Shown here in pieces: positions 1 to 64,000 of a stretch of 64,000 nt of DNA. Every line of letters begins with the position of its first letter. Position 1 is the first letter of the stretch. The position numbers and the translations under genes were made by a program. Location: positions 248,001 through 312,000 of the forward strand of contig NZ_JAFLNC010000001.1 in NCBI RefSeq assembly GCF_017313765.1, read 5' to 3'. The notes below the pieces were generated by a model. That model ran no database searches and was not told where the DNA came from. It worked only from the letters and a program-made list of their open reading frames with translations. The DNA is from Sneathiella sedimenti. Its GTDB lineage: Bacteria; Pseudomonadota; Alphaproteobacteria; Sneathiellales; Sneathiellaceae.

Positions 1-940
1 TGGAAACCTGAATATCCATGCTCGGGCTGATCGTCGGATCGACGCCGGATTTCCTATATTCACCGCTGTTGAAAAAGCGGGACAGAATATCGTTACGATT
101 GGTCGCGACAATTAACTGCTCAATCGGCAGTCCCATCCTGCTGGCAGCATACCCGGCATAGACATCGCCGAAATTCCCGCTGGGAACCGAGAAGGAGATG
201 GACCGCGAGGGCGCCCCGAGGCTGACACCGACAGTGAAATAATAGACAATCTGGGCCATAACTCGCGCCCAATTGATTGAGTTAACGGCAGAAACCGCCA
301 GACTGTCGCGGAACTCATGATCGTTGAACATGGCCTTGACCATGGCCTGACAATCATCGAAGTCGCCTTCTACGGCGATGTTGTGAACATTTGCATCCAG
401 TACCGTTGTCATCTGTCGGCGCTGTACTTCTGATACCCTGCCCTTGGGATGGAGAATAAAAATATCCACCGCTTCCCTGCCCCGGCAAGCCTCGATCGCC
501 GCAGACCCGGTATCCCCCGAGGTGGCGCCGACAATCGTCACGCGTTTTCCTTCCCGCGCGAGCAGATGGTCATATAAGAGGCCAAGAAGCTGTAGCGCCA
601 CATCCTTAAAGGCAAGGGTTGGGCCGTGATAAAGCTCCATCAGGAATTCATTGCTACCGAGTTGGCTCACGGGCACAACGGCTTTATGGGCAAACCCCGC
701 ATAAGCCTTCTCCGTCATCTTCCGGAAATCGGCTGCGTCTATGCTGTCTCCCAGGAACGGTTGAAGCAGGAATGCCGCCGCTTCCGCATAAGACATGCCG
801 GCCAGGCCTTCAATATCCTCCCTTGAAAATTGCGGCCAGCTTTCGGGCAGGTAGAGACCACCATCCCGCGCCAGGCCGGTCAGGACGACTTCCTCAAAAT
901 TCAAAACCGGTGCTTTACCGCGTGTGCTGATATATCGCAC
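1..940 (-). CDS. thrC: Threonine synthase, 3' end missing at window edge
   Basis: This is a PLP-dependent threonine synthase that converts O-phosphohomoserine to threonine and phosphate in the cytoplasm. The visible N-terminal ~313 residues contain the PLP-lysine segment (HGPTLAFKD) and the phosphate-binding loop GATSGDTGSAA, both typical of the bacterial/fungal class with an N-terminal domain starting RYISTRG. The start is a GTG at 938-940; it has a GAGGAG Shine-Dalgarno about 8 nt upstream, and no in-frame ATG gives the conserved RYISTRG start. The reading frame is open to the left boundary, so the C-terminal third lies outside the window. It is the last visible gene of the cytochrome oxidase run, 102 bp after the M32 peptidase. 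Confidence 0.95.
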   Translation of the reverse strand, partial: MRYISTRGKAPVLNFEEVVLTGLARDGGLYLPESWPQFSREDIEGLAGMSYAEAAAFLLQPFLGDSIDAADFRKMTEKAYAGFAHKAVVPVSQLGSNEFLMELYHGPTLAFKDVALQLLGLLYDHLLAREGKRVTIVGATSGDTGSAAIEACRGREAVDIFILHPKGRVSEVQRRQMTTVLDANVHNIAVEGDFDDCQAMVKAMFNDHEFRDSLAVSAVNSINWARVMAQIVYYFTVGVSLGAPSRSISFSVPSGNFGDVYAGYAASRMGLPIEQLIVATNRNDILSRFFNSGEYRKSGVDPTISPSMDIQVS

Positions 941-1042
941 TTTCTCACTCCTCGGACGGAACAAATGGCGGGTGAGAGTAACCATATGCAGGGCATATGT
1001 GCAAGCCCGGATATACCCGCTCACCCCTTCGCCTAAAATAGT

Positions 1043-2545
1043 TTATGACAGGTATCGATCCCGCAAGTGCGCCTTGAAGGCATCGGCCGTCAACGGCGCA
1101 CCGGTCGCAGACTTCATAATGCCGTTCGTCGATTGCGAACTGCCGCGAGAGTGGATATTGCGACGCAACCATTCAAGCAACGACGAGAATTTTCCTGCGC
1201 GGATTTGGCTCGCGAAATCCGGTATATCTTTCACTGCTGCGCGATAGATTTGTGCCGCCGCCATGGCACCCAACGTGTAGGTCGGGAAATAGCCAATAGC
1301 TCCGCTTGGCCAATGGATATCCTGAAGACACCCAAGACGGTCATTAGGTGGTGTAATCCCTAAAGTATTACGCATCCCGCTGTTCCAGGCGGCGGGCAGA
1401 TCCTCGACCGCAAGGTCTCCGGAAAGCAGCGCCTTTTCCAAACGATACCGCAAGATGACATGAAGGGGATATGTCACTTCGTCCGCATCGACGCGGATGA
1501 AGCCGGGCTCGACCTTCTGGTAAAGCCGCTGGATATTATCCTCTTCCCACGCGGGTCCACTGCCGGCGAATGACTCTTTTATCCGGGGTAGAGCGAAGGC
1601 GAGGAAATCCTCGCTGCGGGAAAGCTGCATCTCAATCAGCAAGGACTGGCTCTCATGCAGCGCCATTCCCCGCGCGGCGCCTACAGGCTGGCTACGCCAT
1701 TCCCTCGGCAAGCCTTGCTCATACAGCGCGTGGCCAGTTTCATGCAGAGTTCCCATCAGGCTCTGCGTGAAATCGTCGGTCTCGTATCGAGTGGTCAACC
1801 GAACGTCGTCGGGAATGCCCCCGGTAAAAGGATGGTGGCTGATATCTAGACGACCGTGATTGAAATCGAAGCCGAGAGCCGTCATGAATTCTTGTCCAAG
1901 CTTCTTTTGGATTCCCTCGTCAAACGGACCTTCGGGGATCCGGATCGGTGGCTTGGATTTTCCGTTTTCCAACACCGCACCCAGAAATTCCGGCAAGAAG
2001 TTCTCAAGGTCGTCAAACAATGTGTCTATAGTTGCGGATGTAATGCCGGGCTCATACTCATCGAGGAGAGCATCGTAGCGCGAAACGCAGAAAGCCGACG
2101 ATTTCGCATCGGCAATATGGCCAGTAAGCAGCACAACTTCCTTTAGCGCCGGAACGAGAGAGGCAAAATCATTGTTGAGACGCGCCTCGCGCCATTCCAT
2201 CTCGGAGCGGGACGTAGCGCGAGAATGCGCCTCGACAAGATCCGGACCAACCGCCGTTGCATGGCGCCAGCGATTTCGCATTTCGGCAAGATTGGCTCGC
2301 TGCCAATCGTCGAGACCACTAGAGGCATTCTCCGCCTCAGTCAGCAGATCGGCGATTTCTGAGCTATTCAAAATTTCATGAGACAGCAGACTGAGAACTG
2401 CAAGTTGCTCTGCGCGGGCCTCACTGCCGCCTGCCGGCATCATGGCCGCGCTATCCCAATGCAACATAGCAGCCGCGCCAGAGAGCGCAGAAAGGCGCGC
2501 AAACCGCTTCTCAAGATTTGAATACGCTGTTGTCAATTCCGGCAT
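1043..2545 (-). CDS. M32 family metallocarboxypeptidase (Taq/Pfu carboxypeptidase type)
   Basis: This is a cytoplasmic zinc carboxypeptidase of 500 residues that trims C-terminal residues from peptides. All M32 signature motifs are visible: HPF near residue 238, DDVRLTTRY soon after, the zinc motif HETGH at about 268-272, HESQS, IRVDADE, and GCLQDIHW near the C-terminus. An in-frame upstream start would add 18 residues that overlap the SURF1 gene. I prefer the ATG at 2543-2545, which sits one base after the SURF1 stop and gives the usual start and length. Translational coupling to SURF1 is likely. Why a peptidase travels with oxidase assembly genes is not evident. Confidence 0.92.
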   Translation of the reverse strand: MPELTTAYSNLEKRFARLSALSGAAAMLHWDSAAMMPAGGSEARAEQLAVLSLLSHEILNSSEIADLLTEAENASSGLDDWQRANLAEMRNRWRHATAVGPDLVEAHSRATSRSEMEWREARLNNDFASLVPALKEVVLLTGHIADAKSSAFCVSRYDALLDEYEPGITSATIDTLFDDLENFLPEFLGAVLENGKSKPPIRIPEGPFDEGIQKKLGQEFMTALGFDFNHGRLDISHHPFTGGIPDDVRLTTRYETDDFTQSLMGTLHETGHALYEQGLPREWRSQPVGAARGMALHESQSLLIEMQLSRSEDFLAFALPRIKESFAGSGPAWEEDNIQRLYQKVEPGFIRVDADEVTYPLHVILRYRLEKALLSGDLAVEDLPAAWNSGMRNTLGITPPNDRLGCLQDIHWPSGAIGYFPTYTLGAMAAAQIYRAAVKDIPDFASQIRAGKFSSLLEWLRRNIHSRGSSQSTNGIMKSATGAPLTADAFKAHLRDRYLS

Positions 2546-2546
2546 T

Positions 2547-3263
2547 TTATTCCTGTTTCGATCTACCGCGCTTAAGACCGTAAAGGATATATATAACAAT
2601 CAGTGCAATGGCCAACCCAAGCCAGGTGAACGCATACTGGATATGGTTGTTTGGCAAGGAAACGCGCGTCTGCCCGCCCCTAGGGAATCCGCCTGGTATG
2701 TCGATCGCGTCGAGTTCAACAAAAACCGGCGCCACTTTGACATTCAGGTGATCCGCCATCTCGGAGAGTTCGCCATAAAGCCAGACATTATCCTCGGCGT
2801 TACTTCCGGGCAGAAAGGACCAAGATTTACCCCATGGCTTTCTTGCGACACCTGTAACCGTAACTTCTCCAGGGATTTGCCCATCCGCCCGCGTTTGCGG
2901 CTCTTTCTTGCTCTCCGGTACCCAGCCCCGGTTAACGAGGATGATATCCCCTTCATCGCTTCGTTTGAACGGCGTAATGATCTGGAAGCCAGAACGCCCT
3001 TTTTCGGTATGGGCAAAAAGATGAAGTTCGTTGTCATGATCAAACTCACCCGTCAGGCTAACCCGCCGGTAATGCCACTCTTCAGGAACAATCTCCCCTG
3101 CCGGCAGCGTAACAGGTGCTGCAGCAAGCTGATTGTTGATCTGATCGATCAAATCGACTTTCCAGCTATAACGATTGACCTGCCAGACAGTCAATGCCAG
3201 CAGGATTACAACGCACGGCACTGTAATTAAGGTCGGGACAAACCCGGGAGAGAATTTTTTCAT
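2547..3263 (-). CDS. SURF1 family cytochrome oxidase assembly protein
   Basis: SURF1 (Shy1) family inner-membrane protein of 238 residues, needed for heme a insertion into subunit I of aa3 oxidases. The two-helix topology typical of the family is visible: one hydrophobic segment at about residues 9-28 and a second at about 208-230, with a soluble domain between that carries the family's WVP motif (NRGWVP). It lies 2 nt after the DUF983 gene and 1 nt before the M32 gene, so it belongs to the oxidase operon. Family membership is clear; the role in heme a delivery is taken from Paracoccus and mitochondrial SURF1. Confidence 0.93.
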   Translation of the reverse strand: MKKFSPGFVPTLITVPCVVILLALTVWQVNRYSWKVDLIDQINNQLAAAPVTLPAGEIVPEEWHYRRVSLTGEFDHDNELHLFAHTEKGRSGFQIITPFKRSDEGDIILVNRGWVPESKKEPQTRADGQIPGEVTVTGVARKPWGKSWSFLPGSNAEDNVWLYGELSEMADHLNVKVAPVFVELDAIDIPGGFPRGGQTRVSLPNNHIQYAFTWLGLAIALIVIYILYGLKRGRSKQE

Positions 3264-3265
3264 GT

Positions 3266-3640
3266 TCAGTAACGCTCTATTTCGGAGCTCGCTTTATGCT
3301 TGAACTGCAGGGCGATCAAATAGGCCTTGAAAGGCCGGAGCAGTCCAATGCTCAGGATTAGTATCATCGGAAGCCAAATCGTCAGCTGCAACCAATATGG
3401 CGGATGAAACATCAATTCCATTCCAACGGCAAGGCCGCCGACAAGGAAGCCGACAATCAAGATGATAAAAACGGCAGGGCCATCACCACTGTTGACGGTA
3501 CTGAAGCTCTGTCCGCAGGTATCACAGGCTTCCACGACATCGAGAAAGCCCTTAAAAAGTTTCCCCTTTCCGCAAGCCGGGCATTTGCAGGTGAGCCCGG
3601 CGCGCAAAGGGGAAACTGGCATGCCATAGGAATAAGGCAT
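3266..3640 (-). CDS. DUF983 small zinc-ribbon membrane protein
   Basis: A 124-residue DUF983 family protein. Its N-terminus carries two CxxC pairs (C20/C23 in CPACGKGKLF and C39/C42), a likely zinc ribbon or redox site, followed by two hydrophobic segments at about 54-76 and 80-102. The family is almost always encoded beside coxC and SURF1 in Alphaproteobacteria, which points to oxidase assembly, but no biochemical role is established. It follows coxC by 17 bp. No strong Shine-Dalgarno precedes the ATG, so translation may depend on coupling. Confidence 0.9.
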   Translation of the reverse strand: MPYSYGMPVSPLRAGLTCKCPACGKGKLFKGFLDVVEACDTCGQSFSTVNSGDGPAVFIILIVGFLVGGLAVGMELMFHPPYWLQLTIWLPMILILSIGLLRPFKAYLIALQFKHKASSEIERY

Positions 3641-3657
3641 ATATGTTCAGGTTGAGG

Positions 3658-4467
3658 TCAGGTCCACTCCGGTCCTGCGCCCCACCAGTAAACGGCGAAG
3701 AACAGAAACAGCCAGACAACGTCAACAAAATGCCAGTACCAGGCTGCCGCTTCGAGGCCGAAATGATGTGTTGGTGTGAAATGACCTTTCATCGCACGGA
3801 GCAGGCAAACCAGCAGAAAGACCGTTCCGATAAAGACATGTGCACCATGGAAGCCGGTCGCCATATAGAAGGTCGACGGGTAAATTCCATCGGTGAAACC
3901 GAAGGCGGCGTGCGAATATTCATAAATCTGAACAGCTGTAAAGGAGGCGCCCAGGATAACTGTCAGCAACAGACCCTGGACAAGGCCCTTACGGTCGCCA
4001 TGCTGAAGAGCATGATGAGCCCAGGTTACCGTCGTTCCCGACAGCAGCAGGATGACCGTATTCAAAAGCGGAATATGCCAGGGGTTAAAGGTCTGAATAC
4101 CTTCAGGTGGCCAGACACCGCCGCCGACTTCTGTGGGAAACAGACCGGCGTTGAAATACGCCCAGAACCAGGCGACGAAGAACATAACTTCGGACGCAAT
4201 GAACATGATCATGCCATAGCGCAAACCTAGTTGAACAACAGGCGTATGATGCCCTTCATGTTCCCCTTCTTTGACGACATCGCGCCACCAAGTATAGGCC
4301 GTGTACAAAAGAACAACAAACCCAATTACGAACACCGCATAGCCCTTGTCATGCATCCACATAACGGCACCAATCGCCGATACGAAGGCGGCAACAGACG
4401 CAAGGGCCGGCCACGGACTTGGATCTACCAGATGATAATCATGTTGTTTGGCGTGAGAATCTGCCAT
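3658..4467 (-). CDS. coxC: Cytochrome c oxidase subunit III (aa3 type)
   Basis: Subunit III of aa3 cytochrome c oxidase, 269 residues with seven predicted membrane helices. It stabilises proton uptake through subunit I and contains no metal. Visible family features are the [14 protein letters not shown] helix with its buried Glu, the [24 protein letters not shown]-terminal segment and the N-terminal [12 protein letters not shown]. The reading frame could be extended by 7 codons, but the ATG at 4465-4467 has an AGGAG about 9 nt upstream and gives the conserved [14 protein letters not shown] start. It follows ctaG by 65 bp. Confidence 0.97.
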
Positions 4468-4532
4468 TCCTAAACTCCTGCAATTCACTCGGATCAGATC
4501 CGCTCTTAAAAGTTACCCAATTCTTTTAAAGG

Positions 4533-5123
4533 TCAATTCACATCGACCGATTTTTCTACTGCTTTTGCCGAAACCTCTGCCTCTTCTTCATCTTCGCTGA
4601 TAAAGAATGTGTAAGATAGCGTTATTACCGTCACTTCTTTTGCATTCGGATCATTGTCAATTTCGGGATCAACAAAAAAAGTAACCGGCATATCGACTCG
4701 CTCACCCGGCTGCAATACCTGCTCCGTAAAGCAAAAACAATCTATCTTGGTGAAATACTGCCCCACCTTCTGCGGTGTTACATTAAAGGTAGCCGTTCCC
4801 TTGATCGCGCGATCGGTTGGGTTAAAGGCTTCATAAAAAGCCAGTCCCGTTTCACCAACCTTCATTGTTATCTTATGCTTTACCGGCTTGAAATCCCAAG
4901 GCATATCGCGACTGGTATTCGCATCGAACTCAATCGTAATTTCCCGGTCAAGGACAACATCCGGAGCAAGATCCGCCTGCTGCGTTGTTCCCCCATATCC
5001 CGTCACCCGGCAAAACAGGTCGTAAAGCGGCACAGAGGCATAGGCCAAGCCAACCATACCCGCGACAACCGAAGCCAAAACGACCGCAAGACGCACCGAT
5101 TTTCTATTCTGTCCGTTTGTCAC
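4533..5123 (-). CDS. ctaG: Cytochrome c oxidase assembly protein CtaG/Cox11 (CuB insertion)
   Basis: Cox11-type copper chaperone, 196 residues, that supplies copper to the CuB centre of subunit I. It has one N-terminal membrane anchor (about 11-31) and a periplasmic immunoglobulin-like domain. The copper-binding CFCF motif is at residues 129-132 and the accessory cysteine is at 38, just after the anchor. The start is GTG at 5121-5123; its bases overlap the stop of the upstream 43-residue gene (GTGA), indicating coupling. The C-terminal tail is acidic. All expected family residues are present. Confidence 0.95.
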   Translation of the reverse strand: MTNGQNRKSVRLAVVLASVVAGMVGLAYASVPLYDLFCRVTGYGGTTQQADLAPDVVLDREITIEFDANTSRDMPWDFKPVKHKITMKVGETGLAFYEAFNPTDRAIKGTATFNVTPQKVGQYFTKIDCFCFTEQVLQPGERVDMPVTFFVDPEIDNDPNAKEVTVITLSYTFFISEDEEEAEVSAKAVEKSVDVN

Positions 5124-5251
5124 GTGCTTGCTCCACCCGACATTTTTACGATGGTGATCAGATAAAACAAAACCACAAGGGCAATAAGAATCCCCCCGAC
5201 CGCGAGGTTCCGGATACGTTGTCGCTTGAGAGTTTCTTTGTCACGGGGCAT
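5120..5251 (-). CDS. 43-residue single-helix membrane peptide in the cox operon (CoxF-like)
   Basis: A short frame of 43 codons is squeezed exactly between ctaB and ctaG: its ATG lies one base after the ctaB stop and its TGA overlaps the ctaG GTG. The product starts MPRDKETLKRQR (strongly basic), has one hydrophobic helix at about residues 17-36, and ends with a short polar tail. Small proteins of this form (basic N-terminus plus one helix, sometimes called CoxF) sit at this place in many alphaproteobacterial oxidase operons. The seamless packing is the main argument that it is translated. The function is unknown; a role in oxidase assembly is inferred from position. Confidence 0.82.
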   Translation of the reverse strand: MPRDKETLKRQRIRNLAVGGILIALVVLFYLITIVKMSGGAST

Positions 5252-5252
5252 G

Positions 5253-6173
5253 TTAAATCACCGTCCGAACAAGGCTCTCGCCAAGTAAAATGGCAAATAG
5301 CAGGAACAGATATAAAAGAGAATAAGCGAAAAGCTGTTTCGCGCTCTCCTCGTCCTTGCAGCGCCAGACTTTTAGCGACAGTAGTAGGAACAATCCGCTT
5401 AACACGCCGGACCCTACGCCATAAAAAATTCCTGCATAGCCGAGAAAATACGGCATCACCGCGACCGGGAAAAGCAACGCACTGTAGAGCACGATTTGCC
5501 GGCGGGTAACATCCCGCCCAGCAACGACGGGAAGCATCGGTACACCGGCCTTCGCATAGTCGATATCGCGCCACAGGGAAAGCGCCCAGAAATGCGGCGG
5601 AGTCCACATGAAGATAATCGCAAACAAGACGAGCGATTCAGCACTGACATCACCGGTAACCGCGGCCCAGCCGATCATTGGCGGAAAGGCACCTGCTGCG
5701 CCGCCAATCACAATATTCTGCGGTGTCCGGCGTTTCAGCCACATGCTATAGACAAAAACGTAAAAACCGATGGTGAGAGCAAGTAACGCCGCCGCGACAT
5801 AATTGACGGCAAGCCCCATCAGCACCACGGACGCAACCGAGAGCACCGTCCCAAAGGCCAGTGCCTCATTGGCACTTACGCGTCCAGCAGGAATTGGCCG
5901 ATCCTTCGTGCGATCCATGATCGCATCGATGTCCGCATCGTACCACATATTGATTGCACCAGAAGCCCCGGCGCCAACTGCGATACAGAGAAGCGCCGTG
6001 AAGGCCAATACCGGATGAAGACTACCTGGAGCAACCGCAAGCCCCACGAGCCCCGTAAAAACGACAAGCGACATCACCCGCGGCTTCAGCAGGGCAAAAT
6101 AATCGCTTACCCGCGTCAAATCTGAAGTGACGCGGGTTTCGATCGTTTCCTTTACAAGGCTTGTGTCGGACAC
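5253..6173 (-). CDS. ctaB: Protoheme IX farnesyltransferase (heme O synthase)
   Basis: UbiA-superfamily integral membrane prenyltransferase of 306 residues that farnesylates heme b to heme O, the precursor of heme a for subunit I. The first Asp-rich motif is visible at about residues 75-83 (N75, D79, D81, D83) followed by DRTKDRP, with a second motif region around [15 protein letters not shown] and about eight or nine hydrophobic helices. It starts at a GTG (6171-6173) preceded by AAGGAG. It lies 18 bp after the subunit I gene. Also called cyoE. Confidence 0.96.
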
Positions 6174-6191
6174 AAGTAACTCCTTCGAACC

Positions 6192-8673
<2,482 letters not shown>

Positions 8674-8768
8674 CTTCAATTCCCGTCTGTGATCACATGT
8701 CTACTTAACTTAGCCTGATACGAAAGCCAGTATACTCCCGCATAGCCAAATTCTGGACAGATTTTTGA

Positions 8769-8797
8769 TTTATACTCAGCTCATAACGGCAAATCAA
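8769..8797 (-). promoter_or_regulatory. Putative sigma70 promoter of the coxB operon
   Basis: On the minus strand a -35 box TTGATT (8792-8797) is followed after exactly 17 bases by a -10 box TATAAA (8769-8774). It would start transcription about 85-90 bases before coxB. The boxes match the consensus well, but this is read from sequence only. Confidence 0.42.
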
Positions 8798-9002
8798 AAA
8801 GCTTTCCACCTGATTGCGCGGGAAACTACACCACCGATGTGGTTTATAACAAGTCCAAGACTGCAGTAATTCAGGTTTCGACACTATTTTTTTTCATAGC
8901 CGCAATGCGCCTAAGCTTACATAGTCAATATATTTCAATACGTTACAATAAATTCACTGAATTCACCCAGGTTGCCTTACCTTCCAGCCACAAGGACCAT
9001 AT

Positions 9003-9019
9003 TGTGACATTATGTCACA
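9003..9019. promoter_or_regulatory. Perfect inverted repeat TGTGACAT-T-ATGTCACA, candidate operator
   Basis: Two 8-bp arms separated by one base form a 17-bp palindrome in the coxB/tldD divergent region, about 133 bp before tldD. The shape (GTGACAT/ATGTCAC) suits a dimeric repressor of the GntR/FadR or CRP/FNR type. It has one base more than a classical CRP site, so the regulator cannot be named. Confidence 0.45.
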
Positions 9020-9151
9020 CCGGATCGCATCGTCGACAACAAAGACAATCAGAATCTTTGAAATCGGTAATTACCCTCTCTCGACATTCACCGTCAAAAG
9101 ACACATATTCACCTGTAGTACACCCTGCCGTCCAACGACCGGAGCTTTTTA

Positions 9152-10582
9152 ATGACTGATATATCGACCGCCAATGATCTCTTCTTCATACCAACGGGTA
9201 TGGATCGGGGAGCTGTTGAAAGGCAGGTCTCAAAAGCGCTTGCGAAGGCGGATGACGGAGAGCTATTTCTGGAATACCGCCAATCGGAAGGTTTCTCCTT
9301 TGACGATGGCCGGCTTAAAAGTGCGAGCTTCGATACCACGCAAGGTTTCGGGCTAAGGGCTGTTGTTGGCGAGGCGACAGGCTTCGCTCACGCCTCTGAA
9401 TTGAGTGAGGACGCAATCGTCAACGCAGCAAAAACCGTGCAGGCGGTGCAGACCGGCAAAGGGGGCACGATGGCATTGCCGCCTGCTGGTTCAAATCGCG
9501 CGCTTTACAGTGATGACAACCCCTTAAGTGAAATTCCGTTTGATGCGAAGGTGAAGGCCCTGTCCGAAATAGATGCCTACGCGCGCGGTAAAGACAGTAA
9601 GGTCGTGCAGGTTTCCGTCTCTCTGGCCGGATCCTGGCAGGGCATTGAGATAATCCGCAGTGGCGGCGAGCGCGCGGGCGACATCCGTCCACTGGTTCGT
9701 CTCAACGTGTCTGTCGTTGTCGAAAAGGATGGCCGGCGCGAATCCGGCTCCCACGGTATGGGGGGGCGCACCGGCTATGATTTCTATCTGGAAGAAGGAA
9801 CATGGAAAGCCGCTGTCGACGAAGCGTACCGCCAGGCAATCGTCAATCTTGATTCCATCGCCGCACCGGCCGGCGAGATGGATGTGGTTGTCGGTCCCGG
9901 CTGGCCGGGCATTATCCTGCACGAGGCGGTGGGTCACGGCCTTGAGGGCGATTTCAATCGCAAGAAAACCTCTGTCTTTTCAAACCTGATGGGCGAACGT
10001 GTGGCCGCGCCGGGCGTCACTGTCGTTGACGACGGAACGATTGCGGATCGCCGCGGCTCCCTCAGCGTTGATGATGAAGGTACCGCGACGAGCAACACCA
10101 CCCTGATTGAAGACGGTATACTTGTCGGTTACATGCAGGACCGCCAGAATGCGCGTCTTATGGGAGTTGAACCAACTGGCAATGGGCGCCGCGAAAGCTA
10201 TGCCCACCTTCCCATGCCGCGCATGACCAACACCTATATGTTGGGAGGGGATCAAGATCCGGAAGAAATTGTCAAGTCCGTGAAGAAGGGCCTCTATACG
10301 GTCAATTTCGGCGGCGGACAGGTTGATATCACCTCCGGCAAGTTTGTCTTCTCCTGCACAGAAGCCTATCTTATAGAGGATGGCAAGCTCACTGCTCCGG
10401 TCAAAGGGGCGACCCTCATCGGGACCGGTAGCGAAGCCCTCAAGAAGGTAAAAGCGATCGGCAATGACATGGCATTGGACAGTGGGATTGGCACGTGCGG
10501 CAAAGCTGGCCAGAGCGTTCCAGTCGGTGTCGGGCAGCCGACCATGCTGATTGAAGGACTTACAGTTGGTGGTACAGCGTAG
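9152..10582 (+). CDS. tldD: TldD metalloprotease subunit (TldD/PmbA family)
   Basis: TldD is the catalytic half of the TldD/TldE (PmbA) zinc protease, which degrades or processes unfolded or modified peptides in the cytoplasm. The HEXXXH zinc motif is at residues 257-262 in HEAVGHGLEGD, and the third ligand is the Cys in FVFSCTEAYLI. Length is 476 residues, normal for the family. Its partner PmbA is encoded 7 kb away at 17192. The gene overlaps the start of a cytochrome c gene at its 3' end. Promoter elements are not clear; an inverted repeat lies upstream. Confidence 0.96.
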   Translation: MTDISTANDLFFIPTGMDRGAVERQVSKALAKADDGELFLEYRQSEGFSFDDGRLKSASFDTTQGFGLRAVVGEATGFAHASELSEDAIVNAAKTVQAVQTGKGGTMALPPAGSNRALYSDDNPLSEIPFDAKVKALSEIDAYARGKDSKVVQVSVSLAGSWQGIEIIRSGGERAGDIRPLVRLNVSVVVEKDGRRESGSHGMGGRTGYDFYLEEGTWKAAVDEAYRQAIVNLDSIAAPAGEMDVVVGPGWPGIILHEAVGHGLEGDFNRKKTSVFSNLMGERVAAPGVTVVDDGTIADRRGSLSVDDEGTATSNTTLIEDGILVGYMQDRQNARLMGVEPTGNGRRESYAHLPMPRMTNTYMLGGDQDPEEIVKSVKKGLYTVNFGGGQVDITSGKFVFSCTEAYLIEDGKLTAPVKGATLIGTGSEALKKVKAIGNDMALDSGIGTCGKAGQSVPVGVGQPTMLIEGLTVGGTA

Positions 10583-11432
10583 GACAGAACCTGCAGGTGG
10601 CTCTACGATCATCTCGTTGTTATGTTTATGCATATTGTCGGCACTTGCAGTTATCGGAACGTCACCTGCTGTTGCCGGCAATGAACAGAATTGGCTCCCG
10701 CCCGGTAGTTCGACGGAGATTCTACGTAATCCACCATTAGAGTTGATACGATCGGACACGATCCGCGATGAAAAATGGCTCTATGGACGTTTGCTGTTTC
10801 GAAGCCCGTCCCTCCTTGGCGAGAAGGCCGTCCGCATTGGCCTTTCCTGCAATAGCTGTCACTCAAACGGACATGTAAATACGGATTTTTTCATTAACGG
10901 GCTTTCTGATCGCCCTGGCCGCGTTGATGTAACCCATCGTTTCTGGCAAGCAGGGTTCGACGACGCTATTTCCAACCCAATGGACATTCCGTCATTACGC
11001 GGTTCCCGGGATACCGCGCCGTATGGCACGGTCAATATCTTCCCGACCTTACATGCCTTTACAAGACATGTCATCGTGACGGAATTCGCGGGACCAGTCC
11101 CAGATTCGGAAAAGCTTGAATCGCTTGTTACCTATCTGAGCTCTCTTGATAACAAGGAGTTAAATAACGATCAGAGCGTTGTAAAGGCAGGTGCAGACAT
11201 GTCCTATTTATCACTTCTGCGCTCCCCTCTCGAAGAGAGAGACAATACAAAACTGCGCGAACTTACGGATTTGATCAGGAGTGACTTTGGCCGCCGCGCC
11301 GATATGACAAATACGCGGATTGAGGCAACCCGGCGCACTGTCAAAGGATTAAAGGAAATAACCGAAAAAGCCGCCTTGAAGGAGTATCCTGCGGCAATCA
11401 CGATCTATCAGAAGCTTATGTCGGATCAGTAG
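10569..11432 (+). CDS. Secreted monoheme cytochrome c, peroxidase/MauG-like heme domain
   Basis: An exported c-type cytochrome of about 287 residues. A basic start followed by a hydrophobic signal segment ending SPAVAG is followed by one heme site CNSCH at about 94-98. The motif NPMDIPSLRG plus TAPYG downstream is like the second heme domain of bacterial cytochrome c peroxidase/MauG proteins, but only one CxxCH is present and the usual phenylalanine-histidine-glycine ending is absent. There is no in-frame ATG near the start. GTG at 10569 or TTG at 10566, both downstream of GAAGGA, are best; TTG 10551 is possible. The gene begins inside tldD and its end overlaps gshA convergently by 7 bases. 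The last ~90 residues are charged and helical. Function unknown. Confidence 0.75.
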   Translation: MVQRRTEPAGGSTIISLLCLCILSALAVIGTSPAVAGNEQNWLPPGSSTEILRNPPLELIRSDTIRDEKWLYGRLLFRSPSLLGEKAVRIGLSCNSCHSNGHVNTDFFINGLSDRPGRVDVTHRFWQAGFDDAISNPMDIPSLRGSRDTAPYGTVNIFPTLHAFTRHVIVTEFAGPVPDSEKLESLVTYLSSLDNKELNNDQSVVKAGADMSYLSLLRSPLEERDNTKLRELTDLIRSDFGRRADMTNTRIEATRRTVKGLKEITEKAALKEYPAAITIYQKLMSDQ

Positions 11433-12793
11433 GCATATTCCGTAAATACCGGATCGATATTTTCTTTCCAGTCGCCATGGAAACGCTCCAGCATCTCTTC
11501 TGCAGGAGTTTTCCGCAATTTCACAATTGTTTTTAGCGCATTCAGGAAATGGCTCTCGTCCTCGCCGAAGCTATCCATCCGCTTGCGGGCCTTCAGGCCA
11601 GACGACGCAATTTCCAGAACCTCTGCGGCGAGTTCCTGCATCTGACGCCCGTTCGGCAACTCTGTTGAAAGCGCGTGTGTAATAACATCATCGCGAATTC
11701 GCTGGCGATCTTCTGCCGTCCAGTCCTTCACCAGATCCCACGCGGCATCCAGCGCCCTGTCATCATAAAGCAGCCCGACCCAGAATGCGGGCAACGCACA
11801 TAGCCGCCGCCAGGGCCCGCCATCCGCGCCGCGCATTTCGAGAAAACGCTTCATCCTGACTTCAGGGAAAAGAGTCGTCAGGTGATTATCCCAATCGACA
11901 AGGTTTGGTTTCTCACCCGGCAACCCGGGCAGTTCCCCCTTCAGAAAATCGCGGAAAGACTGCCCGCTTACGTCTATGTAGGTTCCGTCGCGATAGACAA
12001 AATACATAGGCACGTCGAGGGCATAATCGACATAGCGTTCAAACGAGAAGCCTTCCTCAAAGACAAAGGGAATCATGCCGGTCCGGTCCGGATCCGTATC
12101 GGTCCAGATATAGCTACGGTGGCTGAGATGCCCATTTGGCCGCCCTTCGGTGAAGGGAGAGTTCGCAAACAAAGCCGTCGCAAGCGGTTGCAGCGCAAGG
12201 CTGGTGCGGAATTTCTTGACCATATCCGTTTCCGACGCATAGTCGAGATTGACCTGTACCGTGCAGGAACGAAACATCATATCCAGACCATGCTGACCAC
12301 GGGTCGGCATATATCTCTTCATGATCTGATAGCGCCCCTTGGGCATGATCGGGGTTTCTTCCCGCGTCCATTTCGGACTGAACCCCAGACCGAGAAACCC
12401 AACCCCCATCTCGTCGCCGACTTCACGAACCTGGGCGAGATGGGTATGCACTTCACTGCATGTTTCATGCAGGTTTTCAACAGCGGCCCCGGAAAGTTCC
12501 AATTGACCGCCGGGTTCCAGGCTGATCGAACATCCCTCTTTCGACAGGGCAATGACATTGTCCCCTTCGAAGTCCGGTTGCCACCCGAAGCGCTGCAATC
12601 CCTCCAGCATGGTTCGGATGCCCTTCGGTCCCTCGTAGGTCATCGGTTCATGGGTATCTAGCGTAAAGCCGAATTTTTCGTGTTCTGTACCAATACGCCA
12701 TTTGTCGCGTGGTTTGCACCCGCTAGCGGCAAAGTCCACCAACTGAGTCTTGTTGGTAATTTCGATGGCGTCGCCTTTGGAAGGTCCGGACAT
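11426..12793 (-). CDS. gshA: Glutamate-cysteine ligase (plant/alphaproteobacterial GCS2 type)
   Basis: First enzyme of glutathione synthesis: ATP-dependent ligation of glutamate and cysteine. The 455-residue protein shows the GCS2-family signature GTEHEKFGF near residue 38 and the substrate-binding block ISLEPGGQLELSGA, typical of the ligase shared by plants and Alphaproteobacteria and unlike E. coli GshA. gshB is not in the window. It lies 142 bp after rsmE on the same strand and overlaps the cytochrome c gene end to end. Confidence 0.94.
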   Translation of the reverse strand: MSGPSKGDAIEITNKTQLVDFAASGCKPRDKWRIGTEHEKFGFTLDTHEPMTYEGPKGIRTMLEGLQRFGWQPDFEGDNVIALSKEGCSISLEPGGQLELSGAAVENLHETCSEVHTHLAQVREVGDEMGVGFLGLGFSPKWTREETPIMPKGRYQIMKRYMPTRGQHGLDMMFRSCTVQVNLDYASETDMVKKFRTSLALQPLATALFANSPFTEGRPNGHLSHRSYIWTDTDPDRTGMIPFVFEEGFSFERYVDYALDVPMYFVYRDGTYIDVSGQSFRDFLKGELPGLPGEKPNLVDWDNHLTTLFPEVRMKRFLEMRGADGGPWRRLCALPAFWVGLLYDDRALDAAWDLVKDWTAEDRQRIRDDVITHALSTELPNGRQMQELAAEVLEIASSGLKARKRMDSFGEDESHFLNALKTIVKLRKTPAEEMLERFHGDWKENIDPVFTEYAY

Positions 12794-12905
12794 GTATTCC
12801 CCTCTTTTTATGGAGGCCGGGCAATGCGCCCCTGGTCCGGCCTTTAAAGCTTGACTTAAAGAATTGCACAGCCCGCTTCAAGCCAAAAATGTTATTTTTG
12901 TTTAC

Positions 12906-12929
12906 CGATCACATTTTGATCTGTGATCG
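12906..12929. repeat. 8-bp inverted repeat (hairpin) just downstream of rsmE
   Basis: CGATCACA and TGTGATCG are separated by 8 bases and begin 7 bp past the rsmE stop. There is no U-tract on the minus strand, so it is not a textbook terminator. It may still mark the 3' end of the rsmE transcript. Confidence 0.4.
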
Positions 12930-12935
12930 ACGCCC

Positions 12936-13676
12936 TTAATTCCAGTCTCCCTGAAACGCCTGCAACAGAGAAAGACACGCAAAAACAGCAGTTTCCGCCC
13001 GTAGAATTCGCGGGCCTAAGGAAATTGCATGAGTATTCGGACGGGCCGATATCAAATCAATCTCCTCATCCGTAAACCCGCCTTCTGGTCCGGTTACTAC
13101 CGCCCATTTTTCCGCGGGCGCCAGATGCGCAAGCACATCCTTCGCACTTTGCCCGGTCAGCCTCTCATTGCAAAAAATCAAGGTTCGCTCGGGTTCCAGT
13201 GCTGCCAGCGCCTGTTCCAGCTTGATGAGGCCATGCACAGTCGGTACGTTAAGCCGCTCGCATTGTTCGGCCGCTTCCAGGGCCTGCAACGTCATCTTGT
13301 CCTCACGCAGCCGCTCTGTATTTGTCCGCTGGGTCTGGACAGGCTGGAGACTGGCAACACCAAGTTCGGTTGCTTTCTGCACAATCAGTCCGGTCTGGAT
13401 TTTCTTGACGGGCGAAAACAGGAGCTCGATGTCCGGCTCCTCTACCTGCGGACGGAGTTGCTCAGTAACATGAATAAGACAATGGTTTTTATGTACTTCC
13501 TGCAACCGGCCAAGCCATTCCCCGTCACGGCCATTAAACAGCGCGACTTTATCGCCTTCAACGCGCCGCATTACTGTTGCCACGTAATGGGACTGGTTTT
13601 TATCAAGAACCACCCCCAGATCAGTACCTAAGTCGCTTGGGACATAAAGGCGAAGGGAATAGGGTTTCGGAAACAT
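12936..13676 (-). CDS. rsmE: 16S rRNA (uracil1498-N3)-methyltransferase
   Basis: SPOUT-class methyltransferase of 246 residues that methylates U1498 of 16S rRNA. Family marks are the N-terminal PUA-like segment, the GPEGGFTDEEIDL loop and the C-terminal knot LGPRILRAETA that binds S-adenosylmethionine. The ATG at 13674-13676 is the first in frame. The gene is divergent from ubiA, with about 100 bp between them. Confidence 0.95.
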   Translation of the reverse strand: MFPKPYSLRLYVPSDLGTDLGVVLDKNQSHYVATVMRRVEGDKVALFNGRDGEWLGRLQEVHKNHCLIHVTEQLRPQVEEPDIELLFSPVKKIQTGLIVQKATELGVASLQPVQTQRTNTERLREDKMTLQALEAAEQCERLNVPTVHGLIKLEQALAALEPERTLIFCNERLTGQSAKDVLAHLAPAEKWAVVTGPEGGFTDEEIDLISARPNTHAISLGPRILRAETAVFACLSLLQAFQGDWN

Positions 13677-13777
13677 GCGATGATCAACTCTTTAAATATA
13701 TTGGAAGATTATTTATTGCGATTCATATCAATTAATGCCATCTCCGTCACCTTTAGATAGATCAGGACTGTTTTGAT

Positions 13778-14707
13778 ATGCGACGACCCGACAGGATCAT
13801 TGATGACGCCAGCAAGCAAAACTGGGTAGATCTCTATGCGCCCGATGGCCTCCAGCCATATATGAAGCTTTCCCGGCTTGACCGGCCGATCGGCACCTGG
13901 CTGTTGTTGCTTCCCTGTCTCTGGTCAATTGCACTTGCGGCCCCAGCGGGTGAACTTCCTAATATTTGGTACTTTATCCTGTTCAGCATTGGCGCACTTG
14001 TTATGCGCGGGGCGGGCTGCACATTGAATGATATTGCCGACAGGGATTTCGATGGCAAGGTTGAACGCACCAGGAAGCGGCCCCTCCCGAGCGGACAGGT
14101 TACGCTTTTGCAAGCCATCTTCTGGCTGGGCCTGCAATGCCTGATCGGGCTGCTCATCCTGCTGCAGTTCAATCTCTTTGCGATCCTTCTCGGCGCGGCG
14201 AGCCTTGTTCTTGTGGCCATTTATCCCTTCGCAAAACGCTTCACCTATTGGCCACAGTTCTTCCTCGGCCTCGCCTTTAACTACGGCGCCCTACTCGGTT
14301 GGGCAGCGGTCAAGGGCAGTATCGAAACTGCTCCGATTATCATGTACTTGGGCGGAATCGCTTGGACGCTTGGCTATGACACTATTTATGCGCATCAGGA
14401 CAAGGAAGATGATGTTCTGATCGGCGTTAAATCAACTGCCTTGAAATTCGGGGAGACCACGGCCTACTGGCTAATCGGCTTTTATGCATTAATTTTCGTC
14501 GCACTTCTTGCGAGCGGTTATCTCGCGGGCCTCACCCTTCCTTTTTACATTTTCATGGCGGGGGCCGGCGCCCATCTGTTCTGCCAGATCCGCACCCTCG
14601 ACATCGATAATACTGATCTCTGTTTGATTCTTTTCAAGTCCAACAAGGTCTTCGGCCTGATCGTGCTTGTCGCTATCATCGCCGGGAAGTTTTCACTTCC
14701 ACTATAA
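13778..14707 (+). CDS. ubiA: 4-hydroxybenzoate polyprenyltransferase
   Basis: Integral membrane prenyltransferase of 309 residues that attaches the polyprenyl tail to 4-hydroxybenzoate in ubiquinone synthesis. Two Asp-rich motifs bind the diphosphate: NDIADRDFD near 87-95 and YDTIYAHQDKEDD near 200-212, with the usual DRPIGTWLLLLPCLWS first helix. ubiD follows 77 bp downstream, so two successive steps of the pathway are together. Confidence 0.96.
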   Translation: MRRPDRIIDDASKQNWVDLYAPDGLQPYMKLSRLDRPIGTWLLLLPCLWSIALAAPAGELPNIWYFILFSIGALVMRGAGCTLNDIADRDFDGKVERTRKRPLPSGQVTLLQAIFWLGLQCLIGLLILLQFNLFAILLGAASLVLVAIYPFAKRFTYWPQFFLGLAFNYGALLGWAAVKGSIETAPIIMYLGGIAWTLGYDTIYAHQDKEDDVLIGVKSTALKFGETTAYWLIGFYALIFVALLASGYLAGLTLPFYIFMAGAGAHLFCQIRTLDIDNTDLCLILFKSNKVFGLIVLVAIIAGKFSLPL

Positions 14708-14784
14708 GAAATGCTTTTACTTTACGGGAACGCGTTATCTCGGGCATAGTCGCCGGGACGCAGTTAGCAATGGAATAGGTTAAG

Positions 14785-16293
14785 ATGGCGTACGGGTCAC
14801 TCCGGGAGTTTATAGCACAGCTGGAATCAAGTAATAAGCTCGTCAGAGTCCAGCAGCCAGTGTCTACCGATCTTGAAATGACGGAAATTCAAACCCGGCT
14901 TCTGGCGGAAGGCGGCCCCGCCGTTCTGTTCGAGAATCCCGTCAATGAAAAAGGCGAGAAAAGCTCGATGCCCGTCCTTGTCAATCTGTTCGGCACTGTC
15001 GACCGGGTCGCCATGGGCATGAACCGCACACCTGCTGAATTGCGCGAAGTGGGCGAAACACTCGCCTTTCTGCGCCAGCCAGAACCCCCGGAAGGATTTC
15101 GAGAGGCCGTTGGCATGCTCCCGGTGCTCAAGACCGTAATGAGCATGCGGCCGAAAAGCGTAAAAAAGGCAGCTTGTCAGGAAGTCGTGCTGACCGGTGA
15201 TGAGGTCGATCTAGATAAACTGCCGATCCAGACCTGCTGGCCGGGAGAACCTGCACCGCTGATCACCTGGCCGCTCGTCGTGACCAAGGGCCCCAGTGGC
15301 GACAAGACCGATGACTTCAATCTTGGCATCTACCGGATGCAAAAACTCGGCAAGAACAAAACCTTGATGCGTTGGCTGAAGCATCGTGGCGGTGCCCAGC
15401 ATCACGCTCGCTGGGGAAAAGAAAAGAGGGAGCCACTCCCTGTCGCGGTCGTTATCGGCGCGGATCCGGGAACCATTCTGGCGGCCGTGACGCCGATCCC
15501 AGACAACCTGTCCGAATATCAGTTCGCCGGGTTGTTGCGCGGTGAAAAAGTAGAACTGGTCGACTGCAAGACAATCCCGTTGAAAGTTCCTGCGAGCGCC
15601 GAGATTATTCTAGAAGGCCATGTTTCCCTTGATGACTATGGCGATGAAGGGCCCTATGGCGATCATACCGGGTACTATAACTCTGTTGAAAGCTTTCCGG
15701 TTTTCACCATATCCGCTATCACCATGCGGGAGAAACCGATTTATCTCTCCACTTTTACCGGCCGACCACCGGATGAACCCAGCGTGTTGGGAGAGGCACT
15801 CAATGAGTTGTTTATCCCCCTGATCCAGCAACAGTTTCCGGAGATTGTCGATTTCTGGCTTCCGCCGGAAGGCTGCAGCTACCGAATTGCCGTTATCTCC
15901 ATGAAAAAAGCCTATCCCGGTCATGCGAAGCGCGTGATGATGGGCGCCTGGTCCTATCTCAGGCAGTTTATGTACACGAAATTCCTTATCATCGTTGACG
16001 ACGACATCAATGCCCGCGACTGGAAAGATGTGATGTGGGCTGTCTCCACCAGAATGGACCCCGTCCGCGATATTACAACCATTGAAAACACCCCGATTGA
16101 CTATCTCGATTTTGCCTCTCCCGAACCGAGCCTGGGAGGGAAAATTGGCCTTGACGCGACCAACAAATTGCCACCAGAGACCAAACGCGAATGGGGCAAG
16201 CAGATCCGCATGGACGATACAGTAATTGAAAAAGTCGATCAGCTTTGGGAGAGCCTTGGCCTTCCCGGCGATGGAAAGGCTATCTGGAAGTAG
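14785..16293 (+). CDS. ubiD: 4-hydroxy-3-polyprenylbenzoate decarboxylase
   Basis: UbiD-family decarboxylase, 502 residues, acting after UbiA in ubiquinone synthesis with a prenylated FMN cofactor supplied by UbiX (not in the window). The family's PYGDHTGYY block, with the E(GPYGDHTG) acidic neighbourhood, and the [13 protein letters not shown] segment are present, and full length is normal. No in-frame start alternatives are needed; the ATG follows a purine stretch (GGTTAAG). Confidence 0.95.
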
Positions 16294-16358
16294 CGGGATC
16301 CCAATCACTCAAAACGTTCTGATATAAATAACAAGCGCATCACCGCGGAGAAGCAAGT

Positions 16359-17129
16359 ATGACGTTTATCACCGATCCTGTTTTTTACCTTATCGCCGTA
16401 CCGGTAGTTTTGCTGATCGGGATTTCCAAGGGCGGGTTTGCGGGCTCTCTTGGTCTGTTAAGCGTCCCTCTGCTCTCGCTCATGATTTCACCGATACAGG
16501 CGGCGGCGATCGTTCTCCCAATTCTGTGCGTGATGGATATCTTCGGCCTTTTGGCATACCGGCGCACGGCCGATTGGCGTAATCTGGGTTATCTGTTGCC
16601 AGGGGCGGTTTTGGGAATTCTCGTTGGCTATCTGCTTTTCAGCTATTTAAGCGCGGATTTTATCAAAGTCCTTCTGGGTGTTATCTGCGTTGTATTTACG
16701 CTCAATCATTATGCGCGCAGGGTTCCTGCAGACCATGTTGCAAATGCAGGTCTCGTCCGGGGTTCTTTCTGGGGGTCCATTGCAGGCTTTACAAGCTTTG
16801 TCGCCCATGCGGGGGGGCCGCCATTGCAGTTTTACATGCTGCCGCAAAAACTCGACAAGACGCTCTATGTCGGTACGTCCGTCTGGTTTTTCTTCGCCAT
16901 CAATTATGTGAAGCTTATTCCCTATGGAATGCTTGGGCAGTTTTCTCTTGAAAATATCGGAACGTCGCTGGTGTTGTTGCCGCTTGCCCCTCTTGGTATC
17001 TGGATGGGTGTCAAGGCGCACAAAATGGTATCAGAGGTCCTGTTTTACCGGATCGCCTATGTGCTGGTGCTATTGACGGGCGGCAAACTGCTCTGGGACG
17101 GTCTCTCGGGAATGAATTTGCTTTTCTAA
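16359..17129 (+). CDS. TSUP/TauE-SafE family membrane transporter
   Basis: A 256-residue sulfite-exporter TauE/SafE (TSUP) family protein with about seven or eight hydrophobic helices. The internal duplication typical of the family is suggested by the two glycine-rich blocks GISKGGFAGSLG (near 22) and GSFWGSIAGFTSFVAHAGGPP (near 132). TSUP proteins export small sulfonated or organic anions; the substrate cannot be read here. It sits between ubiD and pmbA on the same strand with short gaps. Confidence 0.9.
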   Translation: MTFITDPVFYLIAVPVVLLIGISKGGFAGSLGLLSVPLLSLMISPIQAAAIVLPILCVMDIFGLLAYRRTADWRNLGYLLPGAVLGILVGYLLFSYLSADFIKVLLGVICVVFTLNHYARRVPADHVANAGLVRGSFWGSIAGFTSFVAHAGGPPLQFYMLPQKLDKTLYVGTSVWFFFAINYVKLIPYGMLGQFSLENIGTSLVLLPLAPLGIWMGVKAHKMVSEVLFYRIAYVLVLLTGGKLLWDGLSGMNLLF

Positions 17130-17191
17130 TTCCCTTTTCGGCCTGCGCCTCCTATGTATGGGGACGTTGTTATTTTTCAGTCAAGGTGACT

Positions 17192-18547
17192 ATGTCAAAA
17201 CAATCCGCTGATGAGCAAAACTCACTCAATATCCTCGATGACCTGATTGCGATTGCCCGTCGCAAGGGCGCCGAGGCAGCAGACGCTGTTCGCATCCAGG
17301 GAACGTCAGTCAATGTCTCCGTCCGGCAGGGCGAAACCGAAGAGATCGAACGATCCGAGGCACATGATCTGGGCCTTCGCGTCCTTATCGGGAAACAGCA
17401 GGCCTTTGTTTCCTCGAATGACACGAGACCGGAGTTGCTGGAAGAGATTGTTGACCGGGCGCTCGCCATGGCCCGCAACATGCCCGAGGATGAATATTGC
17501 GGCCTTGCTAACCCTGACTTGCTGGCGAAGGACTTTCCTGAACTGGACCTGTTTGACGAGACGACTTTAACACCCGACGACCTCGTCGCCATTGCAAAGG
17601 AAGCAGAAGACGCGGCCCTTTGTGTCACGGGCGTTACAAACACGGAAGGTGGCGGCGCATCTACGGGGCGGGCGTCGATTGCGCTTGCGACCTCTGGTGG
17701 TTTCAGAGGGTCCTATACATCCAGCAGCTTTTCCGTCAGCGCCTCTGTCATTGCCGGTGAAGGCCGGGGCATGGAACGCGACTATGATTATGACAGTCGC
17801 CATTTCTATTCTGATATGCGATCCCCTTCGGAGATTGGCAAAAATGCCGGTGAGCGAGCCGTCAAGCTCCTTAACCCGCGAAAAATGCCGAGTGGGCATG
17901 TTCCGGTGGTGTTTAGCAATCGGGTGTCTGGAAGCATTCTCGGACATTTCGCCGGGGCCATTTCGGGCGCATCCATTGCACGGGGCACCAGTTTCCTAAA
18001 AGACCATATGGGCGCTCAGATTTTCTCAAAGGACATTAATATTATTGATGATCCGCACAGATTGAGGGGCGCCGCATCAAAGCCGTTCGACGGCGAAGGA
18101 GTTGCAAATAAACGACTTGACCTAATTCAGGACGGTACATTGCAATGCTGGATCCTCAATAGTGCCTCCGCCATGCAGCTGGGCCTGGAAACGAATGGCC
18201 GGGCAACACGCGGTACCGCCTCGCCGCCCGGTTCCGGGACAACTAACTTGTATATGGAGGAAGGGACAAGCTCCCTTGAGGGGCTAATTGCCGACATCAG
18301 GTCAGGCCTGTATATCACCAGCCTCATCGGATTCGGGGTCAATGGTATAACAGGAGACTACAGCCGCGGGGCATCCGGCTTCTGGATTGAGAATGGTAAA
18401 ATTGCCTTTCCTGTCTCCGAACTCACCATTGCCGGCAATCTTAAAGACATGTTCTTGAACCTGACACCTGCGAATGACCTGGATTTCCGCCAAGGAACCA
18501 ACGCACCGAGCCTGCGTGTCGAAGGGATGATGGTTGCGGGTACATGA
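17192..18547 (+). CDS. pmbA: PmbA/TldE, partner subunit of the TldD protease
   Basis: Non-catalytic partner (TldE/PmbA) of TldD, 451 residues. It has the family fold (RSEAHDLGLRVLIG near the N-terminus; SGASIARGTSFL and IENGKIAFPVSELTIAGNL in the C-terminal domain) but lacks the HEXXXH motif, as expected. A GTG two codons upstream opens the frame; the ATG at 17192 with AAGGTG just upstream is preferred. Its stop overlaps the ATG of the next gene (ATGA), so both are probably translated together. Confidence 0.94.
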   Translation: MSKQSADEQNSLNILDDLIAIARRKGAEAADAVRIQGTSVNVSVRQGETEEIERSEAHDLGLRVLIGKQQAFVSSNDTRPELLEEIVDRALAMARNMPEDEYCGLANPDLLAKDFPELDLFDETTLTPDDLVAIAKEAEDAALCVTGVTNTEGGGASTGRASIALATSGGFRGSYTSSSFSVSASVIAGEGRGMERDYDYDSRHFYSDMRSPSEIGKNAGERAVKLLNPRKMPSGHVPVVFSNRVSGSILGHFAGAISGASIARGTSFLKDHMGAQIFSKDINIIDDPHRLRGAASKPFDGEGVANKRLDLIQDGTLQCWILNSASAMQLGLETNGRATRGTASPPGSGTTNLYMEEGTSSLEGLIADIRSGLYITSLIGFGVNGITGDYSRGASGFWIENGKIAFPVSELTIAGNLKDMFLNLTPANDLDFRQGTNAPSLRVEGMMVAGT

Positions 18548-19347
18548 CGACTGAATTTGATAATGATTTTGCCCTGCTCTCACACACCATGCAGGAGGCA
18601 GGGCATATCGCCCGGCGCTATTTCAACAATACGCTGAAAAGCTGGGAAAAGAAGCCCGGCGATCCGGTAAGCGAAGCGGACCTCGCCCTGGACACCCATT
18701 TCAAGGAAAAACTGCTCGCGGCACGCCCGGACTATGGATGGCTTTCCGAAGAAACGGCGGACGATCTCTCGCGGCTTGAGAAATCAAGAGTTTGGATCAT
18801 CGATCCGATCGACGGCACGCGCTCCTTTATTGCCGGAAAACCGGAATTTACGATCTGCGCTGCCCTGGTAGAGGATGGAAAACCGGTCCTTGGAATTGTG
18901 TATAACCCGATTCTGGAAGAGCTATATGAAGCGGTACACGGACAGGGCGCCAAGCTGAATGGCAAATCCATTACCTGCAGTAAAAAATCCGACCTGTTTA
19001 ACGCCAAATTAATCGCAAGCCGGAAGTCCTTCGAGTGGCACGGCTGGCTGGAGTCCGTCAAAGGAGCAACCTTCAGTCATGTCAATTCAATAGCCTATCG
19101 AATGGTGAAGGTTGCATCACAGGAAGCACACGCCTCCCTTTCACTGACACAAAAAAGCGATTGGGATGTCGCGGCCGCGGATATTATCCTTGCCGAAGCC
19201 GGCGGAATTACAACGACGACACAAGGTAACAAGCTTGTCTACAACAGGAAATCCATCAATCAACGGAACGTCATTTCGTCAGGCATCAGTTTTCACCCGC
19301 AACTCATGAAGCTCCTGAAAACCTTTGGGACTGCCAAGTCGTTTTGA
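18544..19347 (+). CDS. Inositol monophosphatase family phosphatase (CysQ-like)
   Basis: Mg-dependent, Li-sensitive-type phosphatase of 267 residues. Metal ligands are visible at Glu69/Glu70 (LSEETADD), Asp87, Asp90 (DPIDGT) and the C-terminal WDVAAADIILAEAGG block. The GDPVSEADLALD and ARPDYGWLSEE segments resemble alphaproteobacterial 3'(2'),5'-bisphosphate nucleotidase (CysQ), but inositol-phosphate or related sugar phosphatase activity cannot be excluded. It starts inside the pmbA stop codon. Cytoplasmic. Confidence 0.88.
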   Translation: MTTEFDNDFALLSHTMQEAGHIARRYFNNTLKSWEKKPGDPVSEADLALDTHFKEKLLAARPDYGWLSEETADDLSRLEKSRVWIIDPIDGTRSFIAGKPEFTICAALVEDGKPVLGIVYNPILEELYEAVHGQGAKLNGKSITCSKKSDLFNAKLIASRKSFEWHGWLESVKGATFSHVNSIAYRMVKVASQEAHASLSLTQKSDWDVAAADIILAEAGGITTTTQGNKLVYNRKSINQRNVISSGISFHPQLMKLLKTFGTAKSF

Positions 19348-19388
19348 TGTACGCGGTCACGATTTAGGCTTTAGATAGCGAGAAACGG

Positions 19389-19417
19389 TTGCAAAAACAA
19401 ATTGCGCTGACTAATTT
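19389..19417 (+). promoter_or_regulatory. Putative promoter of the small lipoprotein gene
   Basis: TTGCAA (19389-19394) and TAATTT (19412-19417) are spaced by 17 bases and lie 36 bases before the lipoprotein ATG. Sequence-based guess only. Confidence 0.3.
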
Positions 19418-19452
19418 ACAGGTCTCATTTTGACAATTCGGGGTGATCCGTA

Positions 19453-19620
19453 ATGACATTCTTTTCGCGTACTATAGTGACCGCAACCCTTTTGTCGGCC
19501 TCTCTTTTGTTCAGCGGCTGCAGCGATACCTGGCGAGGCGTTAAAGAAGATACGAGCAAGAATTTGGACAAAGCCGGTAATGTCGTCGTTAAAGCAGGCG
19601 AGAAGCTTAAGTCTGAATAA
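19453..19620 (+). CDS. 55-residue entericidin-like lipoprotein
   Basis: A short gene of 55 codons. The product has a signal peptide with lipobox LFSGC (Cys23 would be lipidated), then a 32-residue amphipathic, lysine-rich mature part starting CSDTWRGVKEDTSK. The form (tiny lipoprotein, mature helix with repeated Gly/Ala-Lys pattern) matches entericidin A/B-type proteins, outer-membrane lipoproteins linked to stress and bacteriolysis. A GGGGTGA stretch lies about 6 bases before the ATG and a promoter-like pair lies upstream. It stands alone after the phosphatase gene, with 560 bp empty behind it. Confidence 0.8.
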   Translation: MTFFSRTIVTATLLSASLLFSGCSDTWRGVKEDTSKNLDKAGNVVVKAGEKLKSE

Positions 19621-20181
19621 TTGCATTTCTGGCGCAACCGCTGTTATAGACACACATGACATCCACTGTGAGGCCAATTAACCAGAACGTTGCGTACATT
19701 GGCTTTTTTGGCTGTTTATCCACCTGTAAATAGCGCGGTGAAACCGGATCATTGCCGACGTTGTTAATGTGGCGTTGGTCCAGAATTGGCATAACACTCA
19801 ATCCGGCTGATTCGCGTAATGTTTTCAGTGCTACCGCACTGCAACAAAAATAGCCCTATTCAGGCCAAGTTAACCATAATAATTAACCATAACCGCCTGC
19901 AATTAGATCCAATTTTTTAGGATTTTATCTAGTTCCGGAAAACACGACACAATCTAGAAACCGTATAAGTCATTATTTTTATTATATTTTGACCAATTCT
20001 TGCCGCAGTTTGGCCGTCTTTTAGCCACATGGAACCTGATCCCACAAATATTGACGGGATAAGGCTCACTCCAATAGAATTCAGGTATCGCCGATTAATT
20101 GGCATTTGCGGGGCGATCTCTTTCATCAAAAGTAATGATTTCAAGTTCCCTGAGAGATATCGATCTCCAATTGAGGAAAAA
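19621..20181. other. 561-base AT-rich region upstream of the VPLPA-CTERM-like gene
   Basis: No credible gene is seen. The frame that reads through its last part (from 20029) is only an N-terminal extension of the next gene without protein-like features. The region is AT-rich from about 19840 on and carries a tandem TTAACCAT repeat, listed separately. It probably holds the promoter of the secreted protein at 20182. Confidence 0.7.
19870..19892 (+). repeat. Tandem TTAACCATAA repeat, candidate CtrA half-sites
   Basis: TTAACCATAA occurs twice with a 13-base period (19870 and 19883). TTAACCAT is a motif known from CtrA-controlled promoters in Caulobacter; the classical TTAA-N7-TTAA form is not matched because the spacing here is N9. 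It lies about 290 bp before the gene at 20182. Confidence 0.4.
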
Positions 20182-20655
20182 ATGAAATCGTGGATTAAAA
20201 CTCTTTCCGGCGCGGCAGCGGGCATTCTTCTGTGTGCTTCTACTATTGAAGCCGCCTCGCTCCATGGCGATTACGGACAGGGGCAGGGACAAAGCCGTGC
20301 AGAATGGTTTTCTGAATTACAGCAACAGCAGAATACGGATAGTCCAGTTGCATTCGCGAGTGAAAAATTTCGGAATATTCCGCTGGGAAAGTCAGTCTCG
20401 CTAACTTTTGAAGAGGAGAAAGACGACTCGCTCAAACTGTTCTCGACAAGCTCAATCGGTGCCAGTGATCGACTTCAGAATAAATGGCTCGAGTTATTGT
20501 TTGGGGTTTATTCCCTGGATGTAGAAGAAGACGGCAGTTATGTCCCGATCTCCTCTCAATCAACATCCGCGATACCGCTGCCGGCGGGTTTCTTCCTCTT
20601 TTTCGGCGGCCTCGCGGGCCTCCTGCTTCTGGGCTGGCTAAGAAAACGCACCTGA
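20182..20655 (+). CDS. Secreted protein with VPLPA-CTERM-like C-terminal sorting signal
   Basis: A 157-residue exported protein of unknown function. The ATG at 20182 with GAGG upstream gives a clean signal peptide (basic start, hydrophobic core, cleavage about IEAAS). The mature part begins with a Gln/Gly-rich stretch (GQGQGQ, later QQQQ) and then a mixed domain. The C-terminus has the three parts of a VPLPA-CTERM tail: IPLPAG, a hydrophobic helix of about 17 residues, and a basic end (RKRT). Such tails are processed by exosortases (XrtD type in Alphaproteobacteria); no exosortase gene is in the window. A longer frame opening at 20029 is rejected because the added residues look non-coding. 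Confidence 0.8.
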   Translation: MKSWIKTLSGAAAGILLCASTIEAASLHGDYGQGQGQSRAEWFSELQQQQNTDSPVAFASEKFRNIPLGKSVSLTFEEEKDDSLKLFSTSSIGASDRLQNKWLELLFGVYSLDVEEDGSYVPISSQSTSAIPLPAGFFLFFGGLAGLLLLGWLRKRT

Positions 20656-20682
20656 TACATTGAGGTAAGAGGCCGCCACACC

Positions 20683-21498
20683 CTAATTTTGCGGCATGCT
20701 CCCTAACAGCAGTTCCGGGTCAAGCCGTTCGTTAAACCAGTTAAGACGCCAATCCAGATGCGGGCCTGTCGCTCGCCCCGTTGCGCCAATTTCGCCAATC
20801 TTGTCTCCTTGCCGGACAAATTGTCCCGGCGTTACGTCAAGCCTACTCAAGTGGGAATAGACCGACACCAGCCCATAGCCATGATCAATCATGACAGTGC
20901 CGCCGGTGTAATAAAGATCCTTTTCCGCCATTTGAACCAGCCCGTCGGTCGAGGCAACGACCGCGGTGCCCTCTGGAGCCGCGATATCCAGACCGAAATG
21001 AGGCCGCTTCGGAATATCATTCAGAATACGCTGGCTCCCATAAACTCCACTCACACGGCCCACCGCCGGCCATTGCCAGCCGGATAGAAACCATTCCTCC
21101 TTCGTTTCTATGGACCGGATACGCGCGATTTCCGCATTTTCTTTCTTGATCCGCGCCAAAAATTCAGGACTCGGCGTGACCTTGGATGGTGGCAGGCCGT
21201 TTATACGCTCGATTTTATAGTCCCGCGTCGCAATATTTAGGAGATTCTCTTCTTCACTTCCATCCGGATAGCGGATCTTGAGGGTCGCTGTTGGCTTGAA
21301 ATCCCGGCCAAAGCCAAACAGGAACCGGCCGGCCGGAGTGACCGTCACTGGCGTTTCATCAAAAAATACCACCGCATCTGGTTCCGTCACCCCTATGACA
21401 AGACCGCCTTGTATGAAGTTGCCTGTCATGCTGGTTCGATCAGCAAAGGCATTCACGGAAACACAAAGTGTAGCAATAAAAACAAACAAGAACTTCAT
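20683..21498 (-). CDS. M23 family peptidase (LytM domain), secreted
   Basis: A 271-residue exported protein with signal peptide (cleavage about NAFAD) and a C-terminal M23/LytM peptidase domain from about residue 145, acting on peptidoglycan cross-links or as an amidase activator. Visible zinc motif parts: His167/Asp171 (HFGLD), His206, His216 (YSH). The usual final HxH motif reads HLD (247-249), so the third zinc ligand would be Asp instead of His. The N-terminal part is a beta-rich domain preceding a short coiled region (about 112-130). Its ATG overlaps the xseA stop by 4 bases. Confidence 0.9.
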   Translation of the reverse strand: MKFLFVFIATLCVSVNAFADRTSMTGNFIQGGLVIGVTEPDAVVFFDETPVTVTPAGRFLFGFGRDFKPTATLKIRYPDGSEEENLLNIATRDYKIERINGLPPSKVTPSPEFLARIKKENAEIARIRSIETKEEWFLSGWQWPAVGRVSGVYGSQRILNDIPKRPHFGLDIAAPEGTAVVASTDGLVQMAEKDLYYTGGTVMIDHGYGLVSVYSHLSRLDVTPGQFVRQGDKIGEIGATGRATGPHLDWRLNWFNERLDPELLLGSMPQN

Positions 21499-22934
21499 AG
21501 AAGACTTCCCTGCTTGGGCTCGTCCAGTTTACCACGCGGCTTTTTGGGCGCCCTGCCCGGCGTCGAGCCCCCCTCCTCACCGGAGATTGTCGCCGCCGCC
21601 TTCCCGTCTGCAAACTCGACTTCAACGGTCCGCCCTGGCGTGGCGCCCTGCACTGTGGAAATCGGCTTGCCGACTTCATCCCAGACGATGCTGTATCCGC
21701 GCTTTAACACCCGTCGGAACGACAGGCTTTCCAGTAACCGTGCCGTGGCGCCAAGCCGATCTTCCGCGCGTTCGCGCTTTATGGTCATGCTCCGGGTCAT
21801 CTGGCGATCGATCAGGAGCAGTTTTTCGCCATATTGCTTCAAGGAGCGTTCAAGGAGTTGTGGCCGTAATTTCGCCGCCGCAGCGCTATATTGTTGCCCT
21901 TTAAAATTCAGGTTACTCAAGACCGATTGCCGAAGACGGCTTTCCAGATGATCAAGATGCTGGACTTTTTCAGCAATAAGCGACGCGGGATCGCGCAGGC
22001 CCCTGGAGAGGCCGGCGAGCCGTTCACGCTTATCTGCTAGTGATCGGTTCAGGCTTCGCTTGATACGCCGTTCCTGATCCTCGACATATGCGATTAGCTC
22101 CGACCGCACAGGAACTGCAATCTCCGCCGCCGCTGTGGGTGTGGGCGCGCGCCTGTCGGAGGCGAAATCAATCAAAGTGGTATCCGTTTCATGACCGACC
22201 GCTGATATAAGCGGAATGACGCTTTCAGCGGCCGCGCGGACCACCTCCTCCTCGTTGAAGGCCCAGAGATCTTCAAGACTACCGCCACCTCGTGCAACGA
22301 TCAGGAGATCCGGGCGCGGGATATCACCCTCCGCCGGAAGGGCGTTAAACCCCCTGATGGCGGCCGCTATCTGCCCTGCCGCTGTCTCGCCCTGCACCAG
22401 CACAGGCCAAAGCAAGACATGGGTCGGGAAACGATCGCGCAGCCGATGAAGAATGTCCCGTATAACCGCCCCGGTCGGGGAGGTGACCACTCCGATAACC
22501 CGGGGAAGATAGGGAATATCCTTTTTCCGCGATGGATCGAACAGCCCTTCCGCCGCAAGCTTTCTCTTACGCTCTTCCAGCAGGGCCATCAACGCGCCAA
22601 CGCCTGCCGGCTCCATCGCCTCAATCACGATTTGATATTTGGATCGGCCGGGATAGGTCGTCAGCTTGCCGGTACAGATAACTTCAAGACCGTCTTCAGG
22701 ACGGAAGCTAAGCTTGCTTGCAGTGCCCCGCCACATCACCCCGTCGAGCACAGCCTTGTCATCTTTAAGCGTCAGATAGACATGGCCGGACGCTGCCCGT
22801 TTCAGTCCTGAAATTTCCGCCCGAACACGGACATGACCATAAATATCCTCAACAGTCCGTTTGAGCGCCCCACTTAACTCCGAAACCGTATATTCATGGA
22901 TATTGGAAGATCCTGGATTAAGATTATCTGACAC
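21495..22934 (-). CDS. xseA: Exodeoxyribonuclease VII large subunit
   Basis: XseA of 479 residues: N-terminal OB-fold (about 14-105) followed by the Exo VII catalytic domain with the [17 protein letters not shown] segment (about 150), the [19 protein letters not shown] block (about 212) and SAVGHETD. It degrades single-stranded DNA with XseB (not in the window). The C-terminal tail is basic and Pro/Gly-rich and looks disordered. It is divergent from purD, sharing an 86-bp control region. Confidence 0.95.
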
Positions 22935-23020
22935 GATTTTCCTTCAAGATTGTTTGGCCTGTCGTCACAGTATGCTACAAACTCTCCACTGTCGTTCAAA
23001 GGAAATTAGTTCGAAATATT

Positions 23021-24307
23021 ATGAAAGTACTTGTAATTGGCTCCGGCGGCCGTGAACACGCGCTATGTTGGGCACTTAAGAAATCTCCCCTTGTCGAACG
23101 GCTATACTGCGCACCGGGCAATGGCGGTATTGAGGAGATCGCGGACTGCATCGATATCGGCGCTGAAGATATCGAAGGAATCGTTGATTTCAGCCGAAAT
23201 GAGGCAATGGATTTTGTCGTTATCGGTCCTGAGGTCCCGCTTGTTCTCGGTCTTGCCGATAAGCTTGCGAATGCCGGGATAAAAAGTTTTGGTCCAAGCG
23301 CTGCCGCCGCTGCGCTGGAAGGGTCAAAAGGCTTTATGAAGGATCTCTGTCGCGAGAATAATATCCCGACAGCTGCCTATGAGCGATTTGACAATGCCGA
23401 CGAAGCAAAGGCTTATGTCGCCAGGAACAGTCTTCCTATCGTGATTAAGGCTGATGGGCTCGCCGCAGGTAAGGGCGTCATAATTGCGACCACTTTGTCC
23501 GAGGCCAACGAAACGATTGATGACATTTTCGATGGGCTATTTGGCGGCGCGGGCGCCGAAATCGTGATCGAGGAATTTCTGGAAGGCGAAGAGGCAAGCT
23601 TTTTTGTACTGACCGACGGGGAGAATTTTCTCCCCCTTGCCACGGCGCAGGACCATAAAGCCGTCGGCGATGGCGATACTGGCCCGAACACCGGCGGCAT
23701 GGGCGCCTATTCTCCCGCACCGGTCATGACGCCGGAAATGATCGACGCAACAATCGATAAGATTATCAAGCCGACCATTGCGGCCATGAAAAGTCGCGGT
23801 GCCCCATTTACCGGCGTTCTTTATGCCGGACTTATGATCACCAAAGACGGTCCGAAACTGATTGAGTATAATGTCCGTTTTGGCGACCCGGAATGTCAGG
23901 TGCTCTGCGCAAGGATGGATAGCGATCTATTGCCGGCCCTGATAGCGACATCCAACAAGGGGCTTGCCGACATAAAACTGCAGTGGCGGGACGAAACAGC
24001 CCTCGTCGTTGTAATGGCGGCAGACGGCTATCCGGGTTCGTATGAGAAGAATACAGCCATCAAAGGCCTGGATGAGGCTGCGGCGATCGACGACGTTCTT
24101 GTCTTCCATGCCGGGACCAAACGCGATGACGACACTGTTCTGGCGGCCGGCGGCCGCGTACTCGGAATCACCGGAATAGGAAAAACCGTTAAACATGCAC
24201 AAAAAAACGCGTATAGTGGCGTCAACGCGATTGACTGGCCGCAAGGCTTTTGCCGTTCCGACATAGGATGGCGGGCAATTGAACGCGAAGAACAGGGTAC
24301 AAAATAA
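23021..24307 (+). CDS. purD: Phosphoribosylamine-glycine ligase (GAR synthetase)
   Basis: ATP-grasp enzyme of purine synthesis, 428 residues, full length. N-terminal [19 protein letters not shown], the [16 protein letters not shown] segment, the ATP-grasp block [13 protein letters not shown] and [11 protein letters not shown] are all as in the family. It is divergently transcribed from xseA, and the first phosphotransferase gene starts 15 bp after its stop, so they may be co-transcribed. Confidence 0.97.
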
Positions 24308-24322
24308 CAAGAAGGGGCATCA

Positions 24323-25393
24323 ATGTCCGATGATTCAGCCCAATTTTCGGGAACAATGGAAGTAAGAGAGCGTCACAAGTTCGACGTTGCGGCATTAGAA
24401 AGCTATCTCAAAAAGAATATTGTTGGATTCACGGGACCGCTTAAGGTCTCGCAATTCAAAGGCGGGCAATCCAATCCCAGCTATATGCTTGAGACCCCGG
24501 ATCGCAGATATGTGCTTCGGCGCAAGCCGCCCGGAAAACTTCTTCCCTCCGCACACGCGGTTGACCGTGAGTACCGGGTTCTGACGGCTCTTGCCAAAAC
24601 TGATGTTCCTGTACCAAAAACCTATTGCCTTTGTGAAGACGAATCCGTTATCGGTACGATGTTCTACGTCATGGATTTTCTGAACGGGGATATTGAATGG
24701 GACCCCTCCTTGCCAGGATATTCAAAAGCGAACCGGGTTGCTGTTTTTGATAGCATGAACGCCGCCATGGCGGCATTGCATCAGGTTGATTATAAAGCCG
24801 TCGGCCTTGAAAGTTTTGGCAAGCCAACAGATTATCTCGCGCGCCAGATCAGCCGCTGGACGAAACAGTACCGTGCATCTGAAACTGAGTCCATCGAGGC
24901 AATGGACAACCTGATGGCCTGGCTTCCCGATAATATCCCACCCGGCGATGAAACCGCGATTGTTCACGGAGATTATCGCCTCGACAACACGGTTCTAGAT
25001 AAAACATCCCATCGGGTTATGGGTATACTCGATTGGGAGCTGGCAACACTCGGCCATCCTATTGCGGATTTCTCCTATCACTGCATGACCTGGCGGTTGG
25101 AGCCGGAATTATTCCGGGGCCTGAACGGCCTGGACCTTCGGGCGCTTGGTATCCCGACAGAGGAGCAATATGTCCAGGCATATTGTGAACGAACCGGCCG
25201 TGACGGAATCGAACATTGGGATTTTTATGCTGCTTATAATATGTTTCGCCTCGCAGCAATCCTGCAGGGCATTGTCGGCCGGGTGAAAGACGGAACAGCG
25301 TCCAACAAGAACGCTGCAGATGTTGCGGTTCGTGTTAAACCGTTGGCACTACGCGGCTGGGAACAGGCCGAGAAAATTATCAAGGGCGTGTAA
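24323..25393 (+). CDS. APH-fold phosphotransferase, ACAD10/11 kinase-domain type (copy 1)
   Basis: A 356-residue aminoglycoside-phosphotransferase-fold kinase. Catalytic block HGDYRLDN at about 215-222 (Asp217 expected catalytic) and the metal motif DWE at 237-239; the N-lobe has the FKGGQSNPSY loop and RRKPPGKLLPSAHAVDREYRV. This long N-lobe signature is characteristic of the kinase domain fused to the dehydrogenase in eukaryotic ACAD10/ACAD11 and of LvaA in Pseudomonas levulinate catabolism, which phosphorylates 4-hydroxyacyl-CoA. It is followed by a paralogue at 25444 and lies near an ACAD11-like dehydrogenase at 28306. The substrate is inferred from these relatives, not seen. Confidence 0.88.
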   Translation: MSDDSAQFSGTMEVRERHKFDVAALESYLKKNIVGFTGPLKVSQFKGGQSNPSYMLETPDRRYVLRRKPPGKLLPSAHAVDREYRVLTALAKTDVPVPKTYCLCEDESVIGTMFYVMDFLNGDIEWDPSLPGYSKANRVAVFDSMNAAMAALHQVDYKAVGLESFGKPTDYLARQISRWTKQYRASETESIEAMDNLMAWLPDNIPPGDETAIVHGDYRLDNTVLDKTSHRVMGILDWELATLGHPIADFSYHCMTWRLEPELFRGLNGLDLRALGIPTEEQYVQAYCERTGRDGIEHWDFYAAYNMFRLAAILQGIVGRVKDGTASNKNAADVAVRVKPLALRGWEQAEKIIKGV

Positions 25394-25443
25394 TACCGCA
25401 TCCTCTCCCAATAAAAAACAAGAATAGGCTAAAAGGGAAATTC

Positions 25444-26487
25444 ATGAGCGACGGAGTAGAAATCATTCCTGTTCGGGAAATGCACAAGTTCAATGAAGGT
25501 GCGCTTTTCGACTACCTGACTGAAAATGTGGATGGCTTCAAGGGGCCACTGCAGATCAGCCAGTTCCAGGGCGGCCAGTCCAACCCGACATTCCTGCTGC
25601 ATACGCCTGAACGGGATTATGTGATGCGGAAAAAACCGCCGGGAAACCTCCTCCCTTCTGCCCATGCGGTTGACCGGGAGTACAGGGTTATTTCTGCACT
25701 CCAGCAGACCGATGTTCCCGTCCCTCGCACCTTTTGCCTTTGTGAGGATGACAGCATTATCGGAACTGCCTTTTATATCATGGAGAAGGTGGACGGACGC
25801 ATTATCCTGTCGCCCGAGATTCAGGGCTCAGAGCCGAGTATGCGGGCTGCAATCTACGATTCACTGAATGACGCTCTGGCCAAGCTGCACAATGTCGATA
25901 TTGATGCAGTTGGACTTTCTGATTTCGGCAAGAAAGGGAACTATTTCGAGCGACAGATCGGCCGCTGGACGAAACAATATCGTGCCTCCCAAACCGACAA
26001 TCTGGAGGCAATGGAGAACCTGATCAAATGGCTCCCGGAAAATTTGCCGGACAGCGATGACAGCACCATCGTCCACGGGGATTACCGGCTTGGAAATGTT
26101 ATTGTGCATCCGACAAAGCCGGAAGTTGTCGCCGTCCTTGATTGGGAGCTTTCCACCATCGGGCATCCGCTCTCCGATCTCGCGTACAATTGCATGAATT
26201 ATCACTATATGCATCCGCGCAACGGCGGACTTGTCGGGGTCGATTTCAAGGCCACAGGCATTCCGACAGAACAAGAATATATTGACGCGTACTGCAAACG
26301 CACTGGCCGGGCCGGGATTGACAACTGGGAATTTTACCTGGCTTTCTCCCTCTTCCGCACGGCCGCGATTGTTCAGGGTGTCTATAAGCGCGGACTAGAC
26401 GGAAATGCCAGTTCAAAGGTCGGCGAGGAGTATGCGGTATTCACCAACATGCTCGCCACTCTCGGCTGGCAGAAGGTCGATAGCTAA
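25444..26487 (+). CDS. APH-fold phosphotransferase, ACAD10/11 kinase-domain type (copy 2)
   Basis: A 347-residue paralogue of the preceding gene, similar over the whole length and probably from tandem duplication. HGDYRLGN is at about 211-218 (Asp213) and DWE at about 233-235; the N-lobe reads FQGGQSNPTF and RKKPPGNLLPSAHAVDREYRV. The last position of the Brenner motif stays Asn while the residue before it is Gly instead of Asp. The linker between N-lobe and catalytic loop differs most between the two copies (FLNGDIEWDP versus KVDGRIILSP), so they may handle different chain lengths. The gap between the genes is 50 bp. Confidence 0.88.
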   Translation: MSDGVEIIPVREMHKFNEGALFDYLTENVDGFKGPLQISQFQGGQSNPTFLLHTPERDYVMRKKPPGNLLPSAHAVDREYRVISALQQTDVPVPRTFCLCEDDSIIGTAFYIMEKVDGRIILSPEIQGSEPSMRAAIYDSLNDALAKLHNVDIDAVGLSDFGKKGNYFERQIGRWTKQYRASQTDNLEAMENLIKWLPENLPDSDDSTIVHGDYRLGNVIVHPTKPEVVAVLDWELSTIGHPLSDLAYNCMNYHYMHPRNGGLVGVDFKATGIPTEQEYIDAYCKRTGRAGIDNWEFYLAFSLFRTAAIVQGVYKRGLDGNASSKVGEEYAVFTNMLATLGWQKVDS

Positions 26488-26595
26488 CTAAAATCTGTCG
26501 CAGACAAGTTTCTGAATATTAAAAAAATCTGATATCGTCGTTTCAGTTGCAAATTTTAATGCTTTCGGCGCCCGCGGGGCTTTGGAGGTCGGCAA

Positions 26596-27924
26596 ATGAA
26601 ACGCGATATCTTTTCTGGCCGCAAAATCTCGGCTGTTCCGTCTGCATCTGCCCGGAAACCAGACGGAACACCCGCAGGTAACGACCGTGTCGAGATTGGA
26701 CCAACGCAGCTCGCATTCGACGAATGGACCGCCGCTGGCCTCAATATTCCCGATCTCGCAATTATGCGTAGCCAACGCCTGGATCGCCTTGTAAGGGCCC
26801 TTCAAGCAAGGGACTATGGCGGGATTCTGATGTATGATCCACTCAACATCCGTTTTGCCTCTGATACGACAAACATGCAGCTCTGGGCAGCCCACAACCC
26901 ATTTCGCGCCTGCCTCGTCCTGGCGGATGGATATATGGTTATCTGGGATTTCGGCGACAGTGATCTGCTGACAGCCTTCAATCCGCTGGTCCGCGAGACA
27001 AGGTCCGGCGCCTCCTTCTTCTACTTTACAAGCGGTGATAAATCTGTAGAAAACGCGGAGCGGTTCGCAAGGCAGATCGATGACCTGATGCGGGAACACG
27101 CAGGTGGGAACCGCCGCCTCGCGGTCGACAAAATACAGATTCATGGCCTGCGCGCGCTCGAGGGGTTAGGGCTACAGGTTTTGGATGGCGAGGAGGTTAC
27201 GGAAAAAACCCGCGCCATCAAGCAGTCGGAAGAAATCAAGGCCCTTCGCTGCGCTGTTCATGCCGCCGAAAAGTCAATTCATGAAATGCAGCAGTATACG
27301 GTGCCCGGCGTCACAGAAAACGATGTCTGGGCGATCCTGCATGCGGAGAATATAAAGCGTGGCGGTGAATGGATCGAAACCCGGCTGCTTGCGTCTGGCC
27401 CTCGCACAAATCCCTGGTTTCAGGAATGCGGTCCGCGGGTGATCGGTAATAACGAACTACTGGCCTTCGACACGGACCTTATCGGCTGCTTCGGCATGTG
27501 CGCGGATATTTCCCGCACATGGTTTGTCGGAGATGGAACACCGACGGCGGAGCAGAAGCGGCTCTACCAATATGCCTATGAGCATATTCAACAAAATATG
27601 GCACTTTTAACGCCGGGGAGGCCTTTTAAGGAGATTGTCTTTGGTGGACATCTACTGTCAGACGAATTCGTAAACTCCCGGTACTCCGTCAAAATGCATG
27701 GGGTCGGCCTGTGCGATGAATGGCCTCATATCGCGTATCCGGAAGATTATCATGAAGGTGCGTTCGACTACGAGCTGGTGCCGGGAATGTCGATATGCGT
27801 TGAGGCGTATATTGGCGCAGAAGGCGGCGCAGAAGGGGTAAAGCTGGAAGAGCAGGTGGTCATCACCGATGACGGCTATGAGAATATAACCCGATATTCT
27901 TTTGAGGATATCCTGCTCACCTAG
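26596..27924 (+). CDS. dddP: DMSP lyase DddP (M24 metallopeptidase fold)
   Basis: A 442-residue M24-fold protein best explained as DddP, which cleaves dimethylsulfoniopropionate to dimethyl sulfide and acrylate with a two-metal (iron) centre. The whole chain follows the DddP pattern (RVEIGPTQLAF near 31, NMQLW near 93, WIETRLLASGPR near 259). The metal/catalytic residues fall at Asp292, Asp294, Asp304, His368, Asp374, Glu403 and Glu418; each is exactly three positions before the number I recall for Roseobacter DddP (295, 297, 307, 371, 377, 406, 421). A true prolidase would not keep the DddP Asp374 in GLCDEWP. A TGGAGGT Shine-Dalgarno lies about 8 bases before the ATG. No dddQ/L/W or acrylate genes are adjacent. 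Confidence 0.88.
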   Translation: MKRDIFSGRKISAVPSASARKPDGTPAGNDRVEIGPTQLAFDEWTAAGLNIPDLAIMRSQRLDRLVRALQARDYGGILMYDPLNIRFASDTTNMQLWAAHNPFRACLVLADGYMVIWDFGDSDLLTAFNPLVRETRSGASFFYFTSGDKSVENAERFARQIDDLMREHAGGNRRLAVDKIQIHGLRALEGLGLQVLDGEEVTEKTRAIKQSEEIKALRCAVHAAEKSIHEMQQYTVPGVTENDVWAILHAENIKRGGEWIETRLLASGPRTNPWFQECGPRVIGNNELLAFDTDLIGCFGMCADISRTWFVGDGTPTAEQKRLYQYAYEHIQQNMALLTPGRPFKEIVFGGHLLSDEFVNSRYSVKMHGVGLCDEWPHIAYPEDYHEGAFDYELVPGMSICVEAYIGAEGGAEGVKLEEQVVITDDGYENITRYSFEDILLT

Positions 27925-28151
27925 TGATTTTCAGCATCTTCAATTCTGAGATTTGCCCAGCGCTTGAAACATTCTGTCGGTTCCATAACCAATCCTGCAG
28001 CGTCGCCAAGGCCGGAAACCGGCTGCAAGCCCGCATGGGCCGTCAGGTCCTGGGTCAGCCATTCACAGGGATCAAGGCTTTCATACCGATATAAAAATCC
28101 GGCGACAATCACGATAATGCCCAGCATTATCCAACCCAATAACTTGATCAT
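27921..28151 (-). CDS. Small single-helix membrane protein of unknown function
   Basis: A 76-residue frame with an N-terminal hydrophobic helix (about 4-21) and a soluble tail with two cysteines (Cys33 in DPCEWL and Cys62 in TECFKRW), which could form a periplasmic disulfide. Its stop codon overlaps the dddP stop in convergent orientation. There is no clear Shine-Dalgarno, so it could be spurious, but the composition is protein-like. Its likely position is between the terminator at 28250 and dddP. Confidence 0.5.
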   Translation of the reverse strand: MIKLLGWIMLGIIVIVAGFLYRYESLDPCEWLTQDLTAHAGLQPVSGLGDAAGLVMEPTECFKRWANLRIEDAENH

Positions 28152-28249
28152 TCAAGAGACCCAATATTACTTCGCTGTAAACAGGAACAAGCCTGTATAT
28201 AGGAAAAGCGGAACTTCATGCTATTGAAAAATCTGCACAGGAGAAAAAG

Positions 28250-28275
28250 AAAGGCTTCCCCGAAGGGAAGCCTTT
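28250..28275 (-). terminator. Intrinsic terminator of the acyl-CoA dehydrogenase gene
   Basis: Perfect 11-bp stem (AAAGGCTTCCC / GGGAAGCCTTT) with a 4-base loop, 31 bp past the ACAD stop. On the minus strand it is followed by a T-rich run (CTTTTTCTCC). A strong Rho-independent terminator. Confidence 0.85.
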
Positions 28276-28305
28276 CAAACTAGCTGATTTCTGCAGAGTT
28301 CAAGA

Positions 28306-29508
28306 TCAGTCGTATTTTTTGAGTTCCAACCGGCCGATCTGGTTGCGATGCACTTCATCAGGTCCGTCGGCAAGACGCAAGGTCCGTGAATGAGCATAAG
28401 CAAAGGCGAGACCGAAGTCATCACTCACGCCACCAGCTCCGTGTGCCTGGATCGCCCAGTCAATGATTTTGCCGGTAATATTCGGTGCAACGACCTTGAT
28501 CATGGCAATTTCCGCCTTGGCTTCCTTGTTGCCAACCGTATCCATCATATAGGCTGCCTTCAGGGTAAGAAGCCGTGCTTGTTCGATCATCGCACGGGAT
28601 TCCGCAATGCGTTCCAGAGTGACCGTTTGCTCGGCAATGGGTTTCCCGAAGGCAACACGTGACTTAACCCGCTTGCACATCTTCTCCAATGCCCGTTCGG
28701 CAACACCGATCTGGCGCATGCAATGGTGAATACGTCCCGGGCCAAGACGCCCCTGAGCGATTTCGAAGCCGCGGCCTTCGCCGAGCAGCATATGATCCGC
28801 CGGCACGCGAACATCCTTGAATTCCACTTCCGCATGGCCGTGTGGTGCATCATCATACCCAAAAACCGGCAGGAAGCGCTTTACATTAATGCCGGGCGTA
28901 TCCATGGGCACGATAATCATTGACTGCTGCTTGTAACGCGACGCCGTCTTATCCGTTTTACCCATGAAAATCAGAACTTTACAACGCGGGTCATAGGCAC
29001 CTGACGTCCACCACTTGGTACCGTTGATGACATATTCATCGCCGTCACGGGTAATTTCTGACTCGATATTTGTTGCGTCCGAAGAAGCAACGGCGGGTTC
29101 AGTCATGGCAAACGCTGAACGGATCTCCCCTTCAAGCAAGGGCTTCAACCAGCGTTCCTTCAGCTCTTCATTTGCATAGCGTTCGAACACCTCCATATTC
29201 CCGGTGTCCGGCGCCGAGCAGTTGAAAACTTCCGGAGCAAAGCTGACCCGCCCCATGATTTCACAGAGCGGCGCATATTCGAGATTGGTGAGGCCTGCAC
29301 CACGGTCACTTTCTGGCAGAAACAGGTTCCAGAGCCCGGCTGCCTTGGCCTTTGCTTTCAGCTCTTCGACAATGGCCGTTGGCTGCCAGCGGTCTCCCTC
29401 ATCCACCTGGTCATAAAATAACTGCTCATTGGGATAGACATGTTCATCCATAAAGGCCTGCACCCTCGCCTGCAGTTCCTTCACCTTGTCTGAATATTCG
29501 AAGATCAT
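28306..29508 (-). CDS. ACAD11-like acyl-CoA dehydrogenase
   Basis: FAD-dependent acyl-CoA dehydrogenase of 400 residues, full length with all three ACAD domains. The flavin/substrate loop [15 protein letters not shown] is near residue 133, [14 protein letters not shown] near 162, and the presumed catalytic Glu is Glu385 in ADGPDEVHR, the position used by ACAD10/11-type enzymes. It resembles the dehydrogenase half of ACAD11 and LvaC, which acts on 4-phosphoacyl-CoA made by the partner kinase. It is monocistronic with its own terminator. An AGGAA box sits about 8 bases before the ATG. It is close to the two kinase genes but on the other strand, so it is controlled separately. Confidence 0.92.
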
Positions 29509-29573
29509 CCGCTGTTCCTTTTATTGTTATTCCGGTTTTTGTTATGATTAATTCTGACCCTATCTTTCATTAT

Positions 29574-30032
29574 TTAGCGCCGCGTTTCAAAGAAATTTTT
29601 TAATAGGGTCGCTGATTCACATTCATGAATCCCGCCATATACTTCCGGCCGATGATGGCAGCTAGCTTGATCGAAGATACGGGCCCCGTATTCGACACCG
29701 CCTCCTTTCGGATCATAAGCGCCAAAATAGAGCCGTCTTATTCTTGCGAGAGAAATTGCTGCCGCGCACATCGGGCAGGGTTCAAGCGTAACATACATAT
29801 CGCAGTCCACAAGCCTTTGACTGCCAATCATGTTGCCGGCCGCCCGAAGGGCCAGCATTTCCGCATGCGCAGTCGGATCACTCCTGCCAACCATCTGGTT
29901 TCCGCTGTTCGCTATGATACGCCCAGAGGCCGTATCCACAATGACCGCACCAACAGGTACCTCGCCGCGATGCGCGGCAATTTCTGCAGTACTGAGCGCC
30001 ATTTCCATATAATCGACAATTTCATGATCCAT
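29574..30032 (-). CDS. tadA: tRNA-specific adenosine deaminase
   Basis: Zinc deaminase of 152 residues from the chosen ATG, converting A34 of tRNA-Arg(ACG) to inosine. Zinc ligands and catalytic Glu: His56 and Glu58 (TAHAEM), Cys86 and Cys89 (EPCPMC). The ARIRRLYFGAYDPKGG block is typical of TadA and distinguishes it from cytidine and guanine deaminases. An upstream TTG at 30069-30071 would add 13 cysteine-containing residues; I prefer the ATG at 30030-30032 although its Shine-Dalgarno is weak. Essential in most bacteria. Confidence 0.93.
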   Translation of the reverse strand: MDHEIVDYMEMALSTAEIAAHRGEVPVGAVIVDTASGRIIANSGNQMVGRSDPTAHAEMLALRAAGNMIGSQRLVDCDMYVTLEPCPMCAAAISLARIRRLYFGAYDPKGGGVEYGARIFDQASCHHRPEVYGGIHECESATLLKNFFETRR

Positions 30033-30148
30033 ATCGCAAGAGTCGCAATTCGTTTCGTCGCCGTCAAGCAATAGAAATTTAGAGATTTTGTTGGATGATA
30101 TTTAAAGAGGTGAGTTGAGTTGTCGGCAAGAGAGGACTAAAAGGAAGC

Positions 30149-30862
30149 ATGAGTATTCCTGTAATTGGCATAACCCTCGATTCAGAGGACCCCGGCGGCT
30201 ATTCCAATATGCCCTGGTACGCGCTTCGGCAAAACTATGCAGATGTCGTAGTTGCCAGCGGCGGCCTGCCGCTTGCCCTCCCCCATGAGCCCGATCATGT
30301 CGAGGACTATGTCAAAAAGCTCGACGGGCTTGTCGTTACCGGCGGTGCGTTCGACGTTGACCCGAGCATGTTTGGCGCAACAACGCGACATGATACGGTC
30401 ATTACAAAGGATCGGCGCACCTTGTTCGAGAAGAATATCACCGAGGCGATGCTGGCCGCGAACAAGCCGGTCCTCGGAATCTGCGGAGGGCAACAGTTGC
30501 TGCATGTAATATTGGGCGGAACGCTGATCCAGCATATCCCGGATGAAGTGGATAATCCCCTCGCCCATGAACAGCCTAACCCGCGCACTGAAGCTGGACA
30601 TACTGTCAAAGTAACTCCCGGGACCTTGTTGCACCGTATTGTTGGCACTGACATTCTTGCGGTCAACAGCGCCCACCATCAGGCAGCAAAGGACATTAGC
30701 GAGAATATCATCGTCAATGCGCTTGCTGAAGACGGCGTAATCGAAGGGATTGAGGACAGTCGTTACCGCTTCTGCCTCGGGGTTCAGTGGCATCCTGAAT
30801 ATCTGATCTCAAATGGCGATCGGCAGATCATCGACGCCTTTGTCAACGCGTCTGCTGCCTGA
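30149..30862 (+). CDS. Class I glutamine-amidotransferase-like hydrolase (peptidase C26, PuuD-like)
   Basis: A 237-residue triad hydrolase. Nucleophile Cys112 (LGICGGQQLL), His215 and Glu217 (QWHPEY). The family includes gamma-glutamyl-GABA hydrolase PuuD and related gamma-glutamyl hydrolases; the GGAFDVDP segment near 65 is typical of them. No other putrescine genes are adjacent, so the substrate is open. It starts a plus-strand run with rluB and rsmD, only 3 bp before rluB. Confidence 0.87.
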   Translation: MSIPVIGITLDSEDPGGYSNMPWYALRQNYADVVVASGGLPLALPHEPDHVEDYVKKLDGLVVTGGAFDVDPSMFGATTRHDTVITKDRRTLFEKNITEAMLAANKPVLGICGGQQLLHVILGGTLIQHIPDEVDNPLAHEQPNPRTEAGHTVKVTPGTLLHRIVGTDILAVNSAHHQAAKDISENIIVNALAEDGVIEGIEDSRYRFCLGVQWHPEYLISNGDRQIIDAFVNASAA

Positions 30863-30865
30863 CCA

Positions 30866-31756
30866 ATGACAACAGAAACCCCACAAAAAGAGCGGATCGC
30901 CAAACGCATGGCACGGGCAGGTCTTTGTTCCCGCCGCGAAGCTGAACGCTGGATCGAGGCCGGACGGGTTACCGTCAATGGCAAAACGTTGGATAGTGCC
31001 GCCTTTACGGTTGCCCCAGAGGACCATATCACCGTTGACGGAAAGGATATTCCCGCGCTCGAGCGGCCGCGACTTTGGCGTTATCACAAACCGCCGGGCC
31101 TGGTAACGAGCCACAAGGATGAAAAAGGGCGCGACACCGTGTTTGACAAACTACCCGAGGAGTTACCCCGCGTGATATCCGTGGGTCGTCTCGATCTGAA
31201 CTCGGAAGGCCTGTTGCTCCTCACCAATGACGGGGAACTTGCCCGCAAACTTGAGTTACCTGCAACTGGCTGGAAACGGAAGTATCGCGTCCGTGTTCAT
31301 GGTCATCCGAGAGATGCCGACATGGAAAAGCTGGCAAAAGGCATCACTGTAGAAGGCGTCCGGTATGGATCGATTGATGGAACCATCGACAGCACAAAGG
31401 GCGCGAACAGCTGGCTCACCATTTCCTTGCGTGAAGGGAAAAACCGCGAAGTCCGCAAAGTAATGGAATACTTCGGCTACTCGGTATCACGCTTGATCCG
31501 AATTTCCTATGGCCCATTATCACTGGGTGACCTCCCCGCTGGCGCGGTAGACGAAGTAAAATCCAAGATCCTGCGGGACCAGATGGGCGTCGAGAAATTT
31601 GACGACCAATCTGCCCCCCCACAACTAGGACAGCGACCACCGAGGGGGAAACGGCAAGCAATTAAAAGGTCTTCTCCCGCACCGGCTGGCCCGTCAACGG
31701 CGCCGCGCAAAAAAGGAACCCTTAAGGCCCGTCCTTCGCCTAAAAGAACAAGCTGA
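30866..31756 (+). CDS. rluB: RNA pseudouridine synthase, RsuA/RluB type
   Basis: Pseudouridine synthase of 296 residues: N-terminal S4 domain (RIAKRMARAGLCSRREAERWIEAGRVTVNG, about 7-36), catalytic domain with Asp in GRLDLNSEGLLLL (near 113), and a basic, Pro/Lys-rich C-terminal tail of about 45 residues, as often seen in alphaproteobacterial RluB. It likely modifies U2605 of 23S rRNA; RsuA/RluE specificity cannot be excluded from sequence alone. Its TGA shares one base with the rsmD start. Confidence 0.9.
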   Translation: MTTETPQKERIAKRMARAGLCSRREAERWIEAGRVTVNGKTLDSAAFTVAPEDHITVDGKDIPALERPRLWRYHKPPGLVTSHKDEKGRDTVFDKLPEELPRVISVGRLDLNSEGLLLLTNDGELARKLELPATGWKRKYRVRVHGHPRDADMEKLAKGITVEGVRYGSIDGTIDSTKGANSWLTISLREGKNREVRKVMEYFGYSVSRLIRISYGPLSLGDLPAGAVDEVKSKILRDQMGVEKFDDQSAPPQLGQRPPRGKRQAIKRSSPAPAGPSTAPRKKGTLKARPSPKRTS

Positions 31757-32361
31757 TGCGCATCGTTGGCGGCACATTCAGGGGCAAGAAACTGTTGCTG
31801 CCGACGGATAAGCATGTTCGACCAACATCCGATCGCGCGCGGGAGGCCCTTTTTAATATTCTTGGCCATGACAGGGAAATGCGCCGGGAACAAGGGCCGC
31901 TTCCCTGCGACGCCATTGTACTGGATATGTTTGCGGGCACAGGCGCGCTCGGGCTGGAAGCGCTCTCACGGGGAGCAACGCATGTCACCTTTATCGATAA
32001 TCGTGCGGCGAGCCTCAAGCTTGTCGAGGAGAATGTGAAGAACTTAGGAGCGCGCAGTTCCACAGATATCCTGCGGCGTGACGCCGTCAATCCGGGAAAG
32101 CCCGGTCAGCCGTACGACCTGGTCCTCATGGATCCACCTTATGGCGAGGATCTCGCAGGCCCTGCCCTTTCGGCGCTGGCAAAAAATGGCTGGTTGAAAC
32201 CCGAAGCCGTCATCATGATTGAAGTTGCCGCGAAAGAAAGTCTCAATACCCCGACGGAATTTAAGGTGATCAAGGAGCGGACATATGGCGCCGCCAAGCT
32301 TATTTTTCTGCGCTTAGACCCGGATCAATGTGACGATACTTCTCAAATTGATCCACAATAA
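31756..32361 (+). CDS. rsmD: 16S rRNA (guanine966-N2)-methyltransferase
   Basis: Rossmann-fold methyltransferase of 201 residues. SAM-binding DMFAGTGALGLEAL at about 57-70 and the catalytic DPPY at 126-129. It is coupled to rluB through overlapping TGATG. The last 62 bases of the gene overlap the 3' end of the PhyH-type gene read from the other strand; both frames carry real protein sequence there. Confidence 0.94.
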   Translation: MRIVGGTFRGKKLLLPTDKHVRPTSDRAREALFNILGHDREMRREQGPLPCDAIVLDMFAGTGALGLEALSRGATHVTFIDNRAASLKLVEENVKNLGARSSTDILRRDAVNPGKPGQPYDLVLMDPPYGEDLAGPALSALAKNGWLKPEAVIMIEVAAKESLNTPTEFKVIKERTYGAAKLIFLRLDPDQCDDTSQIDPQ

Positions 32362-33118
32362 GGCTGCGCCGCGCGTCGAACGACGGGGGTTGGCTCATAT
32401 TGATCAAAGGTTCGGCAAGTGGATCGAACGCCCTGTTTTGAAATTCCAGCGATAAGCTGACCCGTGGATTCTTCGCCGCCTCTGTGTAAGCCCCTCCCCA
32501 GTGATAGAGATCCTGTGGCCAACCAAGAAGCGAGCCCGCCTTGACCGGAAGCGCCTTTGCGTCGAGAGGATCGGGATTAAAAGGCATGGGTGAACCGTTA
32601 GCCGCCTTTAATCGCGATTGAGGCACGACATACATACAGCCATTGCTCTCATCCGTATCAGTTAGTGGCAGCCAAAGGGACAAGCTCATGAGAACGGCGT
32701 CGTCCCCCTCTCCGAAGACTGTTTCTGCGTCACAATCGCGATGCGGGGGCCAGCCGCGTGCCCCTTCGCGATCCAGATGCCAGGCCCAAAGGTTAGGAAG
32801 AACGCCAAAACTCTCGCCAAGAAAGTGACGCAGCAAGACACCAAGTCGCGCGAACAGGTGCCAGGGCTGATCATAAAGATAGATATACACCGGTGCGATG
32901 CCCCGGCCTGAAAGCGTGTATATCGCGTTTCTTATCGGCGCCAACTCATCCTCCGCAAACAAGGGTGGAAGAGATAGATACCCCTCCTTCCAGAACGCGG
33001 CAGAGATATCTGTCAGTGTCGATCCGCGGAAAGTAATCTCATTAACGGAAACCTTCTCCCCAATGCTCAAGCCGGGAGCGAGTGAGAGCCAATCCTCCGC
33101 TGTCAGGGGTTCAGGCAT
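32300..33118 (-). CDS. Phytanoyl-CoA dioxygenase (PhyH) family protein
   Basis: Fe(II)/2-oxoglutarate dioxygenase-like protein of 272 residues. The facial triad reads His126-x-Asp128 (PPHRDCD) and the distal His206 (LYHWGG), with Arg219 (NPRVSLSLEF) for 2-oxoglutarate. The substrate is unknown: PhyH relatives hydroxylate CoA esters, ectoine and small metabolites. The ATG at 33116-33118 overlaps the flavoprotein stop (8 bases), so the two are translationally coupled. A TTG 5 codons upstream is possible. Confidence 0.82.
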   Translation of the reverse strand: MPEPLTAEDWLSLAPGLSIGEKVSVNEITFRGSTLTDISAAFWKEGYLSLPPLFAEDELAPIRNAIYTLSGRGIAPVYIYLYDQPWHLFARLGVLLRHFLGESFGVLPNLWAWHLDREGARGWPPHRDCDAETVFGEGDDAVLMSLSLWLPLTDTDESNGCMYVVPQSRLKAANGSPMPFNPDPLDAKALPVKAGSLLGWPQDLYHWGGAYTEAAKNPRVSLSLEFQNRAFDPLAEPLINMSQPPSFDARRSLIVDQFEKYRHIDPGLSAEK

Positions 33119-34304
33119 ATTGCCCCGCGACAAATCCGGATGACCAGGCCCATTGAAAATTATACCCGCCGAGAAAGCCGGTGACGTCCACAGCTTCGCC
33201 GATGAAATAGAGACCGGCCACGGATTTTACTTCCATGGTCTTCGAGTGGAGTGCCGACGTGCAGACCCCGCCGACAGTCACCTCTGCCTTTGCATACCCT
33301 TCTGTTCCGCTTGGATTAATATTAACCAGTTTAATTGATTTTACTATTTCCTGAACTTTATGGTCCGACAGATTGCCAAGTTCAGGCAAGTCCTTAAACT
33401 CTCGAAGGAGGGACGTGGCGAGGCGACTGGCAAGAAACTCCTTAAGAAGACTGTTCACTTTAAGTTTCGGTTGGCTCCTTCTTTTTTCCTTCAGCAAACC
33501 GGCAAGATCCACATCGGGTAGAAAATCGATCATGACAGCTTCCCCGGCGCGCCAAAATGAGGAAATCTGCAAGATGGCAGGACCACTTAGGCCCCGATGA
33601 GTAAAGAGAAGATTCTCCCGAAACTGGATTTTCCCGATACGGATACTGACATCTGCAGAAACTCCCGTCAGGTCTGCGAACCGGTCCTTATCCACCTGCT
33701 CAAACGTGAAAGGGACCAATCCCGGGCGCGGCGGCGCAAGCGGAAGATCAAAGGCCTTTGCGACGCGATAGGCAAAGTCATTTGCCCCGAGCTTCGGAAT
33801 CGAAAGCCCCCCGGTCGCAATAACAACGCTCTCTGCTTCGATAAATTGCGTCCCCGTGGAAACCAGGAAAGAATTTTCCCTGCGCTCAATATGATCTGCG
33901 CCCGTTCCTTCCCAAATCGTGATGCCGTTCGCGGCACATTCCGCCTCCAGCATGGCGGTAATCTGCTTGGCACTTTCATCACAAAATAGCTGGCCTAATT
34001 TCTTTTCGTGATAGGCGATGCCGTGCTTCTCAACAAGAGTGATGAAATCAGATTGTGTATATTGACGAAGGGCGGACTTACAGAAATGCGGATTATCGGA
34101 AATAAATCTGTCAGGTGCCGCAAGGATATTCGTGAAATTGCACCGGCCGCCGCCCGAAATAAGGATTTTCTGCCCGCATTTATTCGTTTTTTCCAGAACG
34201 AGGACCTTTCGGCTACGTTTTCCGGCCTCGATCGCGCACATCATCCCCGCCGCCCCCGCACCGACAACAACTACATCAAATTTCATCGCGCTCGCGGAAC
34301 TCAT
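33111..34304 (-). CDS. HI0933/BaiN family FAD-dependent oxidoreductase
   Basis: A flavoprotein of about 397 residues with an N-terminal Rossmann motif (VVVVGAGAAGMMCAIEAG), the CGQKILISGGGRCNFTN loop characteristic of HI0933-like proteins and a C-terminal FLGGYNFQWAWSSGFVAG block. Relatives reduce or oxidise aromatic or steroid ketones (BaiN), but most are uncharacterised. The start is ambiguous: ATG 34304, or ATG 34286, which begins MKFDVVVVGAGAAG. It follows mutL by 39 bp and overlaps the dioxygenase gene, suggesting a two-component oxidation step. Confidence 0.88.
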   Translation of the reverse strand: MSSASAMKFDVVVVGAGAAGMMCAIEAGKRSRKVLVLEKTNKCGQKILISGGGRCNFTNILAAPDRFISDNPHFCKSALRQYTQSDFITLVEKHGIAYHEKKLGQLFCDESAKQITAMLEAECAANGITIWEGTGADHIERRENSFLVSTGTQFIEAESVVIATGGLSIPKLGANDFAYRVAKAFDLPLAPPRPGLVPFTFEQVDKDRFADLTGVSADVSIRIGKIQFRENLLFTHRGLSGPAILQISSFWRAGEAVMIDFLPDVDLAGLLKEKRRSQPKLKVNSLLKEFLASRLATSLLREFKDLPELGNLSDHKVQEIVKSIKLVNINPSGTEGYAKAEVTVGGVCTSALHSKTMEVKSVAGLYFIGEAVDVTGFLGGYNFQWAWSSGFVAGQYA

Positions 34305-34343
34305 ACACGTCAACTTTGTTCAGGTTTTCTTTAGGACTGGCTT

Positions 34344-36179
34344 TTACCGGCGACCAAATAATTTTTCAATGTCACCGAGCTGCAATTCTACATATGTGGG
34401 CCGGCCATGATTGCATTGACCGCTATGGGGCGTGACCTCCATCTCGCGCAGCAAGGCATTCATCTCATCGATCGAAAGCCGTCTCCCTGCACGAACCGAA
34501 CCGTGACACGCCATTGTCGCGCAGACATCGTCAAGCCGATCCTTCAATGATAGCGCGGTATCGAGTTCGCCAAGATCATCTGCCAGGTCCTGCACCAATC
34601 CCTTGATGTTGCACTCCCCCAGCATAGCCGGTGTCTCACGCACGACTATGGCGCCCACGCCGAAGGGTTCGAGAACCAATCCCATTTCGGCCAGTTCTTC
34701 CGCCCGTTCGACGACGCGATTTGCCGATACCTCGTCAAGCTCGACCACCTCCGGCAAAAGAAGCATCTGTCTGGCTACTCCTTTTTCAGATAGCTGCTTT
34801 TTCATGCGCTCCATCACCAGCCGTTCATGCGCTGCATGCTGATCGACAAGGACGAGACCGTTTGTGGTCTGCGCAACGATATATGTTTCATGAAGCTGGC
34901 TGCGGGCCGCGCCTAAGGGATATTGCTCCAAGGCCCGGACTTTCTCCTGTTGCTGGGGAGATTCATCACTTCCGCGCGCACTTGGCGGATTTTGTGTGGT
35001 AAACGGCGCTTGAAACTCCGCCGCGGCTTCCGCCAGCCCATAGGAAGGAGGGCTCGTTGGGCTGTCATTCCAGCGCCCCCAGCTCGCCGCCGGTCGGGTG
35101 GCAGACTGAATAGGAAGTGGGGTGTTTTGTGGTCGGAATGCCCCCAACGCCTGTCCGGATATCGTGGAGGAGGCCCGATGCCCATGCTCCGCCAGCGCAT
35201 GACGTAGCGATCCAACGATCAGCCCACGTACACCCCCTGAATCGCGAAACCGGACCTCTGCCTTGGCCGGATGCACATTGACGTCCACCTGGTCCGCCGG
35301 CAGCTCCAGGAACAGGGCGAGAAGCGGGTGACGATTACGCGCCAGCAGGTCCATATAGGCACCGCGCACCGCGCCAGTGAAAAGCTTGTCACGCACCGGG
35401 CGGCCATTAACGAACATGAACTGCATCATCGCGTTGCCCCGGTTAAATGTTGGAACGCCCGCAAAACCGGCAAGTTTCACGCCCTCACGCTCCGCTTCGA
35501 TGCGGATAGCATTGTCGGCAAACTCCCGCCCCATAATGGCACCGAGGCGATCCAGCCAGGCGTCGAAAAGATCGCCCTCTGATCCAGTAACACGAAGGGC
35601 AGCGCGATTTTCATCGGACAGGGAAAAGGAAATGCCGGGGAATGCCATGGCGAGGCGGCGAACGACATCAAGGGCGGCGCCGAATTCGGATCGCTCGGTC
35701 TTCAGGAATTTAAGCCGCGCTGGTGTAGCAAAGAAAATGTCCCGCACCTCAACCCGCGTTCCCTTCTGCCCGCTCCCGGGCTCCGGCGCATGCTTTCTCC
35801 CGCCTTCAACCGACATTTTCCAGGCGGTATCATCTCCCTCCTGGCGCGCGGTGATGGTCATTCGGCTCACCGAAGCGATTGAGGGGATAGCCTCCCCGCG
35901 GAATCCCAGATTCTGGATGAAAACAAGATCATCATCGGGTAGCTTCGAGGTGGCGTGCCGTTCGAAGCAGAGCTCCAACTCTTCGGCACTCATGCCGCTT
36001 CCATTATCCGTCACGGTGATCAGGGAGCGGCCACCGTCTCGCATGACGACATCAATCCGGGTAGCGCCCGCATCGATCGCATTTTCCACCAGTTCCTTGA
36101 CGGCGGAAGCGGGGCGCTCAACCACTTCACCGGCGGCGATCTGATTGACGATATTATCGGGCAGGCGTCTTAAAGGCAT
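34344..36179 (-). CDS. mutL: DNA mismatch repair protein MutL, endonuclease-type
   Basis: MutL of 611 residues: GHL-ATPase N-domain ([14 protein letters not shown] near 29, DNGSGM, GFRGEA) and a C-terminal dimerisation domain. The C-domain carries the nicking-endonuclease motif DQHA-x2-E-x4-E starting at about Asp446, plus ACHGSVRAG and the CNHGRP end, so it should be an endonuclease-active MutL, as in MutH-less bacteria. A Pro/Ser-rich linker of about 90 residues (345-435) joins the domains. mutS is not in the window. Confidence 0.96.
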
Positions 36180-36247
36180 AGTCGATCCATCAGGAATTTT
36201 CAGAGAGACCTTAGCAAAATAGGAAGGGCCGGCCTAGAGTTCCCTGC

Positions 36248-37597
36248 CTAATTCTTTTCGGCGCCCTTGCCTTTCTCCTCAAGGTTTTCCGGCTTGCCGG
36301 CAACGACGACAATCAGCCTATCCGGATCAAGGAGTTTTTGTGCAACGCGCTTGATATCGTCCTGTGTCACGGAATTTATCAGGTTGGGGCGATCATTCAG
36401 ATAATCGATCGGAAGATTGCTGAACTGCATGGCGACCAGGATATCGGCAATGCGGTCATTGGATGACAGGCTAAGCGGGAAGGAACCATTGAGATAGGTT
36501 TTTGCCGCGGCGAGCTCCTCCTCTGTTACGCCGTTTTCGCGAATACGCAGAAGTTCGGCCTCAACCAGATCAAGGGCCTCCTTGACGGAGCTATTGCTGG
36601 TTCCAAATCCACCCATTTGCAGGCCGGCGGCTTTCATCGGATAGAGATAGCTATATACAGAGTAGACCAGCCCCCGCTTCTCGCGAATCTCTTCGGTAAG
36701 GCGGGACTGAAAGCTTCCGCCGCCCAGAATATAATTCAGCACATAGGCCGCATAGTAATCGGGATCATCCCGTTTCACGCCCTGCCCACCGAAGACAACA
36801 ACACTCTGCGGGATATCCTGCGGAATTATTTTAACGGCGGCTTCTGATAGCGGGGCCGTCTGCGGGATCGCGGCAATCTCCGCCTTAGCCGGCAGGTCAC
36901 TGAAGGTTTTGTCAAGGAGCGGCCCGAGTTCTTCCGCCGTGATATCGCCGACGACGCCGATCAGCATATTATCCCTACCGATCCGCGTCCGGGCAAAGGC
37001 GGCAAGATCCTCACGGGTAATCGCTGCCATTGTGTCCATTGTGCCTTCAGACGGCTGGGCGTAGGGATGATCCCCGAAAGCGAGTTCAAACCAGGCGCGT
37101 CCGGCCAGACTATCGGGATCTGAGAGTTTCCGGTCAAGTGACGACAGAATTTGACCGCGAATACGTTCTACAGGCTCCTCATCGAAACGTGGATCCGTAA
37201 TGGCAGTGCCGAAAAGACGAAATGCCTCGTCTGTATTTTCGCTTAAAGTCTTGATGCTTCCTGAAAAGCTATCCTTGCTGGCATCAAATCCGAGTTGAAT
37301 GGCCAAATCAGAGAGGCGCTCCTGAAAGGCCTTGCTATCAAGCTCTCCAGCCCCCTCATCCATTGTAGAGGATACGAGATAGGCGAGTCCTGCCTTATCC
37401 GCGGGATCGAGACTTGCCCCGCCCCGCCACGCAACATTCATGCTGACAATCGGGATAGAAGGCTCTTCCACCAGCCAGGCTTTGATACCGCCGGGACTGG
37501 TTACCTCAGTCACCTCTACCGCCCTTGCTGGCAAGCTGAACAGAAGGAGGAATACAATAGTCAAAGCGGCTGAGATCTGACGATGAACGTGAAACAT
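36248..37597 (-). CDS. M16 family peptidase-like protein, zinc motif lost (partner subunit)
   Basis: An exported M16-fold protein of 449 residues, starting at an ATG preceded by GGGAG and followed by a signal peptide (cleavage about LPARA). Where the active relative has HxxEH, this chain reads LVSSTMDEG, so it cannot bind zinc. The glycine-rich flexible loop of M16 (GGGSFQSRLTEEIREKRGLVYSVYSYLY) is intact. Active/inactive M16 pairs behave as heterodimers (as in mitochondrial processing peptidase). Starts 10 bases after the active copy. Confidence 0.9.
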   Translation of the reverse strand: MFHVHRQISAALTIVFLLLFSLPARAVEVTEVTSPGGIKAWLVEEPSIPIVSMNVAWRGGASLDPADKAGLAYLVSSTMDEGAGELDSKAFQERLSDLAIQLGFDASKDSFSGSIKTLSENTDEAFRLFGTAITDPRFDEEPVERIRGQILSSLDRKLSDPDSLAGRAWFELAFGDHPYAQPSEGTMDTMAAITREDLAAFARTRIGRDNMLIGVVGDITAEELGPLLDKTFSDLPAKAEIAAIPQTAPLSEAAVKIIPQDIPQSVVVFGGQGVKRDDPDYYAAYVLNYILGGGSFQSRLTEEIREKRGLVYSVYSYLYPMKAAGLQMGGFGTSNSSVKEALDLVEAELLRIRENGVTEEELAAAKTYLNGSFPLSLSSNDRIADILVAMQFSNLPIDYLNDRPNLINSVTQDDIKRVAQKLLDPDRLIVVVAGKPENLEEKGKGAEKN

Positions 37598-37607
37598 GAT
37601 TACTCCC

Positions 37608-38975
37608 TCAACTCTTCGCTGGCTCGGGCAAGAGACGTCCGACAACGGATTGCCGCTCATCGAAAAGCGCCTCGGCCGCGTTTTGAATTTCTGCCGCTGT
37701 CACCTTGGAAATATGCGTTGGCCAGTTGACTATATTCTCGATCGTCTCCCCGCTGGCGAGGGAGGACCCCAAGATATTCGCCGCTCCGCGAATACTGTCC
37801 CGCGCGTAGATCGCATCCGCAAGGAGCTTTTTCTTCGCACGGATTAACTCCTTTTCCGTCACCCCGTTCTTGACAATGTCCTCAATGGTCGCCTGAACTG
37901 CCGTTTCTATGTCTTCCAGGCTATGATCCGGAGTCGGGCTGCCATATAGAACGAAAGTTGATTTGTCATAGGAGCCGGATTGATAATAGGCGCCTGCATT
38001 CGTCGCAATTTTCTTTTCAACGACCAAGTCGTTATAGAGGCGGCTGGTCACCCCGCCTCCCAGAATCTGGCTTAGAACTTCCAGCGCCCGGACATTTTCT
38101 TGATCCTCGCTTCGAGCCGACGGAGCAAGGTAACTCTGGCGCCAGGACGGCTGCCGAACGCGCTTGTCACTCATCTCAATGACTCGCTTGGCAAGTTGCG
38201 GGGGTTCCTGCACACGTTCGCGTTTGGGGATTTCCCGCGCCGGGATCGGGCCATAATATTGTTCAGCTAGCTCAAAGACCTCCTCCGCATTGACATCACC
38301 CGCGACGACGAGGATCGCATTATTCGGCGCGTAATAAGTTTTGTACCAGTCCAGCGCATCTTCGGTGGTCAGGTTCTCAATCTCATGCCGCCACCCAATG
38401 ACCGGCGTGCCGTAAGGATGGGCAAGAAACTGCGCCGCATCGAACTGCTCCCCGAAAAGTGCGGCCGGATTATTGTCTGTGCGTTGGGACCGCTCTTCCA
38501 GAACGACTTTAAGTTCCGGCGCGACGATTTCATCCGTTAATATAAGATTGGTCATGCGGTCCGCCTCCATCTCCATGAAAAGCGGCAGCTTGTCCACACT
38601 GACATTTTGGAAATAGGCGGTATAGTCCTGTGACGTAAAGGCATTTTCCTGACCGCCGTTCTCCGCAACAATTTCCGAGAATTCACCCGGCTGTAACGTC
38701 TTCGTTCCCTTGAACATCAGATGCTCCAGAAAATGCGCGATGCCGGACTTTAGCGGTTTTTCATCAGCCGCCCCCACCTTGTACCACACCATATGAGTCA
38801 CGACGGGAGCACGGTGATCTTCCAGCACGACGACTTGCAGGCCGTTATCAAGCGTTGTCACCTTCGGATCGAACAAGGTTGGTATAGTCTCTTCAGCAAA
38901 AAGTCTCGTCGGACTGGTTGCGAAAATTATGCAGAGAGATAGAGAAATAATGAATAGCGGTCGTATCGGGCCCAT
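37608..38975 (-). CDS. M16 family zinc metallopeptidase (active subunit)
   Basis: A 455-residue exported insulinase-type peptidase. Signal peptide (cleavage about RLFAE), zinc motif HFLEH at 81-85 followed by the third ligand region ENGGQENAFTSQDY...EMEADRM, and a glycine-rich substrate loop GGGVTSRLYNDLVVEKKIATNAGAYY. It and the next gene (zinc motif lost) probably form a periplasmic heterodimer. Both follow the DUF3035 lipoprotein in the ileS-lspA operon. Confidence 0.93.
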   Translation of the reverse strand: MGPIRPLFIISLSLCIIFATSPTRLFAEETIPTLFDPKVTTLDNGLQVVVLEDHRAPVVTHMVWYKVGAADEKPLKSGIAHFLEHLMFKGTKTLQPGEFSEIVAENGGQENAFTSQDYTAYFQNVSVDKLPLFMEMEADRMTNLILTDEIVAPELKVVLEERSQRTDNNPAALFGEQFDAAQFLAHPYGTPVIGWRHEIENLTTEDALDWYKTYYAPNNAILVVAGDVNAEEVFELAEQYYGPIPAREIPKRERVQEPPQLAKRVIEMSDKRVRQPSWRQSYLAPSARSEDQENVRALEVLSQILGGGVTSRLYNDLVVEKKIATNAGAYYQSGSYDKSTFVLYGSPTPDHSLEDIETAVQATIEDIVKNGVTEKELIRAKKKLLADAIYARDSIRGAANILGSSLASGETIENIVNWPTHISKVTAAEIQNAAEALFDERQSVVGRLLPEPAKS

Positions 38976-39118
38976 AGGCTGCCTCCGGTCGCATTATAAC
39001 TGTTATCCTAAAATAAAGGATGAAGTGTCCTGATTTACAAGACTATACAGCCATTATTTATGAAGAAGATACCCTAAGGACGCAACGGCGGTCGAGCAAA
39101 TCGGTCTAACCACGCAGG

Positions 39119-39703
39119 TCAGTTAAACAACCCTTCCAGGAGCGCCCGTTTGCGCCGCTCGATGATCGGAGTTTCCGGCCCGGCCGCAGGGCTTTCGCCA
39201 AGCGCCGCGTTCTCCTGCAGTCGCTTCTTCTCTTTTGCCGGATCTACAACCGTGCCGAAAGGCGGCTGTTCCTGCCAGAACATGATTTTTTCCATGAAGG
39301 TTTCGTCATTTTCTGCGAGAACCGCAGTTTCCGTATCCACAATTTGGCGGATATTCGGGTCAACATTTTCGGCACCCGCCTGCCGCAGGAGGGCAAGTTC
39401 ACCCGTAGTGACACCCGCCGCGACCGCATCACTATGGGTCACGGGCGCCGTGTTAGTCTGGTTGCCTAGAAGGGCGGCTTTTGCGCTATTTTCCGCCAGT
39501 ACGTCTTGCGGTCCCTTCTGTCCGGGCGCAGGAGGACGAAGCGAGAAATCCGGCGGGATAATCAGCGGCGCCTTGGTAATGACCGTAAATTCGTCCGGCC
39601 CTTCCTTCTTTCCGATGCCAAGCGCCTGCTTCGTGCCTTCACAGCCCGTCAACAGAACTGCAGACAGCAGGACCAGCCCGGTCAAAATTCTCCCACTACG
39701 CAT
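39119..39703 (-). CDS. DUF3035 family lipoprotein (BamF-like)
   Basis: A lipoprotein of 194 residues with a lipobox LLTGC (Cys at about 21) and a mature DUF3035 region rich in Pro, Ala and Glu. Family members in Alphaproteobacteria have been described as an extra subunit (BamF) of the outer-membrane BAM complex; in this genome that is inference. The start is either ATG 39724 (overlapping the lspA stop by 4) or ATG 39703 with GAAGG upstream; I prefer the latter. It follows the prolipoprotein signal peptidase that would process it. Confidence 0.82.
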   Translation of the reverse strand: MRSGRILTGLVLLSAVLLTGCEGTKQALGIGKKEGPDEFTVITKAPLIIPPDFSLRPPAPGQKGPQDVLAENSAKAALLGNQTNTAPVTHSDAVAAGVTTGELALLRQAGAENVDPNIRQIVDTETAVLAENDETFMEKIMFWQEQPPFGTVVDPAKEKKRLQENAALGESPAAGPETPIIERRKRALLEGLFN

Positions 39704-39720
39704 GATATTGAAACCTTCCC

Positions 39721-40203
39721 TCATGCCGACAATTTATCGGATTTACGCCCCTGAAACAAGCTTTCAAGCAATATTACAACCACGCCGACTACAATCGCCA
39801 TATCCGCAACGTTAAAGGCGGGCCAGCGCATGAAGATCAGGTCAAAATCGAAGAAATCCGCAACCGCCCCAAACCTGATGCGGTCAACGATATTGCCGAT
39901 CGCACCACCCAGCACCAACCCAAGGCCTATAGATAGCATCCGGTTTGCGGCTTTTCTAAGCCAGAAAAACACGACAACGGAAATAACGGCGGCAACAGCA
40001 ACCAAAATCCACCGCACATTGTCACCGGCAAACATGCCGAAACTTACGCCTCTATTCCAAACCATCACGAGATTAAAGAAGCTCGTCACTTCAATGCCCC
40101 CCGGATGGCGGGCCATCAGGTCAATCAGATAATGTTTGCTGACCTGATCAACGGCGATGATGACCGCGGCGATGGCAAGCCCGAGACGGAGCATATTGTT
40201 CAC
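39721..40203 (-). CDS. lspA: Lipoprotein signal peptidase
   Basis: Inner-membrane aspartic peptidase of 160 residues that cleaves prolipoproteins ahead of the lipidated Cys. Four hydrophobic helices and the two catalytic Asp motifs are visible: GNIVDRIRFG and FNVADMAI. Start is GTG at 40201-40203, overlapping the ileS stop (GTGA); ATG 40194 is an alternative. The lipoproteins at 19453 and 39703 would be substrates. Confidence 0.95.
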   Translation of the reverse strand: MNNMLRLGLAIAAVIIAVDQVSKHYLIDLMARHPGGIEVTSFFNLVMVWNRGVSFGMFAGDNVRWILVAVAAVISVVVFFWLRKAANRMLSIGLGLVLGGAIGNIVDRIRFGAVADFFDFDLIFMRWPAFNVADMAIVVGVVVILLESLFQGRKSDKLSA

Positions 40204-43019
40204 GCCTCGACTTCTACCGGTAGTGACACCACCACATCGGCGCAGCGATGGCAGAGGTCATTATAAGTCTCATGGGTTCCCACCTCATCGAGGATTTTCC
40301 AGCAACGTTGGCATTTTTCCCCGTCGGCAAGAGCCGGGACAACGGCAACACCACTGACATCCTCGAGAGTGAAGGCTTCCGCCGGCGCCGCGTCTGTTGA
40401 CAGGCTCACTCCGGAAGTGATGCAGATATCGGCGAGATCGAGACCCTCAAGCAACGCCTTATAATCCGCACTCACATAGACGGTTGGGGCGGCCTGCAGG
40501 CTGGAGCCAATCCGTTTTTCCCGACGCTCGATTTCCAACGCGCCCGTCACTACACGACGGAAACTACGCACTTTCGACCACCGGTCATGCAAGGCCTGAT
40601 TGCGCCAATCTTTCGGAATTTCCGGGAACTGGCGAAGGTGAACGCTGCTATCCTCGCCGGGATAGCGCGTCAGCCATGTCTCTTCTGCCGTAAAGACCAG
40701 CATCGGGGCGAGCCATGCGGTGAGGCAATGGAACAGCTGATCCAGAACGGTCCGCGCAGCGCGACGACGTATATCATTCGCCCCGTCGCAATAAAGAACG
40801 TCTTTGCGGATATCGAAATAAAAGGCCGACAATTCCAGCGTGCAGAAATTATGAATTGCCGTGAACACACGACTGAACTCATAGACATTGCAGTTCTCTC
40901 GAATGAGTTCATCCAACACTGAAAGCCGGTGTAAAACCCACTGCTCCAATTCCGGCATTTCAGAATAATCGAGCCGCTCACTTTCCTCCCAGCCTTCAAG
41001 ATTGCCAAGGATGAAACGAAGCGTATTGCGAAGGCGGCGGTAGCTGTCGACCTGCCCCTTCACGATTTCATTGCCGATACGCATATCTTCAGAGTAATCC
41101 GATGCCACGACCCAGAGACGCAGGATATCTGCGCCATTCTGTTCAATGATCTTTTGCGGCGCGACGACATTACCGAGGGACTTGGACATCTTGCGTCCTT
41201 GCCCATCCATGACGAAACCATGGGTCAGCACAGCCTCATACGGCGCGCGTCCGCGCGTACCGCAGGATTCCAGCAGTGACGAATGGAACCAGCCGCGATG
41301 CTGGTCGGTGCCTTCAAGATAGAGCGATGCAGGCCATTGCAATTCCGGTCGCGCCTCCAGCGTGAAGGCGTGTGTGCAGCCGGAATCAAACCAGACATCG
41401 AGGATATCTTTTGCCATCTCATAGTCATCGGCATTGTAGTCCGGCTCAAGAAACCGTTCTGCCGGGGAATCGAACCAAGCGTCGGCCCCTTCCGCTTCCA
41501 TGATCTCGAGAATACGGGCATTGATCTTTTCATCACGCAATAACTCACCGGTCTCCTTATGGGTAAAGACCGTGATGGGCACGCCCCAGGCGCGTTGCCG
41601 CGAGAGAACCCAGTCCGGTCGACCGGAAATCATGGCATGGATGCGGTTCCGCCCTGACGCCGGATACCATTTGGTATCATCGATCGCCTTGAGCGCTTTC
41701 GCCCGCAGGTCGTTCGTCTCCATCGAGATGAACCACTGGCTGGTATTGCGGAAAATCAAGGGTGCCTTTGACCGCCAGGAGTGCGGATAGGAATGTACCA
41801 GTTTGCCTCGCTTCAACAATGCGCCGACTTTTTCAAGCTCATCGGCTACGCCCTCGTTGCATTTATAGACATGCTGACCCGCGAACATCGGCACATGTTC
41901 GTAGAACGTGCCGTCCTCATCCACCGTATGCGGCACTTCAATGCCATGAACCATGCCGACTTCATAGTCTTCCTGGCCATGTCCTGGCGCGGTATGAACG
42001 AAGCCGGTACCGGCGTCCACTGTCACATGGTCTCCGTCGATCAGAGGAACGTCGAAATCATATCCCTGGCCATTGAAAGGATGCAGGCAGACGACTCCCT
42101 TGAAGGCATCGCCCTTGCCGCGCCAAATAACATCCGCTGCGGCAATGCCGGCTTCCTTCTTGACTTCCTCGAGCAATTCAGTCGCAACGAACAGCTTCTC
42201 GCCAACAACGGCAAGCGATCCTTCTGCCACCTCGCTCACTTCGATCCCGACATACTCCATGTCCGGACCATAGGAGATTGCGCGGTTGCCCGGCATGGTC
42301 CAGGGGGTCGTTGTCCAGATAACGATGGACGCACCCATAAATTCGTCGGGACCTGATTTTACGGGGAACCGCACATGGATCGTAGTCGAGGTATGATCGT
42401 GATATTCAAGCTCGGCCTCGGCAAGCGCTGTTTTTTCAACTGGTGACCACATGACCGGCTTTGATCCGCGATAAAGCCCTCCGTTCATCAGGAACTTCAG
42501 CAGTTCCCGAACGATTTGTGCTTCCGCATCGAAACTCATAGTCAGATAGGGCCGTTCCCAGTCGCCAATGACGCCAAGGCGCTTGAATTCCTCTTTCTGG
42601 ACACCGACCCAGTGAGCCGCAAAATCCCGGCATTCTTTACGGAACTCGACAACAGGAACCTGATCCTTGTCCTTCCCGGCTTTACGGTATTTTTCCTCGA
42701 TTTTCCACTCGATGGGGAGGCCATGACAATCCCAGCCCGGGACATAATGTGCATTCTTGCCCATCATCTGCTGGGAACGGCTGATAACGTCTTTCAGGAT
42801 CTTGTTCATCGCGTGACCGATATGCAGATTACCATTTGCATAGGGAGGGCCATCATGAAGAATGAATTTTTCGCGATCCTTTGACTGTTCCCGCTGACGG
42901 CCGAACAGGTCCATCGTCTCCCAGCGTTCCAGTAGTCCGGGTTCCTTCGCCGGAAGGCCAGCCTTCATCGGGAAATCCGTACGAGGTAAAAATAGCGTCG
43001 ATTTATAGTCAGTGCTCAT
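40200..43019 (-). CDS. ileS: Isoleucyl-tRNA synthetase
   Basis: Class I aminoacyl-tRNA synthetase of 939 residues. HIGH signature (GNLHIGHAMNK) near 67-70, KMSKS motif (GRKMSKSLGN) near 617, the CP1 editing domain between, and a C-terminal zinc-ribbon (EKCQRCWKI...LCHRC). The upstream neighbour ribF and downstream lspA are the classical proteobacterial cluster, interrupted by a hydrolase gene. Likely essential. Confidence 0.98.
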   Translation of the reverse strand: MSTDYKSTLFLPRTDFPMKAGLPAKEPGLLERWETMDLFGRQREQSKDREKFILHDGPPYANGNLHIGHAMNKILKDVISRSQQMMGKNAHYVPGWDCHGLPIEWKIEEKYRKAGKDKDQVPVVEFRKECRDFAAHWVGVQKEEFKRLGVIGDWERPYLTMSFDAEAQIVRELLKFLMNGGLYRGSKPVMWSPVEKTALAEAELEYHDHTSTTIHVRFPVKSGPDEFMGASIVIWTTTPWTMPGNRAISYGPDMEYVGIEVSEVAEGSLAVVGEKLFVATELLEEVKKEAGIAAADVIWRGKGDAFKGVVCLHPFNGQGYDFDVPLIDGDHVTVDAGTGFVHTAPGHGQEDYEVGMVHGIEVPHTVDEDGTFYEHVPMFAGQHVYKCNEGVADELEKVGALLKRGKLVHSYPHSWRSKAPLIFRNTSQWFISMETNDLRAKALKAIDDTKWYPASGRNRIHAMISGRPDWVLSRQRAWGVPITVFTHKETGELLRDEKINARILEIMEAEGADAWFDSPAERFLEPDYNADDYEMAKDILDVWFDSGCTHAFTLEARPELQWPASLYLEGTDQHRGWFHSSLLESCGTRGRAPYEAVLTHGFVMDGQGRKMSKSLGNVVAPQKIIEQNGADILRLWVVASDYSEDMRIGNEIVKGQVDSYRRLRNTLRFILGNLEGWEESERLDYSEMPELEQWVLHRLSVLDELIRENCNVYEFSRVFTAIHNFCTLELSAFYFDIRKDVLYCDGANDIRRRAARTVLDQLFHCLTAWLAPMLVFTAEETWLTRYPGEDSSVHLRQFPEIPKDWRNQALHDRWSKVRSFRRVVTGALEIERREKRIGSSLQAAPTVYVSADYKALLEGLDLADICITSGVSLSTDAAPAEAFTLEDVSGVAVVPALADGEKCQRCWKILDEVGTHETYNDLCHRCADVVVSLPVEVEA

Positions 43020-43126
43020 CGGGGCAAACTGATCCTAACAGTATCTCAATTTATTGGTATATCACTCGCGGCGGCGCGCCGCATTTTATTGGCTTTACCC
43101 TGATCATCAGGTGTGAACCTTTGTTA

Positions 43127-43152
43127 CCCGGCCTTATTTAACAAAGGCCGGG
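43127..43152 (-). terminator. 9-bp hairpin downstream of the hydrolase gene
   Basis: CCCGGCCTT and AAGGCCGGG with an 8-base loop, 160 bp after the hydrolase stop and 108 bp before ileS. The U-tract is poor on either strand, so it may be a weak terminator or a leader structure of ileS. Confidence 0.4.
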
Positions 43153-43311
43153 CTTATAATTCGATCGCGGGTAATACCCCGCCCGAGGAAACAAGCCGTA
43201 TGCATCCATAATTCTGTCATGGCAGGTGTTTTATCAACTCCGTGCTCTGCTGTCGAGAAATCAAAGACTAAAAGCTCCAAAAACAAGCGAATTTTACCGC
43301 AATAAACACTG

Positions 43312-44205
43312 TCAGTCCGCTTTTTCAGGTAAAAGATACATCCCGAGAAAGGCGGGCAACCGTTTAAGCGCATCCGCACGGGCAGCAGGATTAGGACCGA
43401 TTACCGGGATAACCCCTGTCATTGTCTTGTATTGAGGAAGCGTTCTTGTGATTTCCCCTGGCATATCAAAGCCGTGATAGGCGTTTGGATAGAGGACAAT
43501 TGACACCGGATTTCCACGCTTGCGCGCCGCCTCGATAAAACTCTCGCAGGGTTCCGGGCGCGTCCAGTTGTCTGCCTGTCCCTGAAGCACCATCAAGGGG
43601 ATCTTGGTTGACCAGCTCTGGGGTGCGACCTTCGTGAAGGGCCTCGACTGTAACTTGTCATTACAAAGCGCCGGATAGAACGCCGCCGCGGCAACAAAGT
43701 CATGACGCAGAGCGGGTACGGGCCGCGCGATACTCTCGCCTACCACCGTCAGAAGAACAATACCGCCCCCCTGTGACCAGCCGACTAGGCCAATCCTGTC
43801 CGGCAAGATAAAATCCTGCGACTGGAGATATTCGAGGGCGCCATAGGCATCGAAAGGACGTTCGCGATACATCCGCATACGTTTTTCCCGGTCTCCGCAG
43901 GTCACACCAAGATTACGAGAACCCGCGCTATCAACTGTCAGGGTCGCAAACCCCTGGTCATTAAGCTCCTTCGCCCAACTGGAATACATCTGCGAGATGC
44001 CCCCACACCCGTGCATCAGGACTACCGCTGGAAACGGGGCCCGTCCCTCCGGTTTCCCTAAATATGCGGTTAAGCGGGTATTTCCATCGAGACTGGGGAA
44101 AGAAACAACGTCATAGGCATGCGCCGGACTTACGGTAAGCAGAAAAAGAAACAAGCCACGAAACAGGAGAGAAAGGTGGCTAGCTATGGACTTTCTTATC
44201 CGCAT
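43312..44205 (-). CDS. Secreted dienelactone-hydrolase-like alpha/beta hydrolase
   Basis: A 297-residue alpha/beta hydrolase with a cleavable signal peptide (about SPAHA). Nucleophile elbow GWSQGGG near residue 149, oxyanion neighbourhood LMHGCGG near 64, and HGFDMP with the catalytic His near 250. The DLH-like fold and the mature extracytoplasmic location suggest a carboxylesterase or lactonase; the substrate is unknown. It overlaps ribF by 26 bases and splits the usual ribF-ileS pair. Confidence 0.85.
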   Translation of the reverse strand: MRIRKSIASHLSLLFRGLFLFLLTVSPAHAYDVVSFPSLDGNTRLTAYLGKPEGRAPFPAVVLMHGCGGISQMYSSWAKELNDQGFATLTVDSAGSRNLGVTCGDREKRMRMYRERPFDAYGALEYLQSQDFILPDRIGLVGWSQGGGIVLLTVVGESIARPVPALRHDFVAAAAFYPALCNDKLQSRPFTKVAPQSWSTKIPLMVLQGQADNWTRPEPCESFIEAARKRGNPVSIVLYPNAYHGFDMPGEITRTLPQYKTMTGVIPVIGPNPAARADALKRLPAFLGMYLLPEKAD

Positions 44206-45160
44206 ACTTGGTTTGCCGATTATTGTGGTTAGAGAGAATCTTCCGAGCCTTTTTGACGTCTTCTGCGATCTGCTCGGTCAGTTCCTCTATCCCGGCGAAT
44301 TTCATTTCCGGCCGGATATAATCAACAAAGGCGACGCGCAAGCTCTGTTCATAAAGATCGCCGGACCAGTCCATGAGATGAACCTCAAGAAGAACATCCT
44401 TTTTATCAAAGGTCGGGCGCATACCAAAATTTGCGACGCCATCTATCCAATCGACATGGGTTCCCCGGTGCAACCCGACCCGGACCGCATAAACGCCCAG
44501 CTTCGGGTGATGATACCCGACCAGCGGTATATTTGCGGTCGGAAATCCGATTGTACGGCCGCGCTTGTCTCCTTCGATAACCGGTCCCTCGATTTCCCAC
44601 CAATGGCCAAGCAATGTCGCGGCCTTTCCGGGCTCCCCCGCCTTAAGGCATTCGCGGATTGCCGTGGACGAAAATATAACGGTGCCTTCACCGACCGGTT
44701 CAACCACCGTCACGCCGAAGCCGTATTTTTTGCCAAGTTCCGCGAGAACGACTGTCGTTCCCTGTCGTTTGTGGCCAAAAATAAAATCATAGCCGACGAC
44801 TACATGGGCAACATTATATCCCTCAACCAGCACATCCCGGACAAAATCTTCGGCCGATTTCTGGGAGAAAGCCAGATTGAATTCAAGAGCCACCATGACA
44901 TCAATCCCCAGCCACTTCAGATGAGCCGCCTTTGTATCAAGGGTCGACAATCGAAACGGTGGTGCATCAGGGGCAAAGAATTCCCGCGAATGCGGCTCGA
45001 ATGTCAATACGCCGGCGGCCAACCCCTTCCTGTCTGCAATTTCCTGCGCTTCCGCAATTACGGCCTGATGACCGCGATGAACGCCATCGAAATTCCCGAT
45101 AGCCAGCACAAGCCCACGGCATTCTTCAGGAACATTATGGTAATCGCGTAGGATGCGCAT
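44180..45160 (-). CDS. ribF: Bifunctional riboflavin kinase / FAD synthetase
   Basis: RibF of 326 residues: N-terminal FMN adenylyltransferase domain with NFDGVHRGH (His28-x-x-His31) and the SSTAIRECL block, C-terminal riboflavin kinase domain with GPVIEGDKRGRTIGFPTAN. Makes FMN and FAD, needed for the many flavoenzymes here (ACAD, flavoprotein). Follows a MaoC-like gene by 30 bp. Confidence 0.96.
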   Translation of the reverse strand: MRILRDYHNVPEECRGLVLAIGNFDGVHRGHQAVIAEAQEIADRKGLAAGVLTFEPHSREFFAPDAPPFRLSTLDTKAAHLKWLGIDVMVALEFNLAFSQKSAEDFVRDVLVEGYNVAHVVVGYDFIFGHKRQGTTVVLAELGKKYGFGVTVVEPVGEGTVIFSSTAIRECLKAGEPGKAATLLGHWWEIEGPVIEGDKRGRTIGFPTANIPLVGYHHPKLGVYAVRVGLHRGTHVDWIDGVANFGMRPTFDKKDVLLEVHLMDWSGDLYEQSLRVAFVDYIRPEMKFAGIEELTEQIAEDVKKARKILSNHNNRQTKYADKKVHS

Positions 45161-45190
45161 CGACTGAATTCCGTATTGCTTTCGTTAATC

Positions 45191-45622
45191 TTAAGGACGA
45201 CGTGATACCATCAAAGTCGCCTCACCATCCAGCACAACGGTCTCCCCGATGGTACAAACACAGTCAAATGTGACCCGTTTGCCATTTATCTCTCGCAGCG
45301 TCGCCCGCGCCACAACTGTATCTCCGATACAGACTGGCGCCTTGAAATTCAGGTTCTGGCTCATGTATATCGCCCCAGGGCCCGGCAGCTTGGTTCCAAA
45401 CACCGTTGAAAGAAGACCCGCAGACAGCATTCCATGGGCAATGCGTTCCTTGAAAATTGTCTTCTCAGCAAATTCAGCATTGAGGTGAACCGGGTTTGTA
45501 TCTCCCGAAATGCCCGCATACATGACAATATCAGATTCAGTTATGGTCTTGGCGTAAAGCTCCGTCATGCCGACTTTCAGATCTTCCAGAAAATAGCCGT
45601 GCAAATCTTCATAAACTGACAT
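45191..45622 (-). CDS. MaoC-like (R)-specific enoyl-CoA hydratase
   Basis: Hot-dog-fold hydratase of 143 residues. Catalytic pair Asp41 and His46 in SGDTNPVHL, followed by RIAHGML, as in PhaJ-type (R)-3-hydroxyacyl-CoA hydratases. It may feed polyhydroxyalkanoate or CoA-ester metabolism. Located just upstream of ribF on the same strand. Whether CoA or ACP esters are used is unknown. Confidence 0.9.
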   Translation of the reverse strand: MSVYEDLHGYFLEDLKVGMTELYAKTITESDIVMYAGISGDTNPVHLNAEFAEKTIFKERIAHGMLSAGLLSTVFGTKLPGPGAIYMSQNLNFKAPVCIGDTVVARATLREINGKRVTFDCVCTIGETVVLDGEATLMVSRRP

Positions 45623-45756
45623 TGGGTTCCTGCTCTTTCATGTCCGGGGTAGGTCGAGCTATATAGAAGGAAAAAACGTGCTGCCGCAAGCATTGTGACA
45701 AGTTCGCCCGTCAAGATTCAGCCTATAGGCTCCGTTTTGACAAAACCCCGTGTGAA

Positions 45757-45764
45757 TTAACCAT
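45757..45764 (+). promoter_or_regulatory. TTAACCAT motif upstream of cheY, candidate CtrA site
   Basis: A full TTAACCAT lies 104 bases before the cheY start, with further TTAA words at 45794, 45801 and 45814 (the last as TTAACC). CtrA controls chemotaxis and flagellar genes in many Alphaproteobacteria. The spacing does not fit TTAA-N7-TTAA. Confidence 0.4.
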
Positions 45765-45867
45765 TTTTTCAGGTTCCGATCCTAATCTCCAACTTAAAGG
45801 TTAAAGCGGAGTCTTAACCCACACCCTGACCGGAACAAATTTTTTAGGAAAGTAAGAGGACATTTCC

Positions 45868-46254
45868 ATGGCTGTCGATATGAATATGTCGATCCTCATC
45901 GTTGATGATTACAAAACAATGTTGCGCATTATCCGCAATCTTCTCAAGCAACTCGGCTTTAATGCGGTTGACGAAGCAGCCGACGGTTCCGCCGCGCTTT
46001 CTAAAATGCGTACCAAGAAATACGGCCTTGTGATTTCCGACTGGAACATGGAACCGATGACGGGATATCAGTTGCTGAAGGAAGTCCGCGCCGACGAAAC
46101 CCTGAAGAGCACGCCCTTTATTATGATCACGGCAGAATCCAAGACCGATAATGTGGTTGCCGCGAAGAAAGCCGGAGTGAATAACTATATCGTCAAGCCG
46201 TTTAACGCGGCGACTCTGAAAACAAAAATATCCTCGGTCCTTGGTGAATTTTAA
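45868..46254 (+). CDS. CheY-type single-domain response regulator
   Basis: A receiver domain of 128 residues without output domain. Acidic pair Asp13/Asp14, phosphoacceptor Asp58, Thr88 and Lys110 are all in place, so it can be phosphorylated. GAGG precedes the ATG by 9 bases. It is coupled to the CheZ gene by a shared base (TAATG), so its dephosphorylation is probably handled by that partner. Chemotaxis CheY is likely; no CheA or flagellar genes are in the window. Confidence 0.92.
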   Translation: MAVDMNMSILIVDDYKTMLRIIRNLLKQLGFNAVDEAADGSAALSKMRTKKYGLVISDWNMEPMTGYQLLKEVRADETLKSTPFIMITAESKTDNVVAAKKAGVNNYIVKPFNAATLKTKISSVLGEF

Positions 46255-46865
46255 TGCCTGATACGGAAGAGGTCATTCAACTGAGAAAGGCGATTGCATC
46301 GCTTCATCAGGATTGTCAGGACCTCGCGAATTTTATCATGGCGGCCAGGTCGGAAATTGCCCAGATCCGGCCAAATGATCTCAAGCAGGAAAAATTGCCC
46401 CGCGCCGGCAAGGAACTGGACGCGATTGTGGAAGCCACGGAAACTGCGACCAACCAGATTATGACTGCGACCGAAAAGATCATGTCTGCGAAAGTGACGG
46501 ACGCCGACGTTGTCAATGACGCCTGCATGGAAATTTTCGAGGCCTGTTCCTTTCAGGACATCACGGGCCAACGGATCAGCAAGGTGGTCAACACCCTAAA
46601 CTATATCGAGGACTATCTCGCGCGCCTCACCAAGGCGTGGGGGCATCAGACGGATAGCGCTGCCGAGTTAGAGACCGGCTCCGATGATGACAGCAAACTC
46701 CTAAACGGGCCGGCCCTTGCCGGAGAAGGCGTCAATCAGGGTGATATCGATACGCTTTTTGATGAAGCCGGAACCGGATCACAAGTGGACGCCAATACAC
46801 AGGACGATGCTGACAAGGGCACAAGAAACAAGGCACAAGACGAAATTGACGCTCTGTTCGACTGA
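46254..46865 (+). CDS. cheZ: CheZ family phosphatase with two FliM-like C-terminal tails
   Basis: A helical CheZ-family protein of 203 residues. The catalytic block FQDITGQRI (about 100-108) has Asp102 and Gln106 corresponding to Asp143 and Gln147 of E. coli CheZ, which speeds dephosphorylation of CheY-P. After a flexible acidic linker come two near-identical motifs: Q-G-D-I-D-T-L-F-D at 162-170 and Q-D-E-I-D-A-L-F-D at 195-203. They resemble the CheY-binding peptides of FliM (QDEIDALL) and of the CheZ C-terminus. Having two copies is unusual. Starts at the base where the cheY stop ends. Confidence 0.88.
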   Translation: MPDTEEVIQLRKAIASLHQDCQDLANFIMAARSEIAQIRPNDLKQEKLPRAGKELDAIVEATETATNQIMTATEKIMSAKVTDADVVNDACMEIFEACSFQDITGQRISKVVNTLNYIEDYLARLTKAWGHQTDSAAELETGSDDDSKLLNGPALAGEGVNQGDIDTLFDEAGTGSQVDANTQDDADKGTRNKAQDEIDALFD

Positions 46866-46874
46866 CAAACAAGC

Positions 46875-47759
46875 TCAGTTGCCCTGCCAGACCATGTGTC
46901 CCATCACGTAAGTTGGTGAGAATTGATGAACCCGCGTGATCTCATCTATCTGCGCGGCCGTTGGTAATTGACCGTCCTTCAAACCCCATTCGTCTGCATG
47001 AATACCGCCACTTACCAACACGCTGTCAATGCCACAGCCGTTGGCGCCCTTTATGTCGGTTCTCATACTGTCCCCGATGGCAAGAATTCTTGAGGGTTCC
47101 GATACCTGCAGCTTTTCCATTGCCTGCCGATAAACCTCGGGATAGGGCTTCCCGAAAAGCTCGACCCGGCCGCCCAACTCCTCGTAGAGCGCCGCAATCG
47201 CGCCGGCACAATAATGAGATGTCGCCCCTCGCATCACGGTCAGGTCCGGATTGGCGCAAAGCATCGGCAGGTCATGTTTAAGGGCGTCCTGCAAGATTTC
47301 ACGATAGATTTCCGGTGTTTCAGTCTGGTCATCAACCAGCCCGGTGCAGATCAAAAAATCTGCGTCACCAATTGACGAAACCTTCTGATAGTCAAGGCCG
47401 TCCTCCAGCCCCTTATCACGAGCAGCCCCAATCTGGTAGAAGGCCGTACCGGTATTGTTTAAAAAGGGGTGATCGCGACTCGCCAACACCTCACGCGTAA
47501 TATCGCCCGAAGTCAGAATATGGTCATAACGTTCCCGCGCCACGCTCATATTTTCTAGGAAGTCGACAACATACCCGTTGGTACGGGGCGCGTTCGAGAG
47601 CAGGATGATCGGTTTACCGCCCTCCCGCAACCGATCCATGCAATCCAGCACCCCGGGATAAGGATGGTGACCATTATGCACGACGCCCCAAAGATCCAGA
47701 ATAAAAGCGTCATAATTCGGCGCGACTCCGGAGAGGCCGGAAATAATCTTGAAAGACAT
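46875..47759 (-). CDS. HAD-superfamily phosphatase (TIGR01459 type)
   Basis: Class IIA HAD hydrolase of 294 residues. The nucleophile motif FILDLWGVVHNG (Asp at about 20) has Trp at the position where many relatives have Thr/Gly, as in the TIGR01459 subfamily, and motif IV reads ILAIGDSMRTDIKGA. Related to pyridoxal/nitrophenyl phosphatases; substrate unknown. It converges on cheZ with a 9-base gap. Confidence 0.9.
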   Translation of the reverse strand: MSFKIISGLSGVAPNYDAFILDLWGVVHNGHHPYPGVLDCMDRLREGGKPIILLSNAPRTNGYVVDFLENMSVARERYDHILTSGDITREVLASRDHPFLNNTGTAFYQIGAARDKGLEDGLDYQKVSSIGDADFLICTGLVDDQTETPEIYREILQDALKHDLPMLCANPDLTVMRGATSHYCAGAIAALYEELGGRVELFGKPYPEVYRQAMEKLQVSEPSRILAIGDSMRTDIKGANGCGIDSVLVSGGIHADEWGLKDGQLPTAAQIDEITRVHQFSPTYVMGHMVWQGN

Positions 47760-47772
47760 TAGGAAAATCCTG

Positions 47773-48993
47773 TTAGTTTACGGATTGCGGTGGGCGCGGC
47801 ACGCCAAAAAGGAACCCCTGACCAAAACCGACTTCCACATCAAGCAGGCCAATCACGGTATCCTCGTCTTCAACCATGCTCGCGATCAATTCAATATTCT
47901 CACGCAGCAGGGCCTCTCGCAGATCATCGGGATGGATATCCATCGGCAAGCCGGGACGACCGGGAAGCAGTTCCGCAGCGGCAACCTTGAGATACCGGAA
48001 ATGCCGTTTTCCGAGTTCGCCAAAGTCGAAATCAAGTCGTTGCACATGATCTACGGAAAATGAGAAACCCATTTTAGCGAGCGTCACCAGCCCCTTCTGG
48101 ATCACTTCCGATGCGTTATCGATATCATCCTGCGCAAACTCCAGAATCAGGCTTTCGCTCAAATCCTTGTTTTGGTCCAGGAACTCAACGAACTGCCGGA
48201 AAAACGCCGTATCGTTCAGTGTTCGGGCGGAGACATTCACGAAAAAGCCGATGTCGGCATTACGCTGACGAACCCGCCGGATCAACTGGACGCAGCGAAT
48301 GAGCAGCAAATTGTCTATCGTCCCGATAAGGCCGGCACTTTCCGCGACGGCAAGATATTGTCCCGGTGTGATCACTTCACCCTGGGGCCCACGAATGCGC
48401 GAGAATGCCTCGTAAAATAGGGTGCGGCGTTGGGGCAAGCGGACAATCGGCTGCAAGTAAAGATCAACCTTGTTTTCCTGCAGACCGGAGCGCACGATTT
48501 CCAGTATCGCCGCGTCCTGAGAATGACTTTCCTCAGCCGGACCCTTGCTGTTACGTGCCGGCTCGACCTTCTCCGTCGGCTCTTCGGAAACCTCCTCATC
48601 CACAGATAGGATTATTTCCTCTTCCTCTGCCTTTTTAGGTGCAGGATCCGCTGAAAGTTGTTTCAGCAGCTTGCGCAGAATCTGCATTTCAGCGGCAAAG
48701 CTGTCCATGTTGCCGTCTTTACCGGCGAGGCGTCCGAGAATGTTATCGAAGCGGTCAAGACCGGATTCCGCCATATCGAGATCGCTGCGCATTTTCAGCA
48801 GGTCACGCTGAAATCGTGCGCGCTCCACATGCCGCATGATAAAATCATGGATCAGGGCACAAAGCAGGAAAAAGACACCTCCCGCCCAGTATCCGGCGAT
48901 TGGATCAACCCCCTGAACATAAACCGGTGTTTGCACAGCGATAACCACTGCCGTCAAGGCATAGGCAATAATAATTACGCTATGGTAGAGCAC
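47773..48993 (-). CDS. Membrane-anchored EAL-domain protein, catalytic site degenerate
   Basis: A 406-residue protein: two N-terminal hydrophobic helices (about 5-25 and 33-53), a coiled-coil/charged linker (55-165) and a C-terminal EAL domain. The signature EAL reads EAF (195-197); Asn253, Glu285, Lys336 and Glu375/377 remain, but the paired Asp motif DDFGTG is altered to DHVQRL (315-320). Lacking the second metal Asp, it probably does not hydrolyse c-di-GMP and may act as a sensor or scaffold. GTG start. It lies 13 bp upstream of the HAD gene, next to the CheY/CheZ block. Confidence 0.86.
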   Translation of the reverse strand: MLYHSVIIIAYALTAVVIAVQTPVYVQGVDPIAGYWAGGVFFLLCALIHDFIMRHVERARFQRDLLKMRSDLDMAESGLDRFDNILGRLAGKDGNMDSFAAEMQILRKLLKQLSADPAPKKAEEEEIILSVDEEVSEEPTEKVEPARNSKGPAEESHSQDAAILEIVRSGLQENKVDLYLQPIVRLPQRRTLFYEAFSRIRGPQGEVITPGQYLAVAESAGLIGTIDNLLLIRCVQLIRRVRQRNADIGFFVNVSARTLNDTAFFRQFVEFLDQNKDLSESLILEFAQDDIDNASEVIQKGLVTLAKMGFSFSVDHVQRLDFDFGELGKRHFRYLKVAAAELLPGRPGLPMDIHPDDLREALLRENIELIASMVEDEDTVIGLLDVEVGFGQGFLFGVPRPPQSVN

Positions 48994-49151
48994 GCGACAA
49001 AAATCCCCCGTAAGTTACAAGGCGCCAGTTTAGTCAAAAATTACAAATTGGGAAGTCAATCTCTGCTTGAACGCCTAAAAACATCTATTAGCGGCGCATC
49101 ATGTATTGATATAATCTTTTATTCCCTATTCGAAAATTCAAGCAAAGAAGA

Positions 49152-49991
49152 ATGAAAATGAACCGATTACAGGACAAGGTAACCATTATTACAGGCGGAA
49201 CCAGCGGGATTGGACTTCGCACCGTTGAGGTCTTCGCAGAGGAAGGAGCGAACGTCGTCTTTTCCGGCCGGCGGGAGACGGAAGGCAAGGCGATTGCCGA
49301 CCGGTTGGGTGACAAGGTACATTTCGTCCGGGCGGATGCCAGCGTGGAGGCCGACATGGCATCGCTCATCACCGGAACAGCGGAGGAGTTCGGCAAGCTA
49401 GACTGCATCTTCAACAATGCCGGCGGCCCAGCCCCCGTCGGGAGTATCGAAACCGTCGATTTCGAAAAATCGATGGCGGCCATGACGCTGCTTTTCGGCG
49501 GCGTACTCCTCGGGATAAAGCATGCGGCGCCGATCATGAAGAAACAGGGATTTGGCAGTATCATCAATAACGGCAGTATCGCTGGCCATCTCGCTGGTTA
49601 CTCAACCTCAATGGTCTACAGCAGCGCAAAGGCAGCAGTTTTGCAACTGACGCGAAGTGCCGCAATGGAAATGGGGGAAAGCAACGTCCGGGTCAACTCG
49701 ATTTCCCCCGGTGCTATCGCAACCGGCATCTTCGGCAAGGCACTCGGTCTCAAGGGCCAGGCGGCGGAAGATACGGCGAAGGTCGCCGGAGAGGTATTAT
49801 CGCAGGCGCAACCCATTCGACGGGCGGGGATTCCCGATGACATTGCCAAAGCCGCACTATTCCTGGCGTCGGACGATTCCACCTTCGTCAATGCCGCTGA
49901 CATCCTTGTTGACGGCGGCATGATTGGCGGCCGTCACTGGTCCGTCCATCAGGAAAGTGTTCGTAATCTTGGAAAGGCCTTTACGGGCTAA
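49152..49991 (+). CDS. Short-chain dehydrogenase/reductase (SDR)
   Basis: Classical SDR of 279 residues. Cofactor motif TGGTSGIG at 14-21, NNAGG at 88-92, and catalytic Ser142, Tyr156, Lys160. The substrate is unclear. The ATG follows AAGAAG; a second ATG lies two codons in. Convergent with accA (2-base gap). Confidence 0.92.
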   Translation: MKMNRLQDKVTIITGGTSGIGLRTVEVFAEEGANVVFSGRRETEGKAIADRLGDKVHFVRADASVEADMASLITGTAEEFGKLDCIFNNAGGPAPVGSIETVDFEKSMAAMTLLFGGVLLGIKHAAPIMKKQGFGSIINNGSIAGHLAGYSTSMVYSSAKAAVLQLTRSAAMEMGESNVRVNSISPGAIATGIFGKALGLKGQAAEDTAKVAGEVLSQAQPIRRAGIPDDIAKAALFLASDDSTFVNAADILVDGGMIGGRHWSVHQESVRNLGKAFTG

Positions 49992-49993
49992 AA

Positions 49994-50950
49994 TCAGCCT
50001 TCTTCGAGACGCCCAATGGCAAGGAATTTGCGGCGGCGCTCTTCCCGGAGCTCGCCCGGTTCCTTGCCCACAAGGGACGCGAGTTCTTCTTCAATCGCAT
50101 CTCCCAGCGCATCAATCGCGGCCGGCACGTCACGCTGCGCGCCACCGACCGGCTCTTCCACAATTCGATCGATAACCTTGAGTTTCAAAAGGTCCTGCGC
50201 CGTGACTTTCATGGCGGTCGCCGCCTCCTGCGCCTTGTCGCGTGTCTTCCACAAGATTGCCGCGCAACCCTCAGGTGAAATCACCGAGTAGATTGCATGG
50301 GCAAACATCAGGACGCGATTGGCACTCGCCAGCGCTACCGCGCCGCCACTGCCTCCCTCACCGACAATTGACGCGATCATGGGCACGCGCACATCAAGGC
50401 TGACCTCGATAGAGCGGGCAATTGCCTCCGCCTGACCGCGCTCCTCCGCCCCGATACCGGGATAGGCGCCGGACGTATCAATAAAAGTCAGGATGGGAAG
50501 CGAAAAATGGTCCGCCAGTTTCATAAGGCGTTGCGCCTTACGATATCCTTCGGGCCGTGCCATACCAAAATTATGACGCAGGCGGGTCTCCGTATCCTTG
50601 CCTTTTTCCGTTCCAATCACAACAACACTGCGCCCACGAAACCGGCCCATACCCCCGACAATCGCCTTGTCGTCCGCAAAGGCCCTATCCCCCGCAAGAG
50701 GCGTGAATTCCTCGATCAGCTGAGCCGTGATATCACTCAGTTTCGGCCGGTCTACATGGCGGGCCACTTGCGTTTTCTGCCAAGGGGTCAGCTTTGAGTA
50801 AGTTTGCTCAAGCTGGTGCAGCGCCTTTTGACGGAGTTTGGCAATATCTTCTTTGATCTCGATATCGCTGCCGTCTTCCAGGCCTTCGAGCTCGCGAATT
50901 TTGCCTTCGAGATCAGCGATCGGTTTTTCAAAATCAAGGAAATTATTCAT
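49994..50950 (-). CDS. accA: Acetyl-CoA carboxylase carboxyltransferase, alpha subunit
   Basis: AccA of 318 residues from the chosen start (MNNFLDFEKPIADLE). It transfers the carboxyl group from biotin to acetyl-CoA in fatty acid synthesis. Visible are the TPWQKTQVARHVDRP segment (about 82), the GFRGR...IGTEKG block and GEGGSGGAVALASANRVLM (about 199). A GTG six codons upstream opens the frame further. accB, accC and accD are not in the window. Confidence 0.96.
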   Translation of the reverse strand: MNNFLDFEKPIADLEGKIRELEGLEDGSDIEIKEDIAKLRQKALHQLEQTYSKLTPWQKTQVARHVDRPKLSDITAQLIEEFTPLAGDRAFADDKAIVGGMGRFRGRSVVVIGTEKGKDTETRLRHNFGMARPEGYRKAQRLMKLADHFSLPILTFIDTSGAYPGIGAEERGQAEAIARSIEVSLDVRVPMIASIVGEGGSGGAVALASANRVLMFAHAIYSVISPEGCAAILWKTRDKAQEAATAMKVTAQDLLKLKVIDRIVEEPVGGAQRDVPAAIDALGDAIEEELASLVGKEPGELREERRRKFLAIGRLEEG

Positions 50951-50993
50951 TAAACGTCCAAACTCCACAGATATCGACGGTCTGATTAATAAA

Positions 50994-51030
50994 TTGGCGG
51001 AACGGCTACGTCAATCAACCGTTCCGCCAG
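50994..51030 (-). terminator. Hairpin between malyl-CoA lyase and accA
   Basis: A 10-bp perfect stem (GGCGGAACGG / CCGTTCCGCC) with a 13-base loop lies 37 bases beyond the malyl-CoA lyase stop, followed on the minus strand by an AT-rich run (AATTTATTAAT). A plausible terminator, with a weak U-tract. Confidence 0.55.
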
Positions 51031-51064
51031 CAATTAAATTAATGACAGCTATGTGACGCGAAAA

Positions 51065-52045
51065 TTAGCCGCGGGCCGCGATAATATCGGCCTGGTTTAC
51101 CAACGCTTCCGCCTGTTTGATCGAGGCGATATCAATCAAGCGGCCATCCAGAGCAACAGCTCCCGCACCGTCGGCCTGTGCCTTTTCCATGGCTTCCAGG
51201 ATACGGCGCGCCTTCGCCACTTCTTCTTCAGCAGGCGTAAAAATGTCATTGGCGAGCGGTATTTGCTTGGGATGGATTGCCCATTTCCCTTCACAGCCGA
51301 GGATAGCCGCCCGGTTACCATGCGCAATATAGCCGTCAGGATCGGAGAAATCGCCAAACGGCCCGTCGATTGGACGAAGACCATTTGCTCGCGCAGCAAC
51401 AACCATGCGGGCAATGGCATAATGCCACATATCACCCCAATGGAAATCACGGCTTCCGTCTTCTGCCGGATCAGTCAGCACGCCATAGAGCGGATTCGGC
51501 CCGCCGATCGAGGTTGTCCGTGCCTTCGTCGAGGCTGCGTAATCTGCAACGCCGAAATGCAGGCTTTCGTTGCGCTTACTAGCCGCGGCGATTTCATGGA
51601 TATTCTGCATGCCGAGCGCAGTCTCGATAATATGCTCGAAACCGATTTTCTTTTTACGGCCCGTCGCTGCTTCAATCTGCGTTACCAGCATATCTACAGC
51701 ATAAACATCAGAGGCTGTTCCAACTTTCGGGATCATAATCAGGTCAAGGCGCTCCCCGCCTTGTTCGACCACATCAACCACATCGCGATACATGTAATGC
51801 GTGTCCAGACCATTTATGCGGACGGACATCACCTTGTCCCCCCAGTCGATATCATGCAGGGCTTCAATGATATTCTTGCGGGCCCGCTCTTTGTCGTTCG
51901 GCGCGACCGCGTCCTCCAGATCAAGGAAAATCGCGTCCGCATCGGACTTGGCGGCCTTTTCAAACATATGCGGGCTGGATCCTGGAACGGCAAGTTCACA
52001 ACGGTTCAGGCGCGAAACGCAAGGTTCCGGAACAGTAAAGCTCAT
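51065..52045 (-). CDS. mcl1: L-malyl-CoA/beta-methylmalyl-CoA lyase (HpcH/CitE family)
   Basis: A 326-residue HpcH/HpaI-CitE family lyase. It closely follows the alphaproteobacterial malyl-CoA lyase pattern: NRCELAVPGSSP start, FLDLEDAVAPNDKERAR, SVRINGLDTHYMYRDVVDVVE, IDGPFGDFSD, GKWAIHPKQ and DIASIKQAEALV near the C-terminus. It cleaves malyl-CoA to acetyl-CoA and glyoxylate, and beta-methylmalyl-CoA in the ethylmalonyl-CoA pathway. The rest of that pathway is outside the window. The CitE-like reverse role cannot be excluded. Confidence 0.88.
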   Translation of the reverse strand: MSFTVPEPCVSRLNRCELAVPGSSPHMFEKAAKSDADAIFLDLEDAVAPNDKERARKNIIEALHDIDWGDKVMSVRINGLDTHYMYRDVVDVVEQGGERLDLIMIPKVGTASDVYAVDMLVTQIEAATGRKKKIGFEHIIETALGMQNIHEIAAASKRNESLHFGVADYAASTKARTTSIGGPNPLYGVLTDPAEDGSRDFHWGDMWHYAIARMVVAARANGLRPIDGPFGDFSDPDGYIAHGNRAAILGCEGKWAIHPKQIPLANDIFTPAEEEVAKARRILEAMEKAQADGAGAVALDGRLIDIASIKQAEALVNQADIIAARG

Positions 52046-52142
52046 GAGTTTTACACTTTCTTCGGTTTGAGTTTGTGAATTTATTGGGAGGAAATTGCGT
52101 TAGCCGGAAGACAGAGTCAAGTTTTCCACAAATAATTTTGAA

Positions 52143-53036
52143 TTATGCCAAAGGATGATGCGCCGTGACGATTTCCTTCAGCCGCTCCTGCAGGACATGC
52201 GTGTAAATTTGGGTCGTGGAAATATCCGAATGCCCCAACATTTTCTGAAGGCTTCGAAGATCAGCGCCATTCGCAAGCAAATGGCTGGCGAAGGCATGGC
52301 GCAACACATGGGGAGAGACTTTTGCTGGATCGATTCCGGCTTCGATCGCAAGCGGCTTCAGGAGCTGACCAAGACGCTGGCGGGTCAGAAACCCCTGTCC
52401 GCCCCGCGAGGGGTAAAGCCATTTCGAATGCTCACCGTCCGGACAAAAGACATCTCTAACTTCTAGATACCGTTCCAGCGCCTGTTTGGACGTCTGATTC
52501 ACCGGTACCAGCCTTTCCTTGTTGCCCTTGCCGCGAACAATTAGAAACCTATCCTGCTCCCGAAGTGCGGGATAGGGAAGAGATACAAGTTCAGACGCCC
52601 GAAGGCCCGTCGCATACAGCAAATGAAGAAGTGACAGAAGGCGCCTTTTCTCAGGAGTGTCCCCTTCCGCCGCGGCCAGCAAACTATCCACCTCAGCGAC
52701 CGTTAGATATTTGGGCAGCCGGCGCCCCGCGCGAGGACTGTCAATGTTCAGTGAGGGGTCATCGCGGCGAATATCCTCGCCCAAAAGATAGGAGAAAAGC
52801 TGCCTAATTGCACTCAGCCGCCTTGCCTGTGTGCTTGCCATCAGCCCGCTATCATCAAGGAGTTTAAGATAAGCCTGAATGTCTTTCGCCGACACGATAG
52901 AGAGATCCTTGCCGCGCCGTATTGCAAAACTTTCAAAATCATTGAGATCCCGGCGATATCCCGACAGGGTGTTTTCCGCCGCCCCCCTCTCAGTCAGGAG
53001 CATTTCGAGGAATCCCTCAATATAGTGGCGGGACAT
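52143..53036 (-). CDS. xerD: Tyrosine recombinase XerD
   Basis: Site-specific recombinase of 297 residues for chromosome dimer resolution with XerC at dif. Catalytic residues are visible: Arg146 (TGLRASEL), Lys region around 170, His243-x-x-Arg246 (HVLRHAFASHLLANGADL), His269, Tyr278 (TQIYTHV). No phage or mobile genes adjoin, and the length and context fit XerD rather than an integron or phage integrase. One base after the stop of the next upstream gene. Confidence 0.94.
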   Translation of the reverse strand: MSRHYIEGFLEMLLTERGAAENTLSGYRRDLNDFESFAIRRGKDLSIVSAKDIQAYLKLLDDSGLMASTQARRLSAIRQLFSYLLGEDIRRDDPSLNIDSPRAGRRLPKYLTVAEVDSLLAAAEGDTPEKRRLLSLLHLLYATGLRASELVSLPYPALREQDRFLIVRGKGNKERLVPVNQTSKQALERYLEVRDVFCPDGEHSKWLYPSRGGQGFLTRQRLGQLLKPLAIEAGIDPAKVSPHVLRHAFASHLLANGADLRSLQKMLGHSDISTTQIYTHVLQERLKEIVTAHHPLA

Positions 53037-53037
53037 C

Positions 53038-54840
53038 TTAAAGGTTCCGCGATACGGCGGCCTCTAGTGCGAGTTGCCGGGCCTCTGTCTCGAGCCCGAT
53101 TGTCTTCAGCGCCTTGAGAACCTCGATCAATGTCCCGGTTGACATTTTGCCAGGTCCTTCCGCGCCGACAGCCGCAAGTGCCAGAGCCACCGTTTCACCC
53201 ACCCGGCCTGCCTCAGCGGCTATCTTGAGGTTCTTCTCAATCACCAAGTTGGAAAAACCAGACCTCGGCATCTGGCCTGCGGCAAGCGCAGCAGCCCAGA
53301 GGTCGGTTGAGACCGGCTCTCCGAAAGCGTCGAGAGCAGCCAGATACAGGCCTGCATTTTCCCCGGAATCAACATTATCGCCGTGATCAAAGTCCGCTGC
53401 GTTGAAATTGGCTGCATTCCAGCGCGCGATGCCGGATACTCCCGAAATAAGCATATAGGCGTCCGCGCGGGCAATAAATTTTCGCGCCGATTCACGTGCT
53501 TCAAAATCTCCCCGAAGCGCCCCCCTGCGGACAGCCCGTTCCCAGAGGGCGGCGATTGCATCTTCCTTCTCAAGCAAGGAGTGACGCAGCGCATCCAGTT
53601 CAAACACATCTCCATATTCTGATGCGGTCATGCCTGATAGAAGCGGCATGGAAAGGCTGGAAGTTGCGAAATAAGAACCGTCGCGCGCTCCCGCCGCCCA
53701 TAGCTCTCCAAGCAAATTGGCCTTCTCTTCCTCGTCGTTCGACCCTAAAGCCTCTCGATAAAGATTTGCAATCTGCCCAAGATCAGGTTTTTCTTCCGCC
53801 CCTTCCTGAAAGGCTCCTTCATTGATCAGGCGGCGTGGCAGGATGGCCGGAATACTCCCGGCGGAGAGCGATTCATAAGCAGCGGTAAATCTTGCATTGA
53901 TATCCGCCGCGTCATCCATCGCCACAGCCCAAAGATAGGCGTTCCCTGCCGTTTCCATCGAAGTCACTGGCAGCAGCACTTCCGCACGGCTCATCATAGC
54001 AAAATGCAACGCGGTGAGGGGCTGGCCATTCTCGGGAAGCGCGGCGCTGCCCCCTGCCAGCCGGTCATACAATGCAAAAAACAACGCATCATCCCCTGCT
54101 GCCTCGTCCAGGAGACTGACACCAATCTCCGCCCGTGCCATATTGCCTGCGACGATATTGCAAAAAACATCTGCCTTGGTCCAAAAATTGTCATTGGTTG
54201 CCGTCTTGGTGCGGTCCACAATTTTGCAGGCCTCTTCGTCTTGACCCTGAAACAGCAGTATTTCAGTCGCAATGCGGTTAAGCTCTGGTGTGATACTGGA
54301 CGCAGGAATTCTGTTGACCAGGTCCGACGCATCCGTCACCAGCCCGGCAGCCATTAGCTTCTCTAAACGAAGCTTGATCAATTCCTTAGTCTCGCCCTGC
54401 CCTTGCGGAATAGCCGCCGCTGTCAACAGTAACCGGCGATAGAGCTTTTGCATCTGGGGGGATGCCTTCGAAACGGGCAAAATCTTTAACAGTGTCAGAA
54501 CGCGCTCTTGTGACGTTCCTTGCCACATATCCGTTCCCAATCCGCCATTTGCCGTCGACAATGTGCCGATGGACGCCGGGTTTAAACCACCCAGCGACTG
54601 CACGACGACCGCCCCTTTAATGCGGTTTCCTTCCAGAACATTTTTTTGCGGCGCAGATGGAGCGGGGCTCGCCGTCGCAGGTCCCTTTTCAGTTTGTATG
54701 GCCGGCGCTGATTGACTGAGAGAAGGAACCAGATTTCTGGGTTTCTCCTGTGCTAAAGGGGTCGCAATCACTGCACCCAGGCCTGCGATTGCCAGGCTGA
54801 TGCTGTAAAGAAGCCGTAACCTATTTGGGGAACTGGTCAT
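53038..54840 (-). CDS. Exported helical-repeat protein of unknown function (about 600 residues)
   Basis: Unrecognised. From the ATG at 54838-54840 the 600-residue product has a hydrophobic N-terminal segment (about 10-28), then a Pro/Ser/Ala-rich region (30-80) and a long alpha-helical, Ala/Leu-rich part that looks like TPR/Sel1-type helical repeats. It is translated just after a 46-residue membrane protein whose reading frame overlaps its start by 20 bases, and it is followed by xerD. Homologues in other Alphaproteobacteria appear to keep this neighbourhood (xerD, this gene, aroK-aroB), but I rely on memory of synteny for that. Confidence 0.7.
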   Translation of the reverse strand: MTSSPNRLRLLYSISLAIAGLGAVIATPLAQEKPRNLVPSLSQSAPAIQTEKGPATASPAPSAPQKNVLEGNRIKGAVVVQSLGGLNPASIGTLSTANGGLGTDMWQGTSQERVLTLLKILPVSKASPQMQKLYRRLLLTAAAIPQGQGETKELIKLRLEKLMAAGLVTDASDLVNRIPASSITPELNRIATEILLFQGQDEEACKIVDRTKTATNDNFWTKADVFCNIVAGNMARAEIGVSLLDEAAGDDALFFALYDRLAGGSAALPENGQPLTALHFAMMSRAEVLLPVTSMETAGNAYLWAVAMDDAADINARFTAAYESLSAGSIPAILPRRLINEGAFQEGAEEKPDLGQIANLYREALGSNDEEEKANLLGELWAAGARDGSYFATSSLSMPLLSGMTASEYGDVFELDALRHSLLEKEDAIAALWERAVRRGALRGDFEARESARKFIARADAYMLISGVSGIARWNAANFNAADFDHGDNVDSGENAGLYLAALDAFGEPVSTDLWAAALAAGQMPRSGFSNLVIEKNLKIAAEAGRVGETVALALAAVGAEGPGKMSTGTLIEVLKALKTIGLETEARQLALEAAVSRNL

Positions 54841-54961
54841 TTGGAATAACCTTTTCAACTTTTACCGTCGGTGCAGGAATATCCCAGGCGGACAGAAAAA
54901 CACCGCCGCCAATAACCACAGCGGCCACCAAAAAAAGCAGAAAAAGGGAAAACTTAGACAT
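54821..54961 (-). CDS. 46-residue membrane protein, conserved DIPAPT-VEKVIP type
   Basis: A short reading frame not visible as a long frame. It starts ATG at 54959-54961, has one hydrophobic helix (about 4-24), then an Ala/Trp/Asp-Ile-Pro-Ala-Pro motif and an ending V-E-K-V-I-P-N-D-Q-F-P-K. I recall this tail (WDIPAPT..VEKVIPD) as a recurring small protein in Alphaproteobacteria beside the large helical protein. The frame overlaps the downstream gene by 20 bases, and the AAAAGG Shine-Dalgarno of that gene lies inside it. Function unknown. Confidence 0.78.
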   Translation of the reverse strand: MSKFSLFLLFLVAAVVIGGGVFLSAWDIPAPTVKVEKVIPNDQFPK

Positions 54962-55168
54962 ATTCGATCACAATATCCAAAATCAGGGCACCGAAAGTTA
55001 GTGCATGTTGGGCAAAACTGTTGCTATTTAAAGCATTAAACTGCGATTATGGTAAAAATTGGCTTTATTGATTAGCACGGTTCGGCGAAATACATCAATA
55101 ACCTTACGAAAGATATTATGCCGCTAGGTTGAGCGGAGGAAACGCCTGACCGCTGAAAAAGTGATGGG

Positions 55169-55771
55169 ATGAACAAGACACAAGTTGCCGAAGCGGGCAC
55201 TGCCATTTCGGTTGATGATTTAGATACCAGAACCATAGTGCTGGTTGGGTTGATGGGTGCGGGCAAAAGTTCCATCGGGCGACGCCTGGCGGCGCAGCTT
55301 GGGTTGCCTTTCAAGGATGCCGATCATGAGATCGAGACAGCATCCAATCTCTCAGTATCGGAATTTTTCGACATTCACGGAGAGGCTGCCTTTCGTGACG
55401 GAGAACGCAAAGTCATCGCGCGCCTCTTGGACGAGCCCCGGCATGTCCTGGCAACGGGCGGCGGCGCCTTCATGGACCCGGAGACACGGGCCCTCATTGC
55501 TCGAAAAGGCTGTTCTATCTGGTTGCGTGCAGAACTAGATGTCATTTATAAGCGCTGCATGAAACGCAACAATCGTCCGCTCCTTAAAACAGGCAACCCA
55601 AAGACCATATTGAAAAACCTCATGGATGAGCGCTATCCGGTCTATGCGGAAGCGGATGTAACGGTCGATAGTGGCGACGGTCCGCATGAAATTGTCGTCG
55701 ACAAGATAATTGCCGCGCTGGATGCCCTGAAACGCCCAACGTTGCCTCAAGATACTCAAGGTAAAAAATGA
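55169..55771 (+). CDS. aroK: Shikimate kinase
   Basis: P-loop kinase of 200 residues that makes shikimate 3-phosphate. Walker A GLMGAGKSS at about 27-35, shikimate-binding DADHEIE, GGGAFMDPETR, and the LID segment NRPLLK. Its C-terminus has a short extension after the normal kinase. The stop overlaps the aroB ATG (ATGA). The N-terminal 20 residues before the P-loop are acidic. Located 207 bp from the divergent small gene. Confidence 0.95.
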   Translation: MNKTQVAEAGTAISVDDLDTRTIVLVGLMGAGKSSIGRRLAAQLGLPFKDADHEIETASNLSVSEFFDIHGEAAFRDGERKVIARLLDEPRHVLATGGGAFMDPETRALIARKGCSIWLRAELDVIYKRCMKRNNRPLLKTGNPKTILKNLMDERYPVYAEADVTVDSGDGPHEIVVDKIIAALDALKRPTLPQDTQGKK

Positions 55772-56907
55772 CGTCCTTACCCCTAGAGCCCGCTCCTGCA
55801 TTGTCCAGCGTTCAGGTCGCCCTGGGATCGCGTTCCTATGACATTCTCATTGGCGCAGACGTGATAGATAGCGCCGGGTCAGTCATACGGGACATTTTAA
55901 AAAACCCTCGTGTTGCAATTATCACGGACGATAATGTTGCAAAGCTCCACCTGAAACGCCTGCAGGCATCGCTTACCGACGCAGGAATAGAACACAGCGC
56001 CATCATTTTTCCGGCCGGCGAAAGCAGCAAGAGCATCGCGACATACGGCGACTTGATGAACCGCCTGCTGGACAGCCGTCTTCAGCGGGATGAGGCCTTG
56101 ATAGCTCTTGGTGGCGGCGTTATTGGCGATCTTACTGGATTTGCGGCGGCCACCTTGCGCCGAGGCGTGGATTTCATACAGATACCAACCACCCTTCTGT
56201 CACAGGTGGATAGTTCCGTTGGTGGCAAAACCGGCATCAATGCGCCGCAGGGGAAAAACCTGATCGGCGCCTTCTATCAACCCCGAATGGTCCTCGCGGA
56301 TATCTCCACCCTGGATACCCTGCCGCAACGCGAATTACTGGCTGGATATGCTGAAGTCGTGAAATACGGGCTTCTTGGCGACTATCAGTTTTTCGAATGG
56401 CTCGAAACGAACGGGAAAAAGGTGATAGATGGAGATGCCGCCGCGCGCATTTATGCGGTCGAGCAAAGTGTCAAAGCCAAGGCCCGCATTGTCGCCGAGG
56501 ACGAGCGCGAGGGCGGGATCCGGGCGCTGCTTAATCTTGGTCATACTTTCGGGCATGCACTTGAGGCAGAAACCGGCTATGGCGCGCATCTCAATCATGG
56601 CGAAGCAGTTGCAATCGGCATGATAATGGCGACGGAACTCTCTGTCCGCCTTGGGATACTCGAATCGCAGGATAGCGGCCGTATCCGCGCCCATTTCAAG
56701 TCTGTCGGTTTGCCCGTTGCGGTTCCTGAAATCGCTGGCGTAAACTGGACAGCCGAAAACTTGCTTGCACATATGCGGCAAGACAAGAAAATCAGTGGCG
56801 GCAAAATCACTCTCATTCTGCTGAACGCCATTGGCGACGCTTTTAGTACAAATAATATCGATGAACCGGATATCCTGTCACTGCTTAAACAGGAACTACA
56901 GGAATAA
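55768..56907 (+). CDS. aroB: 3-Dehydroquinate synthase
   Basis: AroB of 379 residues, an NAD-dependent enzyme of the shikimate pathway. NAD-binding GGGVIGDLTGFAAATLRRG near 113, QVDSSVGGKTGIN near 148, and the metal ligands in LNLGHTFGHALE (about 257) and HGEAVAIGMIMA. aroK and aroB are coupled by a 4-base overlap. Confidence 0.97.
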   Translation: MTSLPLEPAPALSSVQVALGSRSYDILIGADVIDSAGSVIRDILKNPRVAIITDDNVAKLHLKRLQASLTDAGIEHSAIIFPAGESSKSIATYGDLMNRLLDSRLQRDEALIALGGGVIGDLTGFAAATLRRGVDFIQIPTTLLSQVDSSVGGKTGINAPQGKNLIGAFYQPRMVLADISTLDTLPQRELLAGYAEVVKYGLLGDYQFFEWLETNGKKVIDGDAAARIYAVEQSVKAKARIVAEDEREGGIRALLNLGHTFGHALEAETGYGAHLNHGEAVAIGMIMATELSVRLGILESQDSGRIRAHFKSVGLPVAVPEIAGVNWTAENLLAHMRQDKKISGGKITLILLNAIGDAFSTNNIDEPDILSLLKQELQE

Positions 56908-56915
56908 AATAGGAA

Positions 56916-58208
56916 ATGGAAACGGGTGAATCACATTTGGAACTGATCTTCCTGCCGCTCGCAATTTTTCTGCTATTACTGCTTTCTGCCTTCTTTTCGG
57001 GCTCGGAAACCGCATTGACGGGCGCGTCCCGCGCCCGGCTCCATCAGATGGAGCAATCTGGCAACCATCGGGCAGGACTTGTAAATCGCCTCCGGGACAA
57101 GCATACAAAGCTTATCAGCGCCATTCTGCTGGGCAATAACCTGGTCAACATCCTCGCCTCCGCGCTTGCCACCAGTATCTTCATTTCCCTGTTCGGGGAT
57201 ATTGGCGTCGCATACGCAACCATTGTCATGACAATCCTTGTTCTTGTCTTTGCAGAGGTTTTGCCAAAGACGGTCGCGCTCAGACGAACGATCCCGGTCG
57301 CCCTTTTTGTTGCGCCTGTTTTACGGCCGGCTGTCTTTCTCCTCTCGCCCGTGGTCCTAGGCATTAATTATATTGTCGACGTAACCTTAAGCATCATCGG
57401 CATCAAGGGATATGACAACGACGGCGACACGGTGACGGATGCCGCACAGGACGAACTGCGCGGCGCGATCGAACTGCATTCCGAAGATGCCGGGATCATC
57501 ATGCATGAACGTTACATGCTGGACACAATTCTTGATATGGATGAAGTGGATCTCGAAGAGATCATGGTTCACCGCAAGAACGTGGAAATGGTCGACGCCG
57601 AGAAGCCGGTCCGTGAAATAATCGACCAGGTTCTCGGCAGCCCCTACACGAGGCTACCTCTTTGGAAAAGCAATCCGGAAAACATTATCGGAATTGTTCA
57701 TGCGAAGGACCTTTTGCGCGCGCTTATCCCGCTTGACGGGGATTATGAAAAACTGGAAATAGAATCGATCGCACTTGAGCCCTGGTTCGTACCTGAAACC
57801 ACAACCCTGCGCAGCCAGCTTACCGCCTTTCTGGAGCGCAAAAGCCATTTTGCCCTTGTCGTGGATGAATATGGCGCGCTCATGGGGCTTGTGACCCTTG
57901 AGGATATTCTCGAGGAAATCGTCGGCGATATTGCAGATGAACATGATCTCGCCGTGAGCGATGTCCGCCTGATGAAAGATGGCAGTATCATCACGAAGGG
58001 GGATGTAACCATCCGTGACCTCAACCGGCAACTCAACTGGGCTCTCCCCGATGAAGAGGCGGCGACAGTGGCCGGGCTGGTTATCCATGAGGCCCAGATT
58101 ATACCAGAAATCAGCCAGGCCTTTATCTTCCATGGATATAAGTTTGAGATTCTCAAGAAAGAACATAACCAGATTACAGAACTTCGCGTTACCTCACTTG
58201 AGCTTTAG
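56916..58208 (+). CDS. CorC/HlyC-type transporter: DUF21, CBS pair, CorC domain
   Basis: A 430-residue membrane protein. N-terminal DUF21 (CNNM) membrane domain of about four helices (10-140), a CBS pair (about 205-330) and a C-terminal CorC/HlyC ligand-binding domain (VARDG-type region, about 345-425). Family members export or control Mg2+/Co2+, and some have been annotated as hemolysins without evidence. It follows aroB by 8 bases. Confidence 0.9.
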   Translation: METGESHLELIFLPLAIFLLLLLSAFFSGSETALTGASRARLHQMEQSGNHRAGLVNRLRDKHTKLISAILLGNNLVNILASALATSIFISLFGDIGVAYATIVMTILVLVFAEVLPKTVALRRTIPVALFVAPVLRPAVFLLSPVVLGINYIVDVTLSIIGIKGYDNDGDTVTDAAQDELRGAIELHSEDAGIIMHERYMLDTILDMDEVDLEEIMVHRKNVEMVDAEKPVREIIDQVLGSPYTRLPLWKSNPENIIGIVHAKDLLRALIPLDGDYEKLEIESIALEPWFVPETTTLRSQLTAFLERKSHFALVVDEYGALMGLVTLEDILEEIVGDIADEHDLAVSDVRLMKDGSIITKGDVTIRDLNRQLNWALPDEEAATVAGLVIHEAQIIPEISQAFIFHGYKFEILKKEHNQITELRVTSLEL

Positions 58209-58246
58209 CTGTTGAGTGCGGATAACTAACCGGAAATTCAGCCTGC

Positions 58247-59122
58247 ATGTTTGAAATTCTCCTCAATATCATCGCGCCGGTAGTTATCACCGCTGGAATA
58301 GGGTTTTTCTGGGCAAAGACCGGCCGATCTTTTCATACAGAGACAGTGACCGGGCTGGTGACGAATGTTGGCTCGCCGATGTTGATTTTCTCAACACTTG
58401 TCAAACTCGACATGGAACTCGGCGCTTTCCTCGAGTTTGCGATGTTCGCCGCATTTTCCGCCCTTGCCTTTTGTGTGATTGGCTTCATATCGCTGAAACT
58501 TTGCCGCCTGAATATCCGTGACTATCTTCCCGGCCTGATGTTCCCCAACACAGGCAATATGGGGCTGCCCCTTTGCCTATTTGCCTTTGGAGAAGCAGGT
58601 CTGGCCCTCGCCATTGCTGTTTTCACCGTCTTTTCCACGCTTCAGTTCACGGTCGGCGTTTGGCTTTCATCCGGCGCCGGTTCTCCTGGTCAGTTACTGA
58701 AGACGCCCCTTATTTATGCCGTAATAGTCGGCCTTGGGTTGAAGGCCCTTGCCTTTCCCGTGCCGCTCTGGATCATCAATACCACTGGGCTTATTGGCAG
58801 CCTGACCATTCCTTTGATGATTCTCGCCCTTGGGGTCAGTCTGGCGAGTCTTTCCGTGAACCACATCCGGTTGGCGACCGGCCTGTCATTCCTCCGGCTC
58901 GCCATGGGCTTTGGGGTCGGATACGGTCTCGCCGCCTTGTTCGGTTTGGAAGGAGTCGAGCGGGGCGTCCTCATTCTGGAATGCAGTATGCCCGTTGCCG
59001 TGTTCAACTATCTGTTCTCTCTTCGGTATGATCGTGCGCATAGCCATGTTGCGGGGATGGTGCTGATATCAACATTGCTCTCCTTTATCACCCTCCCCGC
59101 TCTTTTGCTTTACCTGCTTTAG
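58247..59122 (+). CDS. AEC (auxin efflux carrier-type) family permease
   Basis: A 291-residue integral membrane protein of the AEC family, about nine or ten helices. The family signature is suggested by GLVTNVGSPMLIFSTL near 37 and PNTGNMGLPLCLFAFGEAG near 104. Substrates are unknown; bacterial AEC proteins are linked to malate and other dicarboxylates. Its stop is 5 bases from the RHH gene end. Confidence 0.88.
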   Translation: MFEILLNIIAPVVITAGIGFFWAKTGRSFHTETVTGLVTNVGSPMLIFSTLVKLDMELGAFLEFAMFAAFSALAFCVIGFISLKLCRLNIRDYLPGLMFPNTGNMGLPLCLFAFGEAGLALAIAVFTVFSTLQFTVGVWLSSGAGSPGQLLKTPLIYAVIVGLGLKALAFPVPLWIINTTGLIGSLTIPLMILALGVSLASLSVNHIRLATGLSFLRLAMGFGVGYGLAALFGLEGVERGVLILECSMPVAVFNYLFSLRYDRAHSHVAGMVLISTLLSFITLPALLLYLL

Positions 59123-59127
59123 AAAAA

Positions 59128-59427
59128 TCAGGAGTCAAGTCTGTTGTTCTGGTTGCGATAATGGTCGAGGATCGCAGACCGAATTCGGGAAGTGCGGGAA
59201 TGTTCGCAGCGTCGTTCATCCCTGTCTGCCTTACAGCAGAAATCATTGATCGACATGTTTTCCCGGGCGCAAATATCTCGCAGGGCCTCCCATTCAATTT
59301 TTTCCAGACGGATGCTGGTCCGGTGAGGCTGACCTGAGATCGGATCTATAACTGAAATATTTCGATTTACGAGGGTTTGGCTTATCTGTGTCACGTTAGG
59401 GCTCCCGTTGCTCTTATAAGTTGCCAT
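59128..59427 (-). CDS. Ribbon-helix-helix domain protein
   Basis: A 99-residue protein from the ATG at 59425-59427. The segment TSIRLEKIEWEALRDICARENMS matches the alphaproteobacterial RHH_4 type, where TSIRL would be the DNA-contacting strand, followed by helices and an Arg-rich tail (RTSRIRSAIL). An upstream start giving 117 residues is possible but less protein-like. It is probably a transcriptional regulator or antitoxin-like protein, without a toxin gene next to it. Confidence 0.85.
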   Translation of the reverse strand: MATYKSNGSPNVTQISQTLVNRNISVIDPISGQPHRTSIRLEKIEWEALRDICARENMSINDFCCKADRDERRCEHSRTSRIRSAILDHYRNQNNRLDS

Positions 59428-59524
59428 TTTTTTTACTAAACTCTCAAAAAGAGCATATAAGGGCGTGACGACGAGGTTCAATAGTTTTTTCTAATGTTTT
59501 TACAGGATCAAAGAGCCCGCGACG

Positions 59525-59782
59525 CTAGGAGCGCACGGTAAGCGCCAACGCATGGATATCCGTTGCCAGTTCCTCCGAAAGGATTTCATAAACCGCGCGC
59601 TGGCTGGCAACACGAGACATGCCCTTGAACTTGTCTGCTGTTATTTCCACCCGAAAATGGCTCTCTCCCTCGGGGCGGGCGCCAGCATGACCCGCATGCA
59701 AATGCGATTCGTCGATAACGACCAGTCGGGAGGGGGAAAACGCTTCATTGAGCTTATGTTCTATGGTTGCTGCGACCGACAT
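59525..59782 (-). CDS. bolA: BolA family protein
   Basis: BolA of 85 residues, a partner of monothiol glutaredoxins in iron-sulfur regulation and assembly. The conserved region SHLHAGHAGARPEGESHFRV contains the His residues used as Fe-S ligands, followed by the helix-turn-helix-like MSRVASQRAVYEIL. It is divergent from the DnaJ gene at 60004. Confidence 0.92.
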   Translation of the reverse strand: MSVAATIEHKLNEAFSPSRLVVIDESHLHAGHAGARPEGESHFRVEITADKFKGMSRVASQRAVYEILSEELATDIHALALTVRS

Positions 59783-60003
59783 TGTGCCTGCTTTCTTTCC
59801 TGTCTTGCGTTAGCGCCTTTCCGACAATTTTATAGCAAATATTGTGGCAGCGCACCGACTGAATTTTGCTTTTTATGGTTTGCCTAACTTCCTGCCAGAA
59901 TTATAAATGGCTGTTGCCCAATTAACGCCATGGCGACGTTAAAAACACCTCTTTTTTTGCGCCCAGCCTTGCTATGACACCAGGCAGCGACCATAATAAT
60001 TTA

Positions 60004-60594
60004 ATGTCGAAGAACAGAGAAATACCGCTTGGCGACGACGCGCCGGAACCGCTCCACAGGCAATGCGAACATGTGGATTGTTTCGAAGCGGGTGAATATC
60101 GCGCCCCGAAAGCGCGATTACTTGATCGAGGCAAACCCGCCGATTACCAGTGGTTTTGCCTCGCGCACATACGTGAATTCAACAAATCCTGGAATTTCTT
60201 TGCTGGCATGTCGGATGAAGAAATCCTTCGTTACAAGGATGAAGATATTACCGGCCATCGCCCGACATGGAAGCTGGGCGCCCGCACGGCGAGCCCACGA
60301 AAAGATTTCCGTTATGATGATCCATTCGATTTTCGTGATGACATGGACGCATCAGCAGAAGCTTCCGGCTCAACCCAGAATAACGGCAAAGTCGTGGTCG
60401 ACCCAAAGGAGCGGGAGGCGCTTGCCATCCTTAACCTGCAACCCGGCAGCAGCCTGGAGCAGATCAAGCGCCGACATAAGGAACTTGCAAAAAAATACCA
60501 CCCTGATATCCGTGGTGGAGACAAAACGGCTGAAGAAATATTAAAAAACATCAATCAGGCCTATACACATTTGCGATCTTGCGCTAACTCGTAG
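60004..60594 (+). CDS. J-domain protein with Cys/His N-terminal module, upstream of cobS
   Basis: A 196-residue protein. The N-terminal part has a Cys/His set (Cys21, Cys26, Cys52, His55) that could bind zinc, in the block [16 protein letters not shown]...[10 protein letters not shown]. The C-terminal J domain (about 132-190) has HPD at 166-168, so it can stimulate a DnaK ATPase. The start is ATG 60004 (10 codons shorter than the first ATG, 59974). It lies just upstream of cobS. Its role is unknown; it could be a dedicated co-chaperone. Confidence 0.87.
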
Positions 60595-60643
60595 GCTTGC
60601 CCGTAAAATAAACACCACAAATTGTGACACGGAACTGCTATTT

Positions 60644-61645
60644 ATGACGTCCTTAGAACTTGCTGGTGATGCGCCAGAAATAAAAATTGATCTGCCCGAT
60701 ACCAAGGTTTCGGTTCGGGAAGTGTTTAAAATTGACAGTGACCTGGAAGTCCCCGCCTTCAGCGTGGCGACAGAGCGCGTGCCCGATCTGGATCCGGCAT
60801 ATGTTTTCGATCACGACACGACACTCGCGATTTTGGCCGGCTTTGCCTTTAATCGCCGGGTTATGGTTCAGGGATATCACGGTACCGGTAAATCCACGCA
60901 TATCGAGCAGGTTGCCGCGCGCCTTAACTGGCCCTGTGTCCGGATCAATCTCGACAGCCATATTTCCCGTATCGATCTGGTCGGCAAGGATGCCATTGTC
61001 TTGCGCGACGGCAAGCAAGTAACGGAGTTCCGCGAAGGTATTCTTCCCTGGGCACTACAGTCTCCAACCGCTATCGTGTTTGATGAATATGATGCCGGTC
61101 GTCCGGACGTCATGTTTGTGATCCAGCGAGTTCTGGAAGTTGAAGGCAAGCTGACCCTGCTCGATCAGAACAGGGTTATTCGGCCGCATCCAGCTTTCCG
61201 GATGTTTGCCACCACAAATACGGTTGGCCTTGGCGACACGACCGGCCTATATCATGGTACGCAGCAGTTGAACCAGGGCCAGATGGACCGCTGGAACATT
61301 GTCACGACGCTGAATTACCTGCCGGAAGCTATCGAAAACGAGATCGTTCTTGCGAAACTCCCGGGTTACGACAATGCAGAAGGTCAAAAGACCGTCCGCG
61401 CAATGATTGCCTGCGCGGAGCTTAGCCGGGCCGGATTTATTGCCGGCGATATCTCAACCGTCATGAGTCCGCGGACCGTGATAACCTGGGCGGAGAATGC
61501 GCAGATCTTTGGCGAGGTCGGCTTCGCCTTCCGCGTCACCTTCCTCAACAAATGCGATGAAATGGAACGGCCACTGGTTGCTGAATATTATCAACGCAGC
61601 TTTGGCGAGGAACTCCCCGAATCCGCTGCTAATATCGTTTCGTAA
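60644..61645 (+). CDS. cobS: Cobaltochelatase CobS subunit (AAA+ ATPase)
   Basis: AAA+ ATPase of 333 residues. Walker [10 protein letters not shown] at 77-85, Walker B AIVFDEYD at 143-150, then the [20 protein letters not shown] block. CobS and CobT form the chaperone-like part of aerobic cobaltochelatase, which inserts Co2+ into hydrogenobyrinate a,c-diamide with CobN. CobN is not in the window. Confidence 0.96.
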
Positions 61646-61653
61646 GCGGTCCC

Positions 61654-63522
61654 GTGGCCTTTATCAAAAATAAGGAGCCCGCAGCAGAGCCCTTCAAACG
61701 TGCCGTCACCGCCACCATGCGGGCGATGTCGCGTGAAAAGGAACTTGAGGTTGTCTATGGCAACGATGCGCCGGGAATGAGCGGTGATCGTGCGCGGCTG
61801 CCCAATCCGGCAAAAGACCTGCCTATCGAGGATGTCCGCCTTGTGCGGGGCCTCGCGGACAGTATTGCGCTCCGCAAGCGCTATCATGATGATGGCCTGC
61901 ATGCGCGCTATGCCCCGGAAGGTGGTGACGCCAAGGCCGTTTTTGATGCAATTGAACAGGCTCGGGTGGAAGCCATCGGGGCAGGCCGGATGAAAGGGGT
62001 TGCCGATAATCTTTTCAACCGCCTTGACAGCCATTGCAAGGAAAGCGGCTTTGATCGGGTTTATGACAAGGCCGACGCCCCGATTTCTGAAGTTCTTGGA
62101 CTTCTCGCGCGTGAAAAGCTGGCCAATATTCCGGTGCCGGAGAGTGCACGAAACATGGTCGATCTCTGGCGCAAGGAGATTGAGGAAAAAAGCGGCGATG
62201 ACTTCGCCCAAATGCTTGACGCACTTGCGAGCCAAAAAGAGTTTGCCGCTGCCGCCCGGAAGCTGTTGAAGGATCTTGACCTTATCGACGATGCCGAAGG
62301 AGAGTTTTCCGATGAGGATGACAACGGCGACAGTGATGAGGGCGAACAGCAGCCTGATGCCGAAAGCAGCGGCTCGGAGAGCGATGACGAAGCCCAGGAC
62401 GCCAGCGCCGCTGAAGATGCCGATACGCAGGAAGGAGCTGGCGAAGACGGGACGGATACCGAAGCCGGCGAAAGCGCCGACATGGAAGCGACAAGCACCG
62501 GGGAGGAAGCCGGTCGCGATAGTCGTCCCGTTTATCCTGACGATTTCCGCAATTCCCCTGAAGCCGCCGCGTACAAGGCCTATACCACTGAATTTGATGA
62601 AGTGATTCAGGCCGGAGATCTATGTGAGCCCGGTGAACTTGCCCGCCTGCGCCAGCAACTAGACCAGCAGCTAACCAATTTACATAGCCTGGTCAGCAAA
62701 CTGGCCAACCGCCTGCAACGCAAGCTTCTTGCGCAGCAGAACCGCGCCTGGGAATTCGATCTGGAGGAAGGCATCCTGGATGCAGCCCGCCTGTCCCGCG
62801 TGGTTGTGGACCCTCAACTCCCGCTCTCCTTCAAGGTGGAACAGGATACTAACTTCCGCGATACGGTCGTGACATTGCTGATCGATAATTCGGGCTCCAT
62901 GCGGGGACGGCCGATCTCTGTCGCGGCTATGTGCGCCGACGTTCTCGCCCGCACGCTCGAGCGGTGCTCGGTCAAAGTCGAGATTCTCGGATTCACGACC
63001 CGCGCCTGGAAAGGCGGCCAGTCGCGTGAAAAATGGCTGGAGCAGGGGAAGGAACCGAATCCCGGCCGACTTAATGACCTGCGTCATATAGTTTATAAAT
63101 CAGCGGACTATCCCTATCGACGTGCGCGCCAGTCGCTTGGCCTGATGCTACGCGAAGGGCTGCTGAAAGAGAATATCGACGGAGAAGGCCTTCTTTGGGC
63201 GCATAGCCGCCTATTAGGCCGGCCAGAGCAGCGCCGCATCCTGATGGTGATTTCCGATGGGGCACCGGTGGATGACAGCACGCTTTCAGTCAATCCCGGC
63301 AATTACCTCGACAAGCATCTGCGTGAAGTGATCAAATGGATCGAGACGCGCTCACCTGTTGAATTGATTGCCATCGGTATTGGTCATGATGTCACGCGAT
63401 ATTATCAGCAAGCCGTCACGATCATCGACGCCGAGCAACTCGGGGGTGTTATGATGGAACAGCTTGCCGATCTGTTCGATGAACAAAAGCCAGCAAAACG
63501 CGGAAAAGCTGAGCGCTGGTAA
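61654..63522 (+). CDS. cobT: Cobaltochelatase CobT subunit
   Basis: CobT of 622 residues with GTG start 8 bases after cobS. Three parts: N-terminal helical domain, a very acidic linker (about 210-290, rich in Asp, Glu, Ser), and a C-terminal VWA domain with a MIDAS-like motif DNSGS at 411-415. Acts with CobS as ATP-driven co-chaperone of the chelatase. Full length. Confidence 0.95.
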
Positions 63523-63610
63523 GGCGCTCTATCCCTTGCGTGCCTTTTTCATGAATTCAAGACTGCACGACTAGGCAAGTTCCCTGCGCCTTTTAGAATC
63601 TCACATAAAA

Positions 63611-63637
63611 AAACGGGCGGAAAAATCCCACCCGTTT
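63611..63637 (-). terminator. Intrinsic terminator of rpmB
   Basis: 10-bp stem (one G-U pair on the minus strand) followed by TTTTTTT on the minus strand, 27 bases beyond the rpmB stop. Typical Rho-independent terminator. Confidence 0.85.
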
Positions 63638-63663
63638 AATCCTGCCTGATCGTCAGATAAGAT

Positions 63664-63951
63664 TTATGCGGAAGCTGTCGCTTTCTTGATTTCGCGTTTA
63701 ACCCGCTGGGCCTGCAATGACAGATTAGTGTCACGCGCCTTCAGCAGGAACTTGTCAAGGCCGCCATTATGTTCAACGGAACGCAGTGCCGATGCCGAGA
63801 CTTTCATATTGAAGGAACGGCCAAGCGCATCAGACATCAAGCGGACTTCCTGCACATTCGGCAGAAACCGGCGACGGGTTTTGTTATTGGCGTGGCTGAC
63901 ATTATTGCCGGCCTGAACACCTTTACCTGTCAATTCGCAACGACGTGCCAT
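63664..63951 (-). CDS. rpmB: 50S ribosomal protein L28
   Basis: L28 of 95 residues. [32 protein letters not shown] start, with the conserved Cys/Arg pattern, and [20 protein letters not shown] in the middle. Its promoter would be in the last 50 bases of the window or outside it. Convergent with cobT, with its own terminator. Confidence 0.97.
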
Positions 63952-64000
63952 CTTGGACCTCTTTAACCAAATGAATAGATATGCCGGCGCAGAACGCCGG

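Follow-up and report, generated by a model that had tools for sequence, protein, structure and literature searches.

The window analysed here, a stretch of 64,000 nucleotides from Sneathiella sedimenti (contig NZ_JAFLNC010000001.1), carries genes for two APH-fold kinases close to a gene for an enzyme with the acyl-CoA dehydrogenase fold. The first kinase gene, K1 (24323..25393, plus strand; 356 aa), recognised as an open reading frame matching the Pfam APH model, is preceded by purD at a gap of 15 nt, and is followed by the second, K2 (25444..26487, plus strand; 347 aa); both products are of the ACAD10/11 kinase-domain type and belong to separate lineages. Next on the same strand comes dddP (26596..27924), which encodes a DMSP lyase of the M24 fold according to its matches to NF043017 and 4rzy. 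The minus strand holds a gene for a 76-aa protein (27921..28151) with an N-terminal membrane segment, as judged by eye, that is nearly restricted to the genus Sneathiella, and the gene for a 400-aa ACAD11/LvaC-type enzyme (28306..29508), presumed to be a 4-phosphoacyl-CoA dehydratase, with tadA upstream of it. Since K1 and K2 are convergent with the dehydratase gene, they do not share one operon or transcription unit with it here. No tRNA or known Rfam RNA was found in the window. The preliminary description of this DNA had placed both kinases and the dehydrogenase at the correct open reading frames, and this part of its gene inventory stands, but it overlooked dddP, the 76-aa gene and the convergent layout. 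Its statement that no other Lva genes are present agrees with a scan of 30 window proteins, among which the acyl-CoA synthetase, the one looked for, is absent.

Both kinases score far above the Pfam APH cut-off of 23.2 bits (K1, 183.0 bits; K2, 181.8 bits), and in sequence searches their nearest solved relatives are 3dxp (463.7 bits for K1 and 400.2 bits for K2) and the kinase domain of mouse ACAD11 (284.6 and 292.0 bits, respectively). K1 and K2 share 53% identity; with the kinase segment of mouse ACAD11, K1 shares 41.7% and K2 43.1%. The best fold match of the K2 model is likewise 3dxp (TM 0.86). The catalytic Asp and helper Asn of ACAD11 (D220 and N225) correspond to D217 and N222 of K1, which also has R82, E83 and R174, and both are found in K2 as well; across the alignment, 14 of 15 K2 rows keep the Asp and 13 of 15 the Asn. 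In addition, R174 and R82 (K1 numbering), the counterparts of the CoA-contacting Arg176 and of the Arg beside the alpha-C Glu in ACAD11, are kept in all 34 rows of the K1 group, counted with nine outlying rows omitted, and in all 15 K2 rows. The latter Arg was matched through the paper's description, as the published number R86 is off this residue by residue count. The structures 8v3u and 8v3v bear active-site mutations of the kinase and ACAD domains, and the kinase position mutated in 8v3u aligns with an Asp in both K1 and K2.

The 400-aa protein matches the N-terminal, middle and C-terminal acyl-CoA dehydrogenase domains of Pfam. Its best solved relatives are 4hr3 (482.6 bits), human ACAD11 (2wbi, 477 bits) and mouse ACAD11 (8v3u, 472 bits), and its likeness to ACAD11 is specific, because the next entry, 5ol2, scores only 143.6 bits. 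R254, R259, H262, R265 and D381 of the window enzyme, invariant in nine of nine aligned rows, correspond at a constant offset of 372 to R626, R631, H634, R637 and D753 of ACAD11; in ACAD11, D753 is the catalytic Asp and the other residues hold the 4-phosphate (PMC12440821). The active-site position mutated in the ACAD domain of 8v3u/8v3v likewise aligns with an Asp here. The earlier label of an ACAD11-like dehydrogenase is thus upheld, with the acyl- and phosphate-binding residues and the catalytic Asp of ACAD11 all kept. Three further enzymes of ACAD11 type are encoded in the host genome and share these residues, so that the window dehydratase is the presumed partner of both kinases by gene position only.

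Across 190 alphaproteobacterial genomes, kinase and dehydratase occur together in 66 and are both missing from 119, with the kinase alone in four and the dehydratase alone in one (Fisher p 5e-45, uncorrected for kinship). The preliminary description had proposed looking for such a link, and it is borne out, with five exceptions: the dehydratase is missing from 4 of 70 kinase-positive genomes and the kinase from 1 of 67 dehydratase-positive ones. Of the 66 genomes with both, 39 have the two genes as neighbours, at most 10.3 kb apart and in 23 cases convergent, and the other 27 do not; for this count, places on the same contig were chosen by eye from match listings, a second look at which yielded no additional pair, and the distances were scripted. 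A second sample, the best 80 of 594 named loci and partly from the same organisms, has the dehydratase within the fetched flank at 37 loci, 19 of them with both genes on the same strand, and in 14 of these no more than 96 nt separate the end of the kinase from the dehydratase that follows. For the remaining 43 loci the flank fetched shows no dehydratase of this type, and only part of them lie on short contigs. On a Sphingobium plasmid the pair comes after a 3-hydroxyacyl-CoA dehydrogenase gene. Within the genus, genomes G008 (98% complete) and G017 (56%) have the dehydratase and no kinase match, and G015 and G023 have the kinases on one contig and the dehydratase on another, the kinase contig of G023 being 4.8 kb long. 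Read by eye, the other alphaproteobacterial loci have no apparent pathway-like genes between kinase and dehydratase; the commonest intervening open reading frame encodes a large protein (11 loci), by eye a chemotaxis receptor, followed by GST-like, aminotransferase-like and other products. A gene fusion was considered for one bacterial locus (G034:C12) and rejected, as the dehydratase and the kinase there lie in separate open frames, of 778 aa and 528 aa, respectively; among the loci checked, neither gene was seen as an over-long open reading frame. DUF6285 (PF19802), which we take to be possibly LvaB, is present in 44 of the 190 genomes and has no match in the host genome.

K1 and K2 are old, long-separated lineages, not a recent tandem copy, a point that the preliminary description had overlooked. 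A single clade unites the K2 copies of at least six families; it lies within the broader diversity of K1-type kinases, and mouse ACAD11 falls in it or next to it. A duplication confined to Sneathiella is rejected (p-AU 0.002, tested on a quick tree). The kinase trees were built from hand-chosen rows, 98 in one and 59 in the other, the latter omitting, among others, 9o56 and the long rows L056_7493, L059, L152, L153 and L155. In the 59-row tree, mouse ACAD11, on a long branch, groups with K2 at a support of 99/98; a K2 clade that excludes it fits slightly better and is not rejected (p-AU 0.79). Mammalian ACAD11 falls outside the 37-row group that contains the window enzyme in the dehydratase tree, which argues against a straightforward derivation of the fused gene from this locus. 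Purifying selection is indicated by dN/dS, and K2 is frameshifted in one genus genome (G009).

In mammals, a kinase and a dehydrogenase-like enzyme fused in one protein open 4-hydroxy fatty acids to breakdown. The locus resembles mammalian ACAD10/ACAD11 in its type of kinase and in that of its dehydratase, whose residues for phosphate binding and catalysis are identical, whereas a single fused chain there is replaced here by three genes, including two for kinases, on opposite strands. As the preliminary description had it, this is a split ACAD10/11-like module, with kinases and dehydrogenase as separate genes. The same split is found in LvaA and LvaC of the Pseudomonas putida lva operon, which serves a levulinic acid route, but there with a single kinase in a dedicated operon. 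According to PMC11342911, LvaC matches the ACAD domains in ACAD11 and ACAD10 at 56-62% identity, and LvaA is only 29% identical to the ACAD10/11 kinases; by this published figure, it is less similar than K1 and K2 are to ACAD11. Betaproteobacterial loci also pair a K1-like kinase with an ACAD11-type dehydratase, but with a single kinase that usually sits, in the same orientation, directly ahead of the dehydratase. The fetched loci of this kind show no K2, and several of them lack a dehydratase in the flank. 3dxp is a kinase of this K1-like betaproteobacterial type, from Ralstonia eutropha JMP134. Kinase-dehydratase enzymes of Burkholderia were tested in PMC11342911, which reports that these orthologues substituted for the ACAD10 domains in vitro.

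Together, these observations suggest, with a probability of about 0.8, that the locus is a split bacterial form of ACAD10/ACAD11 into which dddP was inserted later. K1 and K2 would each use ATP to phosphorylate 4-hydroxyacyl-CoAs at the 4-hydroxyl, and the ACAD11-type enzyme, by analogy with ACAD11, LvaC and the Burkholderia enzymes, would use FAD and Asp381 to strip the phosphate off, giving a 2-enoyl-CoA that may enter beta-oxidation. One dehydratase would thus be fed by two kinases, probably because their substrates differ, our guess being in enantiomer, chain length or branching. A further-reaching and doubtful version holds that this is an ancient two-kinase ACAD10/11 route in Alphaproteobacteria, in which K1 and K2 bring different 4-hydroxyacyl-CoAs, such as the R and S forms, to one dehydratase, and that the eukaryotic ACAD11 kinase came from the K2 lineage. 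The ACAD10 kinase prefers the R form.

One may argue that the substrate of the kinases is a different hydroxylated acyl-CoA or a steroid side chain, in which phosphorylation activates for elimination a hydroxyl other than the C4 one of a plain fatty acyl-CoA. After 3dxp, the K2 model most resembles Rv3168 (TM 0.71) and the 25-hydroxysteroid kinase 9fsg/9ft5 (TM 0.70), full-length ACAD11 is absent among the 50 fold matches listed for it, the Sphingobium pair has P450, alpha/beta hydrolase and SDR genes in its vicinity, and the three other ACAD11-type paralogues leave room for other substrates. However, 9fsg is a weak sequence match to K2 (39 bits) next to ACAD11 (292 bits), and the conserved CoA-contacting Arg residues of both kinases run contrary to this reading, which we regard as unlikely. 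That APH is the Pfam name, and that NCBIfam models for APH(3') and Mph match weakly, might suggest plain aminoglycoside or macrolide resistance kinases that by chance adjoin an ordinary beta-oxidation acyl-CoA dehydrogenase. This is barely credible, as these matches reach 19.9-48 bits against cut-offs of 205-650, the window enzyme has an Asp where 5ol2 has Glu together with the HHCMR helix, and co-occurrence and neighbourhood of kinase and dehydratase are conserved in the class. The kinases group with the ACAD11 kinase and away from the drug-resistance models, a question raised in the preliminary description, by bit scores and in trees that include mouse ACAD11, on its long branch, and no drug-resistance APH row.

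The position of dddP between K2 and the dehydrogenase raises the alternative that the cluster serves DMSP or acrylate use, DddP yielding acrylate and the kinases and dehydrogenase processing a derived CoA ester. The dddP product is above the equivalog cut-off of NF043017 (692.6 against 600 bits), matches 4rzy at 586 bits and keeps the Asp replaced by Asn in 4s01, which we take to be the catalytic base of DddP; moreover, the genome encodes an AcuI/YhdH enzyme above cut-off and one BCCT transporter. Against such a role, dddP occupies this interval in 9 of 24 genus genomes, is absent from 12 of the 20 loci of the genus that combine kinases with a dehydratase, and was not found beside the kinases at any fetched locus outside the genus. 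A DMSP role is thus very improbable, and dddP is probably an inserted guest outside the pathway.

The 4-hydroxy fatty acid route was ascribed to ACAD10/ACAD11 as late as 2024-2025. The split kinase-dehydratase form is already known from LvaA/LvaC and Burkholderia, and the conserved kinase pair is the new part. The split form is frequent among the Alphaproteobacteria sampled, its near-strict co-occurrence of kinase and dehydratase could act as a genomic marker, and the second kinase lineage has accompanied the first in several families. Two related kinases with one dehydratase offer a means to find the basis of substrate choice in this enzyme family.

Two APH-fold kinase genes, K1 (24323-25393, plus strand) and K2 (25444-26487, plus strand), stand in tandem in the window of this 3.58 Mb genome, K1 starting 15 nt past purD and K2 50 nt past K1. 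They are followed by dddP (26596-27924, plus strand), by a 76-aa gene on the minus strand (27921-28151) whose stop codon overlaps that of dddP, and, downstream of tadA and on the strand opposite to the kinases, by an acyl-CoA dehydrogenase gene (28306-29508, minus strand), whose ACAD11/LvaC-type product is called the dehydratase below, after its presumed function. The preliminary description, of two kinases and an ACAD11-like dehydrogenase, was right about these three genes and incomplete in omitting the two that lie in between. In phmmer searches of solved structures, K1 and K2 match the Ralstonia eutropha kinase 3dxp (463.7 and 400.2 bits, respectively), mouse ACAD11 (284.6 and 292.0) and 9o56 (196.8 and 203.4); their identity to the kinase segment of mouse ACAD11 is 41.7% and 43.1%, and to each other 53.3%. 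NCBIfam models for drug-resistance APH and Mph kinases give 19.9-48 bits, against cut-offs of 205-650. In the alignment, both proteins keep the Asp (D220) and Asn (N225) of the ACAD11 kinase and the Arg residues with which it contacts CoA. K2 was modelled with AlphaFold2 from six input sequences (pLDDT 76.7, pTM 0.78); the model is closest in fold to 3dxp (TM 0.86), followed by a 25-hydroxysteroid kinase (TM 0.70) and Rv3168 (TM 0.71), and full-length ACAD11 is absent from the 50 fold matches listed.

The dehydratase scores 482.6 bits to the structure 4hr3, 477 to human and 472 to mouse ACAD11, and the next structure reaches 143.6. In ACAD11, R626, H634 and R637 hold the 4-phosphate, R631 orients the acyl chain and D753 is used as well (PMC12440821). 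All five are found in the window enzyme at one constant offset, and their equivalents are invariant across nine aligned rows. Most likely, by analogy, the locus would carry out phosphorylation of 4-hydroxyacyl-CoA and removal of the phosphate: K1 or K2 would phosphorylate the substrate, and the dehydratase would then eliminate phosphate to give 2-enoyl-CoA, feeding beta-oxidation. In vitro, this two-step chemistry has been reported for ACAD10/ACAD11 (PMC12440821, PMC11342911) and for a Burkholderia kinase and dehydratase (PMC11342911), and that of LvaA/LvaC is cited there from earlier work.

Kinase and dehydratase co-occur across the genomes of the class. Among 190 genomes of Alphaproteobacteria (profile E up to 1e-60 for the kinase and 1e-120 for the dehydratase), 70 have the kinase and 67 the dehydratase, with both in 66 and neither in 119 (Fisher p = 5e-45, uncorrected for kinship). 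The kinase occurs alone in four (G059, G082, G139 and G210) and the dehydratase alone in one, G030, where another search gave a weaker kinase match. Both genes share a contig, at most 10.3 kb apart, in 39 of the 66 and do not in 27; the 39 comprise 23 convergent, 14 same-strand and 2 divergent arrangements. A dehydratase of 55% identity or more lies in the fetched flank of 37 of the best 80 of 594 candidate named loci, on the same strand as the kinase in 19, convergent with it in 16 and divergent in 2; in 14 of the 19 same-strand loci, no more than 96 nt separate the end of the kinase match from the dehydratase. The other 43 of these 80 have no dehydratase in the fetched flank; some of their contigs are short, and some, including the betaproteobacterial L069 and L070, span 10 kb of flank on each side. 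On plasmid pMSHV of Sphingobium herbicidovorans the pair comes after a 3-hydroxyacyl-CoA dehydrogenase gene, and an incomplete gene table for Cupriavidus pHG1 lists no kinase within 8 kb. In other Alphaproteobacteria (L059 8372-10582, L152 and L153), remoter kinases (35-36% identical) adjoin dehydrogenases of 35-66% identity, possibly applying the same logic to other substrate classes.

Within the genus, kinase matches occur in 22 of 24 genomes, always with K1 and K2 adjacent; G008 and G017 have the dehydratase and no kinase match in the genus search. The dehydratase lies convergent on the same stretch in 20 of the 22 and on a different contig in G015 and G023. A frameshift splits K2 in G009 (L047), where the K1 match is full-length; assembly error and true loss are both possible. 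Tandem pairs occur in 9 of the 70 kinase-positive genomes of the class, read from the listing, three of them from this genus, and in 6 of the best 80 of 594 named loci, which are partly the same organisms.

K2 is an old lineage nested within K1-type diversity and not a recent copy of K1, as seen from the K2 clade and the scattered placements of K1. The 15 K2 copies in the careful 59-row tree, which come from Sneathiella, families f5, f10, f67, f93 and f121, and MAGs of Rhodobiaceae, Ferrovibrio and two other Alphaproteobacteria, all fall with mouse ACAD11 into a single clade (support 99/98); this clade recurs in a quick tree of 98 rows (support 97). Its neighbours are single kinases from Rokubacteria and two genomes of the class. 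The K1 copies fall outside it, and not all together: the Sneathiella, f67, f93 and Ferrovibrio copies belong to a larger group that includes the K2 clade, 3dxp and kinases of Betaproteobacteria, and those of f10, f121, L078, L089 and L093 to a group of their own. A K1-K2 duplication confined to Sneathiella was rejected, the forced grouping costing 69 log units (p-AU 0.0019). In G027, K1 and a K2-type kinase are on separate contigs. Seven sites separate the two groups (one residue at 75% or more in each). At one of them, the residue preceding the helper Asn is Asp in 33 of 34 K1-group rows, and Glu (12) or Gly (3, including the window K2) in the 15 K2 rows; at another, the position of K1 Trp126 is Arg in 12 of these 15 and Leu in the window K2. 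Both genes are under purifying selection within the genus, with dN/dS of 0.024-0.038 for K1 (3 of 9 comparisons estimable) and 0.026-0.076 for K2 (6 of 9), dS being saturated in the others and above 1 in several of those estimated. The long branch of mouse ACAD11, the sole eukaryotic row, joins the tree within the K2 clade or next to it. In the dehydratase tree, mammalian ACAD11 falls outside the group holding the locus enzyme; only on a bold reading would the ACAD11 kinase descend from the K2 lineage.

The product of dddP exceeds the NCBIfam DddP cut-off (692.6 bits against 600) and scores 586 bits to 4rzy. The interval from K2 to the dehydratase holds the gene in 9 of the 24 genomes of the genus, counting G008 via its contig C575, and its presence on the K1 and dehydratase tree of 20 genus loci (8 with, 12 without) requires three changes, gain or loss. 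Since the outer genus group (8 rows) and the non-genus loci fetched all lack it, dddP is probably a guest at the locus. When 11 genus loci without dddP were compared, all had a recognisable counterpart of the 381 nt to the right of dddP, where the 76-aa gene lies, and none matched the 108 nt to its left. DMSP cleavage by the host is plausible from gene content, as the genome encodes an AcuI/YhdH enzyme (436.8 bits, cut-off 297.25) and one BCCT transporter; a literature search for dddP together with Sneathiella found no paper. The 76-aa protein has an N-terminal membrane segment, judged by eye, a 'SLDPCEW'-like motif and no Pfam or NCBIfam match above cut-off; 16 non-genus genomes yielded a single weak match. 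Of the 24 genus genomes, 23 carry its gene: 20 have it between K2 and the dehydratase, G015 and G023 have it adjoining K2, and G008 has it between dddP and the dehydratase.

The window's own genome has eight Pfam-APH matches. It also has a third ACAD10/11-type kinase (L060, G000:C4:460533-461543), 47% identical to K1 and outside both K1 and K2 in the 98-row tree, with no dehydratase in the 9.5 kb ahead of it; it lies near a contig end, preceded by genes that by eye resemble those of a TetR regulator and a TRAP transporter. Three more ACAD11-type paralogues (L156-L158; C6:3714-4916, C3:184379-185584 and C2:326714-327901) each carry the Arg/His residues and the Asp. The C6 copy adjoins LysR-type regulator, thioesterase-like and MaoC-like ORFs (read by eye). 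With these extra enzymes and the third kinase, the chemistry is probably used more than once in this genome, and given the same paralogues we infer the partners of K1 and K2 from position.

The split bacterial kinase and dehydratase are already published (PMC11342911 and PMC12440821, which cite Rand et al. 2017). The two-kinase form, absent from the titles and abstract openings searched, a coverage that mostly excludes subscription papers, appears new as a variant of that split arrangement. The ACAD10 kinase forms about fourfold more product from R than from S (PMC11342911), and on that ground one may guess that K1 and K2 would serve different enantiomers or chain lengths.
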